Source: Nitrospira sp. CR1.1 (GTDB lineage Bacteria > Nitrospirota > Nitrospiria > Nitrospirales > Nitrospiraceae). Taken from it: a DNA stretch of 64,000 nt. Shown here piece by piece: positions 1 through 64,000 of this stretch. A program made the position numbers and the translations under genes. Location of the stretch: positions 372,001 through 436,000 of the forward strand of contig WIAF01000002.1 of the NCBI GenBank assembly GCA_014055465.1. Reading direction: 5' to 3'. The notes beneath the pieces were generated by a model. It saw only the letters and a program-made list of their open reading frames with translations. It was not told the origin of the DNA and did no database searches. Position 1 is the first letter of the stretch, and every line of letters starts with the position of its first letter.

Positions 1-1
1 T

Positions 2-544
2 GAAACATTCGGCGACTCCAATAAGGGCAAAGACTTCTACGGAGCCGTGCGGTTCGATTACGCCCGCTCCGCACATTTTTCGGCGAGCCTGTCCGGATTC
101 GCCTATCTCGGCAATAGCAATGCCACTGTCCTCACAGGATTCGGCCTGGCAGACGTGAACTGGAATCGCTACGGCATAGCGGCGCATCTGCGTTACAAAA
201 TGTTCGACCTTTACGGAATGTACACCCTCGACCGCATCGCCCACGTGCCGACCGCTGGCTTAGCCAACTTTGACAAGAGCGCCAGCGGGCTATCGGTGGC
301 ATTGGATACCTATGTGACCAACCGCACTCTGTTCTCCCTGCGATACGACAATATGGATGCCGGCGGTGACCTCAGTCAGCGCACATCTCAAAGCTTCGCT
401 GGAATGCAGGTCAAACAATACCTCCGGTCCAATGTGGCCCTGTTCGCGCGAAACGACCTCAACCTGCGGCGGGCAGAAGACGGCAATGCGGCGGCCCGTA
501 ATTTACGACACGCCTTCTTCGTGGGAATCGATATCGCGTACTAG
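2..544 (+). CDS. Outer-membrane beta-barrel protein, C-terminal part
   Basis: The frame is open from the first base of the window, so the gene begins upstream; the GTG at 47 lies inside it and is not a start. About 180 residues are visible. They show alternating short hydrophobic/polar strands rich in Tyr, Asn, Gly and Asp and end in an aromatic residue (IAY), as in outer-membrane barrels that need a terminal aromatic for BAM recognition. No heme or metal motif is seen in the visible part. It is followed 22 bp later by a secreted di-heme cytochrome c, which suggests a shared transcript and perhaps a porin-like partner in periplasmic electron transfer. The exact family cannot be named from this fragment. 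Confidence 0.6.
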   Translation, partial: ETFGDSNKGKDFYGAVRFDYARSAHFSASLSGFAYLGNSNATVLTGFGLADVNWNRYGIAAHLRYKMFDLYGMYTLDRIAHVPTAGLANFDKSASGLSVALDTYVTNRTLFSLRYDNMDAGGDLSQRTSQSFAGMQVKQYLRSNVALFARNDLNLRRAEDGNAAARNLRHAFFVGIDIAY

Positions 545-566
545 ACGGACTGGGGCAAAGACTACG

Positions 567-1340
567 ATGCGCACAAATACCTTCACATACTTCATCCTGC
601 TGGTTGTCACGGGGCTCTGCGCATCTACCGTACAAGCCGTGAACCCCGCCACCAACCGGGACTCTCTCCTAGAAGGACGCCGGATCTATGAGCAAGCTTG
701 CGCCTGGTGCCACGGCATCGGCGGGGAAGGAGACGGACCGGCCGGCTGGTTCATCGGCCGCTATTCCAGCCCACGCCCACGCAACTTCGTGAAGGACGGG
801 TACAAGCTGCGCAGCACGGCTTCAGGCGAACTTCCAACAGATCAGGATCTGTTCAAAACCATCACGCAAGGCATTCCCGGTGTCATGCCGGCCTATCGCT
901 CACTCAGCGAACGGGACCGGTGGCAGGTCATTGCCTACCTCAAATCATGGAATACAGCATTCGAAGAAGAGAAGCCCATCCCACTCACCTTCCCCTCCTC
1001 TCCCCCCTCGCCGACCGAGGCCGGCATCCACAATGGCCGAACGCTCTACATGAAATACGACTGCCGGGCATGTCACGGGGATAATGGCGAGGGGGACGGG
1101 CCGGAAGCCATCGCCGGCCACTTACGCGATACGAACGACCTTCCCATCCAGGCCACGAATCTCACCGCACCGTCGTCATGGAAGAACGGGGCCTCCGGCC
1201 AGGATCTCTTCCGCATCCTCATGACCGGACTGGACGGCACACCGATGCCCTCATACGCCAATGAATTTACCGGACAAGAGGAGGCGCTGTGGGATTTGGT
1301 GTGGTACGTCCAATCCTTATCCGGACAGCATGGAAGATAA
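567..1340 (+). CDS. Secreted di-heme cytochrome c
   Basis: This 257-residue protein should carry electrons in the periplasm. Residues 1-24 form a signal peptide (hydrophobic core after MRTNTFTY, cleavage near VQA). Two CXXCH heme sites are visible, C45-A-W-C48-H49 and C166-R-A-C169-H170, each followed by Gly and each in a separate domain. Candidate distal methionines lie in PGVMPAY and GTPMPSY. The layout is a tandem of two small class-I cytochrome c domains, as in cytochrome cbb3 subunit CcoP or c4-like proteins. The ATG at 567 is chosen because it opens the signal peptide; the longer upstream frame only overlaps the preceding gene. The next gene is a copper protein, so the two may be redox partners. 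The electron donor and acceptor are unknown. Confidence 0.85.
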   Translation: MRTNTFTYFILLVVTGLCASTVQAVNPATNRDSLLEGRRIYEQACAWCHGIGGEGDGPAGWFIGRYSSPRPRNFVKDGYKLRSTASGELPTDQDLFKTITQGIPGVMPAYRSLSERDRWQVIAYLKSWNTAFEEEKPIPLTFPSSPPSPTEAGIHNGRTLYMKYDCRACHGDNGEGDGPEAIAGHLRDTNDLPIQATNLTAPSSWKNGASGQDLFRILMTGLDGTPMPSYANEFTGQEEALWDLVWYVQSLSGQHGR

Positions 1341-1420
1341 TTCACGGCCATGAACAGATCACAACCAGCTTTCGGACATTCGCACGCAGCGCAGACTGCC
1401 CGGAAAGAAGAACCTACTCT

Positions 1421-2140
1421 ATGAAGGCCACCCTGATCCTTGCAACGTTGGTGTTGGCTGTTCAGGCAACCCCGCTCGTGCACGCGGAACCACCCACCGG
1501 CGCACTGGCCGGTCAGGTCCTCTATGTCGGCCCGGCGATCCCCGACCGGGTGGTCGAGGTGGCCCGTGATTCGGCCTTCTGTGGAACGATGGTCACCATC
1601 AAGAGTGTCGGGATTCACCCAAAACCGCGCGGCCTGGAAGGCGCGGTCGTGAGCATCGACGGGGTCCCACTGCCCGTATCCGATTCTTCCCTTCCACCAC
1701 TCGTCTTGACAAATACCCGGTGCACCTTCGCCCCGCGCATAGCCGCCGGCATGGTGGGCCAACAGGTGGAAATCCGCAACGACGACCCGGTCATGCATAA
1801 CACGCACATCTCGATGGGGCCGCGCACCTTCGTGAATGTTGCGATGCTCCCTTCAAGCCGACCGGTCGGAAAGCCCCTTAAACAGCCGGGGATCTATACG
1901 GTCAAATGCGACGCGCACAAATTCATGCAGGCGCACCTGCTCGCCTTCGCACACCCTTTCTTCAGTGTGACGGACGAGACCGGCGCGTTCCGGATCCCCA
2001 ATCTTCCCGCAGGCGAACATCAGGTGACTATTTGGCATCACACATTGGGCACATTCCAACAATCGGTGACCATTCCGGCGCAAGGAGAAACCAGCATCAC
2101 GCTCGAATATCCGAATCATGCTGACGCCAGAAAAAAATAA
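1421..2140 (+). CDS. Secreted cupredoxin with carboxypeptidase-regulatory-like domain
   Basis: This 239-residue protein has a signal peptide (residues 1-22, cleavage near VHA) and looks like a small blue copper protein. The probable type 1 copper ligands are H126 (in VMHNTH), C163, H166 and M169. The C-x2-H-x2-M spacing is that of amicyanin. After it comes a beta-sandwich stretch ([18 protein letters not shown]) typical of carboxypeptidase-regulatory-like domains, found in proteins often annotated as methylamine-utilisation-like. The ATG at 1421 follows a GAAAGAAG ribosome site. It sits between a di-heme cytochrome and two sensor kinases and overlaps the first kinase by 23 nt, so it may shuttle electrons for, or report redox state to, this cluster. 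That role is inferred only from position. Confidence 0.75.
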
Positions 2141-5057
2141 TCGGCCGTGGCTCAGCGGGCCACGAGCCATGTGGCACGGAAGTCTCCGGCTCCGGCTCAG
2201 CGTCGGGATGGCGGTGATGATCACCCTTGGCATGACCATCTTTGCGACGGTGCGACTGATTGAAATCCGTCGCATCGTCGAGGATGTCGCACAGGCCCGT
2301 GCGCTCGCGATCAGTCGTACTTTCGCCATGATGGGAGCGGCCGCGGTTCTGGACAATCTGTTCCGCATTCAAGAGGCCCTAATTCGCTATGCCCAGGACG
2401 CCGACATCGTCAGTATCGTCCTGATCGATCCTGACAATATGATCGTCGCGGCGACCGACCCCGGGGAAATCGGTCAGCAGCTCACGGATCCCACGCTGTC
2501 CCTGGCTCAAGCCAGGGAAGTCGAAACTGTCGCTCACGACCTGCAGCCGGACGGAACGCCGACGCTGGTGATCGCCACGCCATTGTTAAACGAACAGACT
2601 GTTGCGGCCTGGGTCCGACTGGAGTTCTCGCTCGTGGCGATGAAGCAGGAAGTGGCGCGAGAATTTCGTCAGTTGCTCCTGTTCTCCGCCTTGCTGATGA
2701 CCATGACGATTGTCGTGAGCCAGCTGGGGGTCCGACGCATGTCGGCATTGTTTCGAGACACCGCCGGAAAACTGCAGGACACGCTGCAGACTCTGCACCA
2801 CCCTGCGGAGCAGGAACCGCCCGCGCCTGACGCGCCCCAACCCTCTGACGCCCCCGCCACCCTCTCCCATGAGGGTGAACTCGAACAGATGGTGTCCCTC
2901 GTGGAAACCACCACGACCCTACTCACCGCCCAAGCGCAACGCCTCCAGTCGTTCACCCAGTCCCTGGAACAGGCGGTACAGGAACGAACGACCGAATTGA
3001 GTCAGGCAAAGGAGGCCGCCGAGACAGCGAATCAGGCCAAATCTCAATTCCTCGCCAACATGAGCCATGAGATCCGGACCCCGATGAATGGCGTGTTGGG
3101 GATGGCCGAACTGCTTCTCACGACGGCGCTGACGCCCAACCAGCGTTCCCTGGCCGAAACCCTTCACCGATCAGGCACCGGTCTCCTGGACATCATCAAC
3201 GAAATCCTCGATTTCTCAAAAATTGAAGCCGGGAAGTTGCACCTCGAACGCATTGAATTCGGGCTGAGACACACCATCGAGGACGCCGTCGACCTCTTAG
3301 CAGAATCCGCGAACCGCAAGCATCTGGAATTGACCTGCTTCGTGCCGGAAGAGATTCCGGACAACCTGGTCGGCGACCCTGTGCGACTCCGCCAAATTGT
3401 GCTGAATCTGGTCGGCAACGCCATCAAGTTTACGCACGCGGGTGAGGTCTCGGTCACCCTCTCTCTCTTGGCGCAACACTCTTCCAACGTGATGCTGAAG
3501 TGTGCCGTTCGCGACACCGGCGTCGGCATTTCCGAAAACGTACGCGCGCGACTCTTTCAAGCATTCTCCCAGGCGGACGGGTCCACCACCAGACAGTTTG
3601 GCGGCACGGGACTCGGCCTTGCGATCGTCAAGCAATTGGCACGCTTGATGGGGGGCGAGGTGGGGGTCGATAGCGTTCCCGGAAAGGGCTCAACCTTCTG
3701 GTTCACCGTCGCACTAGAAACCGTCGCAGCGACCGGGACCGCGGCAGAGAGCCAACCGGCTACGGTTTCGGGCATGGCCATCCTGATCGTCGATGACAAT
3801 CCGACGAATCGGCACATTCTCGAAGCCCACCTGACCAGCTGGGGCGCCATCACGCACTCGGTGCACTCCGCCCAAGAGGCCTTACGCTTTCTCGACGCGC
3901 AGGAGCTCTCGCATCCAAGAGTTCGGCTGGCTGTGCTGGATATTCATATGCCGGACATGGACGGCATCGATCTCGCCCAGACCATCAGGAACTCTCCCAC
4001 ACTTCGCGACCTCCTGTTGGTGGCCTTGAGCTCCGTCGGTCATCCGGGCCAGGATCCTCGCCTTTCACCGACACTCTTCGATGCCTGGTTGAGGAAGCCG
4101 ATCCACCAATCGTTGCTGAAAGACTGCCTGACACGGGTCTGCCGGAAAGCCCCGGAAGATGCGCCGCAGGCAATGGTCCAACCACAGGGTCAGACGCAGA
4201 CGCTCGCCGGCCACATCCTGGTGGCCGAAGACAATCCCGTCAATCGCGAGGTGGCCTGCACCATGCTGGAACTCCTGGGCTGCACCACCGCCGTGGCGGA
4301 AAATGGCAAGGAAGCGGTGTCCGCGGCCGAGAACGGTTCATTTGATGTGATTCTCATGGATTGCCACATGCCTGAGATGGATGGCATGACCGCCACTGGC
4401 ATCATCCGGACACACGAACGGCAACAAGAGCCTCCACGCCACACCGCCATCGTTGCCCTGACCGCGAACGCGCTAGAAGGTGACCGCCAACGGTGCCTCG
4501 CCGCCGGCATGGACGACTACCTGACGAAGCCCTTCACGGTGAATCAGCTCAAGACCTTACTCCAACGGTGGCTTCCCACCCCTGCCGTGGCCGCCTCAAC
4601 CACGGCCCCCCTTCCGTCACAGCCACTGAGCGCCGAAATCCTCCCGGAGATCGGTCCCCCTGCTGCGCAACACAGACCGGCAGCAATCGACAACCACCTA
4701 GACCGCAACGCCTGGCAGGCCATCCGCGCCCGCCAGCGACCGGGACAGCCAGATTTCCTGCACAAGGCGCTCTCCCTGTACCTTCCCCACGCCGAAGCGC
4801 AGCTGATTCAGCTCGAGCAACACCTGACCAGCGGCGACATCCACGCCATCACGATTGTCGCCCATACGCTGAAGTCGTCCTCCGCGCAACTCGGCGCGCA
4901 CCGTCTTGCCGGCCTGTATGCGGAAGTCGAGGCGGCCGGACGCGCCGGCAAAACCGGCGAGCTTCCCGCGCTCTTTCAACGCCTGCGTCCCGAACACCAT
5001 GCCGTCTGTGCCCTCATGCAGGAAGAACTCAACCGAACAGGACGGTCCGCAGCATGA
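2118..5057 (+). CDS. Membrane hybrid histidine kinase (HisKA-HATPase-REC-REC-HPt)
   Basis: This 979-residue multistep phosphorelay kinase has two membrane segments (about 26-46 and 186-204) around a periplasmic sensor region of about 140 residues with no family I recognise. A coiled-coil linker follows, then HisKA with phospho-His H317 ([11 protein letters not shown]), a HATPase_c with N, G1 (DTGVGI) and G2 (GGTGLGL) boxes, receiver 1 with D608, receiver 2 with D748 and a C-terminal HPt with H916 ([13 protein letters not shown]). It carries a full His-Asp-His relay but no output domain, so the signal must leave through a separate regulator. The start codon lies inside the end of the cupredoxin gene, and the stop overlaps the start of the next kinase as ATGA, indicating translational coupling. 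The periplasmic sensor next to redox proteins suggests redox sensing (inference). Confidence 0.9.
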
Positions 5058-7999
5058 CGGAGCCGAATGAGCAGAGCAGACCGGCCCACCCCCCCGCCAA
5101 CAGCGAACAGGCCATCGCGCGGCAGCAGCATGAGTCGCATCTGCGTGAGAGTGAAGAAAAATACCGGCGGCTCTTCGAGTCGTCGCGCGATGCGATCATG
5201 ATCCTCTATCCGCCCGACTGGAATTTCATCGCCTGCAACCCAGCCACGGTCACACTGTTCGGAGCACGGGACGAGGCCCACTTCACATCCCTGGGCCCCG
5301 GCGATGTGTCTCCCGAGTATCAACCGGACGGTGAACTGTCCATGGTCAAGGCACGCAAGGCCATTGAGGCGGCCATGCGGGAAGGCTTTCACCTATTCGA
5401 ATGGATGCACAAACAAGTCGGCGGGCCGAATTTTTTGACAACCGTTCAATTAACCCGCATCACCCTCCAAGGCGTCGAGGGGCTACAAGCGACCGTCCGT
5501 GACATTACCGAGCAACGCCGAGCCGAAACCGAACTACGCGCCTATGCGACGTTTCAACGAGCCATCCTGGACAGTGCCGGCTACGCGATTATTTCCTGCC
5601 GACCCGACGGCATCATTCAACTTTTCAATCCGGCAGCGGAAGCGCTCCTCGGCTACAGCGCCGACGAACTGATCGGCCGCCAGCACCCGGGCATCTTTCA
5701 CGATCCCGAAGAAGTCGGAGCACGGGCCAGACAACTCTCCGACGAATTCGGCAGCACCATCGCGCCCGGATTCGACGTCTTCATTGAAAAGTGCCGGCGC
5801 AACCTCCCCAATGAACATGAGTGGACGTACATTCGCAAGGATGGTACGAGAAGAACGGTCCTCCTGAATGTCACGGCAATGCGGGACGCCGACGGCGAGA
5901 TCACGGGCTACCTCGGGGTCGCTTCCGACGTCACCCCGCTCAAACGGACCGCGCAGGAATTATTGCTGGCGAAAGAGGTGGCAGAAGCCGCCAACCGCAC
6001 CAAGTCGCAATTCCTCGCCAATATGAGCCATGAGATCCGGACGCCGATGAACGGCGTCCTGGGCATGACCGAGCTCTTGCTTTCGACCACTCTCGACACG
6101 CGCCAGCGCCATGTGACGCGGACCATTCAACAGTCCGGCGAAGCGCTGCTCGCGATCATCAACGATATTCTCGACTTCTCCAAAATCGAAGCGGGCAAAC
6201 TCCAACTGGAACAACTGGATTTCGACGTGCAGGAAACCGTCGAAAACGCCGTGGAGCTCTTTGCAGGCCCGGCCCAGCGGAAGCACATAGAACTGACCTG
6301 TCAGGTGCTGGGTCCCTTCACGCGCGCCCTCCGCGGCGACCCCATTCGCCTTCGCCAGGCGTTGCTCAATTTGACTAGTAACGCCTTAAAGTTTACGGCG
6401 AACGGGGAGATCAACGTGCGCGTCTCCGCGGTGACTGAAACGCCGACGACCGTCACCCTCCGATTCGAAGTCAAGGATTCCGGCGTGGGCATTCCGGCTG
6501 AGGCCCATCAGCGCATCTTCGAGGCCTTCTCCCAAGCCGACGGCACCACCACCAGACGTTTCGGCGGGACGGGGCTTGGCCTCACGATCGTCAAAGAACT
6601 TGTGGCGCTAATGCAAGGCCAGATAGGCGTGGAGAGCCAGGTAGGACGGGGCTCCACGTTCTGGTTTACGGCGGTCTTCGAGCGGCAGCCCGCGGTGACT
6701 CCAGGGCAGGAACAGGTCCCTGAGCGAGCGCTCATCAAGAAACGAATCCTGGTCGTCGATGACACAGCCGCCAATCGCGAGATCCTGGATGGACAGCTTC
6801 GCAGCTGGGGCGCGCTCTCGACCTTAGCCGCTTCGGCACAAGAGGCGTTGGTGTTACTCGGAACCGGCCACGACTCGCCGCACCCGTTCGACCTGGTCAT
6901 CCTGGACCTGCATATGCCCGACATGGACGGTCTGGAGTTGGCCAGGGCGATTCGCGCCAATCCGCGACTCACCGGCTTGCCGCTCTTGATGCTCACGTCA
7001 GTAGGCTATGACGACAGTACGCCAGGCACGCCTCACTTGGACGCATGGGTCACCAAACCCGTCCGGAACACCCTGCTTCGCCAAGCCCTTCTCGGCCTGC
7101 TCCAAACCAGGCATCATGCGCCTGTTCAACCTCCGCCGGCACCGCCTTTAGCGACTGGCCCGATCCCGTTTAAAGCTGCCCGCCTGCTTCTCGTCGAAGA
7201 CACACCCGTCAACCGGGAGGTGGCCATCGGGATGTTAGACATGCTCGGGCACTTTGTGCAGGCCGTCGAGAACGGACGTCTTGCGGTCGAAGCCGTCGCG
7301 AAGGAACGATTCGACCTGATTCTGATGGATTGTCAGATGCCGGACATGGATGGCTTTACCGCCACCACCGCGATTCGGCAGCAGGAACGAGAAGCCGCAG
7401 ATCACCGCCACGTGCCCATTATTGCCCTCACAGCGAATGCGATGGAAGGTGATCGCACCCGGTGCCTGGCTGCCGGGATGGACGACTACCTGGCGAAACC
7501 CTTTACCATGGCACAGCTCAGCGACATGCTGACGCAATGGCTGACATCACCGACGGCTGTTGACTCGACCAAACCTGCCTCGTCCCCACCGGCATGCCCG
7601 GACCATGCACCATCTGACCAGCCACCCTCTTCCTCCGTTGCCGAGATCGACAAGGCGGCCTGGGACGCGATCCTGGCGCTTCAACGGCCGGGACGACCCG
7701 ATATCCTGGCGCGAGTCCTGACGGCCTATCTGAACGATTCCCCGATCCTGGTCGAGGAGATTCGCACGGCAGTCCGAGCGCAGGACCCCGTTGCCCTTGC
7801 CAAGGCGGCGCATCGGCTCAAATCCAGCAGCGCGCAACTCGGGGCCTTGGCCACGGCAGCCCACTGTAAAGAACTCGAAAACCTGGGACGCCTCGCGCAC
7901 CTCGAAGGTGCTGCCGGTCTACTGGCACAACTTACGGACGCCCATCAAGCCGCCTGCGCTGCCATGACCAGCGAGCTCTTGCAGCGCACTGCCGCCTGA
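5054..7999 (+). CDS. Cytoplasmic PAS-PAS hybrid histidine kinase (HisKA-HATPase-REC-REC-HPt)
   Basis: This 981-residue hybrid kinase has no clear membrane segment. Order: PAS 1 (about 37-155), PAS 2 (about 168-300), HisKA with H326, HATPase_c (DSGVGI, GGTGLGL), receiver 1 with D618, receiver 2 with D759 and HPt with H920. The open frame extends far upstream through the previous gene, but the real start is the ATG at 5054, in a 4-nt ATGA overlap with the preceding kinase stop. The kinase cores of the two genes are very similar, which points to tandem duplication followed by replacement of the sensor half: membrane sensor in one, PAS pair in the other. The two may form a hetero-relay. No response regulator with an output domain is adjacent. 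Confidence 0.9.
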
Positions 8000-8016
8000 T
8001 TCATCGCTCGCCTATC

Positions 8017-8035
8017 CGTTCGTGACTTGCGAACG
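8017..8035. other. Small inverted repeat after the kinase pair
   Basis: CGTTCG and CGAACG flank a 7-nt loop between the stop of the second kinase and the apaH start. No T-run follows, so it is at best a weak terminator or processing site. Confidence 0.3.
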
Positions 8036-8065
8036 AGCCCGGTCCGCGCTAGTCTTGGCGTATCC

Positions 8066-8884
8066 ATGGCCACCTATGCAATCGGCGACGTCCAAGGCTG
8101 CTTCAGCTCGCTCATCCAGCTCACGAAGACCATTCAATTCAACCCGCAGCAGGACCGCCTCTGGTTTGTCGGCGATCTCGTCAACCGTGGCCCCGACTCC
8201 CTCAACGTGCTGCGCTACATTCGCAAACTCGGCTCCGCCGCCATTGCGGTCCTGGGGAATCACGATCTCTTCCTCCTCGCCGTTGCCGCGGGCCTGACGC
8301 CTCTTCGTCCCAGTGACACCCTGACACCGATTCTCGAGGCGCCGGACGCCCCCGGGCTGATGACGTGGTTACGGCAACAACCGCTGCTGTATCGTGAGGG
8401 CGACGTTCTGCTGGTCCATGCGGGGCTTCTGCCTGGCTGGACGGTGGAACAGGCCGAGGAGCTGGCCGGTGAGGCTCAGACAGCGATACGGGGGGATCAG
8501 TTCATGACGACCTTGCAAGCGCTCCATCCGAGCGGCCCTTTGCAATGGCGACCGGACCTGACAGGCCCGATTCGTCTGGCCACCATCATCAAGGTGCTGA
8601 CCCGATTGAGAGCCTGCTCGCAGGAAGGCATCATGGAATCATCCTTTACGGGACCTCCGGATCGGACCCCGGAGGGGTTTCAACCCTGGTTCGACGCGCC
8701 CGGCCGGCGTAGTGCGACGGCCACGATCGTCTTCGGACACTGGGCAGCCATGGGCTTACGGCTCACACCGAACCTATTGGCACTGGATAGCGGTTGCGTG
8801 TACGGGAGACAGCTGACGGCGGTGCGCCTGGAAGACCGGAAAGTGTTTCAGGTCCGCTGCGAGGAGACACGTGGCGGAAGGTGA
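8066..8884 (+). CDS. apaH: Symmetrical bis(5'-nucleosyl)-tetraphosphatase
   Basis: Hydrolyses Ap4A and related dinucleotides symmetrically to two ADP, lowering stress alarmone levels in the cytoplasm. The 272-residue length matches ApaH. Metallophosphatase motifs are visible in order: GDVQGC (ApaH usually has GD(I/V)QGC), GDLVNRGP, GNHD, and later histidines in VHAG and FGHWAAMG. The frame extends upstream to 8027, but the ATG at 8066 begins the canonical MATYAIGD N-terminus. The stop overlaps the next gene by 14 nt, so the two are probably co-transcribed. Confidence 0.92.
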   Translation: MATYAIGDVQGCFSSLIQLTKTIQFNPQQDRLWFVGDLVNRGPDSLNVLRYIRKLGSAAIAVLGNHDLFLLAVAAGLTPLRPSDTLTPILEAPDAPGLMTWLRQQPLLYREGDVLLVHAGLLPGWTVEQAEELAGEAQTAIRGDQFMTTLQALHPSGPLQWRPDLTGPIRLATIIKVLTRLRACSQEGIMESSFTGPPDRTPEGFQPWFDAPGRRSATATIVFGHWAAMGLRLTPNLLALDSGCVYGRQLTAVRLEDRKVFQVRCEETRGGR

Positions 8885-9437
8885 CCGGGCAACCGTGCCC
8901 GATTGGCCACGGTACACCAACAGCCTATTTCCTCCTTACCGGTTTCTTCCGGGACAGACCCCCCATCCTCGTCGCGATTCACTGGGCCATTCCTTCGAAC
9001 AACCTGAACCTCGCCCGCGCCCATTCGAACCTGGACAATGGATGACCTCCGAGGAGTATCTGTATGGCATCGATCTCTATAACGGGACCTACTGGTGGGA
9101 AGCGCACGAAGTCTTCGAGGGATTCTGGCATGCCTACGGACGCAGTACGCCGGCTGGGAATTTCTTTCAGGCGCTGATTCAGTGCGCCGCCGCCAATCTC
9201 AAGCGCGAGCTGGGGAATGAACCGGCCGCCCGCAAACTTGTGGCCAGCGGCCTTGCCCGATTGCGGCAGACCCCCAGTCACTACATGGGGATGAACACCT
9301 CCGCGTTCGCCCTGGACCTCACGCAGTGGCTGAATGGACGTGAACCGATCGTCAGAATACGGCTGGAGCTGCCGGGGGCTGTCGAGACGCCTCGCGTGCC
9401 GGAATCGCTAAAGGCGGAGGGGCGTTCGGGTAGTTAG
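8871..9437 (+). CDS. DUF309 family protein
   Basis: A 188-residue protein of the DUF309 family, recognised by the conserved YNGTYWWEAHEVFEGFWH region and the following helical hairpin (FFQALIQCAAANLKRE). The conserved acidic and His residues (EAHEVFE) suggest a metal or ligand site, but the biochemical function of the family is not established. The start is GTG at 8871 with GAGGAG just upstream, inside the 3' end of apaH. It ends in a 4-bp overlap with the convergent panB gene, so there is no room for a conventional terminator. About 50 N-terminal residues before the core are Pro-rich and look specific to this lineage. Confidence 0.75.
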   Translation: MAEGDRATVPDWPRYTNSLFPPYRFLPGQTPHPRRDSLGHSFEQPEPRPRPFEPGQWMTSEEYLYGIDLYNGTYWWEAHEVFEGFWHAYGRSTPAGNFFQALIQCAAANLKRELGNEPAARKLVASGLARLRQTPSHYMGMNTSAFALDLTQWLNGREPIVRIRLELPGAVETPRVPESLKAEGRSGS

Positions 9438-10222
9438 TGGTAGCTTTCCGAATCGGAAGGGAAGGCGCCCTGTTCGACTTCATCTTTATAGCGGCGTAGC
9501 GCGTGGATCGCATCCGCCTTCAGGTGGCCATAGGGCTTCACGAACTTCGGCACAAACTCATCGAACAAGCCCAAGAGATCGTAGATCACCAGCACCTGCC
9601 CGTCACAATGCGGGCCGGCGCCGATACCGATCGTCGGAATGGTCACCGCCTCGCTCACCGCCTTCGCCACACCTGCGGGAATCGCCTCCAACACGATCGC
9701 GGACGCACCGGCAGCCGCTAAGGCCTGGGCATCATCGAGCAGGTACTGCGCCCGATCCCGCCCTTTTCCCTGAACCCTGTAGCCGCCATATTGCTGAACC
9801 GATTGCGGAGTCATGCCGAGATGGCCGATCACCGGAATCCCGATACTCGTCATCGCCGCCACGCGATCAGCCATGGCCGCGCCCCCTTCGACTTTCACGG
9901 CGTGGGCCCCGACCTGGAGGAACCGCCCGGCGTTACGAACGGCTTCTTCCCGGCTCACCTGATAGGACAGAAAGGGCATATCTCCGATCACCAACGAGCG
10001 CTGCACTGCTCCGGCGACCAATCTGGTGTGGTAGATCATCTCCTCCATCGTCACCGAGAGCGTAGTGGACTTTCCCTGCACCACAACTCCAAGCGAATCG
10101 CCCACCAGAATGACGTCGATCCCTGCCTGCTCCACGATACGCGCGAAGAGCGCGTCATAGGCCGTCACGACCGTGATCTTGCGTCCGTCGCGCTTGCACT
10201 TCTGCAAGTCAGGGACCGTCAT
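9434..10222 (-). CDS. panB: 3-methyl-2-oxobutanoate hydroxymethyltransferase
   Basis: First step of pantothenate and CoA synthesis: transfers a hydroxymethyl group from 5,10-methylene-THF to alpha-ketoisovalerate. The 262-residue length is normal. PanB signatures are present: VVTAYDALFA, ILVGDSLG (Mg-binding Asp), IGDMPF and HLGMTPQS. It follows metF with a TGATG junction (1-nt overlap), which suggests translational coupling. Both enzymes use methylene-THF, and folD, which makes that cofactor interconvertible, lies just upstream, so this is a one-carbon gene group. Confidence 0.95.
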   Translation of the reverse strand: MTVPDLQKCKRDGRKITVVTAYDALFARIVEQAGIDVILVGDSLGVVVQGKSTTLSVTMEEMIYHTRLVAGAVQRSLVIGDMPFLSYQVSREEAVRNAGRFLQVGAHAVKVEGGAAMADRVAAMTSIGIPVIGHLGMTPQSVQQYGGYRVQGKGRDRAQYLLDDAQALAAAGASAIVLEAIPAGVAKAVSEAVTIPTIGIGAGPHCDGQVLVIYDLLGLFDEFVPKFVKPYGHLKADAIHALRRYKDEVEQGAFPSDSESYH

Positions 10223-11112
10223 CAGCCCAGCTCGGCTTTCGTGAGAATTTCCGGCAACCGTTCCGTGGATTTGATGGCCATGATGTGGACTCCGTCGCAG
10301 TAGGGACGTACCGCCTTGATCGTCCGCACCGCAATCTCTACGCCCGCATCAAGCGCGCGCTTATCACCGGCGGCACGCATTTCGTCGATCATGTCCTGGG
10401 GCACACACACGCCGGGGATATTGGCGTTCATGAATTCGGCCATTTTGGCATTGCGCAGCAGCAGAATGCCCGCAAGCACCTTCACCTTGAACGGACGCAC
10501 CGCCTCCATGAACGTCTTGAACTGTTCCGGCTGATAAATCGCCTGAGTCTGGAAAAACTGCGCGCCCGCGCGCACCTTTACCTCAAACTTCACCAGCATC
10601 GGCCCCAGCGGATCCGCTTCCGGCGTGACGGCGCCGCCGATCGTGAAGTCGGTGGATCCGTCGAGCTTGTTGCCCGCATAGTCCTTGCCATTGTTCAATC
10701 CGGTCACCAATTGCATGACTTGCACGGAATCCAGGTCGTACACCGGTTTGGCATCCTTATGGTCTCCTACGGTGGGATAGTCCCCGGTCAGACAGAGAAT
10801 GTTCCGGATGCCCAGCATATGTGCGCCCATGAGGTCCGACTGCATGGCGATGCGGTTGCGATCGCGACAGGTCAACTGCATGACCGGATCATGACCCAGT
10901 TCATACAAGACCCGGCACACCGGCAGAGACCCGGCCCGCACGATCGCCGCGGTATTGTCCGTGACATTGACCCCATGCACGCGGCCGACCAGCGACTTTG
11001 CGCTCTCGACCACATGGGTCAAGTTCGTACCCTTCGGCGGGTTATACTCCACCGTCACGGCAAACTGCCCCTGCGCCAGCACATCCTTGAGTCGCCGCGG
11101 CTCCCGGCTCAT
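10222..11112 (-). CDS. metF: Methylenetetrahydrofolate reductase family protein
   Basis: A 296-residue MTHFR-fold flavoprotein, expected to reduce 5,10-methylene-THF to 5-methyl-THF. The N-terminal VTVEYNPPKG (usually F/VE in MetF), the HGVNVTDN loop, NILCLTGDYP and the QTQAIYQPEQF segment fit the family. The AGGAGA site five bases before the ATG supports the start. The sequence is of the shorter MetF type also seen in organisms that use it within a reductive C1 pathway, where partners can differ from the NADH-dependent E. coli enzyme. The electron donor here is not evident. It is coupled to panB downstream and separated from folD by a 144-bp spacer containing a strong hairpin. Confidence 0.85.
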   Translation of the reverse strand: MSREPRRLKDVLAQGQFAVTVEYNPPKGTNLTHVVESAKSLVGRVHGVNVTDNTAAIVRAGSLPVCRVLYELGHDPVMQLTCRDRNRIAMQSDLMGAHMLGIRNILCLTGDYPTVGDHKDAKPVYDLDSVQVMQLVTGLNNGKDYAGNKLDGSTDFTIGGAVTPEADPLGPMLVKFEVKVRAGAQFFQTQAIYQPEQFKTFMEAVRPFKVKVLAGILLLRNAKMAEFMNANIPGVCVPQDMIDEMRAAGDKRALDAGVEIAVRTIKAVRPYCDGVHIMAIKSTERLPEILTKAELG

Positions 11113-11185
11113 ACGAGTCTCCTATTTCTGTCCATCCTCTCCCACCCCCTATGAATTGCAGCGGTCAGGCGGCGTGCTCCTGACT

Positions 11186-11227
11186 GCGCGCGTCCAACGA
11201 GGGCCTTCGGAGGCCGCGCGTTGCGCG
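11186..11227. repeat. Structured intergenic hairpin between folD and metF
   Basis: An imperfect GC-rich inverted repeat of about 42 bp with the tight core GGCCT-TCGG-AGGCC and outer arms containing CAACG and CGTTG. No T-run follows. It could be a REP-like repeat, an mRNA-processing or partial termination site separating folD from metF-panB. Genome copy number is unknown. Confidence 0.45.
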
Positions 11228-11256
11228 AGCAACAGGAGGATGCCGCTTGGCCGCTG

Positions 11257-12117
11257 TTACTTCATCCCTGCCATTCTCTTAGCAGATTCAACGGTATTGT
11301 CGAGTAACATCGCAATCGTCATCGGCCCCACGCCACCCGGCACCGGGCTGATCCATCCGGCTTTCTGGCTGACCGGTTCATAATCCACATCGCCGCAGAG
11401 CTTCCCGTCAGTCCACCGATTGGTGCCGACATCGATGACCACCGCACCCTCTCGAACCATATCTGCCGTTACGAACTTCGCCTTTCCGATCGCCACCAAC
11501 AGCAACTCGGCCTCTCGACAAACCGCCGCAAGATCCTTGGTCTTGGAATGGCAGATCGTGACGGTCGCGTTTCGCTGCAACAGCATGAGCGCCAACGGCT
11601 TCCCCACAATATTGCTGCGCCCCAACACCACTGCGCGTTTGCCTTCAATACCGACGCCCGTGGACTCGATCATCTTGATCACGCCCTTCGGCGTACAGGC
11701 TTCAACTACCGGATTCCCCTCGACCAACCGGCCGAAATTGTATGGGTGGAACCCATCCGCATCCTTGACCGGCGACACCGCTTCCAGCACCACCCGGCTC
11801 TCGATGTGCTTGGGCAGCGGCAACTGCACCAGAATTCCATGAACCTTGGGATCCGCATTCTTCTTCTCGATTAACGCCAACAAATCCGCCTGCGTGGTCG
11901 TGGCAGGCAGTTTATAATCGTCGATATAAATGCCCGCCGCATCGCAGGCCTTCTGCTTGCTCTTCACATACTGGTGCGATGCAGGATCGTCACCCACGAG
12001 GATCGTGGCCAGGCCCGGCTTCACCCCGGTCTTTGCCAGGACCGCCGCCGATTCAACCGCCAGCCGGTCACGCACCTGCTGTGCCAATGCTTTCCCATCG
12101 ATAATTCGTGCCGCCAC
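11257..12117 (-). CDS. folD: Bifunctional methylene-THF dehydrogenase / methenyl-THF cyclohydrolase
   Basis: Interconverts methylene-, methenyl- and 10-formyl-THF in the cytoplasm. With 286 residues from the GTG at 12117 it has family length and signatures: YVKSKQKACDAAGI (catalytic Lys and Tyr), LVQLPLPKHI, the GRSNIVGKP nucleotide loop and the C-terminal PVPGGVGPMT. The GTG is preferred over upstream in-frame starts because AGGGAGGA lies just before it and because the probable promoter -10 (12158-12163) would fall inside a longer reading. It opens the one-carbon group folD, metF, panB. Confidence 0.95.
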   Translation of the reverse strand: MAARIIDGKALAQQVRDRLAVESAAVLAKTGVKPGLATILVGDDPASHQYVKSKQKACDAAGIYIDDYKLPATTTQADLLALIEKKNADPKVHGILVQLPLPKHIESRVVLEAVSPVKDADGFHPYNFGRLVEGNPVVEACTPKGVIKMIESTGVGIEGKRAVVLGRSNIVGKPLALMLLQRNATVTICHSKTKDLAAVCREAELLLVAIGKAKFVTADMVREGAVVIDVGTNRWTDGKLCGDVDYEPVSQKAGWISPVPGGVGPMTIAMLLDNTVESAKRMAGMK

Positions 12118-12157
12118 AATATCCTCCCTGGCCTGAATAGAAGCGAAAAGTGAGGGC

Positions 12158-12187
12158 ACCATAGCAGGCAATTTTTCAACAAGTCAA
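12158..12187 (-). promoter_or_regulatory. Sigma-70-type promoter of folD
   Basis: On the minus strand, -35 TTGACT, 18-bp spacer, -10 TATGGT; predicted start about 35 nt before the folD GTG. It helps fix the folD start. Confidence 0.6.
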
Positions 12188-12307
12188 CGCTGGAGGCGGC
12201 GAGACACTTGACGGAAGCCCCCGCCCCAACAGGGTCCTCGCGGGGTCATCAGGCCGCTTGTCCTGCCAGCCTCCCCGCCGCATTTCATTCGCGATTCCTC
12301 AGCTTCC

Positions 12308-12337
12308 TTGACAGTCTCCGAGACCCTTGGCTACGAT
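12308..12337 (+). promoter_or_regulatory. Sigma-70-type promoter of the NHL-propeller gene
   Basis: -35 TTGACA (consensus), 18-bp spacer, -10 TACGAT. Transcription would begin near 12344, which excludes the far upstream TTG at 12208 as translation start and favours the ATGs at 12370 or 12379. Confidence 0.6.
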
Positions 12338-12369
12338 GCACCAGGACAATCTGTGCGACATCTTCGTTG

Positions 12370-13401
12370 ATGATTCCCATGACCATCTTTTCCGTCTTCC
12401 CCGAACGGCCGAGACGCCGTCACAATCGTGGACTGGCTCTTGCGGGCACCATGGGACTGTTGCTCGCCTCCTCCTGGGCCTGGGCCCTGCAAGTGAGCGG
12501 ATTAGAATCGCCGCACAGCTTCCTGGCCGACCCTCCATCGAGGTCCTATTTCATTTCGAACATCAACGGGGACACCAACGCCCTGGATAACAACGGGTTC
12601 ATTACCAAGCTGAGCGACGACGGCCGCATTACGGCCTTCAAGTTCATCGAAGGCGGCCGAGGGGATGTCACGCTCCATGCGCCCAAAGGCATGGCCATCG
12701 TCGATCAAGTCTTGTACGTCACGGATGTCGACACCCTGCGCGCCTTCGACAAAAACACGGGAAAACCTCTCGCCACAGTCGTGCTCCCCCGGCCCGCCAA
12801 CGGCAAGGCCGCTCAATCGCTCGTGGACGTGGCTGCCGATGGGCACGGGCATCTGTATCTTGCCGATCAGGGGGGCAATGCGATCTATCGCGTGGATCTG
12901 ACTCAGCCGTTGACCCTGTCTCTCTATGTTTCAGGGGTCCACTTAGCCGGCCCGTCAGGAGTTGCGGTCCATCCCAAAACCGGACATATCGTCGTGGTGA
13001 GTTATGATTCCGGAAAAATCTTCGATATAACTCCGGAAGGCACCCTCACCGAACTGGCCTCCAACGGATTCTTTACCGGGCGATTCCAAAACCTCAGCGG
13101 CGTCGATTTCGACCGGTGGGGCAGCATGTATGTCTCGGACCTGACGAAGGGGAAAATCTGGCGGATGCTGCCGAACAATAAATTTCAAGTCATCGCGGAA
13201 TATCTGCCTGGGCCATCGGATCTTGGCATCGACCGCGTGAATCACCTGATTCTCGTCCCCTACCAGGACTCGAATGCGGCCGAAGTCAACGGCCTGGAAT
13301 CTCCCACCGTGACGTCGGGCGACCGCGCGAAACGCACGCTGGCCGACTACGGGTTCATTGAGCCGAAAAAGTCTGAGAAAGAAGGAGCCTCCCGCAAATG
13401 A
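12370..13401 (+). CDS. Secreted NHL/SMP-30-like beta-propeller protein
   Basis: About 343 residues: an N-terminal signal peptide after an Arg-rich stretch (core LALAGTMGLLLASSWAWA), then repeated propeller blades with motifs such as LYVTDVDTLRAFD, LYLADQGGNAIYRVD, VAVHPKTGHIVVVSYDSGKI and MYVSDLTKGKIWRM. These resemble NHL/SMP-30/gluconolactonase-like six-bladed propellers. A catalytic function cannot be claimed because the metal ligands of gluconolactonases are not obvious. ATGs at 12370 and 12379 are both possible; neither has a good Shine-Dalgarno site. The stop overlaps the next gene as ATGA, so the pair is co-translated. The C-terminus is charged (KKSEKEGASRK). Confidence 0.7.
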   Translation: MIPMTIFSVFPERPRRRHNRGLALAGTMGLLLASSWAWALQVSGLESPHSFLADPPSRSYFISNINGDTNALDNNGFITKLSDDGRITAFKFIEGGRGDVTLHAPKGMAIVDQVLYVTDVDTLRAFDKNTGKPLATVVLPRPANGKAAQSLVDVAADGHGHLYLADQGGNAIYRVDLTQPLTLSLYVSGVHLAGPSGVAVHPKTGHIVVVSYDSGKIFDITPEGTLTELASNGFFTGRFQNLSGVDFDRWGSMYVSDLTKGKIWRMLPNNKFQVIAEYLPGPSDLGIDRVNHLILVPYQDSNAAEVNGLESPTVTSGDRAKRTLADYGFIEPKKSEKEGASRK

Positions 13402-14099
13402 GCCAATGTGTCTATTGCACGCAGCGCAAAGGGAAACGCTCCTGTCCCGCCCTCACCGGCCTGATCTGCAGCCAATGCTGCGGAGAACACCGCCTGGCAC
13501 GTATTTCCTGCCCGCCTGACTGCGAGTATCTCGATACCGGAAGCGACTATCAACAGAAACGGCTGGGCGAACAGTTTGCCCCGGTCCGGCGTGAACTTTA
13601 CCGCCAGCTCAGCGTGGCGGGAGGCGAGAAAGCGGCGGCGTTGTTCAACCTGATCGAAGTCGTCACGTTCGGCTATTTCCATGACCGGCGGGACGGGCAG
13701 GATGCCGAAGTCTTTGCGGCCATCCAAGCATTGCGCCGTACCCTCAGCCCTCTCCACGTACCGGCCGCTCCGATGCCGGTCTTTGCCGAACGGCTCAAGA
13801 AAGAATATGACACGTTCGTGAAGCAGCAGCCCCAGCAGATTGCCGACGCCGGCACGGCCCCCGAAATTCTCGATCGCGCATTGGCGATCCTGACGGAATT
13901 TTCCGGACAGGGCTTCCAATCACGCCGCTTTCTCCTCGGCATGATCGGCTATGTGAAAACATTCCACCCCGAGATTGCAGAACACCTGACCAAGCAGCAT
14001 GAAGCCGGCCGAATTGTGCTGCCCGGCCAACTGACTCCACCGCCCCAGGAACCGCCACCCCATGTCCATGGCCCCGAGTGCCATCATCACCACCACTGA
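13398..14099 (+). CDS. Zinc-ribbon protein with natural C-terminal polyhistidine tail
   Basis: A 233-residue cytoplasmic protein. The N-terminal 45 residues hold eight cysteines (CVYC, C, CSQCC, C, C) and a conserved GLICSQCCGEHR block that looks like a zinc-binding ribbon. The middle is helical with no family I can name. The C-terminus is Pro-rich and ends HVHGPECHHHHH, a genuine genomic His tail likely to bind Ni, Zn or Cu. It is translationally coupled (ATGA) to the secreted propeller gene upstream. Proteins with this N-terminal pattern occur in several environmental phyla as uncharacterised proteins. Metal handling or storage is a reasonable guess but not shown. Confidence 0.65.
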   Translation: MSQCVYCTQRKGKRSCPALTGLICSQCCGEHRLARISCPPDCEYLDTGSDYQQKRLGEQFAPVRRELYRQLSVAGGEKAAALFNLIEVVTFGYFHDRRDGQDAEVFAAIQALRRTLSPLHVPAAPMPVFAERLKKEYDTFVKQQPQQIADAGTAPEILDRALAILTEFSGQGFQSRRFLLGMIGYVKTFHPEIAEHLTKQHEAGRIVLPGQLTPPPQEPPPHVHGPECHHHHH

Positions 14100-14291
14100 G
14101 CACCCCCCGCTGCGCACAACAACGAGAGAGTTCCAATCCCCCGTTCACCAGACTGTCTACCGTTAGGTTTCGTTTTTCTCTTCAGCCGTTTTCTCTTTAG
14201 TTACCCCGCATTTCTGCCGATACAGGCGGGTCAGAACTTACACCTTCGTAAGAAGGCCATCAGGACCGCAGGCGTAACTCGTTGAAAATCT
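14100..14291 (+). other. Intergenic leader before the second kinase array
   Basis: 192 bp without a gene. It is pyrimidine-rich in the middle and then holds a small hairpin CCTTC-GTAA-GAAGG (14243-14256) with a GNRA-type loop, 35 nt before the kinase start. I could not match it to a known riboswitch (the GEMM core is absent) and see no clear -35/-10 pair. Confidence 0.4.
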
Positions 14292-16028
14292 ATGTACTCT
14301 TTTCTCAGTAATCTCTCAGCTGCTTTGCCCAAGGGAGATGCGCTGGACGCGTCGGCCTGGGCCGTCCGTCACCGGGGGATTCTGTACATCCTCTGGTTGC
14401 ACGTACTGGGTGTTCCCCTGTACGGCGCCTATATGGGCGCAGGGCGTGGCCTCTATCTCGGTGGTGGAGCCCTCCTTGGAGCCATCGCCATCGCCGCGCA
14501 ACTTCCCGCCATTAGCCGGCGGCTTCAAGGCGCCATTGCAACCTATGGGTTACTGACGGCCTCGGCGCTTCTGGTGCATCTCTCCGAAGGACGAATCGAA
14601 CTGCACTTTCATTTCTTCGTCATGATGTCCGTGATCGTGCTGTACCAGGATTGGCTCCCGTTTCTGGTTGGACTGCAGTTCATCGTCATCGATCACGGGA
14701 TCATAGGCACCCTGATGCCCCGCATGGTGTACGTCCATGCCGAAGGGCAGGCGCACCCATGGACCTGGGCACTGGTTCACGGCAGCTTCATTCTGGCTCA
14801 ATGCGCGGCCCTGCTCTATTTTTGGCGAGTGAATGAGCTTGCCCGCGAGGAAGCTCTGCAGAGTGAGACCCGCACCCGGATGATCATCGAAACTGCTCTT
14901 GACGCCGTGGTCACAACGGACGCCTCGGGAGTCATCACCGACTGGAACACCCAGGCGGAATTCATGTTTGATGTTCCCCGCACCGAGGCTATCGGAAAAC
15001 CCCTGACAACCTATCTCTCCACTGCCCATTCTACATCCGCGGCCGATGCCGGAGGGGTGCTCCCAGGACTCGTCCCCGGAGCCATTCTCAACCGCCGCGT
15101 GGAGAGTGTCGGCCGGTCGGGGTCCGGCGCGGAGTTTCCTGTCGAAATCGCCACAAGCTGCCTGGCCATCGGGAGGACCCAGCAGTTCACCACCTTCATT
15201 CAGAACATTTCCGAACGCAAGCAGCAGGAGGAAGCCCTTCGCCGGGCAAAAGACGCCGCCGAAGCGGCCAGTCAGGCCAAGTCCCAATTTCTGGCCAACA
15301 TGAGTCACGAAATCAGAACCCCGATGAACGGTGTGCTCGGCATGACGGAGTTATTGCTTACGACCCCGCTCAACGAGAGACAACGGCGATATGCCCACAC
15401 CGCGCACACGTCCGGAACCAACCTCCTGCACCTCATCAACGACATCCTGGATTTCTCGAAGATCGAAGCCGGCCGCTTAGTCCTGGAACACATCCCCTAT
15501 GACCTGCGGCAGCTCCTGACGGAAACCTCAACGCTCTTTCACGAACAGGCGGTGAAAAAAGGGCTGACGCTCACCCTGACCATTGCGCCAGACATCCCCG
15601 TCACCTTCTACGGAGACCCGCACCGACTCCGTCAGATCCTGACGAACCTCATCAGCAATGCCCTCAAATTCACGACGACCGGGCGTATTGCCATTTCAGC
15701 AGCCATGGATGACGGCCACTCGGAACATGTGCGCATCGACGTGTCCGATACAGGGATCGGCATTCCGCGCGACGCGCAGGATCGAATCTTCGACTCCTTT
15801 TCGCAGGCCGACGGGTCAACCACGAGAAAATACGGCGGGACCGGGCTTGGCCTGGCTATCGTGAAGCAATTAGTCGGCATGATGGGCGGCCACCTGGGGC
15901 TCTCCAGTGTGCCCGGGGAGGGCTCCACCTTCTGGTTTACGATCTCCGCGTGTGCCACCACATCACGAGTCACGGCCTCGGACCAAGCCACCCCATCCAC
16001 GGAGACGCTGCAGCACCCACACTGTTAA
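14292..16028 (+). CDS. Membrane-bound PAS sensor histidine kinase
   Basis: A 578-residue sensor kinase. The first ~180 residues contain about six membrane segments, including a His-rich turn (ELHFHFFVMM) followed by YQDWLPF. This membrane module recurs in bacterial kinases and diguanylate cyclases and may bind metal or heme, but that is unproven. A PAS domain (about 190-315) leads to HisKA with phospho-His H339 and HATPase_c (DTGIGIP, GGTGLGL). Unlike its neighbours it has no receiver or HPt, so it presumably phosphorylates one of the partners downstream. It starts a four-gene array with a FIST protein and two more kinases; 15 bp separate it from the FIST gene. Confidence 0.88.
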   Translation: MYSFLSNLSAALPKGDALDASAWAVRHRGILYILWLHVLGVPLYGAYMGAGRGLYLGGGALLGAIAIAAQLPAISRRLQGAIATYGLLTASALLVHLSEGRIELHFHFFVMMSVIVLYQDWLPFLVGLQFIVIDHGIIGTLMPRMVYVHAEGQAHPWTWALVHGSFILAQCAALLYFWRVNELAREEALQSETRTRMIIETALDAVVTTDASGVITDWNTQAEFMFDVPRTEAIGKPLTTYLSTAHSTSAADAGGVLPGLVPGAILNRRVESVGRSGSGAEFPVEIATSCLAIGRTQQFTTFIQNISERKQQEEALRRAKDAAEAASQAKSQFLANMSHEIRTPMNGVLGMTELLLTTPLNERQRRYAHTAHTSGTNLLHLINDILDFSKIEAGRLVLEHIPYDLRQLLTETSTLFHEQAVKKGLTLTLTIAPDIPVTFYGDPHRLRQILTNLISNALKFTTTGRIAISAAMDDGHSEHVRIDVSDTGIGIPRDAQDRIFDSFSQADGSTTRKYGGTGLGLAIVKQLVGMMGGHLGLSSVPGEGSTFWFTISACATTSRVTASDQATPSTETLQHPHC

Positions 16029-16043
16029 CAAGGAGACGACCCC

Positions 16044-17192
16044 ATGCAAGTCGCGACCACCTGTCTCAAAACCGGCCCCTCCGGAATTCCTGCTGAACTG
16101 GCCGCCCTCGACTCGGAGACCAGCCTCCTGTTGTTGTTCGGAGGCTCACGCTTGATTGACCGTCAGGACCTCATCCAGCAGGTGATGAACGCCTGCCCTC
16201 GAAGTCACGTGATGGGCTGCTCCACGGCCGGAGAAATTCATGGCTGTGAAATCTCGGATGACAGCCTCGTCGTTGCTGTGGTGCGCTTCGAGAAGACGCC
16301 TCTCCTCACCACCTGCGCGGCGGTTCACTCCCCTAAAGACTCATACGCTGCAGGACGCGCCATTGCCGCCCGCCTTCAACAGCCGGAGCTTCGAGGTCTG
16401 CTCGTGCTGTCTGACGGATTGAATGTCAACGGCAGCGAGCTTGTGAAGGGACTGAACGACACATTGGGAGGCGCCGTCGTCGTGACCGGCGGTCTGGCCG
16501 GCGACGGCACCGACTTCAAGCGAACATGGGTCATAAAAGACCGTGCGCCTCAAAGCGGTTATGTGACCGCCATTGGCTTCTATGGCAGCCATGTCCGGTT
16601 GGGCCACGGCTCAAAGGGAGGATGGGATAAGTTCGGTCCTGAGCGCCGGGTGACCAAATCCGACGGGAACATTCTGTACGAACTGGATGGGCGCCCGGCG
16701 CTGCAACTCTACAAAGAGTATCTCGGTGACCGCGCCGCCGGGCTCCCGGCCACAGGCCTGCTCTTCCCTCTCGCGATCAGAGGCTCGAACACCGACGGGA
16801 AAGTCCTGGTTCGCACCATCCTGGCTGTCGATGAAGCCGCTCAATCCATGACCTTCGCGGGCGATCTTCCGGAGGGCGTTCTCGCTCAATTGATGCGCGC
16901 CAACTTTGACCGCTTGATTCAAGGCGCCTCCGAAGCGGCAACCCTGACCCTCAAGGATCCGGCACGTGCAGCCAGCCCCTCTCCCACGCTCTCGATCGCC
17001 ATCAGTTGTGTCGGGCGACGCTTGGTCCTCGGAGAACGAACGGAAGAAGAGATTGAAGCGACATTGGACATTCTGCCGGACGGCAGCCGCCAAGTCGGCT
17101 TTTATTCATATGGGGAAATCTCTCCCTATGACAGCGGAGCCTGCGATCTCCACAACCAAACCATGACGTTGACGACGATTACCGAATTCTAA
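16044..17192 (+). CDS. FIST-domain ligand-sensing protein
   Basis: A 382-residue protein with FIST_N (about 25-215; MGCSTAGEI, VLSDGLNVNG, GGLAGDG, VTAIGFYG) and FIST_C (about 220-365; PALQLYKEYLG, FPLAI, VGRRLVLGERTEEE, GFYSYGEISP). FIST domains are predicted to sense small ligands such as amino acids and are commonly encoded with kinases and chemotaxis proteins. There is no signal peptide, so it acts in the cytoplasm. AAGGAG lies about 10 nt before the ATG. It sits between a membrane kinase and a large hybrid kinase, 5 bp before the latter, and is probably an input component for them. Confidence 0.88.
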   Translation: MQVATTCLKTGPSGIPAELAALDSETSLLLLFGGSRLIDRQDLIQQVMNACPRSHVMGCSTAGEIHGCEISDDSLVVAVVRFEKTPLLTTCAAVHSPKDSYAAGRAIAARLQQPELRGLLVLSDGLNVNGSELVKGLNDTLGGAVVVTGGLAGDGTDFKRTWVIKDRAPQSGYVTAIGFYGSHVRLGHGSKGGWDKFGPERRVTKSDGNILYELDGRPALQLYKEYLGDRAAGLPATGLLFPLAIRGSNTDGKVLVRTILAVDEAAQSMTFAGDLPEGVLAQLMRANFDRLIQGASEAATLTLKDPARAASPSPTLSIAISCVGRRLVLGERTEEEIEATLDILPDGSRQVGFYSYGEISPYDSGACDLHNQTMTLTTITEF

Positions 17193-17197
17193 TTTCT

Positions 17198-20100
17198 ATG
17201 CATCCGCTGCTTACACGACAACTCAAGCGATTGGGATTGGAACACGGTGCAGCGCCCACCTCGCTCGAGGCCTGGCAGCAATTGCTTGAACGGGTCAGCC
17301 GGAGCTACCTTGAATCCGATCAGGGGCGAGAACTGCTCGAACGCTCGATCGCGCTCTCCGCAAGAGAGATGCAGGACCTGAACGAGCAGCTACGCCGCAC
17401 CTCCGAGAGTCAGTTGGCCGAGGAACGGGACAAACTTCACACCGTACTTTGTTCCATGGGCGACGGGCTCTGCGTCGTGGATCGGAACTGGGACATTGTG
17501 TTGCTCAATCCTGAAGGGCAGCGCTTGTGGGGGCTGACCGAAGCAGAGGTCGCGGGACGACGCCTGGGGGAGATGATTTCCCTCTCGTACGGCACAAATC
17601 TCACCGCGCCGGTCTTCACCCAGGTGCTGCTGGATGACACGGCTCAGGGGCACTCGTTCAGGACCGACGACGGCCTTCTCACCTCGATCACCGGCCGTTC
17701 GTTTCCCGTGTCCTGCGTGTTAGCTCCCATTGAGCGCGACAACCATGCCGCCGGGGCCGTGCTGGTCTTTCGGGACATTACGGAGCGCAAGCAGGCGGAG
17801 GATGTTCGTCGCTATACGGAAAATTTATTGCGGCAACATCAGGCCGCTCTCTTGGGCCTGACAAGCAACAGCATCATTCAAAGCGGTGTTCTGGAACCGG
17901 CCTTGAGGGAAATTACCCGCGTCACAGCCTCGACGCTTGGAGTGCGCCGGTCCAGCATCTGGCTTCTGCGCGAGGATCACAGCGCCATCACCTGCAAAGA
18001 ACTCTACGACGCGTCCACCAACAGCCATTCCTCCGGCATGGAACTCCTCGCGACACAATTCCCGAACTATTTCCGGGAACTCCTCACGGAACGCGTCATT
18101 GATGCATCCGACGCGCGGACCGATCCTCGCACCTCCGAGTTCACCCACACCTACCTGACCCCGCTGGGGATCGGCGCCATGCTCGATATTCCGATTCGCT
18201 TCAAGGGGAAACTGGTTGGGGTGCTCTGCAGTGAACATGTGGGGCCGCCGCGCTCGTGGATGCTCGAGGAGCAACAATTCAGTTATGCGATCGCCTCGTT
18301 AGTATCTTTGGCCCTGGAAGCGGTCGAGCGGCTCCACGCCGAAGGAGCGCTGCGCAAGAGCGAGGGACGGACCAGATTGATTATTGATACTGCGCTCAGC
18401 GCAGTGATCAGCGTGGACGAGCAGGGACGCATTATCGGATGGAATGCTCAGGCGGAGCAGACATTCGGGTGGACGCGCCAGGAAGCCATCGGCCGGACGA
18501 TGGCGGACACCATCATTCCACAGGCTCAACGCGAAGCCCATCGACGAGGGTTTGAGCGGTTCATCAAGACCGGTGACGGGCCTATTTTGAACAAACGGAT
18601 CGAGATCACCGCCCTGCGCCGCGACGGCACAGAGTTTCCAATTGAGTTGGCCATCACCCCGCTCCGCCTGGAAAATGCGTATACGTTCACGGCCTTCGTC
18701 GTGGATATTTCAGAACGCAAGCAGGCGGAAGAAGCTTTGCGCACTAGCGAAGCCCGTCTCCTGATGACGGTGCAGGGATCTCACATCGGAATCTGGGATT
18801 GGAACCTCACGACCGGTTCGGTCTATTTCTCCCCGCAATGGAAAAGCCACCTCGGCCATGACGAGGCCACACTGTCCAATACATTCGAAGAATGGCGCTC
18901 CCGCATTCATCCGGAAGACCAGCCGCTGGTCCATACGACCATACAATCCTGTCTGGACGGCGACCACTCCCAGTTTGAGCTCGAACATCGGCTGCAGCAT
19001 CGGGATGGATCGTACCGCTGGATCCTCTCCCGCGGCAGCCTCATCCGGGACGAGTACGGCGTGGCCGCGCGGATGGTCGGCATCCATATCGATACCACCG
19101 ACCGCAAACGCACCGAGGAGGAACTCCGTGCGGCAAAGGAAGCCGCCGAAGCGGCCAGCAAGGCAAAGAGCGAGTTCCTCGCCAATATGAGCCACGAAAT
19201 CCGCACCCCCATGAATGGCGTGCTGGGAACGACCGAGCTCTTGCTCAACAGCCCCCTGACGGACAAGCAGCGGCACCTCGCTTCAACCGTACACCGGTCG
19301 GGGAGGACCCTGCTCGCCATCATTAACGACATTCTTGATTTCTCAAAAATCGAAGCGGGCAAACTGGATTTGGAATGTGTCGGATTCGACTTGTCGCAAC
19401 TGTTGGACGAATCCCTCGAGCTATTCATGGAGGCCGGCCGCCGGAAACACCTTCTCCTGACTCAACAGATCGACGAAAAGGTCCCACGCTACTTGAAGGG
19501 CGATCCGGTCAGATTCCGTCAAATCCTCATGAATCTTTTGAGCAATGCCATGAAATTCACCGAAACCGGAGAGATTTCGCTGACTGCCGGCTATGTGAGC
19601 GGTACAGCTACCCATGCGCAGCTCCGCATTTCGGTCACCGACACCGGCATCGGCATTCCGCCCGCGGCAAAATTACGTATTTTTGATGCCTTTGCGCAAG
19701 CCGATGGTTCAACCACCAGACGGTATGGCGGGACAGGACTCGGGCTGTCGATCGCTAGGCGATTGGTGGAGCTCATGGGCGGAACCATCACCGTTGAAAG
19801 TGAGCCCGGACGCGGCTCCACGTTTTCGTTTACGGCGCGATTCGAACTGCAACCGCTTGGCGCGGGAACGGAAACGGGCCTAACGTCGTATCCGCAATTT
19901 CCAAAACCGCATGTCACCCTCGAACCTGGCTACGGGCCGCCCTATGCGTGCCCGTCAGCCACCGGACCGGAGGCCAAGGAAGCGGGACATCGTGCGGCCC
20001 GGATTCTTGTGGCTGAAGATAGCCCGGTCAATCGCGAGGTCGCAGTGGGAATGTTGGAAATCCTCGGCTATGAGGTCGAGATGGCAGAAAACGGCCGGCA

Positions 20101-20833
20101 AGCGCTGGAATTGGTCGGGCGCAGCCAATTTGATCTCGTGCTCATGGACTGTCAGATGCCGGAGATGGATGGCCTGACGGCGACCGGCGAAATTCGCCGG
20201 CAGGAAACGTCTTCAGGGCATCGAAGGGTGACCATCATCGCCTTAACCGCCAATGCCATGCAAGGCGACCGGGAACAATGTCTCGCGGCCGGGATGGATG
20301 ACTATTTGACCAAACCCTATACCCAGATCCAATTGCAGAGCGCCGTGCAGAAATGGCTGGAGAGGAGGGGACCTGCCCCGAACTCCGCCCCTGCCTCAGG
20401 AGAAACGCCTCCTGTAAATGGCAAGTCAACTCAACCGGCAACTGATTCCACAACAGGCAGCACCGCAGCCGCATCGGGCATGGACCCCAAAGCCCTCGAC
20501 GGCATTCGCGCGTTGCAGCGCCCGAACCGGCCTGATGTGCTGGCCTCGGTCCTCCGAAAGTATCTCGATAATTCACGAGATAGTGTGGATACCCTGCGGA
20601 ACGCGATTCGCGCGAACGATCCCTCTGCACTGCAAGCAGTTGCTCACCGGCTCAAGTCGAGCAGTGCCCAACTTGGAGCCCTTGCCGTGGCGGCTCGATG
20701 CAGGGAGCTCGAAGCGATGGGCGCTCAAAAGAACCTGATCGAAGCCGATCGGGTTCTGGCCGACCTACAGTGCGAATATGCTGCCGCTTGTGCCGTCTTT
20801 CGAAACGAGATCGCCAAGGAGAAATCATCATGA
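17198..20833 (+). CDS. Large PAS/GAF hybrid histidine kinase (HisKA-HATPase-REC-HPt)
   Basis: A 1211-residue cytoplasmic kinase. Order: N-terminal helix/coiled coil (1-70), PAS (about 78-195), GAF (about 215-380), PAS (about 388-510), PAS of the PAS_3 type (about 515-645), HisKA with H666, HATPase_c (DTGIGIP, GGTGLGL), one receiver with D984 and HPt with H1150 ([13 protein letters not shown]). It has four possible sensor inputs and a complete internal relay with no DNA-binding output. It follows the FIST gene by 5 bp and overlaps the next kinase by 4 nt (ATGA). Its HisKA and HPt blocks are nearly the same as those of the kinases at 2118 and 5054, suggesting they share a duplication history. 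Confidence 0.9.
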
Positions 20834-22077
20834 TCCCGCTCTCATCGGGACGATCACCCTATGCGTTGGTCACGGACGATGACATCATTCTCCGCATGTT
20901 TGCCCGTGAAGCCCTGGAACAAGCCGGATGGGTCGTCGTGGAGGCTGAGAACGGGCGGGAAGCCTGCGACGCCTTTCAAAAAAGCCCGGCGGACGTGGTG
21001 CTCCTCGATGTCATGATGCCGGAAATGGACGGCTTTCAGACCTGCGCAGCGTTGCGACAGTTACCAGGCGGCGAACACACCCCGATTCTCATCATGACCG
21101 GGCTGGACGACTTTGAGTCGATTACCAAAGCGTATGATGCCGGCGCGACGGATTTTATCGTCAAACCCTTGAACGCCATGCTGTTGACCCACCGCATCCG
21201 CTACATGGTTCGAGCCAACCAGGTACTCCAGGAACTGCGAGCCAGCCAGGCGACTCTCACGCAGGCTCGCGATGCGGCGATGGAGGGGGCCCGGCTCAAA
21301 TCCGAATTCCTCGCGACGATGAGTCATGAAATCCGCACCCCGATGAATGGCGTGCTGGGCATGACCGACTGGCTCCTGGAAACCGACCTGACTCCCGAAC
21401 AACTGGATTGCGCGCAAACGATCCGTTCCTCGGGCGATTCCTTGATGGTCATCATCAATGACATTCTCGATTTTTCAAAAATTGAATCCGGGAAACTGTC
21501 ACTCGAATTGCTGGACTTTGACCTGCCAAAGTTTGTTGGTCGAGTCCTGGCGTTGTTCGCAGAGCGAGCGCAACGAAAAGGTCTTATCCTTCACTCCCGG
21601 ATTGCGGAGGATGTGCCGGCCGCCTTATTGGGAGATCCGACCCGACTGCAGCAAGTCCTCAGCAACCTGCTCGCGAACGCCATCAAATTCAGCGACCGCG
21701 GAACCGTTTCCATCGTGGTCGACCTGGACCAACGGCCTTCTGGACAACGTCTCGAGTTTCCTGCTACCAGCTACGGCCAATCGTCATTGAATACCGACCG
21801 AGTCAGTCATGTCCGATTCTCCGTCGCAGATACCGGCATCGGGATTGCGCCTAGCGCGTTCGGGAAGTTATTCCAGCCTTTCGTGCAAGCCGACGGCTCC
21901 ACGACCAGGAAGTATGGAGGAACAGGACTGGGACTGGCCATTTGCAAACAATTGGTGGAGTTGATGGGAGGCAACATCGGAGCGGAAAGCGAGCCGGGAT
22001 CAGGGTCGGTTTTCCGGTTCACCGTGCCTCTGCAGCAACAACTGACAGACAGCGAGAGAAGAAAACCAGCCGCCTGA
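20830..22077 (+). CDS. Receiver-first hybrid histidine kinase (REC-HisKA-HATPase)
   Basis: A 415-residue protein with an N-terminal receiver (phospho-Asp D60 in [11 protein letters not shown], Lys in IVKPLN), a short coiled coil, HisKA with H166 and HATPase_c (DTGIGI, GGTGLGL). The start is the ATG at 20830, overlapping the preceding stop; the longer upstream frame is a shadow. A receiver at the N-terminus suggests this kinase is itself switched by phosphotransfer, most likely from the HPt of the 1211-residue kinase just upstream, forming a kinase cascade. The terminal output is not encoded nearby. Confidence 0.88.
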
Positions 22078-22383
22078 TCACACGCATTGCACCCCTGCCC
22101 CACCAGTGCCGCATCTCGCGGGCTCTTAATTAGAGAGACCAAGACGTATCTTTTTAGATACTTTCCGTAAAAGTTCTCCCGTACACCCCTGCAATCGTCT
22201 GCCGGACTTCCGAATGATCCCATTGAAATACCTATGGAAATCTAATGGCTTAAAGTTTGCTTTACTTCGTTGTGCACACATAGTATACAAAGCGGGTCGA
22301 AAGGGGTTCCTCTCCAACGTCAGCATGCAAACCCTTCATCACCGCAACGAGTAGGCAAAACCCTACACCTAAGGATTTCATCT
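22078..22383 (+). other. Intergenic region before the deacetylase gene
   Basis: 306 bp, clearly AT-richer than its surroundings. It holds a perfect hairpin GTATCT-TTTT-AGATAC at 22146-22161, possibly ending kinase transcription, then a sigma-54 promoter (listed separately) and a leader of about 110 nt. No convincing ORF. Confidence 0.5.
22246..22261 (+). promoter_or_regulatory. Sigma-54 (RpoN) promoter of the deacetylase gene
   Basis: TGGC-N8-TTGCT with the GG and GC dinucleotides separated by exactly 10 bp, as required for -24/-12 promoters. Start of transcription is expected near 22272. A sigma-54 activator is encoded at 53778-55157, and EPS/PEP-CTERM loci elsewhere are known to use sigma-54 regulators. 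Confidence 0.65.
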
Positions 22384-23274
22384 GTGCATTGTCTGACATT
22401 CGACATCGAAGAACATTTCCAGGTCTCGCGGTTTGATTCGCCTATTCGCCGGCGACATTGGGGCGCCTTTGAAAGCCGCGTGACGGCCAACACGTGCAAG
22501 GTGCTTGATTTACTCGCGCGGTATGATACCAAAGCCACCTTTTTTGTCCTGGGATGGGTCGCCGAACGTCACCCTGGTCTGATTAAGCAGATTGCGGAAT
22601 GCGGACATGAAATTGCTTCTCACGGATATGGGCATGAGTTGGTCACGGCCCAAACACCGGATTTGTTCCGCGCCGACGTGAGGCAGGCCAAACAGATACT
22701 GGAAGACCTCACGGGGGCTCCGGTCCATGGGTATCGCGCACCCGGCTTCACCATCACGCGCGAAACACTGTGGGCATTACCGATCTTGGCCGAAGAGGGG
22801 CATACCTACGACTCCAGCGTGGTTCCTATCCGGCACGATCATTGTGGTCTTCCCGGATCAGACCCCTGGCACCATCTGAAACAAACCTCTTCGGGTCCCA
22901 TTTGGGAAGTGCCTCCATCGACGGTCAATCTCGGAGGAGTCCGGATTCCCATCGCCGGCGGCAGTTATTTCAGGCTTTTGCCATTTCCGGCCCTGTGCGG
23001 GCTGATGCGGAGGATTGAACAAAAAGGCCGGCCGCTCGTCATGTACTTTCACCCATGGGAACTCGATCCTCACCAACCCCATATGGAAGGCCCGTTCCTT
23101 TCCAAAATGTTCCACTACATGAATCTGGACAAGATGGAATTCCGCATGTCCACCGTACTGAATACCTTCCGGTTCGGCTCCATCGCTGAACAAATCGATC
23201 TTTCTCCGATTATGCCCATCGATTCCGCTGTCTTCCCTTCTACTTCGGCCGTCATCGCCCAAGACTTCGTGTGA
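22384..23274 (+). CDS. Polysaccharide deacetylase, PEP-CTERM/exosortase-locus type
   Basis: A 296-residue NodB-fold carbohydrate esterase of the subfamily found in exosortase/EPS loci. Motif 1 is TFDIEEHFQV (catalytic Asp followed by Glu-Glu), motif 2 SHGYGHE (metal His pair), motif 3 RAPGFT, and MYFHPWELD near the end carries the catalytic His region. It should remove acetyl groups from exopolysaccharide sugars. The GTG at 22384 is chosen: AAGGA lies 9 nt upstream and the protein then begins directly at the conserved motif (VHCLTFDIEE). No signal peptide is seen, usual for this subfamily. No exosortase or glycosyltransferase is in the window, so it is an isolated member here. Confidence 0.85.
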   Translation: MHCLTFDIEEHFQVSRFDSPIRRRHWGAFESRVTANTCKVLDLLARYDTKATFFVLGWVAERHPGLIKQIAECGHEIASHGYGHELVTAQTPDLFRADVRQAKQILEDLTGAPVHGYRAPGFTITRETLWALPILAEEGHTYDSSVVPIRHDHCGLPGSDPWHHLKQTSSGPIWEVPPSTVNLGGVRIPIAGGSYFRLLPFPALCGLMRRIEQKGRPLVMYFHPWELDPHQPHMEGPFLSKMFHYMNLDKMEFRMSTVLNTFRFGSIAEQIDLSPIMPIDSAVFPSTSAVIAQDFV

Positions 23275-23436
23275 TCCCTGCCATATCAATCCTTCCATGG
23301 ACGTAACGGAGGTGCACCTGGCGCCCGCACAAGCGTTCAACTGCTGCGCAAAAGTAAGGATTGCACTGCGCCAGCTGCTTCAGTACGGTAGGCACGTCAC
23401 AGACGAGGCTATTGCAGGATATGAGGGAGACGAACC

Positions 23437-24012
23437 ATGCAGAAGAGACACGCGAAGTCAGGCCGCCGATGGCTGAAGAAGATCAGTCTAGCCATGGCAT
23501 GTACCTGTGGCATACTCTGGCCAACCGCAGGCTTCACTCAATCCCTGGATGACACCGTGCAGTTCATCAGCGACATGGCCAATGCGCACGGCTTTGTGCG
23601 AACCCTCAGTTGCCGGAATCCGAAAGCCGTGAAGCCGACCAAAATCACTGAAGTGTATAGTGTGATTCCGACGGGAACCAGGCTGGGCACAATCGAGCTG
23701 AACCATGGGCATGACGAGGTCAACACCGGTTTCACTCATTTCAATATGCAGGACATCGACACCTTCGAGTACCAGGGCCAGGACACGCGCGAGAACAACC
23801 TGGTCCTTTACGGGGTCCGCATTTCCTGCAACGCCAACGGCCCATGCATCCTGAAAACCAGCTTCTGCACCGGGGCGGTCGCGGAATTGAAAGGCCAGTT
23901 TGCTGAAGACACGCTGCTCTTTCGCTCCGCATCCCACGCAGAACGTATGACCAAAGCCCTCTCTCACTTCCTGACGCTGGTCCGCGCCCAGCAACAGACT
24001 CAGCCCTTCTAA
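23437..24012 (+). CDS. Secreted protein of unknown function
   Basis: 191 residues with a signal peptide of the Sec type after a basic N-region (KRHAKSGRRWLKK; core LAMACTCGILW; cleavage near GFTQS). The mature part has five cysteines and repeated beta-type segments (LGTIELNHGHDEVNTG, FEYQGQDTRENN). No family is recognised. GGGAG seven bases before the ATG supports the start. The preceding 160 bp are non-coding with only a weak promoter-like pair around 23361-23390. A strong hairpin terminator follows the stop. Confidence 0.65.
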   Translation: MQKRHAKSGRRWLKKISLAMACTCGILWPTAGFTQSLDDTVQFISDMANAHGFVRTLSCRNPKAVKPTKITEVYSVIPTGTRLGTIELNHGHDEVNTGFTHFNMQDIDTFEYQGQDTRENNLVLYGVRISCNANGPCILKTSFCTGAVAELKGQFAEDTLLFRSASHAERMTKALSHFLTLVRAQQQTQPF

Positions 24013-24022
24013 TTGGGATCAT

Positions 24023-24065
24023 GAGCACCGGGCTGATCGCGTCACGCAGGATCGGCCCGGTGCTC
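24023..24065. terminator. Bidirectional hairpin between convergent genes
   Basis: Arms GAGCACCGGGCTGATC and GATCGGCCCGGTGCTC pair over 16 bp (one G-T wobble) around an 11-nt loop. It lies between the convergent secreted-protein gene and the end of the fab/rnc/cyclophilin operon. No T-run is present, so termination may be partial. Confidence 0.65.
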
Positions 24066-24077
24066 ACGTCTCCCGGT

Positions 24078-24728
24078 TCACTCGATAATCGTCACCGTCA
24101 TCTCAACCCGATCGATCGGATTGTCGCACGGCCCCTTATCGGCAGGACTCGGCGCGCCGGTCTGACACATGACTCTTGGCAATGCCACGATCTTGTCCGC
24201 AACCCCAATCCCTTTCACCACTTCACCGAAAATAGTGTATTTTCGATCCAAGAAACGCGACTCCTCGACGACGACAAAAAACTGCGACCCGGCGCTATCA
24301 GGATCCTGTGCCCGCGCCATTGACACGACGCCACGCTTGTGGGGCAGGTCGCTGAATTCAGCTTTGACATTGTGCCCGGGACCGCCTTGGCCATAGGCGC
24401 CTTTTTTCAGTGTGTCCTTGGTGTTCGGGTCGCCCCCCTGAATCATAAAACCAGGGATGACACGATGAAAAATCGTGCCATTATAAAATCCGGATTTGGC
24501 CAACTTGATGAAATTTTCGACATGCTTCGGGGCAACGTCCGGCAAAAACTTCATCTCAATGTCGCCTAACTTGGTCTTGATGACTGCCCGCACATTGCTC
24601 GCATTAACGACATCGCCGCCCTTGTCAGGAGCATCAGCCGCTAAACCGGTTCCAACCATACCGACGACCAAGATCAGACTCATTACGCCCGCGCAGCCAA
24701 ACCGATTGTGCCATCGTTGTTGTGTCAT
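24078..24728 (-). CDS. Secreted cyclophilin-type peptidyl-prolyl isomerase
   Basis: Catalyses cis-trans isomerisation of X-Pro bonds during folding of exported proteins. It has 216 residues: a signal peptide (1-31, core GVMSLILVVGMVGTGLAADA) and a cyclophilin domain with FHRVIPGFMIQGGD (catalytic Arg), SAGSQFFV and the TIFGEVV segment. AAGGAGG precedes the ATG at 24728, so the longer frame to 24833 is not used. It is the last gene of the operon that starts at rpsF and lies 35 bp after rnc. Confidence 0.9.
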   Translation of the reverse strand: MTQQRWHNRFGCAGVMSLILVVGMVGTGLAADAPDKGGDVVNASNVRAVIKTKLGDIEMKFLPDVAPKHVENFIKLAKSGFYNGTIFHRVIPGFMIQGGDPNTKDTLKKGAYGQGGPGHNVKAEFSDLPHKRGVVSMARAQDPDSAGSQFFVVVEESRFLDRKYTIFGEVVKGIGVADKIVALPRVMCQTGAPSPADKGPCDNPIDRVEMTVTIIE

Positions 24729-24763
24729 CTTGCCTCCTTCTTGCCAGTTCAGTGAATGGTAAC

Positions 24764-25471
24764 TCACGCCGTTAATTGGGTCAGAGCTTCCCGCGCAGCC
24801 ATCTGCTCCGCCTCTTTTTTGCTGTGGCCGCACCCGATCCCTCGCATCACTCCCTGGATGGTCAGCTCAACCTCAAACACCTTTTCGTGATCCGGCCCTG
24901 ATTCCCGCACCGTGGCATACTGCGGGAGACTTTCGAACCGCTTCTGGCAGAGTTCCTGGAGCTGCGTTTTATAATCTTCCATCCCGGGCCGGGCCTGTTC
25001 CGCCCGTGCCGCCAGCAATTCCTCCTCCAACACCCGCAAGGTAAAAGTCCGGCTCGCCTCAAGTCCACCATCCAAATAGACCGCCGCGATTAAAGCTTCG
25101 AGCGCATCTGCTAATAAGGAATGTTTCTCCCGACCCTTCGAGAGTTCTTCACCCTTTCCCAATCGCAACAGGCGCCCCAGTTTCATTCGCCGGGCGGCCT
25201 TAGCCAGCGACGCCTCACTCACGAGATGAGCTTTCAGCTTGGACAACCCGCCCTCGTTGCTCCCCGGAAATTCGGCGGCGAGGTACTCACTCATGACGAG
25301 CGACAGCACCGCGTCGCCCAGAAATTCCAGGCGTTCGTTCTGCGTTCGATCTTTGGTGCGCCGCTCGTTGGAGTAGGATTTGTGAGTCAGGGCTTCTTCC
25401 AGCAGACGAGGCTGGCGGAACCGGTAGCCCAGAAGGCGCTGGACCGCCTCAATTGACGTTGCCGGCGTCAT
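24764..25471 (-). CDS. rnc: Ribonuclease III
   Basis: Cleaves double-stranded RNA in rRNA maturation and mRNA turnover. The 235-residue length is typical. The catalytic signature NERLEFLGDAVL is intact with the second acidic block ADALEALIAAVYLDGG; the C-terminal dsRNA-binding domain runs from about YKTQLQELCQ to SKKEAEQMAAREAL. It follows fabF by 26 bp in the long fatty-acid operon, the usual fabF-rnc order in many bacteria. Confidence 0.96.
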   Translation of the reverse strand: MTPATSIEAVQRLLGYRFRQPRLLEEALTHKSYSNERRTKDRTQNERLEFLGDAVLSLVMSEYLAAEFPGSNEGGLSKLKAHLVSEASLAKAARRMKLGRLLRLGKGEELSKGREKHSLLADALEALIAAVYLDGGLEASRTFTLRVLEEELLAARAEQARPGMEDYKTQLQELCQKRFESLPQYATVRESGPDHEKVFEVELTIQGVMRGIGCGHSKKEAEQMAAREALTQLTA

Positions 25472-25497
25472 ACCACCTGACTCATGGCTGGAGAGGA

Positions 25498-26748
25498 TTA
25501 CTGGTCACATCTGCGAAAAAGCAGACAGGCGTTGACCCCGCCGAAGCCGAACGAATTGGACAGGGCCACCTGAGGCTTGGCCGGACGGGCCTTATTGGGC
25601 ACGTAGTCGAGGTCACAGGCGGGATCGGGATGGTCGAGGTTGATGGTCGGAGGCAAGACACCATGGTGTAAGGCAAGAATGCTGAACACGGCCTCTATCC
25701 CTCCGGCCGCACCCAACAGATGGCCCGTCATGGACTTCGTCGAACTGACCGGAATCCGGTACGCCTGATCCCCGAACACATGTTTGATGGCCTTGGTCTC
25801 GATCGCATCCGCCATGGTAGACGTGCCATGGGCATTGATGTAGCCGATGTCCGTCTTGAGGACGCCGGCATCCGCAATCGCCATTTCCATACACCGAACT
25901 GCCCCCTCTCCCTCTTCGGGCGGCGCGGTGATGTGGTAGGCATCACTATTCATGGCGTATCCGATAACTTCGGCATAGATGCGTGCGCCGCGCGCACGGG
26001 CATGCTCCAGTTCTTCGAGCACGACCACGCCAGCCCCTTCGCCCAACACGAATCCGTCGCGGTCTTTGTCGAAAGGCCGACTCGCCTTCGCCGGTTCGTT
26101 GTTTCGAAACGACAGGGCTTTCGCCGAGGCAAACCCGGCAACACCCAGCGGCGTAATTGCCGCTTCCGCACCGCCGGCAATCATCACATCCGCATCGTTC
26201 CGTCGAATGAGGCGGTAGGCATCGCCGATGCAATGGTTCCCGGTCGCGCAGGCCGTGACCGCACAGGAATTCGGCCCCTTCGCGCCCACCCGGATCGCCA
26301 CCTGCCCGGAGGCCAGGTTGATAATCGTCATCGGAATGAAGAAAGGCGAGACCCGGCCTGGCCCCTTTTCCTTCAGCACGTCATGATAGTGCTCGATCGA
26401 TCCCAGCCCGCCGATACCGGACCCGATGTAGACCCCGACTCTCGTCGCCTCTTCAGACGAAACTTTCAGGCCGGCATCGTCCACCGCCAATTGGCTCGCC
26501 CCCACCGCATAGTGGATGAAGGTGTCCATCTTCTTGATTTCTTTTTTCTCGATGAACTGCGCCGGGTCGAAATCTTTCACCTCTGCGGCAATCTGCGCGT
26601 CGTATCCGCTTGGATCAAATCGCGTGATTCGGCCCACGCCGGACTCGCCGGCACACAGCGCCTTCCACGTTTTGTCGACGCCGGTTCCAAGCGGCGTCAC
26701 CAGTCCGAGACCGGTCACCACCACACGTCTGACGGATCGATCGTGCAT
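25498..26748 (-). CDS. fabF: 3-oxoacyl-[acyl-carrier-protein] synthase II
   Basis: Elongates acyl-ACP with malonyl-ACP in fatty-acid synthesis. 416 residues, full length. Active-site Cys C167 lies in TACATGNH; catalytic histidines are in NAHGTST and [10 protein letters not shown]; the C-terminal NSFGFGG loop is present. It is preceded 11 bp upstream by acpP and followed by rnc. Confidence 0.97.
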
Positions 26749-26759
26749 ACTGCCGTCCG

Positions 26760-26993
26760 TTACGCTTTCTCTTTAATGTAATCCAGCGCTTTCCCAACGG
26801 TGAGGATCTTTTCTGCATCCTCATCGGGGATTTCAATTTCAAACTCTTCTTCCAGGGCCATCACCAATTCGACCGTGTCGAGCGAATCCGCACCCAAATC
26901 TTCGACGAAATGCGCTTCCAGCGTCACTTCGTCTTCCTCAACCCCCAACTGCTCGGCAATAATTTTCTTCACCCGTTCATCTACTGTTGCCAT
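26760..26993 (-). CDS. acpP: Acyl carrier protein
   Basis: Carries growing acyl chains on a 4'-phosphopantetheine arm. 77 residues from the ATG at 26993, acidic, with the modified Ser in [17 protein letters not shown] lies upstream of this ATG; the longer frame to 27077 is a shadow of the fabG-acpP spacer. Placement between fabG and fabF is classical. Confidence 0.97.
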
Positions 26994-27090
26994 GGACTTG
27001 CCCACCTCCTTCCATCGTATCTCATCCGCCACATTCTTTGCCGAAACATCCGGGTCGACCGGAATCGATCGACTCACCGGCCCGACTCAC

Positions 27091-27834
27091 TTATACCATG
27101 AGCATGCCGCCGTTCACGTGCAAGACCTGTCCCGTGATATACGACGCTGCATCCGACACCAGAAACCGAACCGCCGCGGCAATATCGGACGGAAGGCCCA
27201 ACCGTCCCAGCGGGATCTGCTTCTGCAAAGCGTCCTTCACCTCCGGCGATAACCCCTGCGTCATGGCCGTATCAATAAAACCCGGCGCCACCGCGTTGAC
27301 CGTCACGGCTCGACTCGCATATTCGCGCGCCGCGGTTTTGGTAAACCCAATCACCGCCGCCTTAGATGCCGAATAATTCGCCTGCCCCACATTCCCCATC
27401 GCACCCACAATCGAGGCGATATTGACGATCCGGCCAAACCGCTGCTTCGTCATGGGGAGCAGAACGGCTTTGGTGCAATGAAACGTCCCGTTCAAATTGA
27501 CTTGCAGGACCAGGTTCCAATCTTCTTCCTTCATCCGAAGCAGCAACCCGTCGCGCGTGATACCGGCGTTATTCACCAGGATATCGATCCGACCCCATTC
27601 CTGCATGACCTGATCGGCCATGGACTTGGCATCATTCCAATCGGACACATTCACTTTGACACTCAGAGCCCGGCGTCCCAATTTCTGAATCGCCGCCACC
27701 GCCTCTTGCGAACGCCCCGGATCAAGGTCTGCCACCGCAATATCCGCGCCATCCTCGGCCAGGCCTTCCGCAATCGCACGTCCGATTCCCTGGGCTCCGC
27801 CCGTAACAATCGCCACTTTCCCCTGTAATGACAT
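27091..27834 (-). CDS. fabG: 3-oxoacyl-[acyl-carrier-protein] reductase
   Basis: NADPH-dependent reduction of 3-oxoacyl-ACP. 247 residues from the ATG at 27834, preceded by GGGGAG. SDR hallmarks: GGAQGIGRA cofactor loop, NNAGITRD, catalytic Ser (NIASIVG), Tyr and Lys (YSASKAA), and the PGFIDTAMT segment. Confidence 0.96.
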   Translation of the reverse strand: MSLQGKVAIVTGGAQGIGRAIAEGLAEDGADIAVADLDPGRSQEAVAAIQKLGRRALSVKVNVSDWNDAKSMADQVMQEWGRIDILVNNAGITRDGLLLRMKEEDWNLVLQVNLNGTFHCTKAVLLPMTKQRFGRIVNIASIVGAMGNVGQANYSASKAAVIGFTKTAAREYASRAVTVNAVAPGFIDTAMTQGLSPEVKDALQKQIPLGRLGLPSDIAAAVRFLVSDAASYITGQVLHVNGGMLMV

Positions 27835-27864
27835 CGGTCTACTCCCCTGCAATCTCTACGCTGC

Positions 27865-28818
27865 TTATGCCTGACGCTCTACGCCCGCGGCGGTGAGTGC
27901 CGCGTCCAATGACTTCGGGTCATGGACATTGGCGGTGACCGCGCCTGGAAGGATACGCTTCACCAAGCCCGTCAATACCGTTCCCGGTCCGATTTCAACG
28001 AAGGTCGTCACACCCAGCTGAGCCATCGTCTGCACCGACTCTTCCCACCGCACCGATGACGGCAATTGCCGGACCAGCGACGCCCGAATGTCTTCCGAGC
28101 GCCGCAGCGCCACCGCCTCTGCATTATTGACCAATGGCACAGCCAAATCCCGCCAGGTCACTCCGCCGAATTCCGCTGCCAACCGATTTGCGGCACCCTG
28201 CATCAAGGGCGTGTGAACCGGCACACTCACCGGAAGCGGAATCGCTTTCTTGCATCCCTTCGACTTGGCGATTTCAATCGCCCGTTCGACCGCGGCCTTC
28301 TCGCCGGCAATGACAACCTGGCCGGGAGAGTTGAAATTCGCGGCGGCGACCACACCGGCGGACGCGGCTTCCTGACACACTGCCCTCACGACTTCCGCCG
28401 AGAGACCCAGCAACGCGGCGACCAATCCTGTCCCTGGTGGCACGGCCTCGGCCATGTAACGCCCACGCTTTTGCACCAGGGACACCGCATCCTGAAACGA
28501 GACGCCGCCGGCCGCGAAAACCGCCGAATATTCTCCGAGACTGTGCCCGGCAACGGCCACGGGAGTTAGTCCGGCTGGTTCCAAAGCCTTGAGCGCCGCC
28601 GCGCTACTCACGAACAAGGCCGGCTGAGTGTTTTCTGTGAGATTCAGTCGTTCAACCGGCCCCTCAAAACAGAGCTGCGCCACATCGTAGCCGAGAATGG
28701 AGGAGGCCTCTTCATACACCGCCCTCACCGTCGGGAACGCATCATACAACCCGCGTCCCATGCCCACTGATTGCGATCCCTGTCCGGGGAACAAAAATCC
28801 GATTGCTGAAGCTGTCAT
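27865..28818 (-). CDS. fabD: Malonyl-CoA:ACP transacylase
   Basis: Loads malonyl groups from CoA onto ACP. 317 residues from the ATG at 28818. Motifs: FLFPGQGSQ near the N-terminus, nucleophilic Ser in GHSLGEYSA, catalytic His in PVHTPLM. No good ribosome site precedes this ATG; an in-frame ATG at 28845 is an alternative but would add residues before the conserved N-terminus. The 107 bp before it, back to fabH, are non-coding. Confidence 0.95.
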   Translation of the reverse strand: MTASAIGFLFPGQGSQSVGMGRGLYDAFPTVRAVYEEASSILGYDVAQLCFEGPVERLNLTENTQPALFVSSAAALKALEPAGLTPVAVAGHSLGEYSAVFAAGGVSFQDAVSLVQKRGRYMAEAVPPGTGLVAALLGLSAEVVRAVCQEAASAGVVAAANFNSPGQVVIAGEKAAVERAIEIAKSKGCKKAIPLPVSVPVHTPLMQGAANRLAAEFGGVTWRDLAVPLVNNAEAVALRRSEDIRASLVRQLPSSVRWEESVQTMAQLGVTTFVEIGPGTVLTGLVKRILPGAVTANVHDPKSLDAALTAAGVERQA

Positions 28819-28925
28819 AGCCGCGTAAGGTATCGTAGAAACCATGCTCAATGTCAACGGGAAAAAGCCGGACCCATTCGGCACAGCCTGGCTTCAGGCC
28901 CGATTACCGATCAGTGGCCGCCCCC

Positions 28926-29903
28926 TCACCAGCGAATCAACGTCGATGCCCAGGTCAGCCCCGCGCCGAATGCGCCGAACATCACCAGTTGACCGTCTTT
29001 GACCCGTCCATCCCGCACCGCTTCGTCCAAGGCGATCGGTATCGAGGCTGCGGACGTGTTGCCGTACCGATCCATATTCAAGACGACTTTTTCCAGCGGA
29101 AGACCGAGACGATCGGCCACCGCTTTAATGATACGCAGGTTGGCCTGGTGAGGAATGTACAGATCAAGGTCATCGACCGACAGCTGATGCGCCGCAAGCG
29201 TTTCGCGCGCCACTTCCTCCAGGGTCCGTACCGCGACCTTAAACGTTTCGTTCCCCTTCATCTTGATGTACTGTGAGCGTTCGCCCATCATCGCTTCAGA
29301 AGGGGGAATCCGCGTTCCACCGCCAGGCACCACGATCAAATCAGATAAGCTGCCGTCAGAATGCAGGTGGCTGGAGAGGATGCCACGTTGTCCTTCGGCA
29401 GCGCTCACCACCGCCGCACCGGCGCCATCCCCAAATAAAATGCACGTATTGCGGTCCGTCCAATCCGTAATCGTGGACATCACTTCAGAGCCCACGACCA
29501 GGACATGGCGCATTCCAGTGCGAACATAGGCGTCAGCGACCCCTAACGCATAGACGAACCCGCAGCAAGCGGCAGAGATGTCGCAGGCCGCGGCCCGCGT
29601 CGCGCCCAGACGATGTTGGAGCAGGCAGGCGGTCGATGGCAAGGGCATATCGCCCGTGCAGGTGGCCAGGAGAATCAGATCGAGATCACTGCCGGACAAG
29701 CCAGCGGCTTTCAATGCACGTTCTGCGGCGATCAAGCCCAAGTCTGAACAGGCTTGTCCTTGAGCCGCAATGCGTCGTTCCCGGATCCCTGTGCGCTCGC
29801 GAATCCATTCATCGGAGGTCGCCACCAGCTGCTCCAGATCACCATTGGTCATCACCCGCTCAGGGGCATACGACCCGGTCCCTGTGATCCGCGCCCGTAT
29901 CAC
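28926..29903 (-). CDS. fabH: 3-oxoacyl-[acyl-carrier-protein] synthase III
   Basis: Starts fatty-acid synthesis by condensing acetyl-CoA with malonyl-ACP. 325 residues. Catalytic triad: Cys in ISAACCGF, His in PHQANLRI, Asn in GNTSAASI. The start overlaps the stop of plsX by 4 nt (ATGA), so the two are coupled. Confidence 0.96.
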   Translation of the reverse strand: MIRARITGTGSYAPERVMTNGDLEQLVATSDEWIRERTGIRERRIAAQGQACSDLGLIAAERALKAAGLSGSDLDLILLATCTGDMPLPSTACLLQHRLGATRAAACDISAACCGFVYALGVADAYVRTGMRHVLVVGSEVMSTITDWTDRNTCILFGDGAGAAVVSAAEGQRGILSSHLHSDGSLSDLIVVPGGGTRIPPSEAMMGERSQYIKMKGNETFKVAVRTLEEVARETLAAHQLSVDDLDLYIPHQANLRIIKAVADRLGLPLEKVVLNMDRYGNTSAASIPIALDEAVRDGRVKDGQLVMFGAFGAGLTWASTLIRW

Positions 29904-30931
29904 GCCTGCTTTCCCTCCAACCGCTCGTCTTGATGCCGTCTCAGGCTCTCCTCGATGTCGCGTTGAATCAGCTCATCCAAACGGGTTTCGGCCAATCCCT
30001 TTGCTCGACGAATGGCATTCTTAATCGCCTTGGCGGACGAGCGGCCATGGCAGATCATGGTGGTCCCGTTCACCCCCAGCAAGGGCGCGCCGCCGAATTC
30101 CGCATAATCGATTTTTCGCTTCAAGTTCAGGAGCGGCTTTGCAATCAAGGGATAGGCCAACCGTCCGAGCCATGAACCGGAAAGTTCCTTCATCAGCAAC
30201 TTCTTGATGACGTCCGCGACACCTTCCGAAATCTTGAGCGCCACATTGCCAATAAACCCGTCGCACACCACCACATCCGCACTCCCGCTGTACACGTCGC
30301 GCCCCTCGATGTTCCCGATAAAATTCAATGGGCTGGCTTTCAATAGCTTGAAGGCTTCCTTGGTGACTTCGTTGCCCTTGCTGTCTTCCTCTCCGATGCT
30401 CAACAGTCCCACGCGCGGATTGGGCTTGGCGTAGACATGCCGGGCAAATTCATTTCCCATCAAAGCGAATTGCTCCAGATGTTGCGCCGAACAATCGACA
30501 TTGGCGCCCACATCCAGCATCACCGCGCTCCCCGTCAACGTCGGCAACATCGTGGCAATCGCCGGTCGCTCGACCCCCTTGATCAAACCGAGGACAAAGA
30601 ATGAAGCGACCATGCTTGCGCCGGTATTGCCCGGACTGACCACCGCATCGGCTTCACCGGATTTGACCAGCTCCGTCGCCACCCAAATGGACGAGTCCCG
30701 CTTCTTCCTGGCCACAGCGGCAGGCGACTCGTGCATCTCCACCACTTGCGGCGCGTGCCGAATGGTAATCCGCGTATCGTTACAGTTGAGTTTGCGGCAT
30801 GCGGCGGTCAGCTCGTCTTCCTTGCCGACCAGAATGATCCCGAGCCCCAGTTCCTGCGCGGCTTGCATCGCGCCTTCAATGACCGGGGCCGGTCCATGGT
30901 CTCCGCCCATCGCATCGACGGCAATCTTCAT
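29900..30931 (-). CDS. plsX: Phosphate acyltransferase
   Basis: Makes acyl-phosphate from acyl-ACP for glycerolipid synthesis at the membrane surface. 343 residues, full length, with the N-terminal IAVDAMGGDHGP signature, VSPGNTGA and the GEED and NFIGNIEGRD segments. It sits between rpmF and fabH, the widespread rpmF-plsX-fabH order. Confidence 0.96.
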   Translation of the reverse strand: MKIAVDAMGGDHGPAPVIEGAMQAAQELGLGIILVGKEDELTAACRKLNCNDTRITIRHAPQVVEMHESPAAVARKKRDSSIWVATELVKSGEADAVVSPGNTGASMVASFFVLGLIKGVERPAIATMLPTLTGSAVMLDVGANVDCSAQHLEQFALMGNEFARHVYAKPNPRVGLLSIGEEDSKGNEVTKEAFKLLKASPLNFIGNIEGRDVYSGSADVVVCDGFIGNVALKISEGVADVIKKLLMKELSGSWLGRLAYPLIAKPLLNLKRKIDYAEFGGAPLLGVNGTTMICHGRSSAKAIKNAIRRAKGLAETRLDELIQRDIEESLRRHQDERLEGKQA

Positions 30932-31082
30932 GTGCGGTTAGCGGTCCACGGATAGAGAAGTGAAGAATCGTGCAGAGACGCCCTGCCGGCTAGGACCTGA
31001 ACGGCCTCACGCATGACATAGCGTCGGATCGTGATCACGGTGGGCAATTGTACCCGAATCACGTCGAAAAAATACAACGCGA

Positions 31083-31268
31083 CTAGGATTCCTCGACGAC
31101 GATAACCGCTTTGCCTTTGTAGGTTCCGCAGTTCATGCACGTATAGTGCGGCAGCTTCAATTCGTGGCACTGCGGGCAGAGAGAAAATCCAGGAGGCACA
31201 AGCCTGGTCTTGGCCGTTCGCCGCATGTCCCGCCGGGATCGTGAATGTTTATGTTTTGGATTTGGCAT
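31083..31268 (-). CDS. rpmF: 50S ribosomal protein L32
   Basis: 61 residues from the ATG at 31268 with AAGGAG six bases upstream. It shows the typical basic N-terminus ([13 protein letters not shown]) and two Cys pairs (CPQC, CMNC), so this is the zinc-binding C+ form. The 150-bp gap to plsX has no clear gene. Confidence 0.95.
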
Positions 31269-31306
31269 GACGACTCCTTCAACGGGCACATGACCCGGTT
31301 AACAGA

Positions 31307-31912
31307 CTATGCGTTTTCACCTTTCGACCCGCGCCCTCGCAGCACACGGAACGGACTCGGCGCTAGCTCAGGAGGACAGCCGCATTGGCGCTCATTAAGG
31401 TTCTGCCCGCACCGAGGACAGAGCCCCAGGCAATCCTCGCGGCAGATCGGCTGCATCGGAGCGGTCAGTATCACCTGCTCGCGCAGCATGGGGAGCAGAT
31501 CAAGGTGATCGCCTTGATACCAATACAGTTCATCCTCTTCGTCCGCCTCTTCTTCCGGTTCAACCGGCTGAACGCCGCGTCTCGAATGTCGTCGCCCCTG
31601 TTCCGCCGGGGCCGTTTTGGCAACCACTCCGGCCTGCGGAAGATATTCCGCATAGAGAGAGACACAGAGCGGATCGGAATATTCCGCGAGACACCGAACG
31701 CATTGACGGATCGCGGTGCCGTCCAACGTTCCGGTGACCGAGATTCGCTCTTCCTGCCTCGAAAGCTCAAGCTGAATCGCCAGCGGACCATCGAACTTGT
31801 CTTCGGGCTCATCCAAGCCCAGCTGAGGCCCAGAGGCCGTGCACGACAGGGACAGGCCTTCCGGACCGATATCGACAATCGCTGGGTTGAGTATATCCAT
31901 GGGCACCGTCAT
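31307..31912 (-). CDS. yceD: YceD/DUF177 family protein (23S rRNA accumulation)
   Basis: About 201 residues of the DUF177 family encoded before rpmF in most bacteria; in E. coli the protein is needed for normal 23S rRNA accumulation. The N-terminal half carries a CVRC pair, an acidic linker (EPEEEADEEDE) follows, and the C-terminus has the Cys-rich CREDCLGLCPRCGQNL block that probably binds zinc. ATGs at 31912 and 31900 are both possible; the frame upstream of them runs into rpsR and is not used. Confidence 0.85.
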   Translation of the reverse strand: MTVPMDILNPAIVDIGPEGLSLSCTASGPQLGLDEPEDKFDGPLAIQLELSRQEERISVTGTLDGTAIRQCVRCLAEYSDPLCVSLYAEYLPQAGVVAKTAPAEQGRRHSRRGVQPVEPEEEADEEDELYWYQGDHLDLLPMLREQVILTAPMQPICREDCLGLCPRCGQNLNERQCGCPPELAPSPFRVLRGRGSKGENA

Positions 31913-31995
31913 GACGAGACGATCCGCCCCCGAATCGAATAGGAGACAGGCAGCCCGGCCACTTGATTCAACACTCGCCAAAACCTGGCCCTGCC

Positions 31996-32256
31996 CTAGC
32001 GCTCTTCCGCGAAACTCACCAAGGCGATCTGGCGAGCCCGCTTCACTGCTACCGTCAACACCCGCTGATGCTGCAAGCAATTGCCGGAAATGCGACGGGG
32101 AACAATTCGTCCACGTTCGGTCAGAAAATTCCGCAACAGGCCGACATCCTTGAAATCAATCGGTGCTTTATCGACGCAAAACCGGCATGGCTTGCGGCGC
32201 TGAAAAAACCGACCGCCTCCGCCCCCTCCGCTGTTTCCACGATCTCCTCGTTCCAT
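31996..32256 (-). CDS. rpsR: 30S ribosomal protein S18
   Basis: 86 residues. A Gly-rich N-terminal extension (GGGGGGRF) precedes the S18 core: [40 protein letters not shown]. The ribosome site GGAGG lies before the ATG. S18 pairs with S6 on the ribosome and is co-encoded with rpsF and ssb here. Confidence 0.95.
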
Positions 32257-32271
32257 GATCGCCTCCGTCTC

Positions 32272-32667
32272 CTACATCTGTTCGTCATCGTATGAAGGTG
32301 GTTCTTCGTGAAGGCCACCGCCCTCACCACCGGTCTCGCCCCGCTTCGGGAGAAAGGTCACACCTTGAGCCACGACTTCATGCTTACTGCGTTTCTGGCC
32401 GTCTTCTGTCTCCCAGCGTCGCTGCTGAAGACGCCCATCGATAATGACGCCGTTCCCCTTGCTCAAATACTGCCCGCAATGTTCGGCTTGCTTCCCGAAC
32501 ACCACGATATCGATGAAGCAGACTTCTTCCTTGAGTTCATCACCCTGCTTGAAGCGCCGACTCGTCGCCAAGCCAAAGCTGGCGACCGGCGTTCCGCTGG
32601 GCGTGTACCGCAGCTCAGGATTCCGCGTCAGATTCCCGACCAGAATGACTTTATTGAATCCCGCCAA
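32272..32667 (-). CDS. ssb: Single-stranded DNA-binding protein
   Basis: 131 residues with the OB-fold core FNKVILVGNLTRNPELRYTP and the acidic C-terminal tip (SYDDEQM) that recruits repair and replication proteins, although the usual final Phe is absent. The start is a TTG at 32667 with AAGGAG upstream; no ATG gives the conserved N-terminus. The start lies inside the 3' end of rpsF (17-nt overlap). Confidence 0.93.
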   Translation of the reverse strand: MAGFNKVILVGNLTRNPELRYTPSGTPVASFGLATSRRFKQGDELKEEVCFIDIVVFGKQAEHCGQYLSKGNGVIIDGRLQQRRWETEDGQKRSKHEVVAQGVTFLPKRGETGGEGGGLHEEPPSYDDEQM

Positions 32668-33010
32668 CGGTGGCTCCTTGTGGGGCTGGCGCCGCCACGG
32701 GGGCACCCCTGGGCGGAGCGGGCTCCTGCTCCAATTTTACGGTGAGAAACTTGATGATTGAATCCTCGAGCCGATACGCGCGCTCCAGGTCCGCGATCGT
32801 TGTGCCAGGACCTTGAAAATAAAAGTAGACGTACGTGCCCTTGCGTTCACGCTTGATTTCGTAGGCAAGCTTCTTGCGGCCCCAATTCTCGGCTCGCACG
32901 AGCGTGGCTCCGTTCCTGGTGACGGTACCCTTCATTTTTTCAATCAGCGTCGTCGTTTCTTCGTCGCTTAAGGTCGGACGAATAATAAACAGGGACTCGT
33001 AGAGCTCCAT
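32651..33010 (-). CDS. rpsF: 30S ribosomal protein S6
   Basis: 119 residues from the ATG at 33010, preceded by AGGAGG. S6 signatures: YESLFIIRPTLSDEE, NWGRKKLAYEI, GTYVYFYFQG. A Pro/Ala-rich C-terminal tail (APPRGAPVAAPAP) is longer than in E. coli. First gene of a 13-gene operon running to 24078. Confidence 0.96.
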   Translation of the reverse strand: MELYESLFIIRPTLSDEETTTLIEKMKGTVTRNGATLVRAENWGRKKLAYEIKRERKGTYVYFYFQGPGTTIADLERAYRLEDSIIKFLTVKLEQEPAPPRGAPVAAPAPQGATVGGIQ

Positions 33011-33034
33011 GCAGATTCCTCCTGGACATTGGCC

Positions 33035-33049
33035 CCCGTCACAGACGGG
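33035..33049 (-). promoter_or_regulatory. Leader hairpin before rpsF
   Basis: CCCGTC-TGT-GACGGG forms a compact stem-loop just 5' of the rpsF ribosome site. Many bacteria carry an S6:S18-binding leader here that allows autoregulation; whether this hairpin is that element cannot be decided from the primary sequence. Confidence 0.4.
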
Positions 33050-33091
33050 AGCGAGGTGTAGGCATGCCGGACCAGCCGACATGAGCTGGGG

Positions 33092-33121
33092 AAACTACCA
33101 TAGGATTTTGCAACCTGTCAA
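33092..33121 (-). promoter_or_regulatory. Promoter of the rpsF-ssb-rpsR-fab operon
   Basis: Minus-strand consensus -35 TTGACA, 18-bp spacer and a weak -10 TAGTTT, about 80 nt before the rpsF ATG. The -35 is convincing, the -10 is not. Confidence 0.45.
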
Positions 33122-33123
33122 CC

Positions 33124-33145
33124 AGGTGGCCCTTCCGCGGCACCT
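33124..33145. terminator. Possible weak terminator after the copper-oxidase operon
   Basis: AGGTGGCC and GGCACCT pair with one bulge around a 7-nt loop, between the end of the cytochrome/binding-protein gene and the rpsF promoter. No T-run follows. Confidence 0.3.
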
Positions 33146-33188
33146 TAAGATCAGCCGTTCCACAGACCAATTTCCCGAGATGGAAGGA

Positions 33189-34808
33189 TCATGGGGTATC
33201 TTCCGGCACGATCCAATCCGTCAACGGCGAAATATAGGGGGGATCTTTGAGCAGACCGACTACTTTTGACGCCACACGTCCCAGTCGGCGCTGTACCCCG
33301 AATGTCACAGCAAACCCTGCCCCGGTGTCCTGATCGCGAAAGGCCTCCAGGGCCTCAATGACTGCATGGCGACTGAGGTCCCTACCCGCCTGCTTCAGGG
33401 ACTCAGCCAGCATCGACACAGCGCCGTGGGCCATGCGGGCAAACCCCACACTCGATAACGCGGGCTGCTCACTCAAGGCCCGCAAATATATCATCTCACG
33501 CTCCGTAGGCGGATCAAGCGGGGTCACGAGAAATATCCGCGAAAGAAGGTCCGATGGGACGGCATGAGCCTGTGCGCCGACCATGCCGGCCGCACTCAAC
33601 AACACCGGCGACATTCCCCGGCGGCCTAGCTCATTTGCCATGGAGACAAGATCTTCTCCGTCTCCCATGAACAAGACGGCATCGATTCCCTGCTGTTCCA
33701 ATTGCGCAACAAGAGCCACCACGGCCAGACGGCCTGACGAATATTCGTAACTCACCGCCAGATTCAATCCATGATGCCGAATCTGCGCCAGGGCCCCACG
33801 CACAGCCTCACTACTACTGACTCCGCTCCTGTGCACGAGAGCCAGACGGGGCTGGGAACTTCCCGCGAGGGCCCTCATGCGGGACGCAAAAAAATCCACT
33901 AACGATCGAAATTGAAGATCGAACCCGGGCAAGGCATAGAAAACGGAAGGGTGGGGCGGATCTGAGAGCTCAAGAGACTGGCTCAAAGGAAAAATCAGAG
34001 GTATCTGGAGCCGCTCCATTCGTCCACGGACGGGTGCCTCTCTCGTCGGCTCGAAGCTCCCCACGAGGGCAAAGACTTGGTGCCTCTCGATCAGGCGAGA
34101 GACGGCCTGCGCCGTCTGCGCAGGCTCTCCCCGGGAATCTTCCACAATGAGTTCAATTTGCCGTCCGTATACGCCGCCGTGCTCGTTCAGGCGCCGCATA
34201 GTTCCCCGCATCGTCGCGGCTACATCCCGGCCTAACTGTGCGAGCGGCCCCGTCAAAGGGAGCGCCGCTCCGATCAGCACAACATCGGGGCTTACCCCGG
34301 GATCCGTATCGGATTCCTCTCCAATCCGGTTCAGATATGCGATCACGGCCGCCAATTGGCTGGATGTCAATTGATACCGCGGCATACTTGGGCGTAACGC
34401 ATGGCCCGACGGATCAATGCCTCGCGTGATCGCCTTAGCCAGCGCCTCGTCCGTGTATCCGACCCGAGACCGTCCGGTACTGCTTACTTCTCGGAGCTGC
34501 CTGAGGGCCGAGGGCGTGAGTGGAGGCACCCGCAGCCCTCCCTCTTGTGTTCCTTCCCCGCGATGACCATGACATCCCGCGCATCGAAAAAGAGTCGGCA
34601 GGACACCTCCCTCGACTCCCTGCAAGTTCACGTGAACATGGTCCGCGGAGCCGTTCTCACCATAGTGATACAAGTCACGCCCCTGCCGCTCCTCCGGCGT
34701 AAGCGGATCAATCCATGCGGCGGTGGAAGGCCGTACCATACAAAACGTCATCATGAGCAGGCTTAGGATGACGCACGTCCCGCTCACCCGGAGAAATCGA
34801 TGAGCCAT
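33189..34808 (-). CDS. Cytochrome c fused to a periplasmic ligand-binding domain
   Basis: 539 residues from the ATG at 34808. A signal peptide (1-31) is followed by a small cytochrome c with one heme site C76-A-G-C79-H80 and a likely distal Met in RPSMPRYQ. From about residue 170 to the end it is a type I periplasmic binding domain of the branched-chain-amino-acid (LivJ-like) class: GAALPLTGPLAQLGRD, NEHGGVYGRQIELIVEDS, ALVGSF, VLLSAAG, GFARMAHGAVSML. No ABC permease or ATPase gene is near, so it is unlikely to serve transport. A redox-linked sensor or delivery role in the periplasm is more likely (inference). It is the last gene of the multicopper-oxidase operon, 11 bp after the SCO1 gene. 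Confidence 0.85.
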   Translation of the reverse strand: MAHRFLRVSGTCVILSLLMMTFCMVRPSTAAWIDPLTPEERQGRDLYHYGENGSADHVHVNLQGVEGGVLPTLFRCAGCHGHRGEGTQEGGLRVPPLTPSALRQLREVSSTGRSRVGYTDEALAKAITRGIDPSGHALRPSMPRYQLTSSQLAAVIAYLNRIGEESDTDPGVSPDVVLIGAALPLTGPLAQLGRDVAATMRGTMRRLNEHGGVYGRQIELIVEDSRGEPAQTAQAVSRLIERHQVFALVGSFEPTREAPVRGRMERLQIPLIFPLSQSLELSDPPHPSVFYALPGFDLQFRSLVDFFASRMRALAGSSQPRLALVHRSGVSSSEAVRGALAQIRHHGLNLAVSYEYSSGRLAVVALVAQLEQQGIDAVLFMGDGEDLVSMANELGRRGMSPVLLSAAGMVGAQAHAVPSDLLSRIFLVTPLDPPTEREMIYLRALSEQPALSSVGFARMAHGAVSMLAESLKQAGRDLSRHAVIEALEAFRDQDTGAGFAVTFGVQRRLGRVASKVVGLLKDPPYISPLTDWIVPEDTP

Positions 34809-34819
34809 GTTGCAATAAC

Positions 34820-35401
34820 CTATTGACGTCCGCCAGAGGGAGCGGAATCCGGCAGGCCGGCTATGGCCTCGAGGCTCTCCAGCACCATCGGAACCGATGC
34901 TTCCCCGTAAAGACGTGTCCATGTCCCAGTCGCTTCATTCCCGATGACCACGATCGCCGGATGGTCCGCCTTGTTCGATGTGGAGACCTGCAGGGATGCC
35001 AAAATGCGGGCGACATCCGCCGGTGCACCGGTGAGAAAGTGCCATCCCTTCCCAGCGCCAAATTGCGCGGCATAGGCTTTGAGCCGGGACGGCCGGTCGT
35101 GTACAGGATCGACGGTGACAGACAGCAAGGTCACCGGCTGTTCCGCCGCTCGCAGGCGATGATACACACCACTGAGCAGCCCGGTTGCCGCAGGACAACT
35201 GGTCTTGCAGGTCGTGTAGATAAAATTGATGACTACGATTCTCCCCTGCACCAAATCCCCATAGAAGCGGTAAGAGAGGCCGTCTTGGTCAATCACCTCA
35301 ACATCAGGGATGGCGGGCAGGGTGACATCGGACCAGGCCAGCGCCGCATACGCGCTACACAACCACAAGATCATTGTGGCTGCAACGATCCGGGACATCA
35401 T
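34820..35401 (-). CDS. SCO1/SenC family copper chaperone
   Basis: 193 residues with a signal peptide (1-22; LWLCSAYAALAWS) and a thioredoxin fold. The copper-binding CxxxC is present (TTCKTSC, in the FIYTTC context) as is the conserved His (KADHPAIVV). SCO proteins insert or redox-prepare copper in CuA and other copper sites. It lies between the propeller gene and the cytochrome fusion of the oxidase operon, so its client is probably the giant multicopper oxidase rather than a terminal oxidase; no cox genes are near. The start is the first of two adjacent ATGs, 13 bp after the preceding stop. Confidence 0.9.
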   Translation of the reverse strand: MMSRIVAATMILWLCSAYAALAWSDVTLPAIPDVEVIDQDGLSYRFYGDLVQGRIVVINFIYTTCKTSCPAATGLLSGVYHRLRAAEQPVTLLSVTVDPVHDRPSRLKAYAAQFGAGKGWHFLTGAPADVARILASLQVSTSNKADHPAIVVIGNEATGTWTRLYGEASVPMVLESLEAIAGLPDSAPSGGRQ

Positions 35402-35414
35402 CGAATGGACACGC

Positions 35415-37391
35415 TCATGGCTGTTGAGCCTGCTCAGGAGATTTCGAGGGAGGAGACGCCGGCGGCCCGACGGTGAGCAGGGCAGGGAGACTGTCAGAAA
35501 AGCGCACGTGCCGGGATGACGACTGCACGAGCACCCGATATGCTCCCGCATGCGGAAAGGCCTGGGTGATCACGTAACGCCCGGCGCGTTCTTCTTTGGC
35601 CCACCGCCGCTGTTGCCAGGTACCGGGCGGCTCGAAGAGCAACACCTGCACATCGTGAAGCCCAGTGATCGGTTCCTGAGTATCGGCATCCAGCAAGTCA
35701 AACCACAAGGCGGCTGAAACGTGCGCCGACACGGGATCGCTCCCAAACCGCACCTGAATGCGTACCGGTCGAGGGCGCGGGTCCGCCGTCGGGGACACCG
35801 CCGACTCCTGAACGGCCACCTGGAAACAGTGCGACACGCGAGGCTGGTCGAGCAGCACGGGAACGTCAAATCGACCGGAATGCGGAAGGGTCACGGTTGC
35901 TTGGTAGACGCCGGGGGCCACTTCTTTCAAACTTCGATCGAGTACGAGTATGCCACGCGGCATTCGACGATAATTCGAGAAGGTTCCCGTCGGAGCCATC
36001 ATGCCTTCCTGATAATAATGGAGCGTCGCATCCGGCGCATTGGCAATCATGACGGCATTGCCTTCAGGTGTGGGAACGATCATGGGAGCGACTCCCAGTT
36101 CCTGCGGCGCAGCACTCGGCGCTTGCCGTCCGGCTTGCACATCGAGCGGTACTAATTTCCCATTCCTGGCCTCGCCTAGATCAATGAGCGTAAACTTTTC
36201 CGACTCGATGCCACGTACATAGGCATACCGCTGGGTGAACACGATTTGATCCGGATCTTTGACCACGTTCGTGGCGGCCGTTACGGTATTGGTGGCAGTA
36301 TCGATGATGGACAGGCTGCTTGCAACTTGATTGACCGCGAAGATAAACCGGCCTTTCGGCTCTGCGGCCAACGCGACGACGCCCTGCGCCATGGGAATCC
36401 GGGCAACGATTCGCTGCGTCGATGGATCAATCGCTACAGCCTCCCCGCCATTCACTCCTCCGGCGTACATGCGCCGGGCGGCACTACTGTAGGTCAATGT
36501 TACGGGTGTTTTGCCGACCGGCACCGACGCCACAGGCGCCATGATCTGCGTATCGATCACCGACACCGTGTCGCTGTGGCTATTCGTCACATACATGAAT
36601 CGACCGTCAGGAACAGCGGCCAATGTATGGAGACCTTGCCCTACCGCCATGGACGTGAGGAGCCTGGGATTCTCTCCGTCGAGTACTGCCACCTGACCCG
36701 TTCCGTCCAGCCCGACCCAGAGCCGGCGGCTTTCTGGCTGCCAGAGGATTCGTCCCGGACGTGATCCCTCACCAATAGCAATGATCTCGATGAGCTTGCG
36801 AGTTCGGGTTTCGATCACTGCCACAACGTCCTTGTCCGGAATGGTCACATAGAGGTGATTCTGATCCGGACTGAGGACCCAATCCGCGCCGATGCCAGGC
36901 AACGTCACGAGACTTTCCAGCTTCGTCGCACTAAACTCCAACTGGGGGTCGATCACCGAAACCGTCTTGTCGTGATTCATCGTCACAATCACATATCGAT
37001 TCAAGTCGATCTCGGCACGGGCACCCAAGCGTCTGCCGGCCAGCCGACGGATCTTCTCGAAGCAGGTGACTTCATCAGCCGCCATCTCGGAACGCCGACC
37101 CGTCATCCACCCCTTCGGACGTATCCCGACCACCGGAGACCCGCTTTTCGCATCCATCAGTGCGACCTTCACCGTGGCTGGTTGGCCGGCGGTCAATCCT
37201 CTCCCGATTTCCGGTGAGCCGTTCAACGGAACAACCGTCAACTCAATCGCGAGACCGTTCTGTTCGAACCGTTGCACATCAGGCGGCGGCTGAATTTCTG
37301 CGGCGTCAGCCACCACCGAGGCTGTCATGAGCAACACCCCCGGGATATTTCGCATAGCCGCAGCCACGAGGGTGTGAATGGCTCCTCTCAT
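35415..37391 (-). CDS. Secreted YVTN-type beta-propeller protein
   Basis: 658 residues. Signal peptide about 1-31 (core AAAMRNIPGVLLMTASVVADA). Residues about 140-440 contain repeated YncE/YVTN propeller blades, for example FMYVTNSHSDTVSVIDT, RLWVGLDGTGQVAVLD and FIFAVNQVASSLSIIDT. An N-terminal beta domain precedes them, and the last ~200 residues form two Ig-like or cupredoxin-like beta segments ending in a Pro/Ser tail. No CXXCH site is present, so this is not a heme-d1 nitrite reductase. Start 37391 overlaps the giant oxidase stop by 4 nt (ATGA), giving tight coupling and near-equal synthesis. A scaffold or substrate-binding partner of the oxidase is plausible (inference). Confidence 0.75.
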   Translation of the reverse strand: MRGAIHTLVAAAMRNIPGVLLMTASVVADAAEIQPPPDVQRFEQNGLAIELTVVPLNGSPEIGRGLTAGQPATVKVALMDAKSGSPVVGIRPKGWMTGRRSEMAADEVTCFEKIRRLAGRRLGARAEIDLNRYVIVTMNHDKTVSVIDPQLEFSATKLESLVTLPGIGADWVLSPDQNHLYVTIPDKDVVAVIETRTRKLIEIIAIGEGSRPGRILWQPESRRLWVGLDGTGQVAVLDGENPRLLTSMAVGQGLHTLAAVPDGRFMYVTNSHSDTVSVIDTQIMAPVASVPVGKTPVTLTYSSAARRMYAGGVNGGEAVAIDPSTQRIVARIPMAQGVVALAAEPKGRFIFAVNQVASSLSIIDTATNTVTAATNVVKDPDQIVFTQRYAYVRGIESEKFTLIDLGEARNGKLVPLDVQAGRQAPSAAPQELGVAPMIVPTPEGNAVMIANAPDATLHYYQEGMMAPTGTFSNYRRMPRGILVLDRSLKEVAPGVYQATVTLPHSGRFDVPVLLDQPRVSHCFQVAVQESAVSPTADPRPRPVRIQVRFGSDPVSAHVSAALWFDLLDADTQEPITGLHDVQVLLFEPPGTWQQRRWAKEERAGRYVITQAFPHAGAYRVLVQSSSRHVRFSDSLPALLTVGPPASPPSKSPEQAQQP

Positions 37392-40300
37392 GGCTGCATA
37401 ACCGGCGCATCGTTCGACGTCTGAACCCTGCAAAGATCAGACGACGCCACTGTGTTGGTCTCATACCCGAAGAGATTTCCGGCCCAAGCCCAAGCCGGTT
37501 GATACCAGCGCAATCCGAGATTCTCCTCAACCCGGAAAATCCCCCATAATCCGCCGCCGAACATGAACCCTTCTTGCGTGCGGTAGAGATAGTCGCCCGA
37601 AACTTTACAGTCCCCGCCGGCCGTTGTCAGAATGTTCACGTCGCGGCCCGGCCCAATTCCTCCGGCCGATCCGACTCGCGTCAGACCATCTTGATTCCAT
37701 CCCATGGTTTTGGACGCATCGATCCATGGACTCGGCACCCAATCATGGCCGAACACCGTGAACGCATGTTGTCGTGGATGGCCTCCCGGATGCACCACCC
37801 GAAACCGCACCGGCTCTCCGGCCTTCGCGGTAAAGATCGGCGTTTCGGGGTCACAATATTTCTTGTTCGCAAAATCCGCCTCGCAGCGGAAGTGCGGCAC
37901 CGTTGAGCTCAAGACATTCGACCAATCGAACTGATTCATCGTCTCCGGATTATCGGCTGCACCGGCCCCTAATCGGGCCCAGAGCGGCTCTGTGCGATAG
38001 TTAAATCCCTTCTGCCCGGAGTCTTCGGAGTCATCCCCATTCCGAAGATTGGGAATGGGCTGGCCGTACTGCTGGACGCTCAGGTTGTCTTGATACAGCA
38101 GCACCATTTCTTTGAATCGATACAGCTTTCCAGAGTCCAGCTTGGGCTCAGTGGGACAGATCTGTTGTTTGAGATGCCTCCCCTGCCGGCCTGATGCCGA
38201 TTCCGGCTTCCAATAGGTCACCACCGCCTCGGCGGTACCCGTCGACGGCACAGTCTCCCAGTGCGAGCATTGCGGCTCGATGAGTAAGGCGCCAATCGCC
38301 CCATGCGACGCATGTTTGATGGCATCTCCCATATCCTGCAAGCCAATGGCCCCAAACTCATGCGGGATGCCGACAATGCGAGTTCCTTTCTTGTTGGTCA
38401 CGATGTCGCCGGCGTACCAGAGGTAGGTCTTGCTGGCGCCCGGCTCGACGGTGGAGTCATCATTGAGTCCCACGTGCGCTCCGTCGCTCTTCAGCAGGTT
38501 ATAGTCCACCAGCTGCGGATGTAATCCGACCCGGCTCGACGAACGTACCTGATTAAACGAGAAGCCCGGGACGACCGGTGGCACCATGTTGTAACTCCAG
38601 GTCTCCGGATGGTCTGGGCCATCCTGCATGACTGCAGGGAGATGATTGGTCAGGGTGACACGGATACAGTCCCCCGCCCGAGCGCGGAGAATGAGCGGCT
38701 CCGGCCGCTTACTCCCTGATCGCAACATGGCCTTCTCGCCGGACTCCACGAAAATAATTGCATGGGGATCCGCAATACCGAAATGTTCGTTGTAGACCAG
38801 CTTTCCGCCTGGCAACAGGTCCTTCGCCAGCCACGCTTCCACCTCGTACGAGCGGGACAGCAAGTCCTGACCGCCCTTCTGACAAAACGCCTCCAGCGCG
38901 TCGCTCGGAGCGGCGTTCGTTCCCGCCTCATCGCCGGCGGCATCGTCCGAGGCGTCCAGCAATTCGCGATCCAACAGCTCATCCAGGTTCTGCATGAACG
39001 CGGACGCCAGAACATCGTGCGTTTTCTCCGTATTGCCCGGCAAGCGAACAAGGCCCTGTTCATCCTCCGTACGGGAATAGACACGCATCAGTCCCCACTG
39101 ACCATCCCACAGATTGTCCGTCGCGGCCGATGAGTAAAGATGGTCGATTGATTTGTGCTTCCCCACTCCGCCGAACGATTTGTTTCCGTTGCTTCGGCCG
39201 AATGGCATAAAGTCGACCACGCGATCGTTGAATTCGAAATGCTCGGAAATCCCGATGGACTGGGCGTTCACGTAGCCTGTGTTCGGACTGTCCGGCTGGG
39301 CCAGCCATTTGGCTCCATGCATGGTGAATACATGTTGTTCCTCCTGGGCGCCCTGAATCAGCCGAATCTGGACATGATCGCCTTCATAAGCACGCAGGAG
39401 CGGTGTCGCCGGATCACCTGGCATACGTCCGTTACCGATGGGCTCGGTAAACAGACGCTCGTCTACGCTTTTTTGGTCTTTGTGAACGGTTGAACTGAAC
39501 ACATGCGCCAGATCGCCGCGCTCCTGATCGAGGGGCAACTGCTTGAACTGATTTCCGTCTGTGTCCTGCGTCCCGATGCGCAGCGGGATCGGTTCGTTCC
39601 TATAATTGATCAATTGCGTACCGGGATCTTTCGTCGAAATGCCTTCCGGTACTGGAATACGGCCTGGGAGAATAGGCGTCCGTAACCCGCCTTCGATCTG
39701 ACTCGGTGAGTTCACCGGTTGATTCTCCTTGTCGTAGACAATCGCAAAATCCGCAAAGGCCAGATTGAATTCCCGGCCGGTCCGATCGGCATCGACACTG
39801 CCCCTGGAATCGAGCGCGTCACTGCAGGCGATCCCGTTCTTACCTGGAGTAATACAGGCCTTGCCTTGATTCCGAACAATCACGTTCGCGGCGTACGAGG
39901 TCGGACCGCCGTCCTTGCGCCCATTCACCGGTTCAGGAACACCCGTAGCATCGGTTCCTCCCATCACTCGTCCATCCGGGAAATACCATTTCGAATTTCT
40001 CGGTTCGACGACCAGCGCGGCATAAAACCCGTGATGCTGGTGTGAACTGGGACCGAAATGGTCGTGCGTGAACACGGTGCGCATCGTGCGATCTTTGGTG
40101 CCTTTGTCGCCCGGCTTTCCGTTCAGCACCGGATCAGCCCACCACCGTTGCGTCGTGGTCTGCGCTCCACACCAAGGATGACCGATCGGATCGTGATCAT
40201 CAGCCTCTTTTCCGGTAATATCGCTGCACAGACCGCGGGCATCCCCTGCCATGGCGCCGTTCTCCGTTGCGCCAAGTTGCCCCTTGCGAAGAAAGAGCCG

Positions 40301-43300
40301 GTGGGTACGAGGCTTGAGCCGCTGCGCAGGACTTGTCTTGTTGTAGGCCTGAATTCGCTCCCGCACTTCATCGGCGGCCAAGGTGCCATCTTCATAATTC
40401 CATCCATTGCCCGATCCATCCGATGATGTGACGTCGAACTTCACGAGATGAATGTGCTGGCCGATCGTATCGGTCGGCGTATAGACCTGAAAATCATCCA
40501 GGTTGAGATTGCTCGGGATCAGATTCGTTGCGTGAAAGACCACGCATTCCCCTGACTGTGCTCGGAAGAAGAGCGGTTCGGTGGGACGATTGCCGTCCAA
40601 AGTTTCTTTGACATCGTGCTCCAAGACCGGGAAACGGGCTTGCGGATCATGCCAGCCCGATTTATTCACCGTCATATTCATTTGGATATAGACGGCACGG
40701 TACTCACGGGTCTTCACCTCATGAATCGAACCTTTCTCATCGACAAATTGCCTGGGACAGGGGTTTGAAAACGGAGCGCCGGATTCACCCTCTCCGCGTT
40801 TGGCCTCAATGACATTTCCGCCTCCGTTCACATGAAACAACACCCGTGTCCCGTGTGGATCGTCGCAGACACCGCTAGAAAGACAGGTCACATATCCAGG
40901 CGCCTCCCAGTTATAGGGAGTGTAGGTCCAACCCGGATCGCCAGGGCGAACTGCAGGAGCGCCGTTTACCTGAGCCATCCCGGCATGAAATTTCATCGCC
41001 TGTTTTTCCTCTGTCGTGCCGGCGGTCGCCATCACATCCAATTTCGCTGTAACCAATTCACGCGCCAACCCAACCAAATCCTTGTCGGTATTCTGCGTAG
41101 ATACCCGCGCGGCAATATGTGCCGACTGCTGTCGTCCCTTATCAAACAAGTCATCGTTCATGGGAGGAGCTTGTTTCATCTCCTTCGGCCCATGCGCGTC
41201 CAGGGCATCACGAACCGTGCCGCCCGCCACCACGTGACGACGGAGGGTACCGGCATCGTCCCCGCCTTCCAGATCGAGTGGCGGTTGCGGCGGCCGATGG
41301 CCGATTTCTCCGGCGATATAAAACGGATATCCCTGGAACTGCTTCGTGGGCATAGGAGGCAGCGCTGTCCTCGGTAACGGCACAATCGCCGGCGTGGGTG
41401 TACCCTCGGCAATGTCGTAATCCTTCAAACGGCGGTCTGGTCCGCCGTCTTCAAACACATCGTGGGTCCGCCAGAGCTCCCACATGCCTTGAGCGAAGTG
41501 AGGGTAGAGATGGCAGTGGAAAATGGAATCGCCCGGTCCGAGATTCCGGTTACCTGACCCGCCATAATGCACTTCGTACGAAAAGGTCGTGCCCGGGGAT
41601 ATCGTCTGTGAATCGAGATAATGAGACAGAGGGTCGTGTTTATCCTCCAGCCATTGGTGAGCGTGCAAATGGAACACATGGGTCTCCTTGGGGCCCGCGT
41701 GCATGTTTCGGAAACGCACCGGATCGCCAAGATAGGAATGATGGACATTGGACGGATCATCAGGATATCGCGCCTGCATGACAAACCGTCCGTCGCGGTC
41801 CTTCTTGTACCTCCCGTCTTTGTCCCGCTCGTACCCGACCACCATCGCCGGATCGCCATTGACCCAGGAGGTGAGGAAAAACTCTTCGAGTTTGCATTCC
41901 ACACAATCTCGCGCCGGCCCGAGCTTGTTCCGATTGGCCACGACCATGGATCCTACACCGGAGGCGCCATAGTTGATCCCCATGCCGTCGCGAAGCGAAC
42001 TCAGCGGACTACCTTCTTCTCTGATTTCATCGAAGGCCTGTACGGCGGTGATCTCATCATGAAAAATCACACTAAACTCCCGATACGGTCGACCGCAGGC
42101 ATTCCCTTCGCCCATTTTTTCGCAGCCGTTTTCCCGATCGATATCGATCACCGCATTCAGATCCGAATGGACGAGCTCGCATAGGCGGTTGTCTTGGGAC
42201 TGACACTTGAGCATGTTCAGGATCGGGTCGCCCGCATGCGGCCCACTTTTGTAGGCCGCCTCATAGTCGATGACCGGCTGACTGAATCGTGTCGGCTGCG
42301 TATGACTTGCGGCCTTCAAGTCTTCATGGGTCACCTGCGAGCGATACCACTTCGCACCTCTGGGCTGCACATTGATCGCCCCGAAGAGTCCTAACCCGAG
42401 CTGCCCGCCGTCTCCCTCTCCTCCGGCGGGCGCTCCCATGGAATAGAGGAAAAATGTCCCTTCCTTTTTGGCGTACCACGTGTACGTTCTGGTTTCACCG
42501 GGTGCCGCCAGGGCACAGAGATCTTTACCAAAATCGCTTCGGTTCGATGAACATCGGCCCTCGATCTTCTTCCCGCTTTGATCGTGCCATCCATTCCGGC
42601 CGATATTCGCCCCCTGTGAGTCGATGGACTCCACCAGACTCAATCCGTTGACATGCATGGAAGCATGCCGGGTAGACGGTTCGTCGCTATCACTGACGGA
42701 TGTCACTCGCGTATCCGGCCGGGTAAGCCGCTTTTCTGGGTCAAGCATGACTTCCTGGCCGTTCGTGTCCGGGGAAAGCAGGTTGGTGAAGGTGACTCGC
42801 AGGCAATCTCCTTCATTGGCCCGGAGCACCAGCGGACGAGGCCGCTTATCGGACCGCAATTTGACATTCCCGGCCAAACCGAGATCCGCAGGCCCATGCT
42901 GAGGAGAGATCGCTGTTTCTTTTTCGTCAGGCCAGTTATCCAGATCACCATTGAGCAGTTCCTTTTCGTCCGTTTGAACGACATCCCGCCGCAGTGCGTA
43001 CATGATGCCGGCCGGATTAAATGCACCGAACCGGTTGTAGTAATACACCTGGTCCAAGGCCACGACCTTGGCGGTGATGGTCCGTTCGCAGGCCGGCTTG
43101 ACCACCTGCTGGGATTCCGGCAGTTTCGGCTTGGCGCAGCCCCACCAGATGAGAGACAGGCTGAGAATCGCTACGGCGTTAGCTACCGCTCTGATTCGTG
43201 ACACATTCGGCTTCTGGCTGGGGCGAGCGACGAGAACTTCTCTGGGAGGCGTGTCTGCCTTTAATTGAGTGGGCACGGGAACGAATTCATCATCTCGCAT
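37388..43300 (-). CDS. Giant multicopper oxidase, permuted copper motifs
   Basis: 1970 residues, several times the length of a laccase. A hydrophobic anchor (38-53) ends in WWGC55, a possible but atypical lipobox; a membrane anchor is the alternative. Many cupredoxin domains follow. A full set of catalytic motifs is visible: site 3 THVFHLHAHQW (H541, H544, H546, H548), site 4 HCHLYPHFAQGM (H595, C596, H597, H601, M606), site 1 HIH (H949, H951), site 2 HDH (H1079, H1081) with HQHH after it. Order 3-4-1-2 differs from the classical 1-2-3-4. The last third (about 1300-1970) has degenerate cupredoxins. Very large multicopper oxidases are known as Mn(II) oxidases (MnxG, MofA); whether this one oxidises Mn, Fe, Cu or organics is unknown. 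GGAGA lies 8 nt before the ATG. Confidence 0.88.
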   Translation of the reverse strand: MRDDEFVPVPTQLKADTPPREVLVARPSQKPNVSRIRAVANAVAILSLSLIWWGCAKPKLPESQQVVKPACERTITAKVVALDQVYYYNRFGAFNPAGIMYALRRDVVQTDEKELLNGDLDNWPDEKETAISPQHGPADLGLAGNVKLRSDKRPRPLVLRANEGDCLRVTFTNLLSPDTNGQEVMLDPEKRLTRPDTRVTSVSDSDEPSTRHASMHVNGLSLVESIDSQGANIGRNGWHDQSGKKIEGRCSSNRSDFGKDLCALAAPGETRTYTWYAKKEGTFFLYSMGAPAGGEGDGGQLGLGLFGAINVQPRGAKWYRSQVTHEDLKAASHTQPTRFSQPVIDYEAAYKSGPHAGDPILNMLKCQSQDNRLCELVHSDLNAVIDIDRENGCEKMGEGNACGRPYREFSVIFHDEITAVQAFDEIREEGSPLSSLRDGMGINYGASGVGSMVVANRNKLGPARDCVECKLEEFFLTSWVNGDPAMVVGYERDKDGRYKKDRDGRFVMQARYPDDPSNVHHSYLGDPVRFRNMHAGPKETHVFHLHAHQWLEDKHDPLSHYLDSQTISPGTTFSYEVHYGGSGNRNLGPGDSIFHCHLYPHFAQGMWELWRTHDVFEDGGPDRRLKDYDIAEGTPTPAIVPLPRTALPPMPTKQFQGYPFYIAGEIGHRPPQPPLDLEGGDDAGTLRRHVVAGGTVRDALDAHGPKEMKQAPPMNDDLFDKGRQQSAHIAARVSTQNTDKDLVGLARELVTAKLDVMATAGTTEEKQAMKFHAGMAQVNGAPAVRPGDPGWTYTPYNWEAPGYVTCLSSGVCDDPHGTRVLFHVNGGGNVIEAKRGEGESGAPFSNPCPRQFVDEKGSIHEVKTREYRAVYIQMNMTVNKSGWHDPQARFPVLEHDVKETLDGNRPTEPLFFRAQSGECVVFHATNLIPSNLNLDDFQVYTPTDTIGQHIHLVKFDVTSSDGSGNGWNYEDGTLAADEVRERIQAYNKTSPAQRLKPRTHRLFLRKGQLGATENGAMAGDARGLCSDITGKEADDHDPIGHPWCGAQTTTQRWWADPVLNGKPGDKGTKDRTMRTVFTHDHFGPSSHQHHGFYAALVVEPRNSKWYFPDGRVMGGTDATGVPEPVNGRKDGGPTSYAANVIVRNQGKACITPGKNGIACSDALDSRGSVDADRTGREFNLAFADFAIVYDKENQPVNSPSQIEGGLRTPILPGRIPVPEGISTKDPGTQLINYRNEPIPLRIGTQDTDGNQFKQLPLDQERGDLAHVFSSTVHKDQKSVDERLFTEPIGNGRMPGDPATPLLRAYEGDHVQIRLIQGAQEEQHVFTMHGAKWLAQPDSPNTGYVNAQSIGISEHFEFNDRVVDFMPFGRSNGNKSFGGVGKHKSIDHLYSSAATDNLWDGQWGLMRVYSRTEDEQGLVRLPGNTEKTHDVLASAFMQNLDELLDRELLDASDDAAGDEAGTNAAPSDALEAFCQKGGQDLLSRSYEVEAWLAKDLLPGGKLVYNEHFGIADPHAIIFVESGEKAMLRSGSKRPEPLILRARAGDCIRVTLTNHLPAVMQDGPDHPETWSYNMVPPVVPGFSFNQVRSSSRVGLHPQLVDYNLLKSDGAHVGLNDDSTVEPGASKTYLWYAGDIVTNKKGTRIVGIPHEFGAIGLQDMGDAIKHASHGAIGALLIEPQCSHWETVPSTGTAEAVVTYWKPESASGRQGRHLKQQICPTEPKLDSGKLYRFKEMVLLYQDNLSVQQYGQPIPNLRNGDDSEDSGQKGFNYRTEPLWARLGAGAADNPETMNQFDWSNVLSSTVPHFRCEADFANKKYCDPETPIFTAKAGEPVRFRVVHPGGHPRQHAFTVFGHDWVPSPWIDASKTMGWNQDGLTRVGSAGGIGPGRDVNILTTAGGDCKVSGDYLYRTQEGFMFGGGLWGIFRVEENLGLRWYQPAWAWAGNLFGYETNTVASSDLCRVQTSNDAPVMQP

Positions 43301-43340
43301 GGTCTAGGTCTCCACTGGCCTCATTGTTGAGGATCACACA

Positions 43341-44897
43341 CTATTGCGTGCAGGAAAACGTCGGCGTTGCGACTCCCGGCCAAGGGGTCAGGCGGGGAAT
43401 ATTGGGCAACCCGCTGTCCGGCAGCGCCCACCCGTTCGCGAGGAAGGCCAAACATTGAAAATTCAGCGCGGGCTGAGCGCCCCCTTGCACGCCTGTTGGT
43501 TCCGGGAAAATATACTCCCCGACCGGGGCGACATAGATGCCGGCTATCAGCCCATGAGCGGCTTTGGGTACGCTCGGCACATTGCTGCCGTCCGGTAACG
43601 GCGTAGGATCGTCAATGCGCACCATCAGCTCGCGCGTAGCTCCTTTCAAATTTCCGTTGAAATCGAAGAGCGCAGCGGCCGTCAATGGTGGGACGTAGCG
43701 GAACCGTCCAAAGACGGCTTGGTCTTTTTCCGTGCTATGCAGCAACCGCACCCTGGGGACCCCGCCTGGCGCGACGTCCACAGCATAGACGCTGACGCGA
43801 CGGCTTGGATCCGTCGTGAAGCCTTCGACTTTCAAGCGGTCCTGGCATTCGGCAGCCGCGCCGCAATCCGCGACCGGCCCCCTCGTTCCAAGCAGGGATT
43901 CCTCCAGGCTGACATAGGCACGTCCACCGGGTTTGGTATAGATGCCGACATTCACCACCAACGTATGCACCGATACAAAATCCGCTCCCTGTGCATCACG
44001 AGCCCTCGTGCCCGAGAAGGTAATGTAGTCGCCGACTCTCACCGGCGCCTGCCTATTCGCATCACACAGCGGGCAGGCCTTAATCGCGTTATTTCCAAAT
44101 TTAATCGGCGGCACGAGATCGACGGAGTCCATGACGAAGGTGAGCTCCACCGGTCGATTTTGACTGGGACATTGCGCATCGTTCACCAAGCGCGGCACGC
44201 ACATCGGGAAACCGGTCAGCGCATGCACCGTGGGATTGCCCTGGTCGACTGTAAAACGCGGATCCGGGTAGCGAGAGTTCGGATCATCCATACCAACTGG
44301 TGGCGGCGCCGGATTCGGCTTGCCGTACCGTCCGTCTCCCGCAAAAGGGTCCGAGGCATCCAATGCGGGATCATTCAGACGAATACGCGTATCACCGCCG
44401 CCACACGCCACTGCTGTCGAACTTCCCCCCACACACATCATGCCGGTCGCGGTATCGATGTGATGGATGAAGCCAGCGCCGGTATTCAACGATTGCTGTG
44501 AGATGCTGACTAGCCCGGCAATATAGAGGCCATTCACAATATTCCCGCTCACATCGGCCTCAAATGCCGCCAGTGGAGGAAACTTATCGCTCAGTGCGAG
44601 CCCGGATTCTCCATACTTTTTTGAGACGCCCTGCGCCTTATCGAACAGCTGTTGCGCAGTGAAATAGGCCGCCGGCAATTGGATCACGAGATTCTTCGGC
44701 AGCACCACATCCACACCATTCACGGTAAGCTTGGCACCGGATAGAGGATCTGCTGGGTTATCAAGCGTGAAGCGTTGAATGTGTCCAACGATCTGAAACG
44801 GGGTCACGGCCTGCGAGAGCGCGTCGCTTGGCTGGGTCATTCCGGCTAAGACAAGTACACCTATCATCCATAGGGTGACAGTGGACAGTACACGCAT
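43341..44897 (-). CDS. Cys-rich secreted protein of the oxidase operon
   Basis: 518 residues with a signal peptide (1-29; core LWMIGVLVLAGM) and GGAGGA six bases before the ATG. The mature protein has about a dozen cysteines, in pairs such as CPLC, CGAAAEC and CVGGSSTAVAC, and beta-rich segments with Asp/Asn/Gly-rich loops (DASDPFAGDGRYG). No family is recognised and no CXXCH is present. It is the first gene of the operon, 40 bp before the giant oxidase, and so is probably its secreted partner, a substrate-binding or matrix protein. That role rests on position only. Confidence 0.75.
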   Translation of the reverse strand: MRVLSTVTLWMIGVLVLAGMTQPSDALSQAVTPFQIVGHIQRFTLDNPADPLSGAKLTVNGVDVVLPKNLVIQLPAAYFTAQQLFDKAQGVSKKYGESGLALSDKFPPLAAFEADVSGNIVNGLYIAGLVSISQQSLNTGAGFIHHIDTATGMMCVGGSSTAVACGGGDTRIRLNDPALDASDPFAGDGRYGKPNPAPPPVGMDDPNSRYPDPRFTVDQGNPTVHALTGFPMCVPRLVNDAQCPSQNRPVELTFVMDSVDLVPPIKFGNNAIKACPLCDANRQAPVRVGDYITFSGTRARDAQGADFVSVHTLVVNVGIYTKPGGRAYVSLEESLLGTRGPVADCGAAAECQDRLKVEGFTTDPSRRVSVYAVDVAPGGVPRVRLLHSTEKDQAVFGRFRYVPPLTAAALFDFNGNLKGATRELMVRIDDPTPLPDGSNVPSVPKAAHGLIAGIYVAPVGEYIFPEPTGVQGGAQPALNFQCLAFLANGWALPDSGLPNIPRLTPWPGVATPTFSCTQ

Positions 44898-45463
44898 CGA
44901 GAATCCTCCTCCTGGAAACAGACGGCACTTAGCTCAATGATCACATGACATCGAGGCCCGGGAAACAGCAATCCGCACGAACAATGCACGCAGAGGATCA
45001 CCACCTAGTCCGCCTTCTTCATGAGCCCTTCTGCTGTACTCGCCGATTCACTGCTGCGACGGGCCTTCGGCCGGCGGGCTAGTCTTATCTAGGCCGGGCA
45101 CGAGATACCAGATTGCACAATACTTGCCAAGCCATTTTCCGTCAGTCGGACGAAAAAATACCGAGGCAAATATTACGTGGACTGAGCGTGCCCCTCATCA
45201 GAGCCATGGAACTGCGAGTTACACGTATGCACCAATGATCTGACTGGCGCGTCGCTTCCGCGTTCGTCATGGTGAATGTGGATGACTTCGGACGAGACCC
45301 AGAGGATGCACAAGGCCGCTTGAGGGTGGGAACCGTATCTTATCGATTTGGATACAAGGCAGTATTGGTATGGATACAGAAAGGATTGACTCGGCGTGTC
45401 TCTTGCCAGACAGCGCGTCCTTCTTTGGGCGACTGACTCTCGTCGAACGTAACGTCAGGGCTC
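44898..45463 (-). other. Upstream region of the copper-oxidase operon
   Basis: 566 bp without a convincing gene. It contains the sigma-54-like site at 45113-45130 and, just upstream of that on the minus strand, a short dyad (TCCG-N5-CGGA near 45140) that could bind an activator. A 55-codon plus-strand frame at 45269-45436 was seen but has no good ribosome site. Confidence 0.45.
45113..45130 (-). promoter_or_regulatory. Sigma-54-like promoter of the copper-oxidase operon
   Basis: The minus strand reads TTGGCAAGTATTGTGCAA: GG and GC are separated by exactly 10 bp and the -24 element TGGCA and -12 element TGCA are close to consensus. It lies about 215 nt before the first gene, leaving a long leader. 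Confidence 0.5.
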
Positions 45464-45823
45464 TCAGTATTTTTTCCTGAATTGTGGCGGCGCGTGTGGC
45501 GGCGGCGAAGGACGTGCTCCCGGCATGCTCGATGGTGGACGTGCGGCACCGAAGCCCCCATACCCACCGTACCAACCAAATCCCAGGGGCCCGTACGGAA
45601 CGCCATAATATCCGAGCGGTCCCCCCCAATACCCGGCCCCATACCCAATGCCATATCCGTATCCTGGGCCAGGCCAATAGGAATAATTTTGGGCGCCCGC
45701 ATATCCGGGGTCGAGCATGAAGTCTTGCTGCGCGAGCCGTTGCGTCTGGTGTACCGACTGGGCGCAGGCCGACATGAATACCAGGATCCCCAGCGCCATG
45801 GCGGTGCATGCGCATTGGCGCAT
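45464..45823 (-). CDS. Gly/Tyr-rich outer-membrane lipoprotein
   Basis: 119 residues from the ATG at 45823 (GGAG eight bases upstream). The N-terminus has a lipobox (LVFMSAC), so the mature protein starts at an acylated Cys. The middle is a low-complexity run rich in Gly, Tyr, Trp and Pro (GYGYGIGYGAGYWGG), and the C-terminus is Pro-rich and ends QFRKKY. It may be a surface or cell-wall-associated structural lipoprotein. A broken paralogue lies immediately upstream. In-frame ATG 45862 is an alternative start but would place extra charged residues before the lipid signal. Confidence 0.65.
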   Translation of the reverse strand: MRQCACTAMALGILVFMSACAQSVHQTQRLAQQDFMLDPGYAGAQNYSYWPGPGYGYGIGYGAGYWGGPLGYYGVPYGPLGFGWYGGYGGFGAARPPSSMPGARPSPPPHAPPQFRKKY

Positions 45824-45884
45824 ACGTGCCGCTCCAAACCGATCTACAATGTGTCTGCCCATAGCGTCCGTGACCCTATTCGGC

Positions 45885-46184
45885 TCAATACTTCTTCTGA
45901 AACTGTGGCGGCGCGTTGTCCGGCGGAGCCGGGCGAGATGCTGGCGCAGTTGATGATTGATGACTACCCGCGTAACCGCCGCCATACCACCCGTAGCCGG
46001 AGCCGTAGTATCCGAACGGATTCCACCAATATCCTGCTCTCCCGTAGGCTGATCCGTCTGAAAACCCGGCATGGGACCGGCTATTCCATACTTCCTTCCG
46101 CTACCCCTGGTGCAGCGACTCTGCGCACCCTGCTGTCAACACCAGGATGCCTGTCGCAACGGAGCAGCCAACGAATCGCATCAT
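45885..46184 (-). pseudogene. Paralogous Gly/Tyr lipoprotein gene with in-frame TAG
   Basis: From ATG 46184 (AGGAGA upstream) the frame encodes a good lipoprotein signal (ILVLTAGC lipobox) and then, at codon 28, TAG (46101-46103). Reading continues in the same frame for 71 more codons to TGA at 45885 and gives a protein like the downstream lipoprotein: Gly/Tyr-rich middle (GYYGSGYGWYGGGY), Pro-rich tail and the ending PPQFQKKY. In the alignment the stop falls where the paralogue has Gln (CAG in many codon choices), so a single C-to-T change explains it. No frameshift is needed. It could be a young pseudogene, a read-through site or a sequencing error. Confidence 0.7.
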
Positions 46185-46196
46185 GGCAAGGCTCTC

Positions 46197-46850
46197 CTAA
46201 AAGTGATAGGCCAGGCCCATGAACAGCTGATGGGCTCGATAGGTACCGTCGAAACCACCGACCGGCCCGAACGCGCCGCCGAAGCGAAACGTCGAATCGG
46301 TGTATTTATATTCGGTAAACAACGCCACCCTCGGGGTGACGAACGCGCGGATACCCACCAGTACATTGGCACCGATCGACACCTGCGTATCGCTCTCCGT
46401 GGTCGAAGATCGGCCAAGATGCGCCACCAGCAGGGCCGGTCCACCACCGATATACGGCTGCCAGGTCAGACCAGGATAGCGAAGGATGACGCTGGGGCCG
46501 ATGTTGGTCACGGAGAGGTGAATGCCCGGCACATCGTCGAGATTCTTAATATGCGGGGTACTGTGGGAAACATCCACTTCGAGTCCCAGAATCCCATGAT
46601 TGGGAAACCATCCTAATTTGCCGCCGAACGCGGGACTGGTTTTCAGATTGAAGTTAGGGGCCTCCAACCCGGCGAGGGAGCCGCTCCCTCGAACATTCCG
46701 GATGGGATCGGCGAAGTTCACGCCCAGCTGGGCGGCCGCATACCATTCCGCTCTGGTCGAGACAGGCGCGAGGAGGAGTAGGGACACAGACAATACTCCT
46801 GCGAACCCACTGCGTAGACATGTCATCCACACCATGGTGGCTTGCTCCAT
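46197..46850 (-). CDS. Small outer-membrane beta-barrel protein
   Basis: Up to 217 residues with a signal peptide (core GFAGVLSVSLLLLAPVSTRA) and an OmpA/OmpW-like eight-stranded barrel pattern: AAQLGVNFADP, FGGKLGWFP, LGLEVDVSHS, PYIGGGPALLV, VLVGIRAFVTP, ALFTEYKYTD and a terminal strand ending YHF. Such proteins often have no known function. ATGs at 46850, 46835 (GGAG at suitable distance) and 46826 are all possible. The broken lipoprotein gene starts 12 bp after the stop, so barrel and lipoproteins form one transcript. Confidence 0.75.
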   Translation of the reverse strand: MEQATMVWMTCLRSGFAGVLSVSLLLLAPVSTRAEWYAAAQLGVNFADPIRNVRGSGSLAGLEAPNFNLKTSPAFGGKLGWFPNHGILGLEVDVSHSTPHIKNLDDVPGIHLSVTNIGPSVILRYPGLTWQPYIGGGPALLVAHLGRSSTTESDTQVSIGANVLVGIRAFVTPRVALFTEYKYTDSTFRFGGAFGPVGGFDGTYRAHQLFMGLAYHF

Positions 46851-46867
46851 GGGCGAGGCCTACCCTG

Positions 46868-46876
46868 ATCATAACA
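46868..46876 (-). promoter_or_regulatory. Extended -10 promoter of the barrel/lipoprotein operon
   Basis: The minus strand reads TGTTATGAT, an extended -10 (TGn plus 5 of 6 in the hexamer), about 18 nt before the first ATG; no clear -35. Confidence 0.4.
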
Positions 46877-47044
46877 GTCCCTCGGCGGAGAACACTGGAT
46901 AACTTTGCCGGGCTCACCTACGTGATGTCGAATTGCAAAGGAGGCTGTGGCGGAGTAGATGCCCGACAGGCAGGATCGATGCCGGATAGACCGACACCCG
47001 CGCAGCGACACGTCAATACAGGCGGCAGTATGCCCTGCTGGCTG

Positions 47045-47257
47045 CTAGGGCTCATTGCGGGCGGAAGAATTATAGAGCCGGTACAACGCAATCCCGCCCG
47101 CCACAGCAATTCCCAACCCCGCCAACGCGCGCGTGCCGAAGCTTAGCGGGCCGACAAAAAATTCCGCTGCCTGAGGCAACGCCACCGTGGCAAGAAGGAC
47201 CACCGCCAGGGCGATCAGGTGTATCCGGAGGTAAATGGGTTCGCCGGGTTTGCGCAT
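47045..47257 (-). CDS. Small membrane protein, two transmembrane helices
   Basis: 70 residues with two clear membrane helices (LIALAVVLLATVAL and ALAGLGIAVAGGIALYRLY) joined by a short loop, and a basic N-terminus (MRKPGEP). No family is recognised and the ribosome site is weak. It lies between the dioxygenase gene and the barrel operon in the same orientation. Confidence 0.5.
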   Translation of the reverse strand: MRKPGEPIYLRIHLIALAVVLLATVALPQAAEFFVGPLSFGTRALAGLGIAVAGGIALYRLYNSSARNEP

Positions 47258-47349
47258 AGGTCAAATCACATCGGCACGCCGGCAGTGTACGAACTCCGAG
47301 GCCATTATTCCAGCCCGAAACACGGGAGGAGACAATCGCACCTGCGTGC

Positions 47350-48555
47350 TTAGTCCCGGAGAAGGTGCTTCGTCTCCTCCAGATGTTTGTTGAGATAGGG
47401 CATGAACGGCGTTCCGCCTGTGCCTACGGAGGTCGGATTACTCGCATGCGACTGGTGCTGACGGAAGATATAGCGCTCGGCGTACCCGACATGAATGTCG
47501 CGGAACTGGGCTAGCAAGTCTACGCAGGCGCAGAACGACTCCCATAATTGGGGATTGGTCGCCTTGCGATCGCGGACATACCCATACAGCAATGGCCGCT
47601 GTTGGCCGTCCATGCGCGCCTCAAGCGCGGAGACAAAGGCTCGATGGCGCGGCGGCATGTAGTCACGCATTTCGACCAGGTATTGCGTCAATGGATCGTC
47701 GGCATGGCGCACACCAAGTCCCGCATCCAACGCTGGTACAATCGAACTTTGCGAGCCGGTTTCCCCCCGGAATTGTTGCGGGCGGTCAGCATAGTCCGTC
47801 ACCCCTTCGTACATCAGTCCCTGTGGCAATGCCGGACTGTTTTTCCACCCATGGATATAGGGTCGCACCCGGCTGTAATAGATGTAGGGGTCGCACCGTT
47901 CCGGCATGCGAAGGAGCGTCTCACGCATCGCCTCTTGCGCAACGGCAAGCGCATGCAACCCGGCCAGCACGGTCTCCGCCTCATCGTCCCGCGCGGCATT
48001 GTGGGCTTGAACCAAGCCCTGCAGTCCTGACCCGGCTTTCGCTTCGATCTCGATGTGGATCAACACAAACCATTCTTCATCGAGCCCGCCGAGGAAATTC
48101 TGCAGGAGCACGATATTACCCAACTCGATCGGCTTCTGCAGATCAAGCCGCCGCCAGTTGTGCAGCGCATAGGAGGCGTACGAAAGGACCGGCGGACGGC
48201 CCAGCTGTTGCGCAATGCGGCACCAAGGCAAGGCGATGCTGGCCGGCAACCTGGCCGCCGGAGAGTCGGGATTTTCCCAGACATAGGCATGCCCGGCAAA
48301 TGACAGCGTCCGCATGGCGGAACGGAACACATCGAGCCCCCAATCGTCCGCCACCGCGCCCATGAGCTGCTGATGGTCCTGGACGAAAGATCGAAACTGT
48401 CGCGCCGTCAGGAATTTCGGAAGCTCCGCGCCGACCTGATTCAAGATCGGCTCATCCGGCAGCTGCGCCAACGGATCGGCCGCCGGAAGGAACCCGCGGT
48501 CAGGGGAAAGGTCAAACTGCGCAAGCGAGAGAGGCTGGTGGCTGGACGTCAGCAT
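47350..48555 (-). CDS. Indoleamine 2,3-dioxygenase
   Basis: 401 residues of the heme-dependent IDO family, which opens the indole ring of tryptophan to N-formylkynurenine. Family signs: GGLDEEWFVLIHIEIEA, RDYMPPRHRAFV, the probable proximal heme His in FRDIHVGYAERYIF, and the C-terminal GTGGTPFMPYLNKH loop that closes over the substrate. No signal peptide. GGAAGAG just before the ATG at 48555 fixes the start. No kynurenine-pathway genes (kynB, kynU, NAD synthesis) are near, so the purpose of this solitary enzyme is not clear from context. Substrates other than tryptophan are possible. Confidence 0.88.
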   Translation of the reverse strand: MLTSSHQPLSLAQFDLSPDRGFLPAADPLAQLPDEPILNQVGAELPKFLTARQFRSFVQDHQQLMGAVADDWGLDVFRSAMRTLSFAGHAYVWENPDSPAARLPASIALPWCRIAQQLGRPPVLSYASYALHNWRRLDLQKPIELGNIVLLQNFLGGLDEEWFVLIHIEIEAKAGSGLQGLVQAHNAARDDEAETVLAGLHALAVAQEAMRETLLRMPERCDPYIYYSRVRPYIHGWKNSPALPQGLMYEGVTDYADRPQQFRGETGSQSSIVPALDAGLGVRHADDPLTQYLVEMRDYMPPRHRAFVSALEARMDGQQRPLLYGYVRDRKATNPQLWESFCACVDLLAQFRDIHVGYAERYIFRQHQSHASNPTSVGTGGTPFMPYLNKHLEETKHLLRD

Positions 48556-48941
48556 GGTCTCTTCCGTGGGTCGATGTTGCAACTATTTTTACTGTATCAC
48601 AGTCTTCCCACTCACTGCCGGAACCATTCCTACGGTTGCCTCGTGAACGTCCCGCACAGGTTACGAGAAACGTCCGTCCATTCTTCCTCACCCAAACGGT
48701 GGAGACAAAATCACTCTCCACGGTAATGGCACACTCCTTGTCCCACTCGTACAATCACTCCGTCCCAGGCAGACCTTCCAGAAGAGATCTCTACCATGGT
48801 CGCCCGGTCCGCTTCAGAAGCCAGATCGCCGCCGTTTCCATTCGCACGGGGACGCACTGCTCACCCTTGGCGAGCCGGTGAACATGGCCGCTGAGATCAA
48901 GCGGTTCTCATCGGCTCGCACGCTCCGAAAGGAGTACCGCC
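48556..48941. other. Divergent intergenic region, IDO / secreted orphan
   Basis: 386 bp between two divergent genes. A near-match to a sigma-54 promoter (TGGCAC-N5-TTGT, 48727-48741, the -12 GC changed to GT) faces the secreted orphan. No clear sigma-70 promoter or ORF was found. Confidence 0.35.
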
Positions 48942-49451
48942 ATGAACTGGAGCAACCTTCAACACAGCATACGAATAATCCTACCGGCAAGCTGCGCCCT
49001 CGTACTCTTGTGCGGCGGCACAGCACTCGCGAGCGAGACGTGGATCGATGATGTCTGGAACATGGTCGCGTTCGAGAAAGCGACCTACCCCGCCTCGGAC
49101 TTCGCCCCCTACTTCCAGAAACTCGACCGTATGAAGGCCGGTCTGGACCGAGGAGACCACCAAGTCGTGAAGAGAGAAACCGATCGCCTTCTCAAAATGC
49201 TGTTGGATCGACGACATGGCATCAATGATGTGGCGGCCGACGAAATCTATAATTTTGTCGTGAGCACCAGACCTAACGGATCAAACGATTCAACTGCGTT
49301 GAGCGCACCCATCGAACTAGGCATCGACACCGAACGTCCCATCAGCGTCCCCGACTTCTCGATGAACACGCCCTATGAAGGGGGACCACTCTGCGCCTCA
49401 GGCGGGTGCGATTATTGGACCAATGATGTGTGGGACCCAGGCGCTTCGTAA
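48942..49451 (+). CDS. Secreted protein of unknown function
   Basis: 169 residues; AAGGAG lies seven bases before the ATG. Signal peptide 1-31 (core IILPASCALVLLCGGTALASE). The mature part is mainly helical (ETWIDDVWNMVAFEKATYP, FQKLDRMKAGLDRGD, ETDRLLKMLLDRR) and ends in a Gly/Ser/Cys-rich tail (PLCASGGCDYW). No family is recognised. A GC hairpin 47 bp downstream may end the transcript. Confidence 0.65.
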   Translation: MNWSNLQHSIRIILPASCALVLLCGGTALASETWIDDVWNMVAFEKATYPASDFAPYFQKLDRMKAGLDRGDHQVVKRETDRLLKMLLDRRHGINDVAADEIYNFVVSTRPNGSNDSTALSAPIELGIDTERPISVPDFSMNTPYEGGPLCASGGCDYWTNDVWDPGAS

Positions 49452-49498
49452 CAGAGCCGACCGCGAAGGAAACGTGCCTCTCTTTCTCGGAAGGAGCG

Positions 49499-49525
49499 GT
49501 GGCCCCTGGAGGTCCCAGGGGCCAC
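49499..49525. terminator. Hairpin after the secreted orphan
   Basis: GTGGCCCCTGG and CCAGGGGCCAC form an 11-bp perfect stem with a 5-nt loop. No T-run follows, so it is a strong hairpin but not a canonical intrinsic terminator. Confidence 0.5.
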
Positions 49526-49739
49526 CGTACGTTGATTCGATTGATCGGGCTTCCACCTGCCAGCCGCAATGGGCCCAACGTGCAGCAAGTTGTGCCCCAT
49601 GCTCGCGATGATGTGCGCCCCAACCTCTCTGCCCAACCCCTCGCCATACTCAAATACATTCCCGAGCTCAGCTGAAAAGTTGTTGATACTGGAAACATCA
49701 GGCTATGCTCCGCATACTCTACCTTTCAGCGAGGCCCCT

Positions 49740-49947
49740 CTAGCAGGATGCGGAAAAAGTCCACCAGCGGCGTTCTCGCCTCGTTCAGCGGCTCAACGTA
49801 CGACACGAGTACGATTCGCCGCTTCACTCGCTGCGGCCTTGCTGGATGGCCTTGTTGCGCATCCTGCCTACTATCCTGATACCAACACGCCACGTGAGCT
49901 GATCGCGGCGTAGCGTGCAAAACATGAGTTTTTCCGCAGCCTGCTAG
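49740..49947. repeat. 208-bp palindromic (MITE-like) element
   Basis: The ends are 19-bp inverted repeats with one mismatch (CTAGCAGGATGCGGAAAAA at 49740-49758; its complement at 49929-49947). Inside, GCGGCGTTCTCGC near the left end pairs imperfectly with GCTGCGGCCTTGCTGG further right, and GCATCCTGC (about 49858-49866) is a second complement of the left end, so the whole unit can fold on itself. No transposase is encoded. It resembles intergenic palindromes I associate with Nitrospira genomes; copy number cannot be checked here. Confidence 0.65.
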
Positions 49948-50147
49948 AGAGTTGGACCTATGCCCACGTCAACACGGAAATAACTCCGGTGACATTCATT
50001 CCGATAGTGGGCAGATTCGCAAGCAGCGCCACCGCCGAAGTCAACCAGCTGGCGATTACCTCGATGACAAGGAAATCCATCCAAGAGGTTGGGACAGGGC
50101 GCACCAGGGCAACGGGCAGGCCCGGATCGAGCACACCAGAGCAGTAG
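49947..50147 (+). pseudogene. Probable gene remnant right of the palindromic element
   Basis: A plus-strand frame is open from 49914 to TAG at 50145-50147 without a start codon. From the element edge it reads like ordinary protein (SWTYAHVNTEITPVTFIPIVG, then FASSATAEVNQLAITS), suggesting the 3' part of a lost gene, possibly of a small secreted or lipoprotein type. It has no promoter or ribosome site. Left of the element, on the minus strand, another protein-like open stretch (NVFEYGEGLGREVGAHII, about 49412-49702) is cut by a TAG. Both are inferred from composition only. The remaining 70 bp to pth hold nothing clear. Confidence 0.35.
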
Positions 50148-50218
50148 GTTTTCCTATGGAACGGGCAACGCCGGGATGGCTGACCACGTTGGGCATGAGT
50201 CCGCCGCAGGTACGGGAA

Positions 50219-50812
50219 CTAAGTCCTCTCGCCGCCCTCGGCTTTGTCCCGCACGTTGAATTGGTTCATCGCCGTGGCGACATCGCGATTCAAGAGTAAC
50301 TCCAGGGCATCGACGGCCCGGTCGAGACAGGGGGCATACAGCGCTCGTTCCTCTGGTGTGACAGGCTCCAGCACATAGTCGGCGGAGTCTTGCCGCGGTG
50401 CCGGGCGCCCCACTCCGACCTTCAAGCGGACGAACTTTGAGGTGCCTAGGGCTTCGATAATCGACTTGAGACCATTGTGACCGCCGCTGCCGCCGTCCTG
50501 CCTGATCCGCAATCGACCTGGCTCCAGATCCAGATCGTCATGCACGACCACTAGGGCCTCGGGCGCCAAGCCAAGTTCACGAAGGAGGCCTTTGAGGGGG
50601 GGACCGCTGAGATTCATCCAGTCGAGCGTACCGGCCAGCTCGACGAGTTTAGAACCGGCGCGACCCGAGCCTCGCTGGGCCACGCCTTTTCTGGTGAGAC
50701 GTATCGACCATCGCGCCGCAGCCCGTTCGATCACCCAGCAGCCGATGTTGTGCCGGGTCTCGGCATACTCGGCTCCGGGATTGCCCAATCCAACAAGCAG
50801 GCGCAATGCCAC
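50219..50812 (-). CDS. pth: Peptidyl-tRNA hydrolase
   Basis: Releases tRNA from prematurely ended peptidyl-tRNA. 197 residues. Motifs: VGLGNPGAEYAETRHNIG (catalytic His in RHN), HDDLDLEPGRLRI (catalytic Asp), GGSGGHNGL. The start is a GTG at 50812 overlapping the rplY stop by 1 nt (TAGTG), so translation is coupled to rplY. Confidence 0.96.
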   Translation of the reverse strand: MALRLLVGLGNPGAEYAETRHNIGCWVIERAAARWSIRLTRKGVAQRGSGRAGSKLVELAGTLDWMNLSGPPLKGLLRELGLAPEALVVVHDDLDLEPGRLRIRQDGGSGGHNGLKSIIEALGTSKFVRLKVGVGRPAPRQDSADYVLEPVTPEERALYAPCLDRAVDALELLLNRDVATAMNQFNVRDKAEGGERT

Positions 50813-51579
50813 TACTTCTTCTTTTCTGGTTCCTTCTTGGCTGGAGCCGCTCCCGCCTTAGGCGCCGCAGCCCCGGCCTTGGCGTCACCTGCCTTGCCGG
50901 CTTCCGCGCCAGCCGCGCCTTCAGCCGCCGCTTTCCCCTTGGCCGCCACTTCCGGTTCCTTGGCGCCCTCAGCTCCGGCTGCACCGGTGGCGAGCAAGGA
51001 CTCCAGCTTGGCATCGGTCATCGGCGCCGCCACACTCACGACCATGTGGTCGGGATCATCCAGGAAGCGCAGGCCTTCCGTCTTCGGGATATCCTTCAGA
51101 TGAATACCTTCGTTGATCTGTAACTGCGAGGCATCGACCGCGATGAAATCCGGCAACACGGACGGCAGACATTCAACATGCAATTCACGCAAGGCCTGAT
51201 GCAGCACACCGCCCTCTTTCAGGCCGATCGGCTGACCGCCGGTCAAATGGATAGGAACCTTGACGCGAATCGGCTTATCCATGGCGACTTCAAAGAAATC
51301 CGCATGCAGCACGCTTCCGGCAATTGGATCCACCTGGAAGTCCCGCAACAAAGCCGTACGGTTGGGTTTACTTTTCGTCCCGTTGATGGTGAGGGAGATC
51401 AGCGCCGTGGATCCGGCTTGGGACCGTAAAATCTTCACCAGTTCGTCCGGCTTGACGGACAGCAGGAGACATTCCCCCTGTCCATAGAGGACCGCCGGAA
51501 CGCGACCGGCACGACGAAGTTGACGTGCAGGGCCTTTGCCCCCACCTTCTCTGCTCTCAACGGTTAACTCGAATTTCAT
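50812..51579 (-). CDS. rplY: 50S ribosomal protein L25 (CTC/TL5 type)
   Basis: 255 residues: L25 5S-rRNA-binding domain (ESREGGGKGPARQLRRAGRVPAVLYG), the TL5 C-terminal domain (PIRVKVPIHLTGGQPIGLKEGG), and an unusually long low-complexity tail of Ala, Gly and Lys (from about residue 195, ending EPEKKK). AGGAGGAG precedes the ATG. Encoded with prs and pth in the common prs-rplY-pth order. Confidence 0.95.
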   Translation of the reverse strand: MKFELTVESREGGGKGPARQLRRAGRVPAVLYGQGECLLLSVKPDELVKILRSQAGSTALISLTINGTKSKPNRTALLRDFQVDPIAGSVLHADFFEVAMDKPIRVKVPIHLTGGQPIGLKEGGVLHQALRELHVECLPSVLPDFIAVDASQLQINEGIHLKDIPKTEGLRFLDDPDHMVVSVAAPMTDAKLESLLATGAAGAEGAKEPEVAAKGKAAAEGAAGAEAGKAGDAKAGAAAPKAGAAPAKKEPEKKK

Positions 51580-51616
51580 GATGCTCCTCCTCGACCTGTC
51601 GCTCCACGCGGACGGC

Positions 51617-52558
51617 CTACACGAATAACGAACTCACTGATTCATCCTCATGGATGCGCCTGATGGCTTCACCAAAGAGTGGGGCCACAGACAACGTTTT
51701 CAATTTCGGGCACGTTAACTCCTTGCCGCGCAACGGAATCGAATCGGTCACCAACACGTCCGTCAGTCCAGACTGTTGGAGACGCTGCAACGCGGGCCCC
51801 GACAAGACTCCGTGCGAACAGCCGGCCCAGACCTCCCGCGCACCCTTATCCAGGCAAGCCTGGGCTCCCTGCACAATGGTGCCCGCGGTATCGATCATAT
51901 CGTCGAGGAGCAGAGCGCTTTTCCCCTGCACATCACCGATAATATTCATCACCTGCGCCTGATTCGGTCCTTCCCGCCGTTTATCGATAATGGCAAGATT
52001 GGCCTGGAGACGTTTCGCAAAGGCCCGGGCACGTTCCACGCCGCCTGCATCGGGTGACACCACGACCAAATCCTCTATTCTTCGTTTGGTGATGTAATCC
52101 AATAGCACCGGTAAGGCGTAGAGATTATCCACGGGAATATTGAAAAACCCCTGAATCTGGCTGGCATGGAGATCCATCGTCAGTACCCGATCCGCGCCGG
52201 CGGTGGTAATGAGGTCTGCCACCAATTTGGCTGAGATCGGCACGCGCGGCTGATCCTTGCGATCCTGCCGGGCATAGCCGAAATACGGAATGACCGCGGT
52301 AATGCGATTGGCCGACGAACGCTTGAGGGCGTCGATCATGATGAGCATTTCCATGATCGAATCATTGACCGGCGCGCAACAGGACTGGATAAGAAACACG
52401 TCCGCCCCGCGCACATTCTCTTCTATGCGGACCCGAATTTCCCCATCACTAAAAGAGGACACCGTGGCCGCGCCGATGGGCAAGTCGAGATATGAGCCGA
52501 TCGCGCGCGCAAGCGCAGGATTGGCGTTGCCCGAAAAGAGCTTCAGTTCCCTGTTCAT
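51617..52558 (-). CDS. prs: Ribose-phosphate pyrophosphokinase
   Basis: Makes PRPP from ribose 5-phosphate and ATP for nucleotide, His and Trp synthesis. 313 residues. Signatures: [42 protein letters not shown] and the PRPP loop [22 protein letters not shown] precedes the ATG. Led by a good sigma-70 promoter about 150 nt upstream. Confidence 0.97.
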
Positions 52559-52707
52559 TCCACCCCTTCGATGCGGTACGTGGCGATGCCGATGCTGTAA
52601 CGGTGCGTATCGAGTTCGTCTAACACGGTGGGCACGGAACGGACCCGCTATGAATCCCGCCGACCTCGCACAGTCAGGACAAGAGGACGCCTACCGAAGC
52701 TCAGCAC

Positions 52708-52735
52708 ATTAACGAAAAGCCTGGGAAGTTGTCAA
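52708..52735 (-). promoter_or_regulatory. Sigma-70-type promoter of prs-rplY-pth
   Basis: Minus-strand -35 TTGACA, 16-bp spacer, -10 GTTAAT. Just upstream (52742-52755) a small hairpin TGCCG-CCTG-CGGCA may end the ispE transcript. The rest of the 299-bp ispE-prs gap has no tRNA-Gln, which often sits here, and only a protein-like 31-codon open stretch ending TAA near 52764. Confidence 0.55.
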
Positions 52736-52857
52736 TAATCTTGCCGCAGGCGGCAGCCCTTAACGACCAAGATAGACCCGCGTGACCATATGTACGGTGG
52801 AAGGATCGTTCTGGCTGATCGACAGGGCCGGAATTCCGCCAGCTCCTGCCCATCACG

Positions 52858-53757
52858 CTATATGAGACTCGTCGAAGGCGCGCCTGCCGCCGGCACGGCA
52901 TAGGCCGCCATTCCAGGATTGCGCGCAAACCGCATCGCGGCCTCCTGCGCGGCGGACTGGTCCCGGAATACTCCAAACATCGTCGCCCCGCTGCCGGACA
53001 ACAGGGCGACCTCAGCCCCCAAGCTCAGCAGTTGACCCTTGATCTGAGCCAGCACCGGGTGTTGGGCAAACACCGGCGCCTCGAAGTCGTTTTCTACCAA
53101 CGGAACGATCTCCGACCAATTCAGCTCGGAGCGTCGATCCAGGGACTGCACCGCTGCCGAGAGAGAGCGCACTGCGGAGCGAGTCGCGGCCAACTGCTGG
53201 TATGCCCATTTGGTCGCGACGGGGAATCCCGGATTGACCAACACGATCCACCTCTCTCCTGTCACCTGGACCGGACGTACATGCTCACCCCGTCCCGTGA
53301 CACAGGCGGCAGGCGCCACAAAAAAGAACGGGACATCACTGCCCAACTGCTGCCCCACCTCCGCCATCTGCTCAACCGACCATGCCAGTCCCAGCAATCG
53401 TGTCAACCCGAGAATGGTCGCCGCCGCGTCACTGCTTCCTCCGCCCAATCCGGCCCCCATGGGGATGCGCTTGGTCAGGCTGATGGACAGATCGATCGTC
53501 TGACCGACTCGCGCCAACACGAGCGCTGCGGCCCGATAGACCAGGTTGCTCTGATCCACCGCCAGGGCGGCCTGGTCACAGCGCAAGGTGATATGGGACG
53601 CGGCGGCGGGCTGCATCGTGAGCGTCAACTCATCGTTGAGCCCAACCGTATGCATCAACGACCAGATGCCATGAAACCCGTCAGGCCGTCGTTCGAGCAC
53701 CCGAAGAATGAGATTGACTTTGGCAGGAGTCAGAACCAGCAGACTGGTAGCATTCAC
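52858..53757 (-). CDS. ispE: 4-diphosphocytidyl-2-C-methyl-D-erythritol kinase
   Basis: Phosphorylates CDP-methylerythritol in the MEP isoprenoid pathway. 299 residues. GHMP-kinase motifs: TPAKVNLILRV, KRIPMGAGLGGGSSDAA, and LLSGSGATMFGVF. The start is GTG at 53757; no strong ribosome site is seen. It begins 20 bp after the sigma-54 regulator stop and may be co-transcribed with that two-component system. Confidence 0.94.
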   Translation of the reverse strand: MNATSLLVLTPAKVNLILRVLERRPDGFHGIWSLMHTVGLNDELTLTMQPAAASHITLRCDQAALAVDQSNLVYRAAALVLARVGQTIDLSISLTKRIPMGAGLGGGSSDAAATILGLTRLLGLAWSVEQMAEVGQQLGSDVPFFFVAPAACVTGRGEHVRPVQVTGERWIVLVNPGFPVATKWAYQQLAATRSAVRSLSAAVQSLDRRSELNWSEIVPLVENDFEAPVFAQHPVLAQIKGQLLSLGAEVALLSGSGATMFGVFRDQSAAQEAAMRFARNPGMAAYAVPAAGAPSTSLI

Positions 53758-53777
53758 TCGCAGATTACTGGGCGGCG

Positions 53778-55157
53778 CTAATCCCGGCCTCCTTTGATTT
53801 CATATTTTTCGAGACGGTACCGGAACGACCGGGTATTCAACCGCAACAACCGCGCGGCTCGCTTCTTGACCCATTGGCTCCGCTCGAGCGCTTTCAACAA
53901 CAGATCCTTCTCGATCGTGTTGATCAGCCCCTCAAGGTCCAGGCCATCTTCCGGCAATTCCGACGGCACGGCCTGCTGGTTGCTCACCGGCTTATGGAGC
54001 CATCCGCGAATATCCGCATCCGTTACCGACGATCCCGTGGTGAAGGCCACGACGCGTTCGACGACGTTCTCTAATTCGCGAACGTTGCCCCGCCACTCAT
54101 GCGCCAACAGCACGCGCATGGCCTCCTGGCTCATCGTCGGCACTGGTTTACCACTTTCCTTGGCAAATTTCTCCAGAAAATGTTGGCTCAAGAGCGGAAT
54201 GTCGCCCGTGCGCATGCGCAGCGGCGGAAGCTTGATCGGAATCACATCGAGCCGGTAATAGAGATCTTCTCGAAATGCGCCTTCGGCGACCGCCTTTTCC
54301 AGGTCCCGATTGGTGGCCGCAACGATACGCACATCTACCTTCACATCCTGAGTTCCGCCTACCCGCCGGAACTCACGCTCCTGAATGACGCGCAACAACT
54401 TGACCTGAATCGCGGGCGTGGTATCGCCGATTTCGTCGAGAAAAATCGTGCCGCCGTTCGCGACCTCGAAGAGACCGGCCTTGTTGGAAATCGCGCCGGT
54501 AAAGGAGCCCTTCATATGGCCGAACAGCTCACTCTCCAACAGCGTTTCAGGCACCGCGCTGCAGTTGACCGTCACGAACGGCATCGACGCGCGCGCGCTG
54601 TTGAAATGAATGGCTCGCGCCACCAGTTCCTTGCCGGTTCCGCTTTCCCCGCCGATCAGGACATTGCTCTTGGAATCGGCCACCTTCTTGATGACATCGT
54701 AGACTTTTTGCATGGCCTCGCTCTGGCCGACGATCTGGGAAAACGACGACTGGCTGGCCAACTCCCGCTTCAGGAGCATATTCTCCGTGGACAGCCGGCG
54801 CCGCTCGATCGCGTTGCGGATAATCAGTTGCACTTCATCGACCTGGAACGGCTTGGTGAGATAGTCGTACGCGCCGTGCTTCATCGCTTCGACTGCCGAG
54901 TCGGCGGACGCAAAGGCCGTGATCATCAGGACCACGGTGTCCGGAGACGCGGCCTTGACGGCCTTCAGCACCTCGAGCCCGCCCACTCTGGGCATCTTGA
55001 GGTCGGTGATGACGAGATCGAAAATTTCCTTCTGCACTTGGGCGATCGCCTCGTCCCCGTCCGACGCCACGGTCACGGCATACCCCGCCCGCTTCAGCAT
55101 GATGCTCAGCACATCGCGCAAGCCCTGCTCATCGTCGACGACTAGAATCTTTTCCAC
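53778..55157 (-). CDS. Sigma-54-dependent response regulator (PilR/NtrC family)
   Basis: 459 residues: receiver (phospho-Asp D52, VITDLKMP), AAA+ sigma-54 activator domain with Walker A GESGTGKE, the sigma-54 loop GSFTGA (Ser in place of the first Ala of GAFTGA), Walker B GGTIFLDEIGD, and a Fis-type DNA-binding helix pair (KKRAARLLRLNTRSFRYRL). It should activate RpoN promoters such as those proposed at 22246 and 45113, but its targets are unknown. The start is GTG at 55157 with GGAAGGGA upstream, 16 nt inside the end of the kinase gene; longer in-frame starts belong to the overlap. Confidence 0.92.
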   Translation of the reverse strand: MEKILVVDDEQGLRDVLSIMLKRAGYAVTVASDGDEAIAQVQKEIFDLVITDLKMPRVGGLEVLKAVKAASPDTVVLMITAFASADSAVEAMKHGAYDYLTKPFQVDEVQLIIRNAIERRRLSTENMLLKRELASQSSFSQIVGQSEAMQKVYDVIKKVADSKSNVLIGGESGTGKELVARAIHFNSARASMPFVTVNCSAVPETLLESELFGHMKGSFTGAISNKAGLFEVANGGTIFLDEIGDTTPAIQVKLLRVIQEREFRRVGGTQDVKVDVRIVAATNRDLEKAVAEGAFREDLYYRLDVIPIKLPPLRMRTGDIPLLSQHFLEKFAKESGKPVPTMSQEAMRVLLAHEWRGNVRELENVVERVVAFTTGSSVTDADIRGWLHKPVSNQQAVPSELPEDGLDLEGLINTIEKDLLLKALERSQWVKKRAARLLRLNTRSFRYRLEKYEIKGGRD

Positions 55158-56950
55158 GGTTCCCTTCCCTCGTGCCGCAAACGAGCCCCTGTCTCCGGGG
55201 ACTGCGGGAGGCAGACCACAAAACGCGCTCCGGCCCCCACCTCGCTCTCTACCTTGATCCACCCGTCGTGCAATTCTACGATCCGATGGACCTGGGCCAG
55301 CCCCAATCCGGAGCCTTCCTTCTTTGTCGTAAAAAACGGCAAAAAGATCTTGTCGAAGTTCTGCTTGGGAATGCCTTCCCCGGTATCGTGAAAGCGGATC
55401 TCAATCACATCGGCGCGGCAACCGGCGACGTCCACCCGCCGCAATCCGGTGGCAATCGTCAACATTCCTCCTCCGGGCATGGCATCAAACGCATTGACGG
55501 CCAAGTTCCAGAACACTTGTTTCAGCTGATCCTGATCAACCTGCGCCACGAGGGCGGTCGAGGCCAGGCGGGACACGATCGAGATGCCGGTTCGTGATCG
55601 CGCTTCATGTTGGATCAGATCCAGCGTATCGGCAAGGACTTTGTTCAAATCCTGCTCGGCCACATTCAATGCCGGCGGTCGCGCGTACTGCAAAAACTCC
55701 GTGATGATATTGTCGAGCCGCCTCGCCTCCCGGATGGCAATGTCCATCAGCCGTTGGCTGGTCTCATCGGACCCGACATCCTGTCGCAACATTTGCATGG
55801 CTCCGGCAAGCGCACCCAGCGGATTACGTATTTCATGCGCCATACCTGCCGACATCTCGCCCAGATTGGCCAGCCATTCCCGCCGGCGCATCTCTTCTTC
55901 CAGATACCGGATTTGCGTGAGGTCCTTGAAGACCCCCACCAAACCACGTTGCGTCCCCTGCTCCTGGAGCGGCGACAGGGTCATGCCCAACACCAGACAG
56001 CTGCCGTTGGCATGGAAGCAGTCTACCTCAAAGCGCAGGGGCGACAGCGACGTCATGTCCGTCGTCTGCGATCCGTCCGCCGGGTGCCAATTGAAGACTT
56101 CCTGCCACGAGCGGCCCTGCACATCCGCGAACCCATAGCCGGTCACCTCATCTGCCGCAGGATTGAACGAGGTAATACGGCCCTCTTGGTCGGTTGTAAA
56201 CACGCCGCTGCTGATGCTGCGCACGATGCTTTCGTGAAACACCTGCAAGCGACTGAGTCCCTGCTCCTTCTCCCGCAAGGACTGATCCGCATGACGAAGC
56301 TCGTCGGCCAGCACACTGCTTAAGAATCCAACCACCAGGAACGCGAGCCCGTACACCTCAAATGTCTGCAAGGCCTCAGGCCCTTCCAGCTTGCTGGGAG
56401 GCAACCAGGCCGAGGCGTTCCACAGCCCGAAATATTGAACAGCCGTGATGGAGCCGAACAGAAGGGTGCAGCCGGCTCCCGTCACAATGCCGACGCGCCG
56501 GTGAGGAACCAGGCTGGCCACCGTCACCGTAATGACATACAGCACCGCAAACGGACTCTCGACACCGCCGGTTCTCACAATAAGAACGGTCTCGAGTACG
56601 ATATCGACTCCGAGTTGCACCCAGGTGAAGGCGGTATGCGCCCCAGGAGACGTAAGATTTCTCAGTACCAGTGCGTAGACGATGGTGATGGCGTAGGTGA
56701 AGACGATTAAGGCGGTAAAGGTCGGCGCCGATTCGCCACGCGTCGATTGAAACGCCAGGGACAGCCCGAGCATCAAGGTCACGACTAGAACGCGAAACCC
56801 CATGAGCCAATGAAGTCTGGTCTTCAACTCAGGCATAGAGCGCTCGTTCGACGACTGAGGAGGCGCATCACACACCGGCATGGTCGACCCATGCGGGCTC
56901 AGGGATGCCTCTGAAGCGCTGGTGGAGACTGGAAGGGTTGGGGACAGCAT
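55142..56950 (-). CDS. PilS-like membrane sensor histidine kinase
   Basis: Up to 602 residues. About six membrane segments span residues 50-225 (VLVVTLMLGLSLAF, ALIVFTYAITIVYALVL, WVQLGVDIVLETVLIV and so on), as in PilS. A PAS domain (about 250-365) precedes HisKA with H372 (MAHEIRNPLGAL) and HATPase_c with DTGEGIP and GSGLGL. It partners the overlapping sigma-54 regulator downstream. With pilC next upstream, a type IV pilus link is likely. The ATG at 56950 is used, but ATG 56836 (MPELKTRLHW) would also give a complete protein. Confidence 0.9.
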   Translation of the reverse strand: MLSPTLPVSTSASEASLSPHGSTMPVCDAPPQSSNERSMPELKTRLHWLMGFRVLVVTLMLGLSLAFQSTRGESAPTFTALIVFTYAITIVYALVLRNLTSPGAHTAFTWVQLGVDIVLETVLIVRTGGVESPFAVLYVITVTVASLVPHRRVGIVTGAGCTLLFGSITAVQYFGLWNASAWLPPSKLEGPEALQTFEVYGLAFLVVGFLSSVLADELRHADQSLREKEQGLSRLQVFHESIVRSISSGVFTTDQEGRITSFNPAADEVTGYGFADVQGRSWQEVFNWHPADGSQTTDMTSLSPLRFEVDCFHANGSCLVLGMTLSPLQEQGTQRGLVGVFKDLTQIRYLEEEMRRREWLANLGEMSAGMAHEIRNPLGALAGAMQMLRQDVGSDETSQRLMDIAIREARRLDNIITEFLQYARPPALNVAEQDLNKVLADTLDLIQHEARSRTGISIVSRLASTALVAQVDQDQLKQVFWNLAVNAFDAMPGGGMLTIATGLRRVDVAGCRADVIEIRFHDTGEGIPKQNFDKIFLPFFTTKKEGSGLGLAQVHRIVELHDGWIKVESEVGAGARFVVCLPQSPETGARLRHEGREPWKRF

Positions 56951-57042
56951 GACGGGCGCGTTGCCCTGATGGATGTGCGGCGCACGGCCCTCTCGTCAGA
57001 TCGGGCCGCGCGCCGGGAATCGGACGCGACGGTGGAGCGTCG

Positions 57043-58257
57043 TTATTGGATAGCCTGCGCCATCGTGAAGATCGGCAGGTACATGGCGATGACGATAAAC
57101 CCGATGATGGTGCCCAGCACCACCATCATGATCGGTTCCAGGAGCGAGGTCAGTGTCTCGACGGCCTGGTCGACTTCGTCTTCATAGAAATCGGCGATCT
57201 TCCCGAGCATAGCATCGAGCGCGCCGGTCGATTCACCGACGGCGATCATATGCGTTACCATCTTGGGAAATACGTTACACTTGGCCAGCGGCTCGGAAAT
57301 CGTTTTTCCTCCACTGATGCTCACCCGCGCATTCATGAGTGCTTCTTCGATCACCTTGTTGCCCGACGTCTTGGCACAGATACTCAATCCTTCCAATAAC
57401 GGCACACCGCTGGTGATCAAGGTTCCGAGCGTGCGGGTAAATTTCGCGACAGATGCTTTCCTGATCAAGTCTCCGACGATCGGCATCTTGAGGAGCAGCT
57501 TATCGATCACCACGCGTCCATTCACGGTGGCATAGTAACGTTTGATCGCGAAGATGGCGCCTGCCATGGCCCCGAACATGGCGTACCAATAACTCTGGAA
57601 GAAATTGCTGACATCGATGACGATCTGCGTCGGACCGGGAAGTCCGACCTTGCCACCGGACATTTCGGTGAACATTTGCGCGAAGACGGGAATAACCCAG
57701 ACCATCAACACACTAATGATGACGACCGCTACACCGACAATCGCCGCGGGGTAGACCATCGCCGACTTGATCTGGCCCTTCAGTTTCATGGCCTTTTCAA
57801 TGTGCTTGGCCAACCGGGTCAGAATCGTATCGAGCAGTCCGCCCACCTCACCCGCATGGATCATATTCACGTAGAGATCGTCGAACACTTTGGGATGCTT
57901 TTTTAACGCATCCGAAAACGTGGATCCCGCTTCCACGCTGTTTTTCACATCGCCCACCGTCTCGCGCAGAACTTTATTTTCAGATTGGGTAGACAGAATG
58001 TCGAGACATTGAATGAGGGGCAAACCGGCATTGATCATGGTGCCGAATTGACGAGTGAACACCACGAGGTCCTTGTCTGTGAGTCCTCCTCCGATCTTCA
58101 GCTTGAATTTCCCGCCACCCGACTTTTCTTCCAGGCTCGTGACGACGACCTGTTGCTTGCGAAGCTGGTCCACCGCCTCGTCTCTGGTTTTGGCGGTAAG
58201 TTCCCCCTTCTTCACAGCGCCCTGGCGATTGCGTCCGACATAGGCGAATGTGCTCAT
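57043..58257 (-). CDS. pilC: Type IV pilus inner-membrane platform protein PilC
   Basis: 404 residues of the GspF/PilC family that couples pilus motor ATPases to pilin assembly. Two repeated T2SF domains are visible (FTRQFGTMINAGLPLIQCLDIL and FTRTLGTLITSGVPLLEGLSI) with three membrane helices (AAIVGVAVVIISVLMVWVI, AMFGAMAGAIFAI, VVLGTIIGFIVIAMYLPI). AAAGGAG lies before the ATG. pilB and pilT would be expected nearby but are not in the window. It has its own promoter. Confidence 0.95.
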   Translation of the reverse strand: MSTFAYVGRNRQGAVKKGELTAKTRDEAVDQLRKQQVVVTSLEEKSGGGKFKLKIGGGLTDKDLVVFTRQFGTMINAGLPLIQCLDILSTQSENKVLRETVGDVKNSVEAGSTFSDALKKHPKVFDDLYVNMIHAGEVGGLLDTILTRLAKHIEKAMKLKGQIKSAMVYPAAIVGVAVVIISVLMVWVIPVFAQMFTEMSGGKVGLPGPTQIVIDVSNFFQSYWYAMFGAMAGAIFAIKRYYATVNGRVVIDKLLLKMPIVGDLIRKASVAKFTRTLGTLITSGVPLLEGLSICAKTSGNKVIEEALMNARVSISGGKTISEPLAKCNVFPKMVTHMIAVGESTGALDAMLGKIADFYEDEVDQAVETLTSLLEPIMMVVLGTIIGFIVIAMYLPIFTMAQAIQ

Positions 58258-58326
58258 AACGCGGTTTTCACTCCTTTGAACGCCAGGCAGGACACGTAGG
58301 TATGCAGCGGAAAAAACTATGATCGA

Positions 58327-58355
58327 AGTCTATAAGACGACCTAAAAACTGTCAA
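58327..58355 (-). promoter_or_regulatory. Sigma-70-type promoter of pilC
   Basis: Minus strand: consensus -35 TTGACA, 17-bp spacer, -10 TAGACT, about 65 nt before the pilC ATG. Confidence 0.65.
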
Positions 58356-58420
58356 ACAAATGCACGAAAGGCGGAACCGCAGGAAATGGCGCCATAAGCG
58401 GCCGAACGCATGATGGCAGG

Positions 58421-58963
58421 TTATACCTGGCTGGAGGTAATGCGTACGTAGCCTCGGGAAAGGTAATGCAGGCCGGACGTCAGCGTCACGGCACCCATCA
58501 GGTACAGAAGCGGATCGAGGGTCGCGAGATCGAGTCGCCGCGAGGCGAAAAAGATCACGGCGACCAGCGTCGCCAGTTGGATCAATGTGGTGCCTTTCCC
58601 CAGCACCGTCGGCGAGATATCGACCTGCGTATGGGTGAAGTGGGCGACCGCCGCCCCCAACATCAGCATGAGGTCGCGGCTGGCGACGAGAATCGTCAGC
58701 CAGAGCGGCACGAGGTGCATGACGGAAAGCGTGATAAATCCCGTGGTCAGCATCAGTTTGTCCGCCAGGGGATCGAGGACTTCTCCGAGCCTGGTCCGCT
58801 GGTTGGCCACCCGGGCAATGATCCCGTCGAGCGCGTCGGTCAACCCGGCGATGAACAGGATCGCCAGCGCATAGTCGAATTGCTCATAGTTAAGCAACCC
58901 GACATAGACCGGGATCAAGAGGATGCGCAACATCGTCAGGCTATTGGGAACGTTCATATTCAT
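58421..58963 (-). CDS. pgsA: CDP-diacylglycerol--glycerol-3-phosphate 3-phosphatidyltransferase
   Basis: Commits phospholipid synthesis to phosphatidylglycerol. 180 residues, four to five membrane helices. The CDP-alcohol phosphotransferase motif is complete: DALDGIIAR, then G eight residues on (RLGEVLDPLADK), with all four acidic residues. The 163 bp to pilC carry the pilC promoter. Confidence 0.93.
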   Translation of the reverse strand: MNMNVPNSLTMLRILLIPVYVGLLNYEQFDYALAILFIAGLTDALDGIIARVANQRTRLGEVLDPLADKLMLTTGFITLSVMHLVPLWLTILVASRDLMLMLGAAVAHFTHTQVDISPTVLGKGTTLIQLATLVAVIFFASRRLDLATLDPLLYLMGAVTLTSGLHYLSRGYVRITSSQV

Positions 58964-59049
58964 ATGGCTGGAGTCGGCATTTCGGCTTCCGGATGACGCC
59001 GCCGGAATCGCGCATCATAGAAACCACTGTAGAACCTTGTCAACGACGG

Positions 59050-59078
59050 TTGCACTCGACGGGGGAGGTCCCTATAAT
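59050..59078 (+). promoter_or_regulatory. Promoter with consensus -10 for the 106-residue orphan
   Basis: -35-like TTGCAC, 17-bp spacer, perfect -10 TATAAT; start expected near 59085, about 40 nt before the ATG. The -35 is weak but the -10 and spacing are ideal. Confidence 0.65.
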
Positions 59079-59124
59079 CGGAACCCGTAACTCGCGGCCT
59101 ACGGATGATCGACGGAGGTTTTGT

Positions 59125-59445
59125 ATGAGCGGACTCCCCCTCCTCTTTAAGAAAGAGGGACTCATTGAACGGCATCAGGTCGAGGGGATCGATCCAAGCG
59201 ATCGTTATTTTAACCGGGCCGTCCTCGTAAGCCGGGTGGCGGCTGGATATACGGGCAAAGTAACCTACGAAGCCTACGCCGTGGAGGGCACAGCCCATCC
59301 AACGACCAGTGCCGCCGTCAAAGCCGTCATCGACAAGCTGCTGAATGTCGGCTTTACCCGGTTACGCACACGCTTGAACTTCAAAGGCAACCGGTACCTT
59401 GCCGAAAAAGAAACCTGGACCGACTATCCCGACCTGCCCGCCTAA
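59125..59445 (+). CDS. Small conserved-looking protein of unknown function
   Basis: 106 residues from the ATG at 59125 with GGAGG seven bases upstream; the frame to 58993 is a shadow. No signal peptide. The protein mixes beta strands and one helix (TTSAAVKAVIDKLLNVGF) and ends in a charged, Trp-containing tail (ETWTDYPDLPA). No family is recognised. It overlaps the end of the convergent serine hydrolase by 4 bp. Confidence 0.7.
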   Translation: MSGLPLLFKKEGLIERHQVEGIDPSDRYFNRAVLVSRVAAGYTGKVTYEAYAVEGTAHPTTSAAVKAVIDKLLNVGFTRLRTRLNFKGNRYLAEKETWTDYPDLPA

Positions 59446-60572
59446 CCTCTCAGGAATTCCCGGCAAATGACATCGTGGATGTGCGGGCGGAAGATCCGGA
59501 TCTGCTCGTTTCGCCTGGTGGGATGCACCCGGTTCGAGAGGAGCACCACTTCCAGCTCCTTGATCGGGTCGACCCACAACGACGTGCCCGTGTACCCGAG
59601 ATGGCCGAACGACTCTGGAGAAAAACGCGTGCCTGCGGACGACCGCACCGAAGGCGTATCCCACCCCAGCGCCCAACTGGAACCCGGAACGCCCTGCCGG
59701 TTCGTCGTAAACATCCTGACGATATCGGACGCCAACAAGCCGGATTGGTTGCGCCAGCCATCCATCCAAGCCTGCGAAACCGCGAGCACCGCGCGAGCCG
59801 TGCCGAACAACCCCGCATGGCCGGCGACTCCGCCCAACGCATAGGCATTTTCATCATGGACTTCGCCGCAGAGGATTCGTTTCCGCCAGGGATCCTCCTC
59901 CGTCGGGGCAATGGTACATCCCGCACCGTGATGTATAGACAGCGACGACACCTGCCCGCGTGGCGCATATGCCAGCGGGCAAGCGCCGAGCGGCCCGTAC
60001 ACCTGCCCGCTACAAAATTGATCGAGCGACTCGCCCGATACTCGCTCCACGGCAAAACCTAACAACATGAACCCAAGATCGCTATACAGACTGCGGGAAC
60101 CTCGCTCATAGACCAACTCTTCCTTCGCGATGTACCCCAATACGGCCTCGCGCGCCGCAGGACTACCGAGGAATCCCGGCTGCGCCGCCTCGGCAGCAGC
60201 TACGCGTTCGTAATAAGGCCGCCAGCCCGGCAGACCTGAACTGTGGGTGAGCAACTGCCGCACCGTCGCCCCTCCGGTCGAACTGTCCCGCAATTCATTC
60301 AGGATCCCGTCAATGCGGTCGTCCACCTTCACAAGCCCTTGCTGCATCAACAGGGCCAGCGCTGTGGTGGTCGCGAGTACTTTGGTCAGGGACGCGAGGT
60401 CATAACAGGTCTGGACCGTGACGGCTTCCTCCGGCCCTTGCCGTGACAGCCGGCCGACAGCGCCTTCGAAGACGATGTTCCCGCGCAGCCGTACCGCCAG
60501 AACCGCGCCCGGAAATGTCCCGCCATCAACGGCGGCTTGCAGCGCCGACTGAATTGGATCGCTCATGGCCAT
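59442..60572 (-). CDS. Serine hydrolase, class C beta-lactamase family
   Basis: 376 residues with the serine-hydrolase motifs of the beta-lactamase/esterase EstB/PBP-like family: S61-L-T-K64 (nucleophile and Lys), Tyr in LYSDLGFM (YSD in place of YxN) and HLGYTG in place of the KTG box. No signal peptide is seen, so a cytoplasmic esterase or peptidase is more likely than a periplasmic lactamase. The start has ATGs at 60572 and 60566 with no good ribosome site. The actual substrate is unknown. Confidence 0.85.
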   Translation of the reverse strand: MAMSDPIQSALQAAVDGGTFPGAVLAVRLRGNIVFEGAVGRLSRQGPEEAVTVQTCYDLASLTKVLATTTALALLMQQGLVKVDDRIDGILNELRDSSTGGATVRQLLTHSSGLPGWRPYYERVAAAEAAQPGFLGSPAAREAVLGYIAKEELVYERGSRSLYSDLGFMLLGFAVERVSGESLDQFCSGQVYGPLGACPLAYAPRGQVSSLSIHHGAGCTIAPTEEDPWRKRILCGEVHDENAYALGGVAGHAGLFGTARAVLAVSQAWMDGWRNQSGLLASDIVRMFTTNRQGVPGSSWALGWDTPSVRSSAGTRFSPESFGHLGYTGTSLWVDPIKELEVVLLSNRVHPTRRNEQIRIFRPHIHDVICREFLRG

Positions 60573-60685
60573 GGCTTTGATCTACTTGTGGTCCACGGGT
60601 AGCGGGGGAAGGACGGGAGCGAACGGTCTGCTCCGCCGATTCAGGCGTGCAAGCAAGAGTGGACTGCCGGATGGACGCAGGAGAC

Positions 60686-61198
60686 TCAACGCGCAGGGCT
60701 TGATTCGCCGGCCAGCTTTCCTTCGACCGAAGCAGCATCCGATTGATATGCGTCACTCTCTTCCACTTCCAGCATCCGCTCAAACGAACGCAAGGTCGAA
60801 CGAAACCGCTCCACCATCATGAGTCGCTGCTTTTGAAGATCCGCCACGCCACGCTGCATCTCGGTGAGGCTGACCCGGGCCTGCCGGATAATTTCACTCG
60901 CCTTCAGTTCGGCCTCTTTCACGATCAAGTCGGCCTCGCGTTGGGCAGACCGTTTGACATCCTCGGCCAACGTCTGCGCCGATACCAAGGTGTTAGAGAG
61001 CGTCGCTTCCGTTCGGCGCAAGTCTGCCACCTGCTGCTCGGTGACGGTGAGTTTTTCGCGAAGCAGACTGTTCTCTCGATTCAGATTTTCGACGGTCAGC
61101 GCCAACTCCTCAAGGAAGCGGTTCACTTCGTCCCGGTCGAAACCCCGAAACTTGACCTGAAACACCATCTGCTGAATATCGATGGGAGTGATTTTCAT
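60686..61198 (-). CDS. DivIVA-domain protein
   Basis: 170 residues. The N-terminus has the DivIVA fold signature (ITPIDIQQMVFQVKFRGFDRDEVNRFL), then a long coiled coil (about 30-140), then a polar tail. Such proteins recognise curved membrane and organise division or polar growth. It is the last gene of the ftsZ-pgeF-yggS-proC-yggT tail of the division cluster, 21 bp after yggT. Confidence 0.9.
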   Translation of the reverse strand: MKITPIDIQQMVFQVKFRGFDRDEVNRFLEELALTVENLNRENSLLREKLTVTEQQVADLRRTEATLSNTLVSAQTLAEDVKRSAQREADLIVKEAELKASEIIRQARVSLTEMQRGVADLQKQRLMMVERFRSTLRSFERMLEVEESDAYQSDAASVEGKLAGESSPAR

Positions 61199-61219
61199 GC
61201 GACACCTCTTGCCCGACAG

Positions 61220-61516
61220 TTAATGCATCCGCACGGCTATATCCCGCAAGGATTGAACCACGGCATATTGCAAAAAGACAAGGATCAGGATCGCGATCAT
61301 GGGCGAAAGATCCATGCCCATGCGCCAGCCTATCAGTCGCCGAATCGGCGTCAGCACCGGTTCCGTCGCACGCTCCAGGAACTGCACGATCGGATTCCAC
61401 GGATCGGGATTGACCCATGAAATCAATGCGCGGGCGATGATCACCCACATATAGAGCCACAACATCGTATCCAACACCGTTGCCGTCCCCTGCAGCACAT
61501 TGCTCAGCACAAACAT
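61220..61516 (-). CDS. yggT: YggT family integral membrane protein
   Basis: 98 residues with two membrane hairpins. Typical YggT features: MLWLYMWVIIARALISWVNPD near the start and RRLIGWRMGMDLSPMIAILIL later. It overlaps the end of proC by 1 nt. Function is not firmly established; a role in membrane or division processes is likely from its conserved place in the division cluster. Confidence 0.88.
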   Translation of the reverse strand: MFVLSNVLQGTATVLDTMLWLYMWVIIARALISWVNPDPWNPIVQFLERATEPVLTPIRRLIGWRMGMDLSPMIAILILVFLQYAVVQSLRDIAVRMH

Positions 61517-62334
61517 CAGCGTCCCAACTCCTGTGAACGTTTCGTCGCCGCTTCGACGGCGGCCATCAGACAGCCCCGCATGCCTCCGACCTCCAACTGA
61601 TGCAGCCCGGCGATGGTCGTCCCACCCGGCGAGGCCACCTGATCCTTGAGCGTGGCGGGATGTTCACCCCGCTCCAGAACCATCCGTGCCGCACCGAGTA
61701 CCGTCTGGGCCGCCAACAATTGCGCAGTCACGCGCGGCAATCCCATTTTGACTCCGCCGTCGGCCAGCGCTTCGATCGCCACGAACACATAGGCCGGCCC
61801 ACTGCCGCTCAACCCGGTGACGGCGTCCATCAGCCGTTCTTCAACCGGCACCACAGAACCCACCGCTTCGAAGAAGGCCCGCACCTTCGCAACGTCATCC
61901 GCAGCCAGGTCCGGCTGATACGCCAGCGCGGTCACCCCTTCACGCACCAAGGCCGGCGTATTGGGCATCGCTCGCACGATGCCTCTCGCAGCCGACACCC
62001 GCTCCCGAATCCAGGCCGTCGTCACGCCGGCGGCAATCGAGACCACTAATTTCCCTGACAGGGCTGAACCAGCATCCCTGAGCACAGCCGGTAATACCTG
62101 AGGCTTCACAGCCAGGAGCACGAGATCCGCCCCGTCGGCAGCCCTGGCATTGTCTTCACCGACCAGAATGCCAAATCGGGATTTCAAAAGATCCCGGCGA
62201 GCCCCCACCGGATCCGTGGCGCAGATGAGCTGCGGTTCGCTGACCTTCGAGGCCAGCAGGCCGCCGATCAATGCCTCCGCCATCTGCCCGCCGCCTAGAA
62301 ACGCGATGTTACCTTTGATCATGAACCTGCTCAT
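61516..62334 (-). CDS. proC: Pyrroline-5-carboxylate reductase
   Basis: Last step of proline synthesis. About 272 residues from the ATG at 62334 (62322 is equally possible). Motifs: IAFLGGGQMAEA (NAD(P)H loop), VKPQ, AMPNTPALV, and LSGSGPAYVF plus ASPGGTTIAGL at the substrate site. The start overlaps yggS. Confidence 0.95.
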   Translation of the reverse strand: MSRFMIKGNIAFLGGGQMAEALIGGLLASKVSEPQLICATDPVGARRDLLKSRFGILVGEDNARAADGADLVLLAVKPQVLPAVLRDAGSALSGKLVVSIAAGVTTAWIRERVSAARGIVRAMPNTPALVREGVTALAYQPDLAADDVAKVRAFFEAVGSVVPVEERLMDAVTGLSGSGPAYVFVAIEALADGGVKMGLPRVTAQLLAAQTVLGAARMVLERGEHPATLKDQVASPGGTTIAGLHQLEVGGMRGCLMAAVEAATKRSQELGR

Positions 62335-63034
62335 CCCGTGCCCCGAAAATTGCGGTGCCGACTCGCACATAGGTCGCACCTTCTTCAATGGCGACCGCAT
62401 AGTCATGGGACATGCCCATCGACAGTTCCTGCATATTAATGTTCCTGCAACCTAGCGCTGTCAATGCCTGGGCGAGTTCCCGAAGCTGCCGGAAGTAGGG
62501 ACGCGCAGCCTCCGCGGTCGGCATCGGCGGAGGAATGGCCATGAGGCCGCGAATATCCACCTGCTCAAACTGGCTCAGAAGGGGCAGGGCCGCAGCCAAT
62601 GCCGCCGGAGCAAAACCGCCTTTGCTGGATTCTCCTCCGAGATTCACCTCCAGCAGAACCCGTTGCTTCAACCCCGCGGCCTTGGCCTGACGATCGATCT
62701 CCTCCGCCAGCGCCAGGCTGTCGACCGAATGAATTGTCTCGAACCGCCCGACGACCGACTTCACTTTTCGTCGCTGCAGGGTACCGATAAAATGCCAGAC
62801 GACGCCCTCACGATCCAGTGCCTCGATTTTTGGAAGGGCCTCTTGAAGGCGGTTCTCGCCAAGATGCCGAATACCGGCATCCACGGCTTCCCGCAACCGT
62901 TCTACGGTGACAGTTTTGGATGCCGCGACCAGCCGCACTGCGTCCGGAGCACGCCCCGCACGGACCGCTGCGCGTTGAATCTCGTCGAATACCGCTCGCA
63001 CCCGACCGGCAATTGTCCCCAGTTCTGCGTCCAT
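62309..63034 (-). CDS. yggS: PLP homeostasis protein
   Basis: 241 residues of the PLPBP/YggS family that binds PLP without catalysis and keeps vitamin B6 balance. Motifs: LVAASKTV (PLP Lys), HLGENRLQEA, WHFIGTLQRRK, VNLGGESSKGGF and LSMGMSHDY. ATG 63034 is preferred over the GTG at 63061 because of the adjoining AGGCGGCAGG. Confidence 0.94.
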   Translation of the reverse strand: MDAELGTIAGRVRAVFDEIQRAAVRAGRAPDAVRLVAASKTVTVERLREAVDAGIRHLGENRLQEALPKIEALDREGVVWHFIGTLQRRKVKSVVGRFETIHSVDSLALAEEIDRQAKAAGLKQRVLLEVNLGGESSKGGFAPAALAAALPLLSQFEQVDIRGLMAIPPPMPTAEAARPYFRQLRELAQALTALGCRNINMQELSMGMSHDYAVAIEEGATYVRVGTAIFGARDEQVHDQR

Positions 63035-63136
63035 CCTGCCGCCTTGCAGATTGCCGTGCACGCCCGAGCCTCACCCGATAGGTTCCAGGCGCCAGCAGGC
63101 GCGGAGAATCAAGGCCGGGACCAGCCGACGGCCGGG

Positions 63137-63874
63137 TTACCGGGAGGGCCTGAGGGCAATTCCGCTGACCATCGTGGCTTTCACCACGCCTTCTCGGCGG
63201 TAGCTGAAAAATACGTCAGGCTGACAAATGGTGCAAGCATCGGCAGTGGCAATCCGCTCAGCCTCTAAACCCTCCGCCATTGCTTGCGCTCGCACAAAGG
63301 CGCGCAAATTGAAATGAGCCTTTTCCGAATTCACCGGCGAGACGACGGACTGCCATTCGGGAAACACGTCACGAAGCCGTGTAAGCACTGGCTCGTCTAC
63401 CTCATAACAACAGGAACCTGCGGAAGGCCCGATGGCCATTCGTACATCCTTGACCGTCGTCCCGAACCGGTTGACCAGCAACGCCACAGTCTTCGGCACA
63501 ATACCCGCCACTGCGCCCCGCCAACCAGCATGGACGGCGGCCACAACCCGTCGCACAGGATCATGCAAGAGAACGGGCACACAATCTGCCGTCCGCACGG
63601 TCACCATCAGCCCCGGCTGATTAGTGACCAGCGCATCCCAGCCGCCTTCGAACCGGTCGCCCTCCTCGACCGGCCGATCCACCACTAAGGCATCGGTCCC
63701 GTGCACTTGCTTGACGGACAGGATCACCACTGCCTTGTGGCCCCGCCGTTCCGCTGTGTGCGCAGAGGCGCGTCCCGGCGTGACCGGCACTGCGGACAGC
63801 CGGGTGCCGAAAAAATGTTCTGCCCCGTCGGCATGGGTTGCAAACGAGGGAAGGGTAATGACCTCGGACGCCAT
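63137..63874 (-). CDS. pgeF: Peptidoglycan editing factor (YfiH/laccase-domain family)
   Basis: 245 residues. Cu-oxidase_4/PgeF motifs: KQVHGTD (His), RTADCVPVLL (Cys), AAVHAGWRGAVAG (His). The family removes misplaced L-Ser from the peptidoglycan stem and also shows purine-nucleoside phosphorylase activity. GGAAGAGACG precedes the ATG at 63874. Gene order ftsZ-pgeF-yggS-proC is widespread. Confidence 0.93.
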   Translation of the reverse strand: MASEVITLPSFATHADGAEHFFGTRLSAVPVTPGRASAHTAERRGHKAVVILSVKQVHGTDALVVDRPVEEGDRFEGGWDALVTNQPGLMVTVRTADCVPVLLHDPVRRVVAAVHAGWRGAVAGIVPKTVALLVNRFGTTVKDVRMAIGPSAGSCCYEVDEPVLTRLRDVFPEWQSVVSPVNSEKAHFNLRAFVRAQAMAEGLEAERIATADACTICQPDVFFSYRREGVVKATMVSGIALRPSR

Positions 63875-63914
63875 CGTCTCTTCCGACCTTACGCTTTCCG
63901 GAACGAGCTGATCC

Positions 63915-64000
63915 TCAATCGGCCTGCTTGCGCAGGAAGGTTGGCACATCCCACTCATCGTCGCCCACGACCGCGATCCGTTCCACCGCCTCGCGCGTTT
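63915..64000 (-). CDS. ftsZ: Cell division protein FtsZ, C-terminal end
   Basis: Only the last 27 codons lie inside the window. The minus strand reads ...DDEWDVPTFLRKQAD and then TGA; the DVPTFLRKQ core is the conserved C-terminal peptide of FtsZ that binds FtsA and ZipA. Too short for the main ORF listing but distinctive. The position just before pgeF confirms it. Confidence 0.9.
   Translation of the reverse strand, partial: TREAVERIAVVGDDEWDVPTFLRKQAD

Follow-up and report, generated by a model that had tools for sequence, protein, structure and literature searches.

Among the described systems closest to the locus presented here, the operon of Pseudomonas putida GB-1 comprises mnxG, a YVTN propeller gene, two consecutive SCO1 genes, a gene for an ABC substrate-binding protein with a cytochrome c domain and a SurA gene, in this order (PMC11409713 Table 4; PMC8218464). 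The mofABC genes of Leptothrix discophora comprise a giant multicopper oxidase and a cytochrome c protein, and Rubrivivax A210 also has a metallochaperone (PMC8218464). MnxG has also been reported in Nitrospira MAGs from rapid sand filters that remove manganese; Nitrospira are abundant in drinking-water filters removing manganese, and whether they oxidize it is posed as a question (PMC12070406).

The window (the whole stretch of 64,000 nt analyzed in this work) corresponds to positions 372001–436000 of its contig, in a host genome of 4.44 Mb that is 99.99% complete. A search of this genome for amoA gave no match, a result to be read together with the control genomes, which gave none either. 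Five open reading frames are found on the minus strand between positions 33189 and 44897, with gaps of 40, -4, 13, and 11 nt, the gap of -4 (oxidase/propeller junction) being an ATGA overlap. The features of the locus are as follows:

43341–44897, minus strand: CYSR, first gene of the operon, secreted protein of 518 aa with 10 Cys (open reading frame)
37388–43300, minus strand: MnxG-family giant multicopper oxidase of 1970 aa, probably a lipoprotein (NF041487, PDB 9BXA, copper ligands)
35415–37391, minus strand: secreted YVTN/YncE-like beta-propeller with a C-terminal YtkA-like domain, 658 aa (domain search; adjoins MnxG in most loci)
34820–35401, minus strand: SCO1/SenC copper chaperone with a CxxxC motif, 193 aa (PF02630, E 2.3e-19)
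33189–34808, minus strand: c-type cytochrome (CAGCH) fused to a Leu/Ile/Val-binding-type periplasmic binding protein, 539 aa (PF13458, E 7e-39; PF00034, E 1e-6)
44898–45460, minus strand: upstream intergenic stretch inserted along with the operon, presumed promoter region (alignment to empty sites)
33123–45460, strand not applicable: 12.3-kb insertion lying between rpsF and a small secreted gene, by comparison with six genomes of the same genus in which the site is empty

The initial annotation had described five genes in a single orientation with these same gaps, which the coordinates of the reading frames bear out, and domain searches agree with the parts it had named, i.e., giant oxidase, YVTN propeller (YVTN repeats plus C-terminal YtkA), SCO1 (SCO1-SenC), and cytochrome/binding-protein fusion (Cytochrom_C plus Peripla_BP_6). 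Export-type N-terminal sequences were seen in all five proteins, in line with the export signals it had assigned to each. The first protein had been called Cys-rich and secreted; its N-terminus is indeed of the secreted type, and with 10 Cys in 518 aa the other half of the label is generous.

The giant reading frame belongs to the MnxG-family multicopper oxidases. Its sole NCBIfam match is the MnxG model NF041487 (900.5 bits, E 1.9e-270, in four stretches), below the curated equivalog cut-off of 3100, which was passed by none of the 296 Nitrospirota genomes. Its only strong relative in the PDB is the MnxG of entry 9BXA (E 6.1e-112), which from its size and name we take to be that of Bacillus. 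The four multicopper oxidase motifs (HxxHxH, HCHxxxHxxxxM, HxH, and HxH) are complete, appear in the MnxG order, align with their counterparts in 9BXA and are invariant across an alignment of 18 homologues, the copper ligands being H541, H544, and H546; H595, C596, H597, H601, and M606; H949 and H951; and H1079 and H1081 (protein numbering). The hydrophobic N-terminal stretch ends in WWGC-A, a probable lipobox of non-canonical form, and in the oxidases of the Nitrospira branch it ends in Gly-Cys or Ala-Cys (Ser-Cys in genome G091), which suggests a lipoprotein. The window MnxG is thus probably lipid-anchored, judging from these residues; this Cys is missing from several alphaproteobacterial members. 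Other contigs of the same genome carry three more giant secreted multicopper oxidases of 1621–1645 aa (L062:6707-11644, L063:7093-11958, L064:6638-11530), which share only 22–24% identity with the window MnxG along part of their length, and similar genes for oxidases of ~1600 aa were found in nearly every member of the class searched, often two per genome.

A tree of 99 MnxG sequences places the window protein within a clade of 23 members (support 100) whose sequences come from Nitrospira, Nitrosomonas, Rhizobiales, roseobacters, and Burkholderiales, separate from the P. putida-like and the Leptothrix MofA-like branches. To our knowledge, no member of this clade has been tested biochemically. 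Among the best 80 loci retrieved by the contig scan, those with a name that are nearest to the operon come from Nitrospira MAGs and from one MAG (NOB2) filed as Nitrosospira; none of these 80 is from Pseudomonas, and P. putida was compared by way of the NF041487 model and published tables. MnxG relatives were also detected on plasmids of Roseomonas, Indioceanicola, Sphingobium, Paracoccus, and others (matches H1-H14), a possible vehicle for transfer, and tandem duplicated MnxG-like genes appear in Methylobacter luteus and Sorangium cellulosum So0157-2 (L120:7427-18436, L125:10025-19103).

The propeller, SCO1, and cytochrome/binding-protein genes lie directly downstream of the oxidase, in the order of the mnxG operon. 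An order of MnxG, propeller, two SCO genes, and cytochrome/binding protein is found in loci L042, L043, L045, L101, L107, L121, L138, and others, and, with one or two SCO genes, it extends to Acidobacteriota, Myxococcota, Bacteroidota (Aquimarina, Kordia), alpha- and gammaproteobacteria, Planctomycetota, Nitrospirota, and one Bacillota MAG, with partial sets in MAGs of Chloroflexota and Thermodesulfobacteriota. At the window locus, the second SCO1 and the SurA gene of the P. putida arrangement are absent, the next gene downstream being rpsF, and a search of the host genome with the SCO1 protein as query gave no second match. The partner genes are co-inherited with MnxG: their protein distances correlate with those of the oxidase (Pearson 0.92 for CYSR, 0.86 for the cytochrome/binding protein, 0.78 for the propeller, and 0.65 for SCO), and none of 200 permutations gave values as high as those observed. 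All five genes are under purifying selection, CYSR about as strongly as the oxidase, with dN/dS values against the two closest relatives of 0.06 for CYSR, 0.07–0.09 for the oxidase, and 0.13–0.22 for the other three. A chance gene cluster is ruled out, since full-length homologues elsewhere keep the gene order and this purifying selection acts on every gene, which puts the cluster far beyond chance. The genes had been proposed to form a self-contained periplasmic or surface oxidation machine, with a lack of co-occurrence in related genomes counting against it; synteny is strong across phyla and co-occurrence was found in many of them, which, together with the co-inheritance, supports a single conserved module for secreted oxidation, made up of oxidase, copper insertion, ligand-binding cytochrome, and propeller. 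The designation as a candidate undescribed system is not supported, since the oxidase is of the MnxG family and three co-inherited partners have their counterparts in the published mnxG operon of P. putida GB-1, i.e., this is a known system in which, as far as we have found, only CYSR is undescribed.

CYSR itself has no sequence match in Pfam, NCBIfam, or PDB, and we found no earlier description of it in open-licence PMC text. Full-length CYSR is present in 10 of the 296 Nitrospirota genomes, all of which also have a full-length MnxG-like gene (present in ~21 of the 296), a co-occurrence with a hypergeometric P of ~3e-13 that overstates independence because the species are related. It adjoins MnxG in all 10 of these genomes and in 20 of the 23 clade members; of the three remaining loci, one is a contig of 4.6 kb (L096), one ends inside the oxidase (L083), and in the other no CYSR was seen (L055). 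Beyond this clade, CYSR-like sequence is limited to distant stretches, in particular in large MnxG-adjoining proteins of planctomycetes and one related MAG. CYSR is a component specific to one MnxG branch. Other Nitrospirota carry CYSR-like N-terminal stretches (112–145 bits) in proteins of 820–1076 aa (L161, L162, L163, L164, L165, and L166), with Ig-type repeats in both of the two tested, in clusters that variously contain secreted multicopper oxidases, SCO1, and MauG-type dihaem proteins, so that secreted copper/haem oxidases seem to have CYSR as a recurring partner. Its position varies: CYSR opens the operon in the window's Nitrospira branch and closes it in the one shared with Rhizobiales. 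The version with CYSR last has an extra gene of ~200 aa between MnxG and propeller (L056:13441-14049, L061:9849-10487), absent from the window version.

A first fold model of CYSR, built from 10 sequences, was too poor to be used (pLDDT 44.6). A second one reached pLDDT 67; Foldseek gave nothing with it at E<=0.001, and its structural matches, OB-like and Ig-like, had Z<=6.3, so no fold family is claimed here. The model weakly suggests two OB-like barrels followed by an Ig-like C-terminal domain. A bolder reading, which we regard as rather doubtful, would make CYSR an obligate and previously unrecognized subunit of a distinct Mn-oxidase branch transferred among nitrifiers, rhizobia, and roseobacters, and conferring a property missing from other MnxG enzymes. 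If so, this property could be cell-surface docking, mineral handling, or the wiring of Mn-derived electrons to cytochrome c, the last of which would lead to energy conservation in a nitrifier.

In six genomes of the same genus the site is empty and reads pth, an indoleamine-dioxygenase-like gene, an outer-membrane barrel, (in most) a small gene, rpsF, and ssb. Homology of the window to these sites breaks at 45461 and restarts at 33122, the 12.3-kb insert replacing a spacer of 115–122 bp. The flanking indoleamine 2,3-dioxygenase-like gene (window 47350-48582, PF01231, E 7e-87) was found beside the site in all same-genus genomes examined. One other genome (G171) carries this operon at the rpsF site as well, and another (G210) has there the operon of the other sub-branch, with an MnxG 44% identical and CYSR last. 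Together with the at least four separate MnxG lineages that the tree reveals within the Nitrospira family, this points to repeated gain, or to exchange through shared flanks. The Mn-oxidation system of Pseudomonas is RpoN-dependent; in the upstream region of the window operon, the sigma-54 promoter pattern was not above chance, sigma-70 sites and terminators appeared at chance level only, and no Mn riboswitch or other known RNA (Rfam) was found in the window.

Altogether, sequence comparison indicates that this is probably an mnxG-type, horizontally spread, secreted Mn(II) oxidase operon of a Nitrospiraceae bacterium. In established multicopper oxidase chemistry, the type 1 copper accepts the electrons of the substrate and the trinuclear site uses them to reduce O2 to water, which makes a terminal oxidase gene unnecessary. 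MnxG would be exported, probably remaining lipid-anchored, and would be loaded with copper by the SCO1-like chaperone. Its type 1 copper would take single electrons in turn from Mn(II) and Mn(III), with Mn(II) as the presumed substrate, its trinuclear center would reduce O2 to water, and Mn oxides would form outside the cytoplasm. Dedicated partner roles, structural or in the handling of electrons and ligands, may fall to the propeller, the cytochrome/binding-protein fusion, and CYSR, possibly in a complex with the oxidase.

The substrate is the point at which a different reading deserves attention. Multicopper oxidases are promiscuous, so a substrate other than manganese is possible, and a caveat of this kind has been raised for those of nitrifiers (PMC11995701). 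The enzyme would then be a giant MnxG-superfamily oxidase acting mainly on Fe(II), Cu(I), organic ligands, or phenolics, in metal detoxification or ligand processing, with Mn oxidation absent or incidental. The missed equivalog cut-off and a clade apart from the P. putida-like and MofA-like branches are consistent with it, as is the amino-acid/amide-type binding domain of the cytochrome partner, which could take an organic ligand. However, the characterized proteins closest in sequence are Mn oxidases, the partner genes match those of the Mn operon, and we judge this alternative unlikely, if worth keeping in mind.

The cytochrome also bears on an energy-conserving version of Mn oxidation, in which electrons would pass from Mn to the cytochrome/binding-protein fusion, the periplasmic cytochrome pool, and the respiratory chain. 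The family of the host is chemolithotrophic, the operon has retained a c-type cytochrome domain that is inherited together with MnxG (Pearson 0.86), and lithotrophy through a multicopper oxidase would need a carrier such as cytochrome c (PMC9040806). Yet the oxidase retains a complete O2-reducing trinuclear site, so that an acceptor is not needed, and the same genes occur in heterotrophs (Rhizobium, Aquimarina) and in Pseudomonas, which makes this route improbable. As for the possibility that the operon is a recent acquisition that drifts and is decayed or without function, the patchy spread of full-length MnxG among Nitrospirota and the sister species with an empty site would be compatible with it, but five intact frames and dN/dS values of 0.06–0.22 against the two closest relatives contradict it, and we give it almost no credence. 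In the preferred reading as a Mn(II) oxidase, a complete, selected, and horizontally exchanged mnxG operon, cleanly missing at the same site in sister genomes, provides a direct genetic marker for the question of Mn oxidation by Nitrospira.

Compared with the known systems, the window shares MnxG, propeller, SCO1/SenC, and cytochrome c/substrate-binding protein, in the same order, with P. putida GB-1 and also with strains OF001, MS-1, and DSV-1 (PMC11409713, PMC8218464). It differs from P. putida in that CYSR precedes the oxidase, a single SCO1 is present where P. putida has two, SurA is missing, the oxidase scores under the equivalog cut-off, and no mnxS/mnxR regulators are seen beside the operon. 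With the Mnx complex of marine Bacillus (9BXA) it shares a homologous multicopper oxidase core with the same order of copper motifs, although the window oxidase is far larger (1970 versus 1227 aa) and none of the five genes is as small as one for the small MnxE/F-type subunits of that complex. The MnxG-like gene of L. discophora (L109) adjoins propeller, SCO, and cytochrome/binding-protein genes like that of the window, but belongs to another branch of the tree, with divergently transcribed partners and without CYSR. The sand-filter Nitrospira MAGs have the same enzyme family in the same bacterial group, and their account, in its accessible part, names the oxidase only, without operon partners, CYSR, or insertion site (PMC12070406). 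MnxG in Nitrospira and the core mnxG operon were, thus, already known, and what is new, as far as we have found, is the clade-restricted CYSR, a partner that offers an unstudied component to work on.
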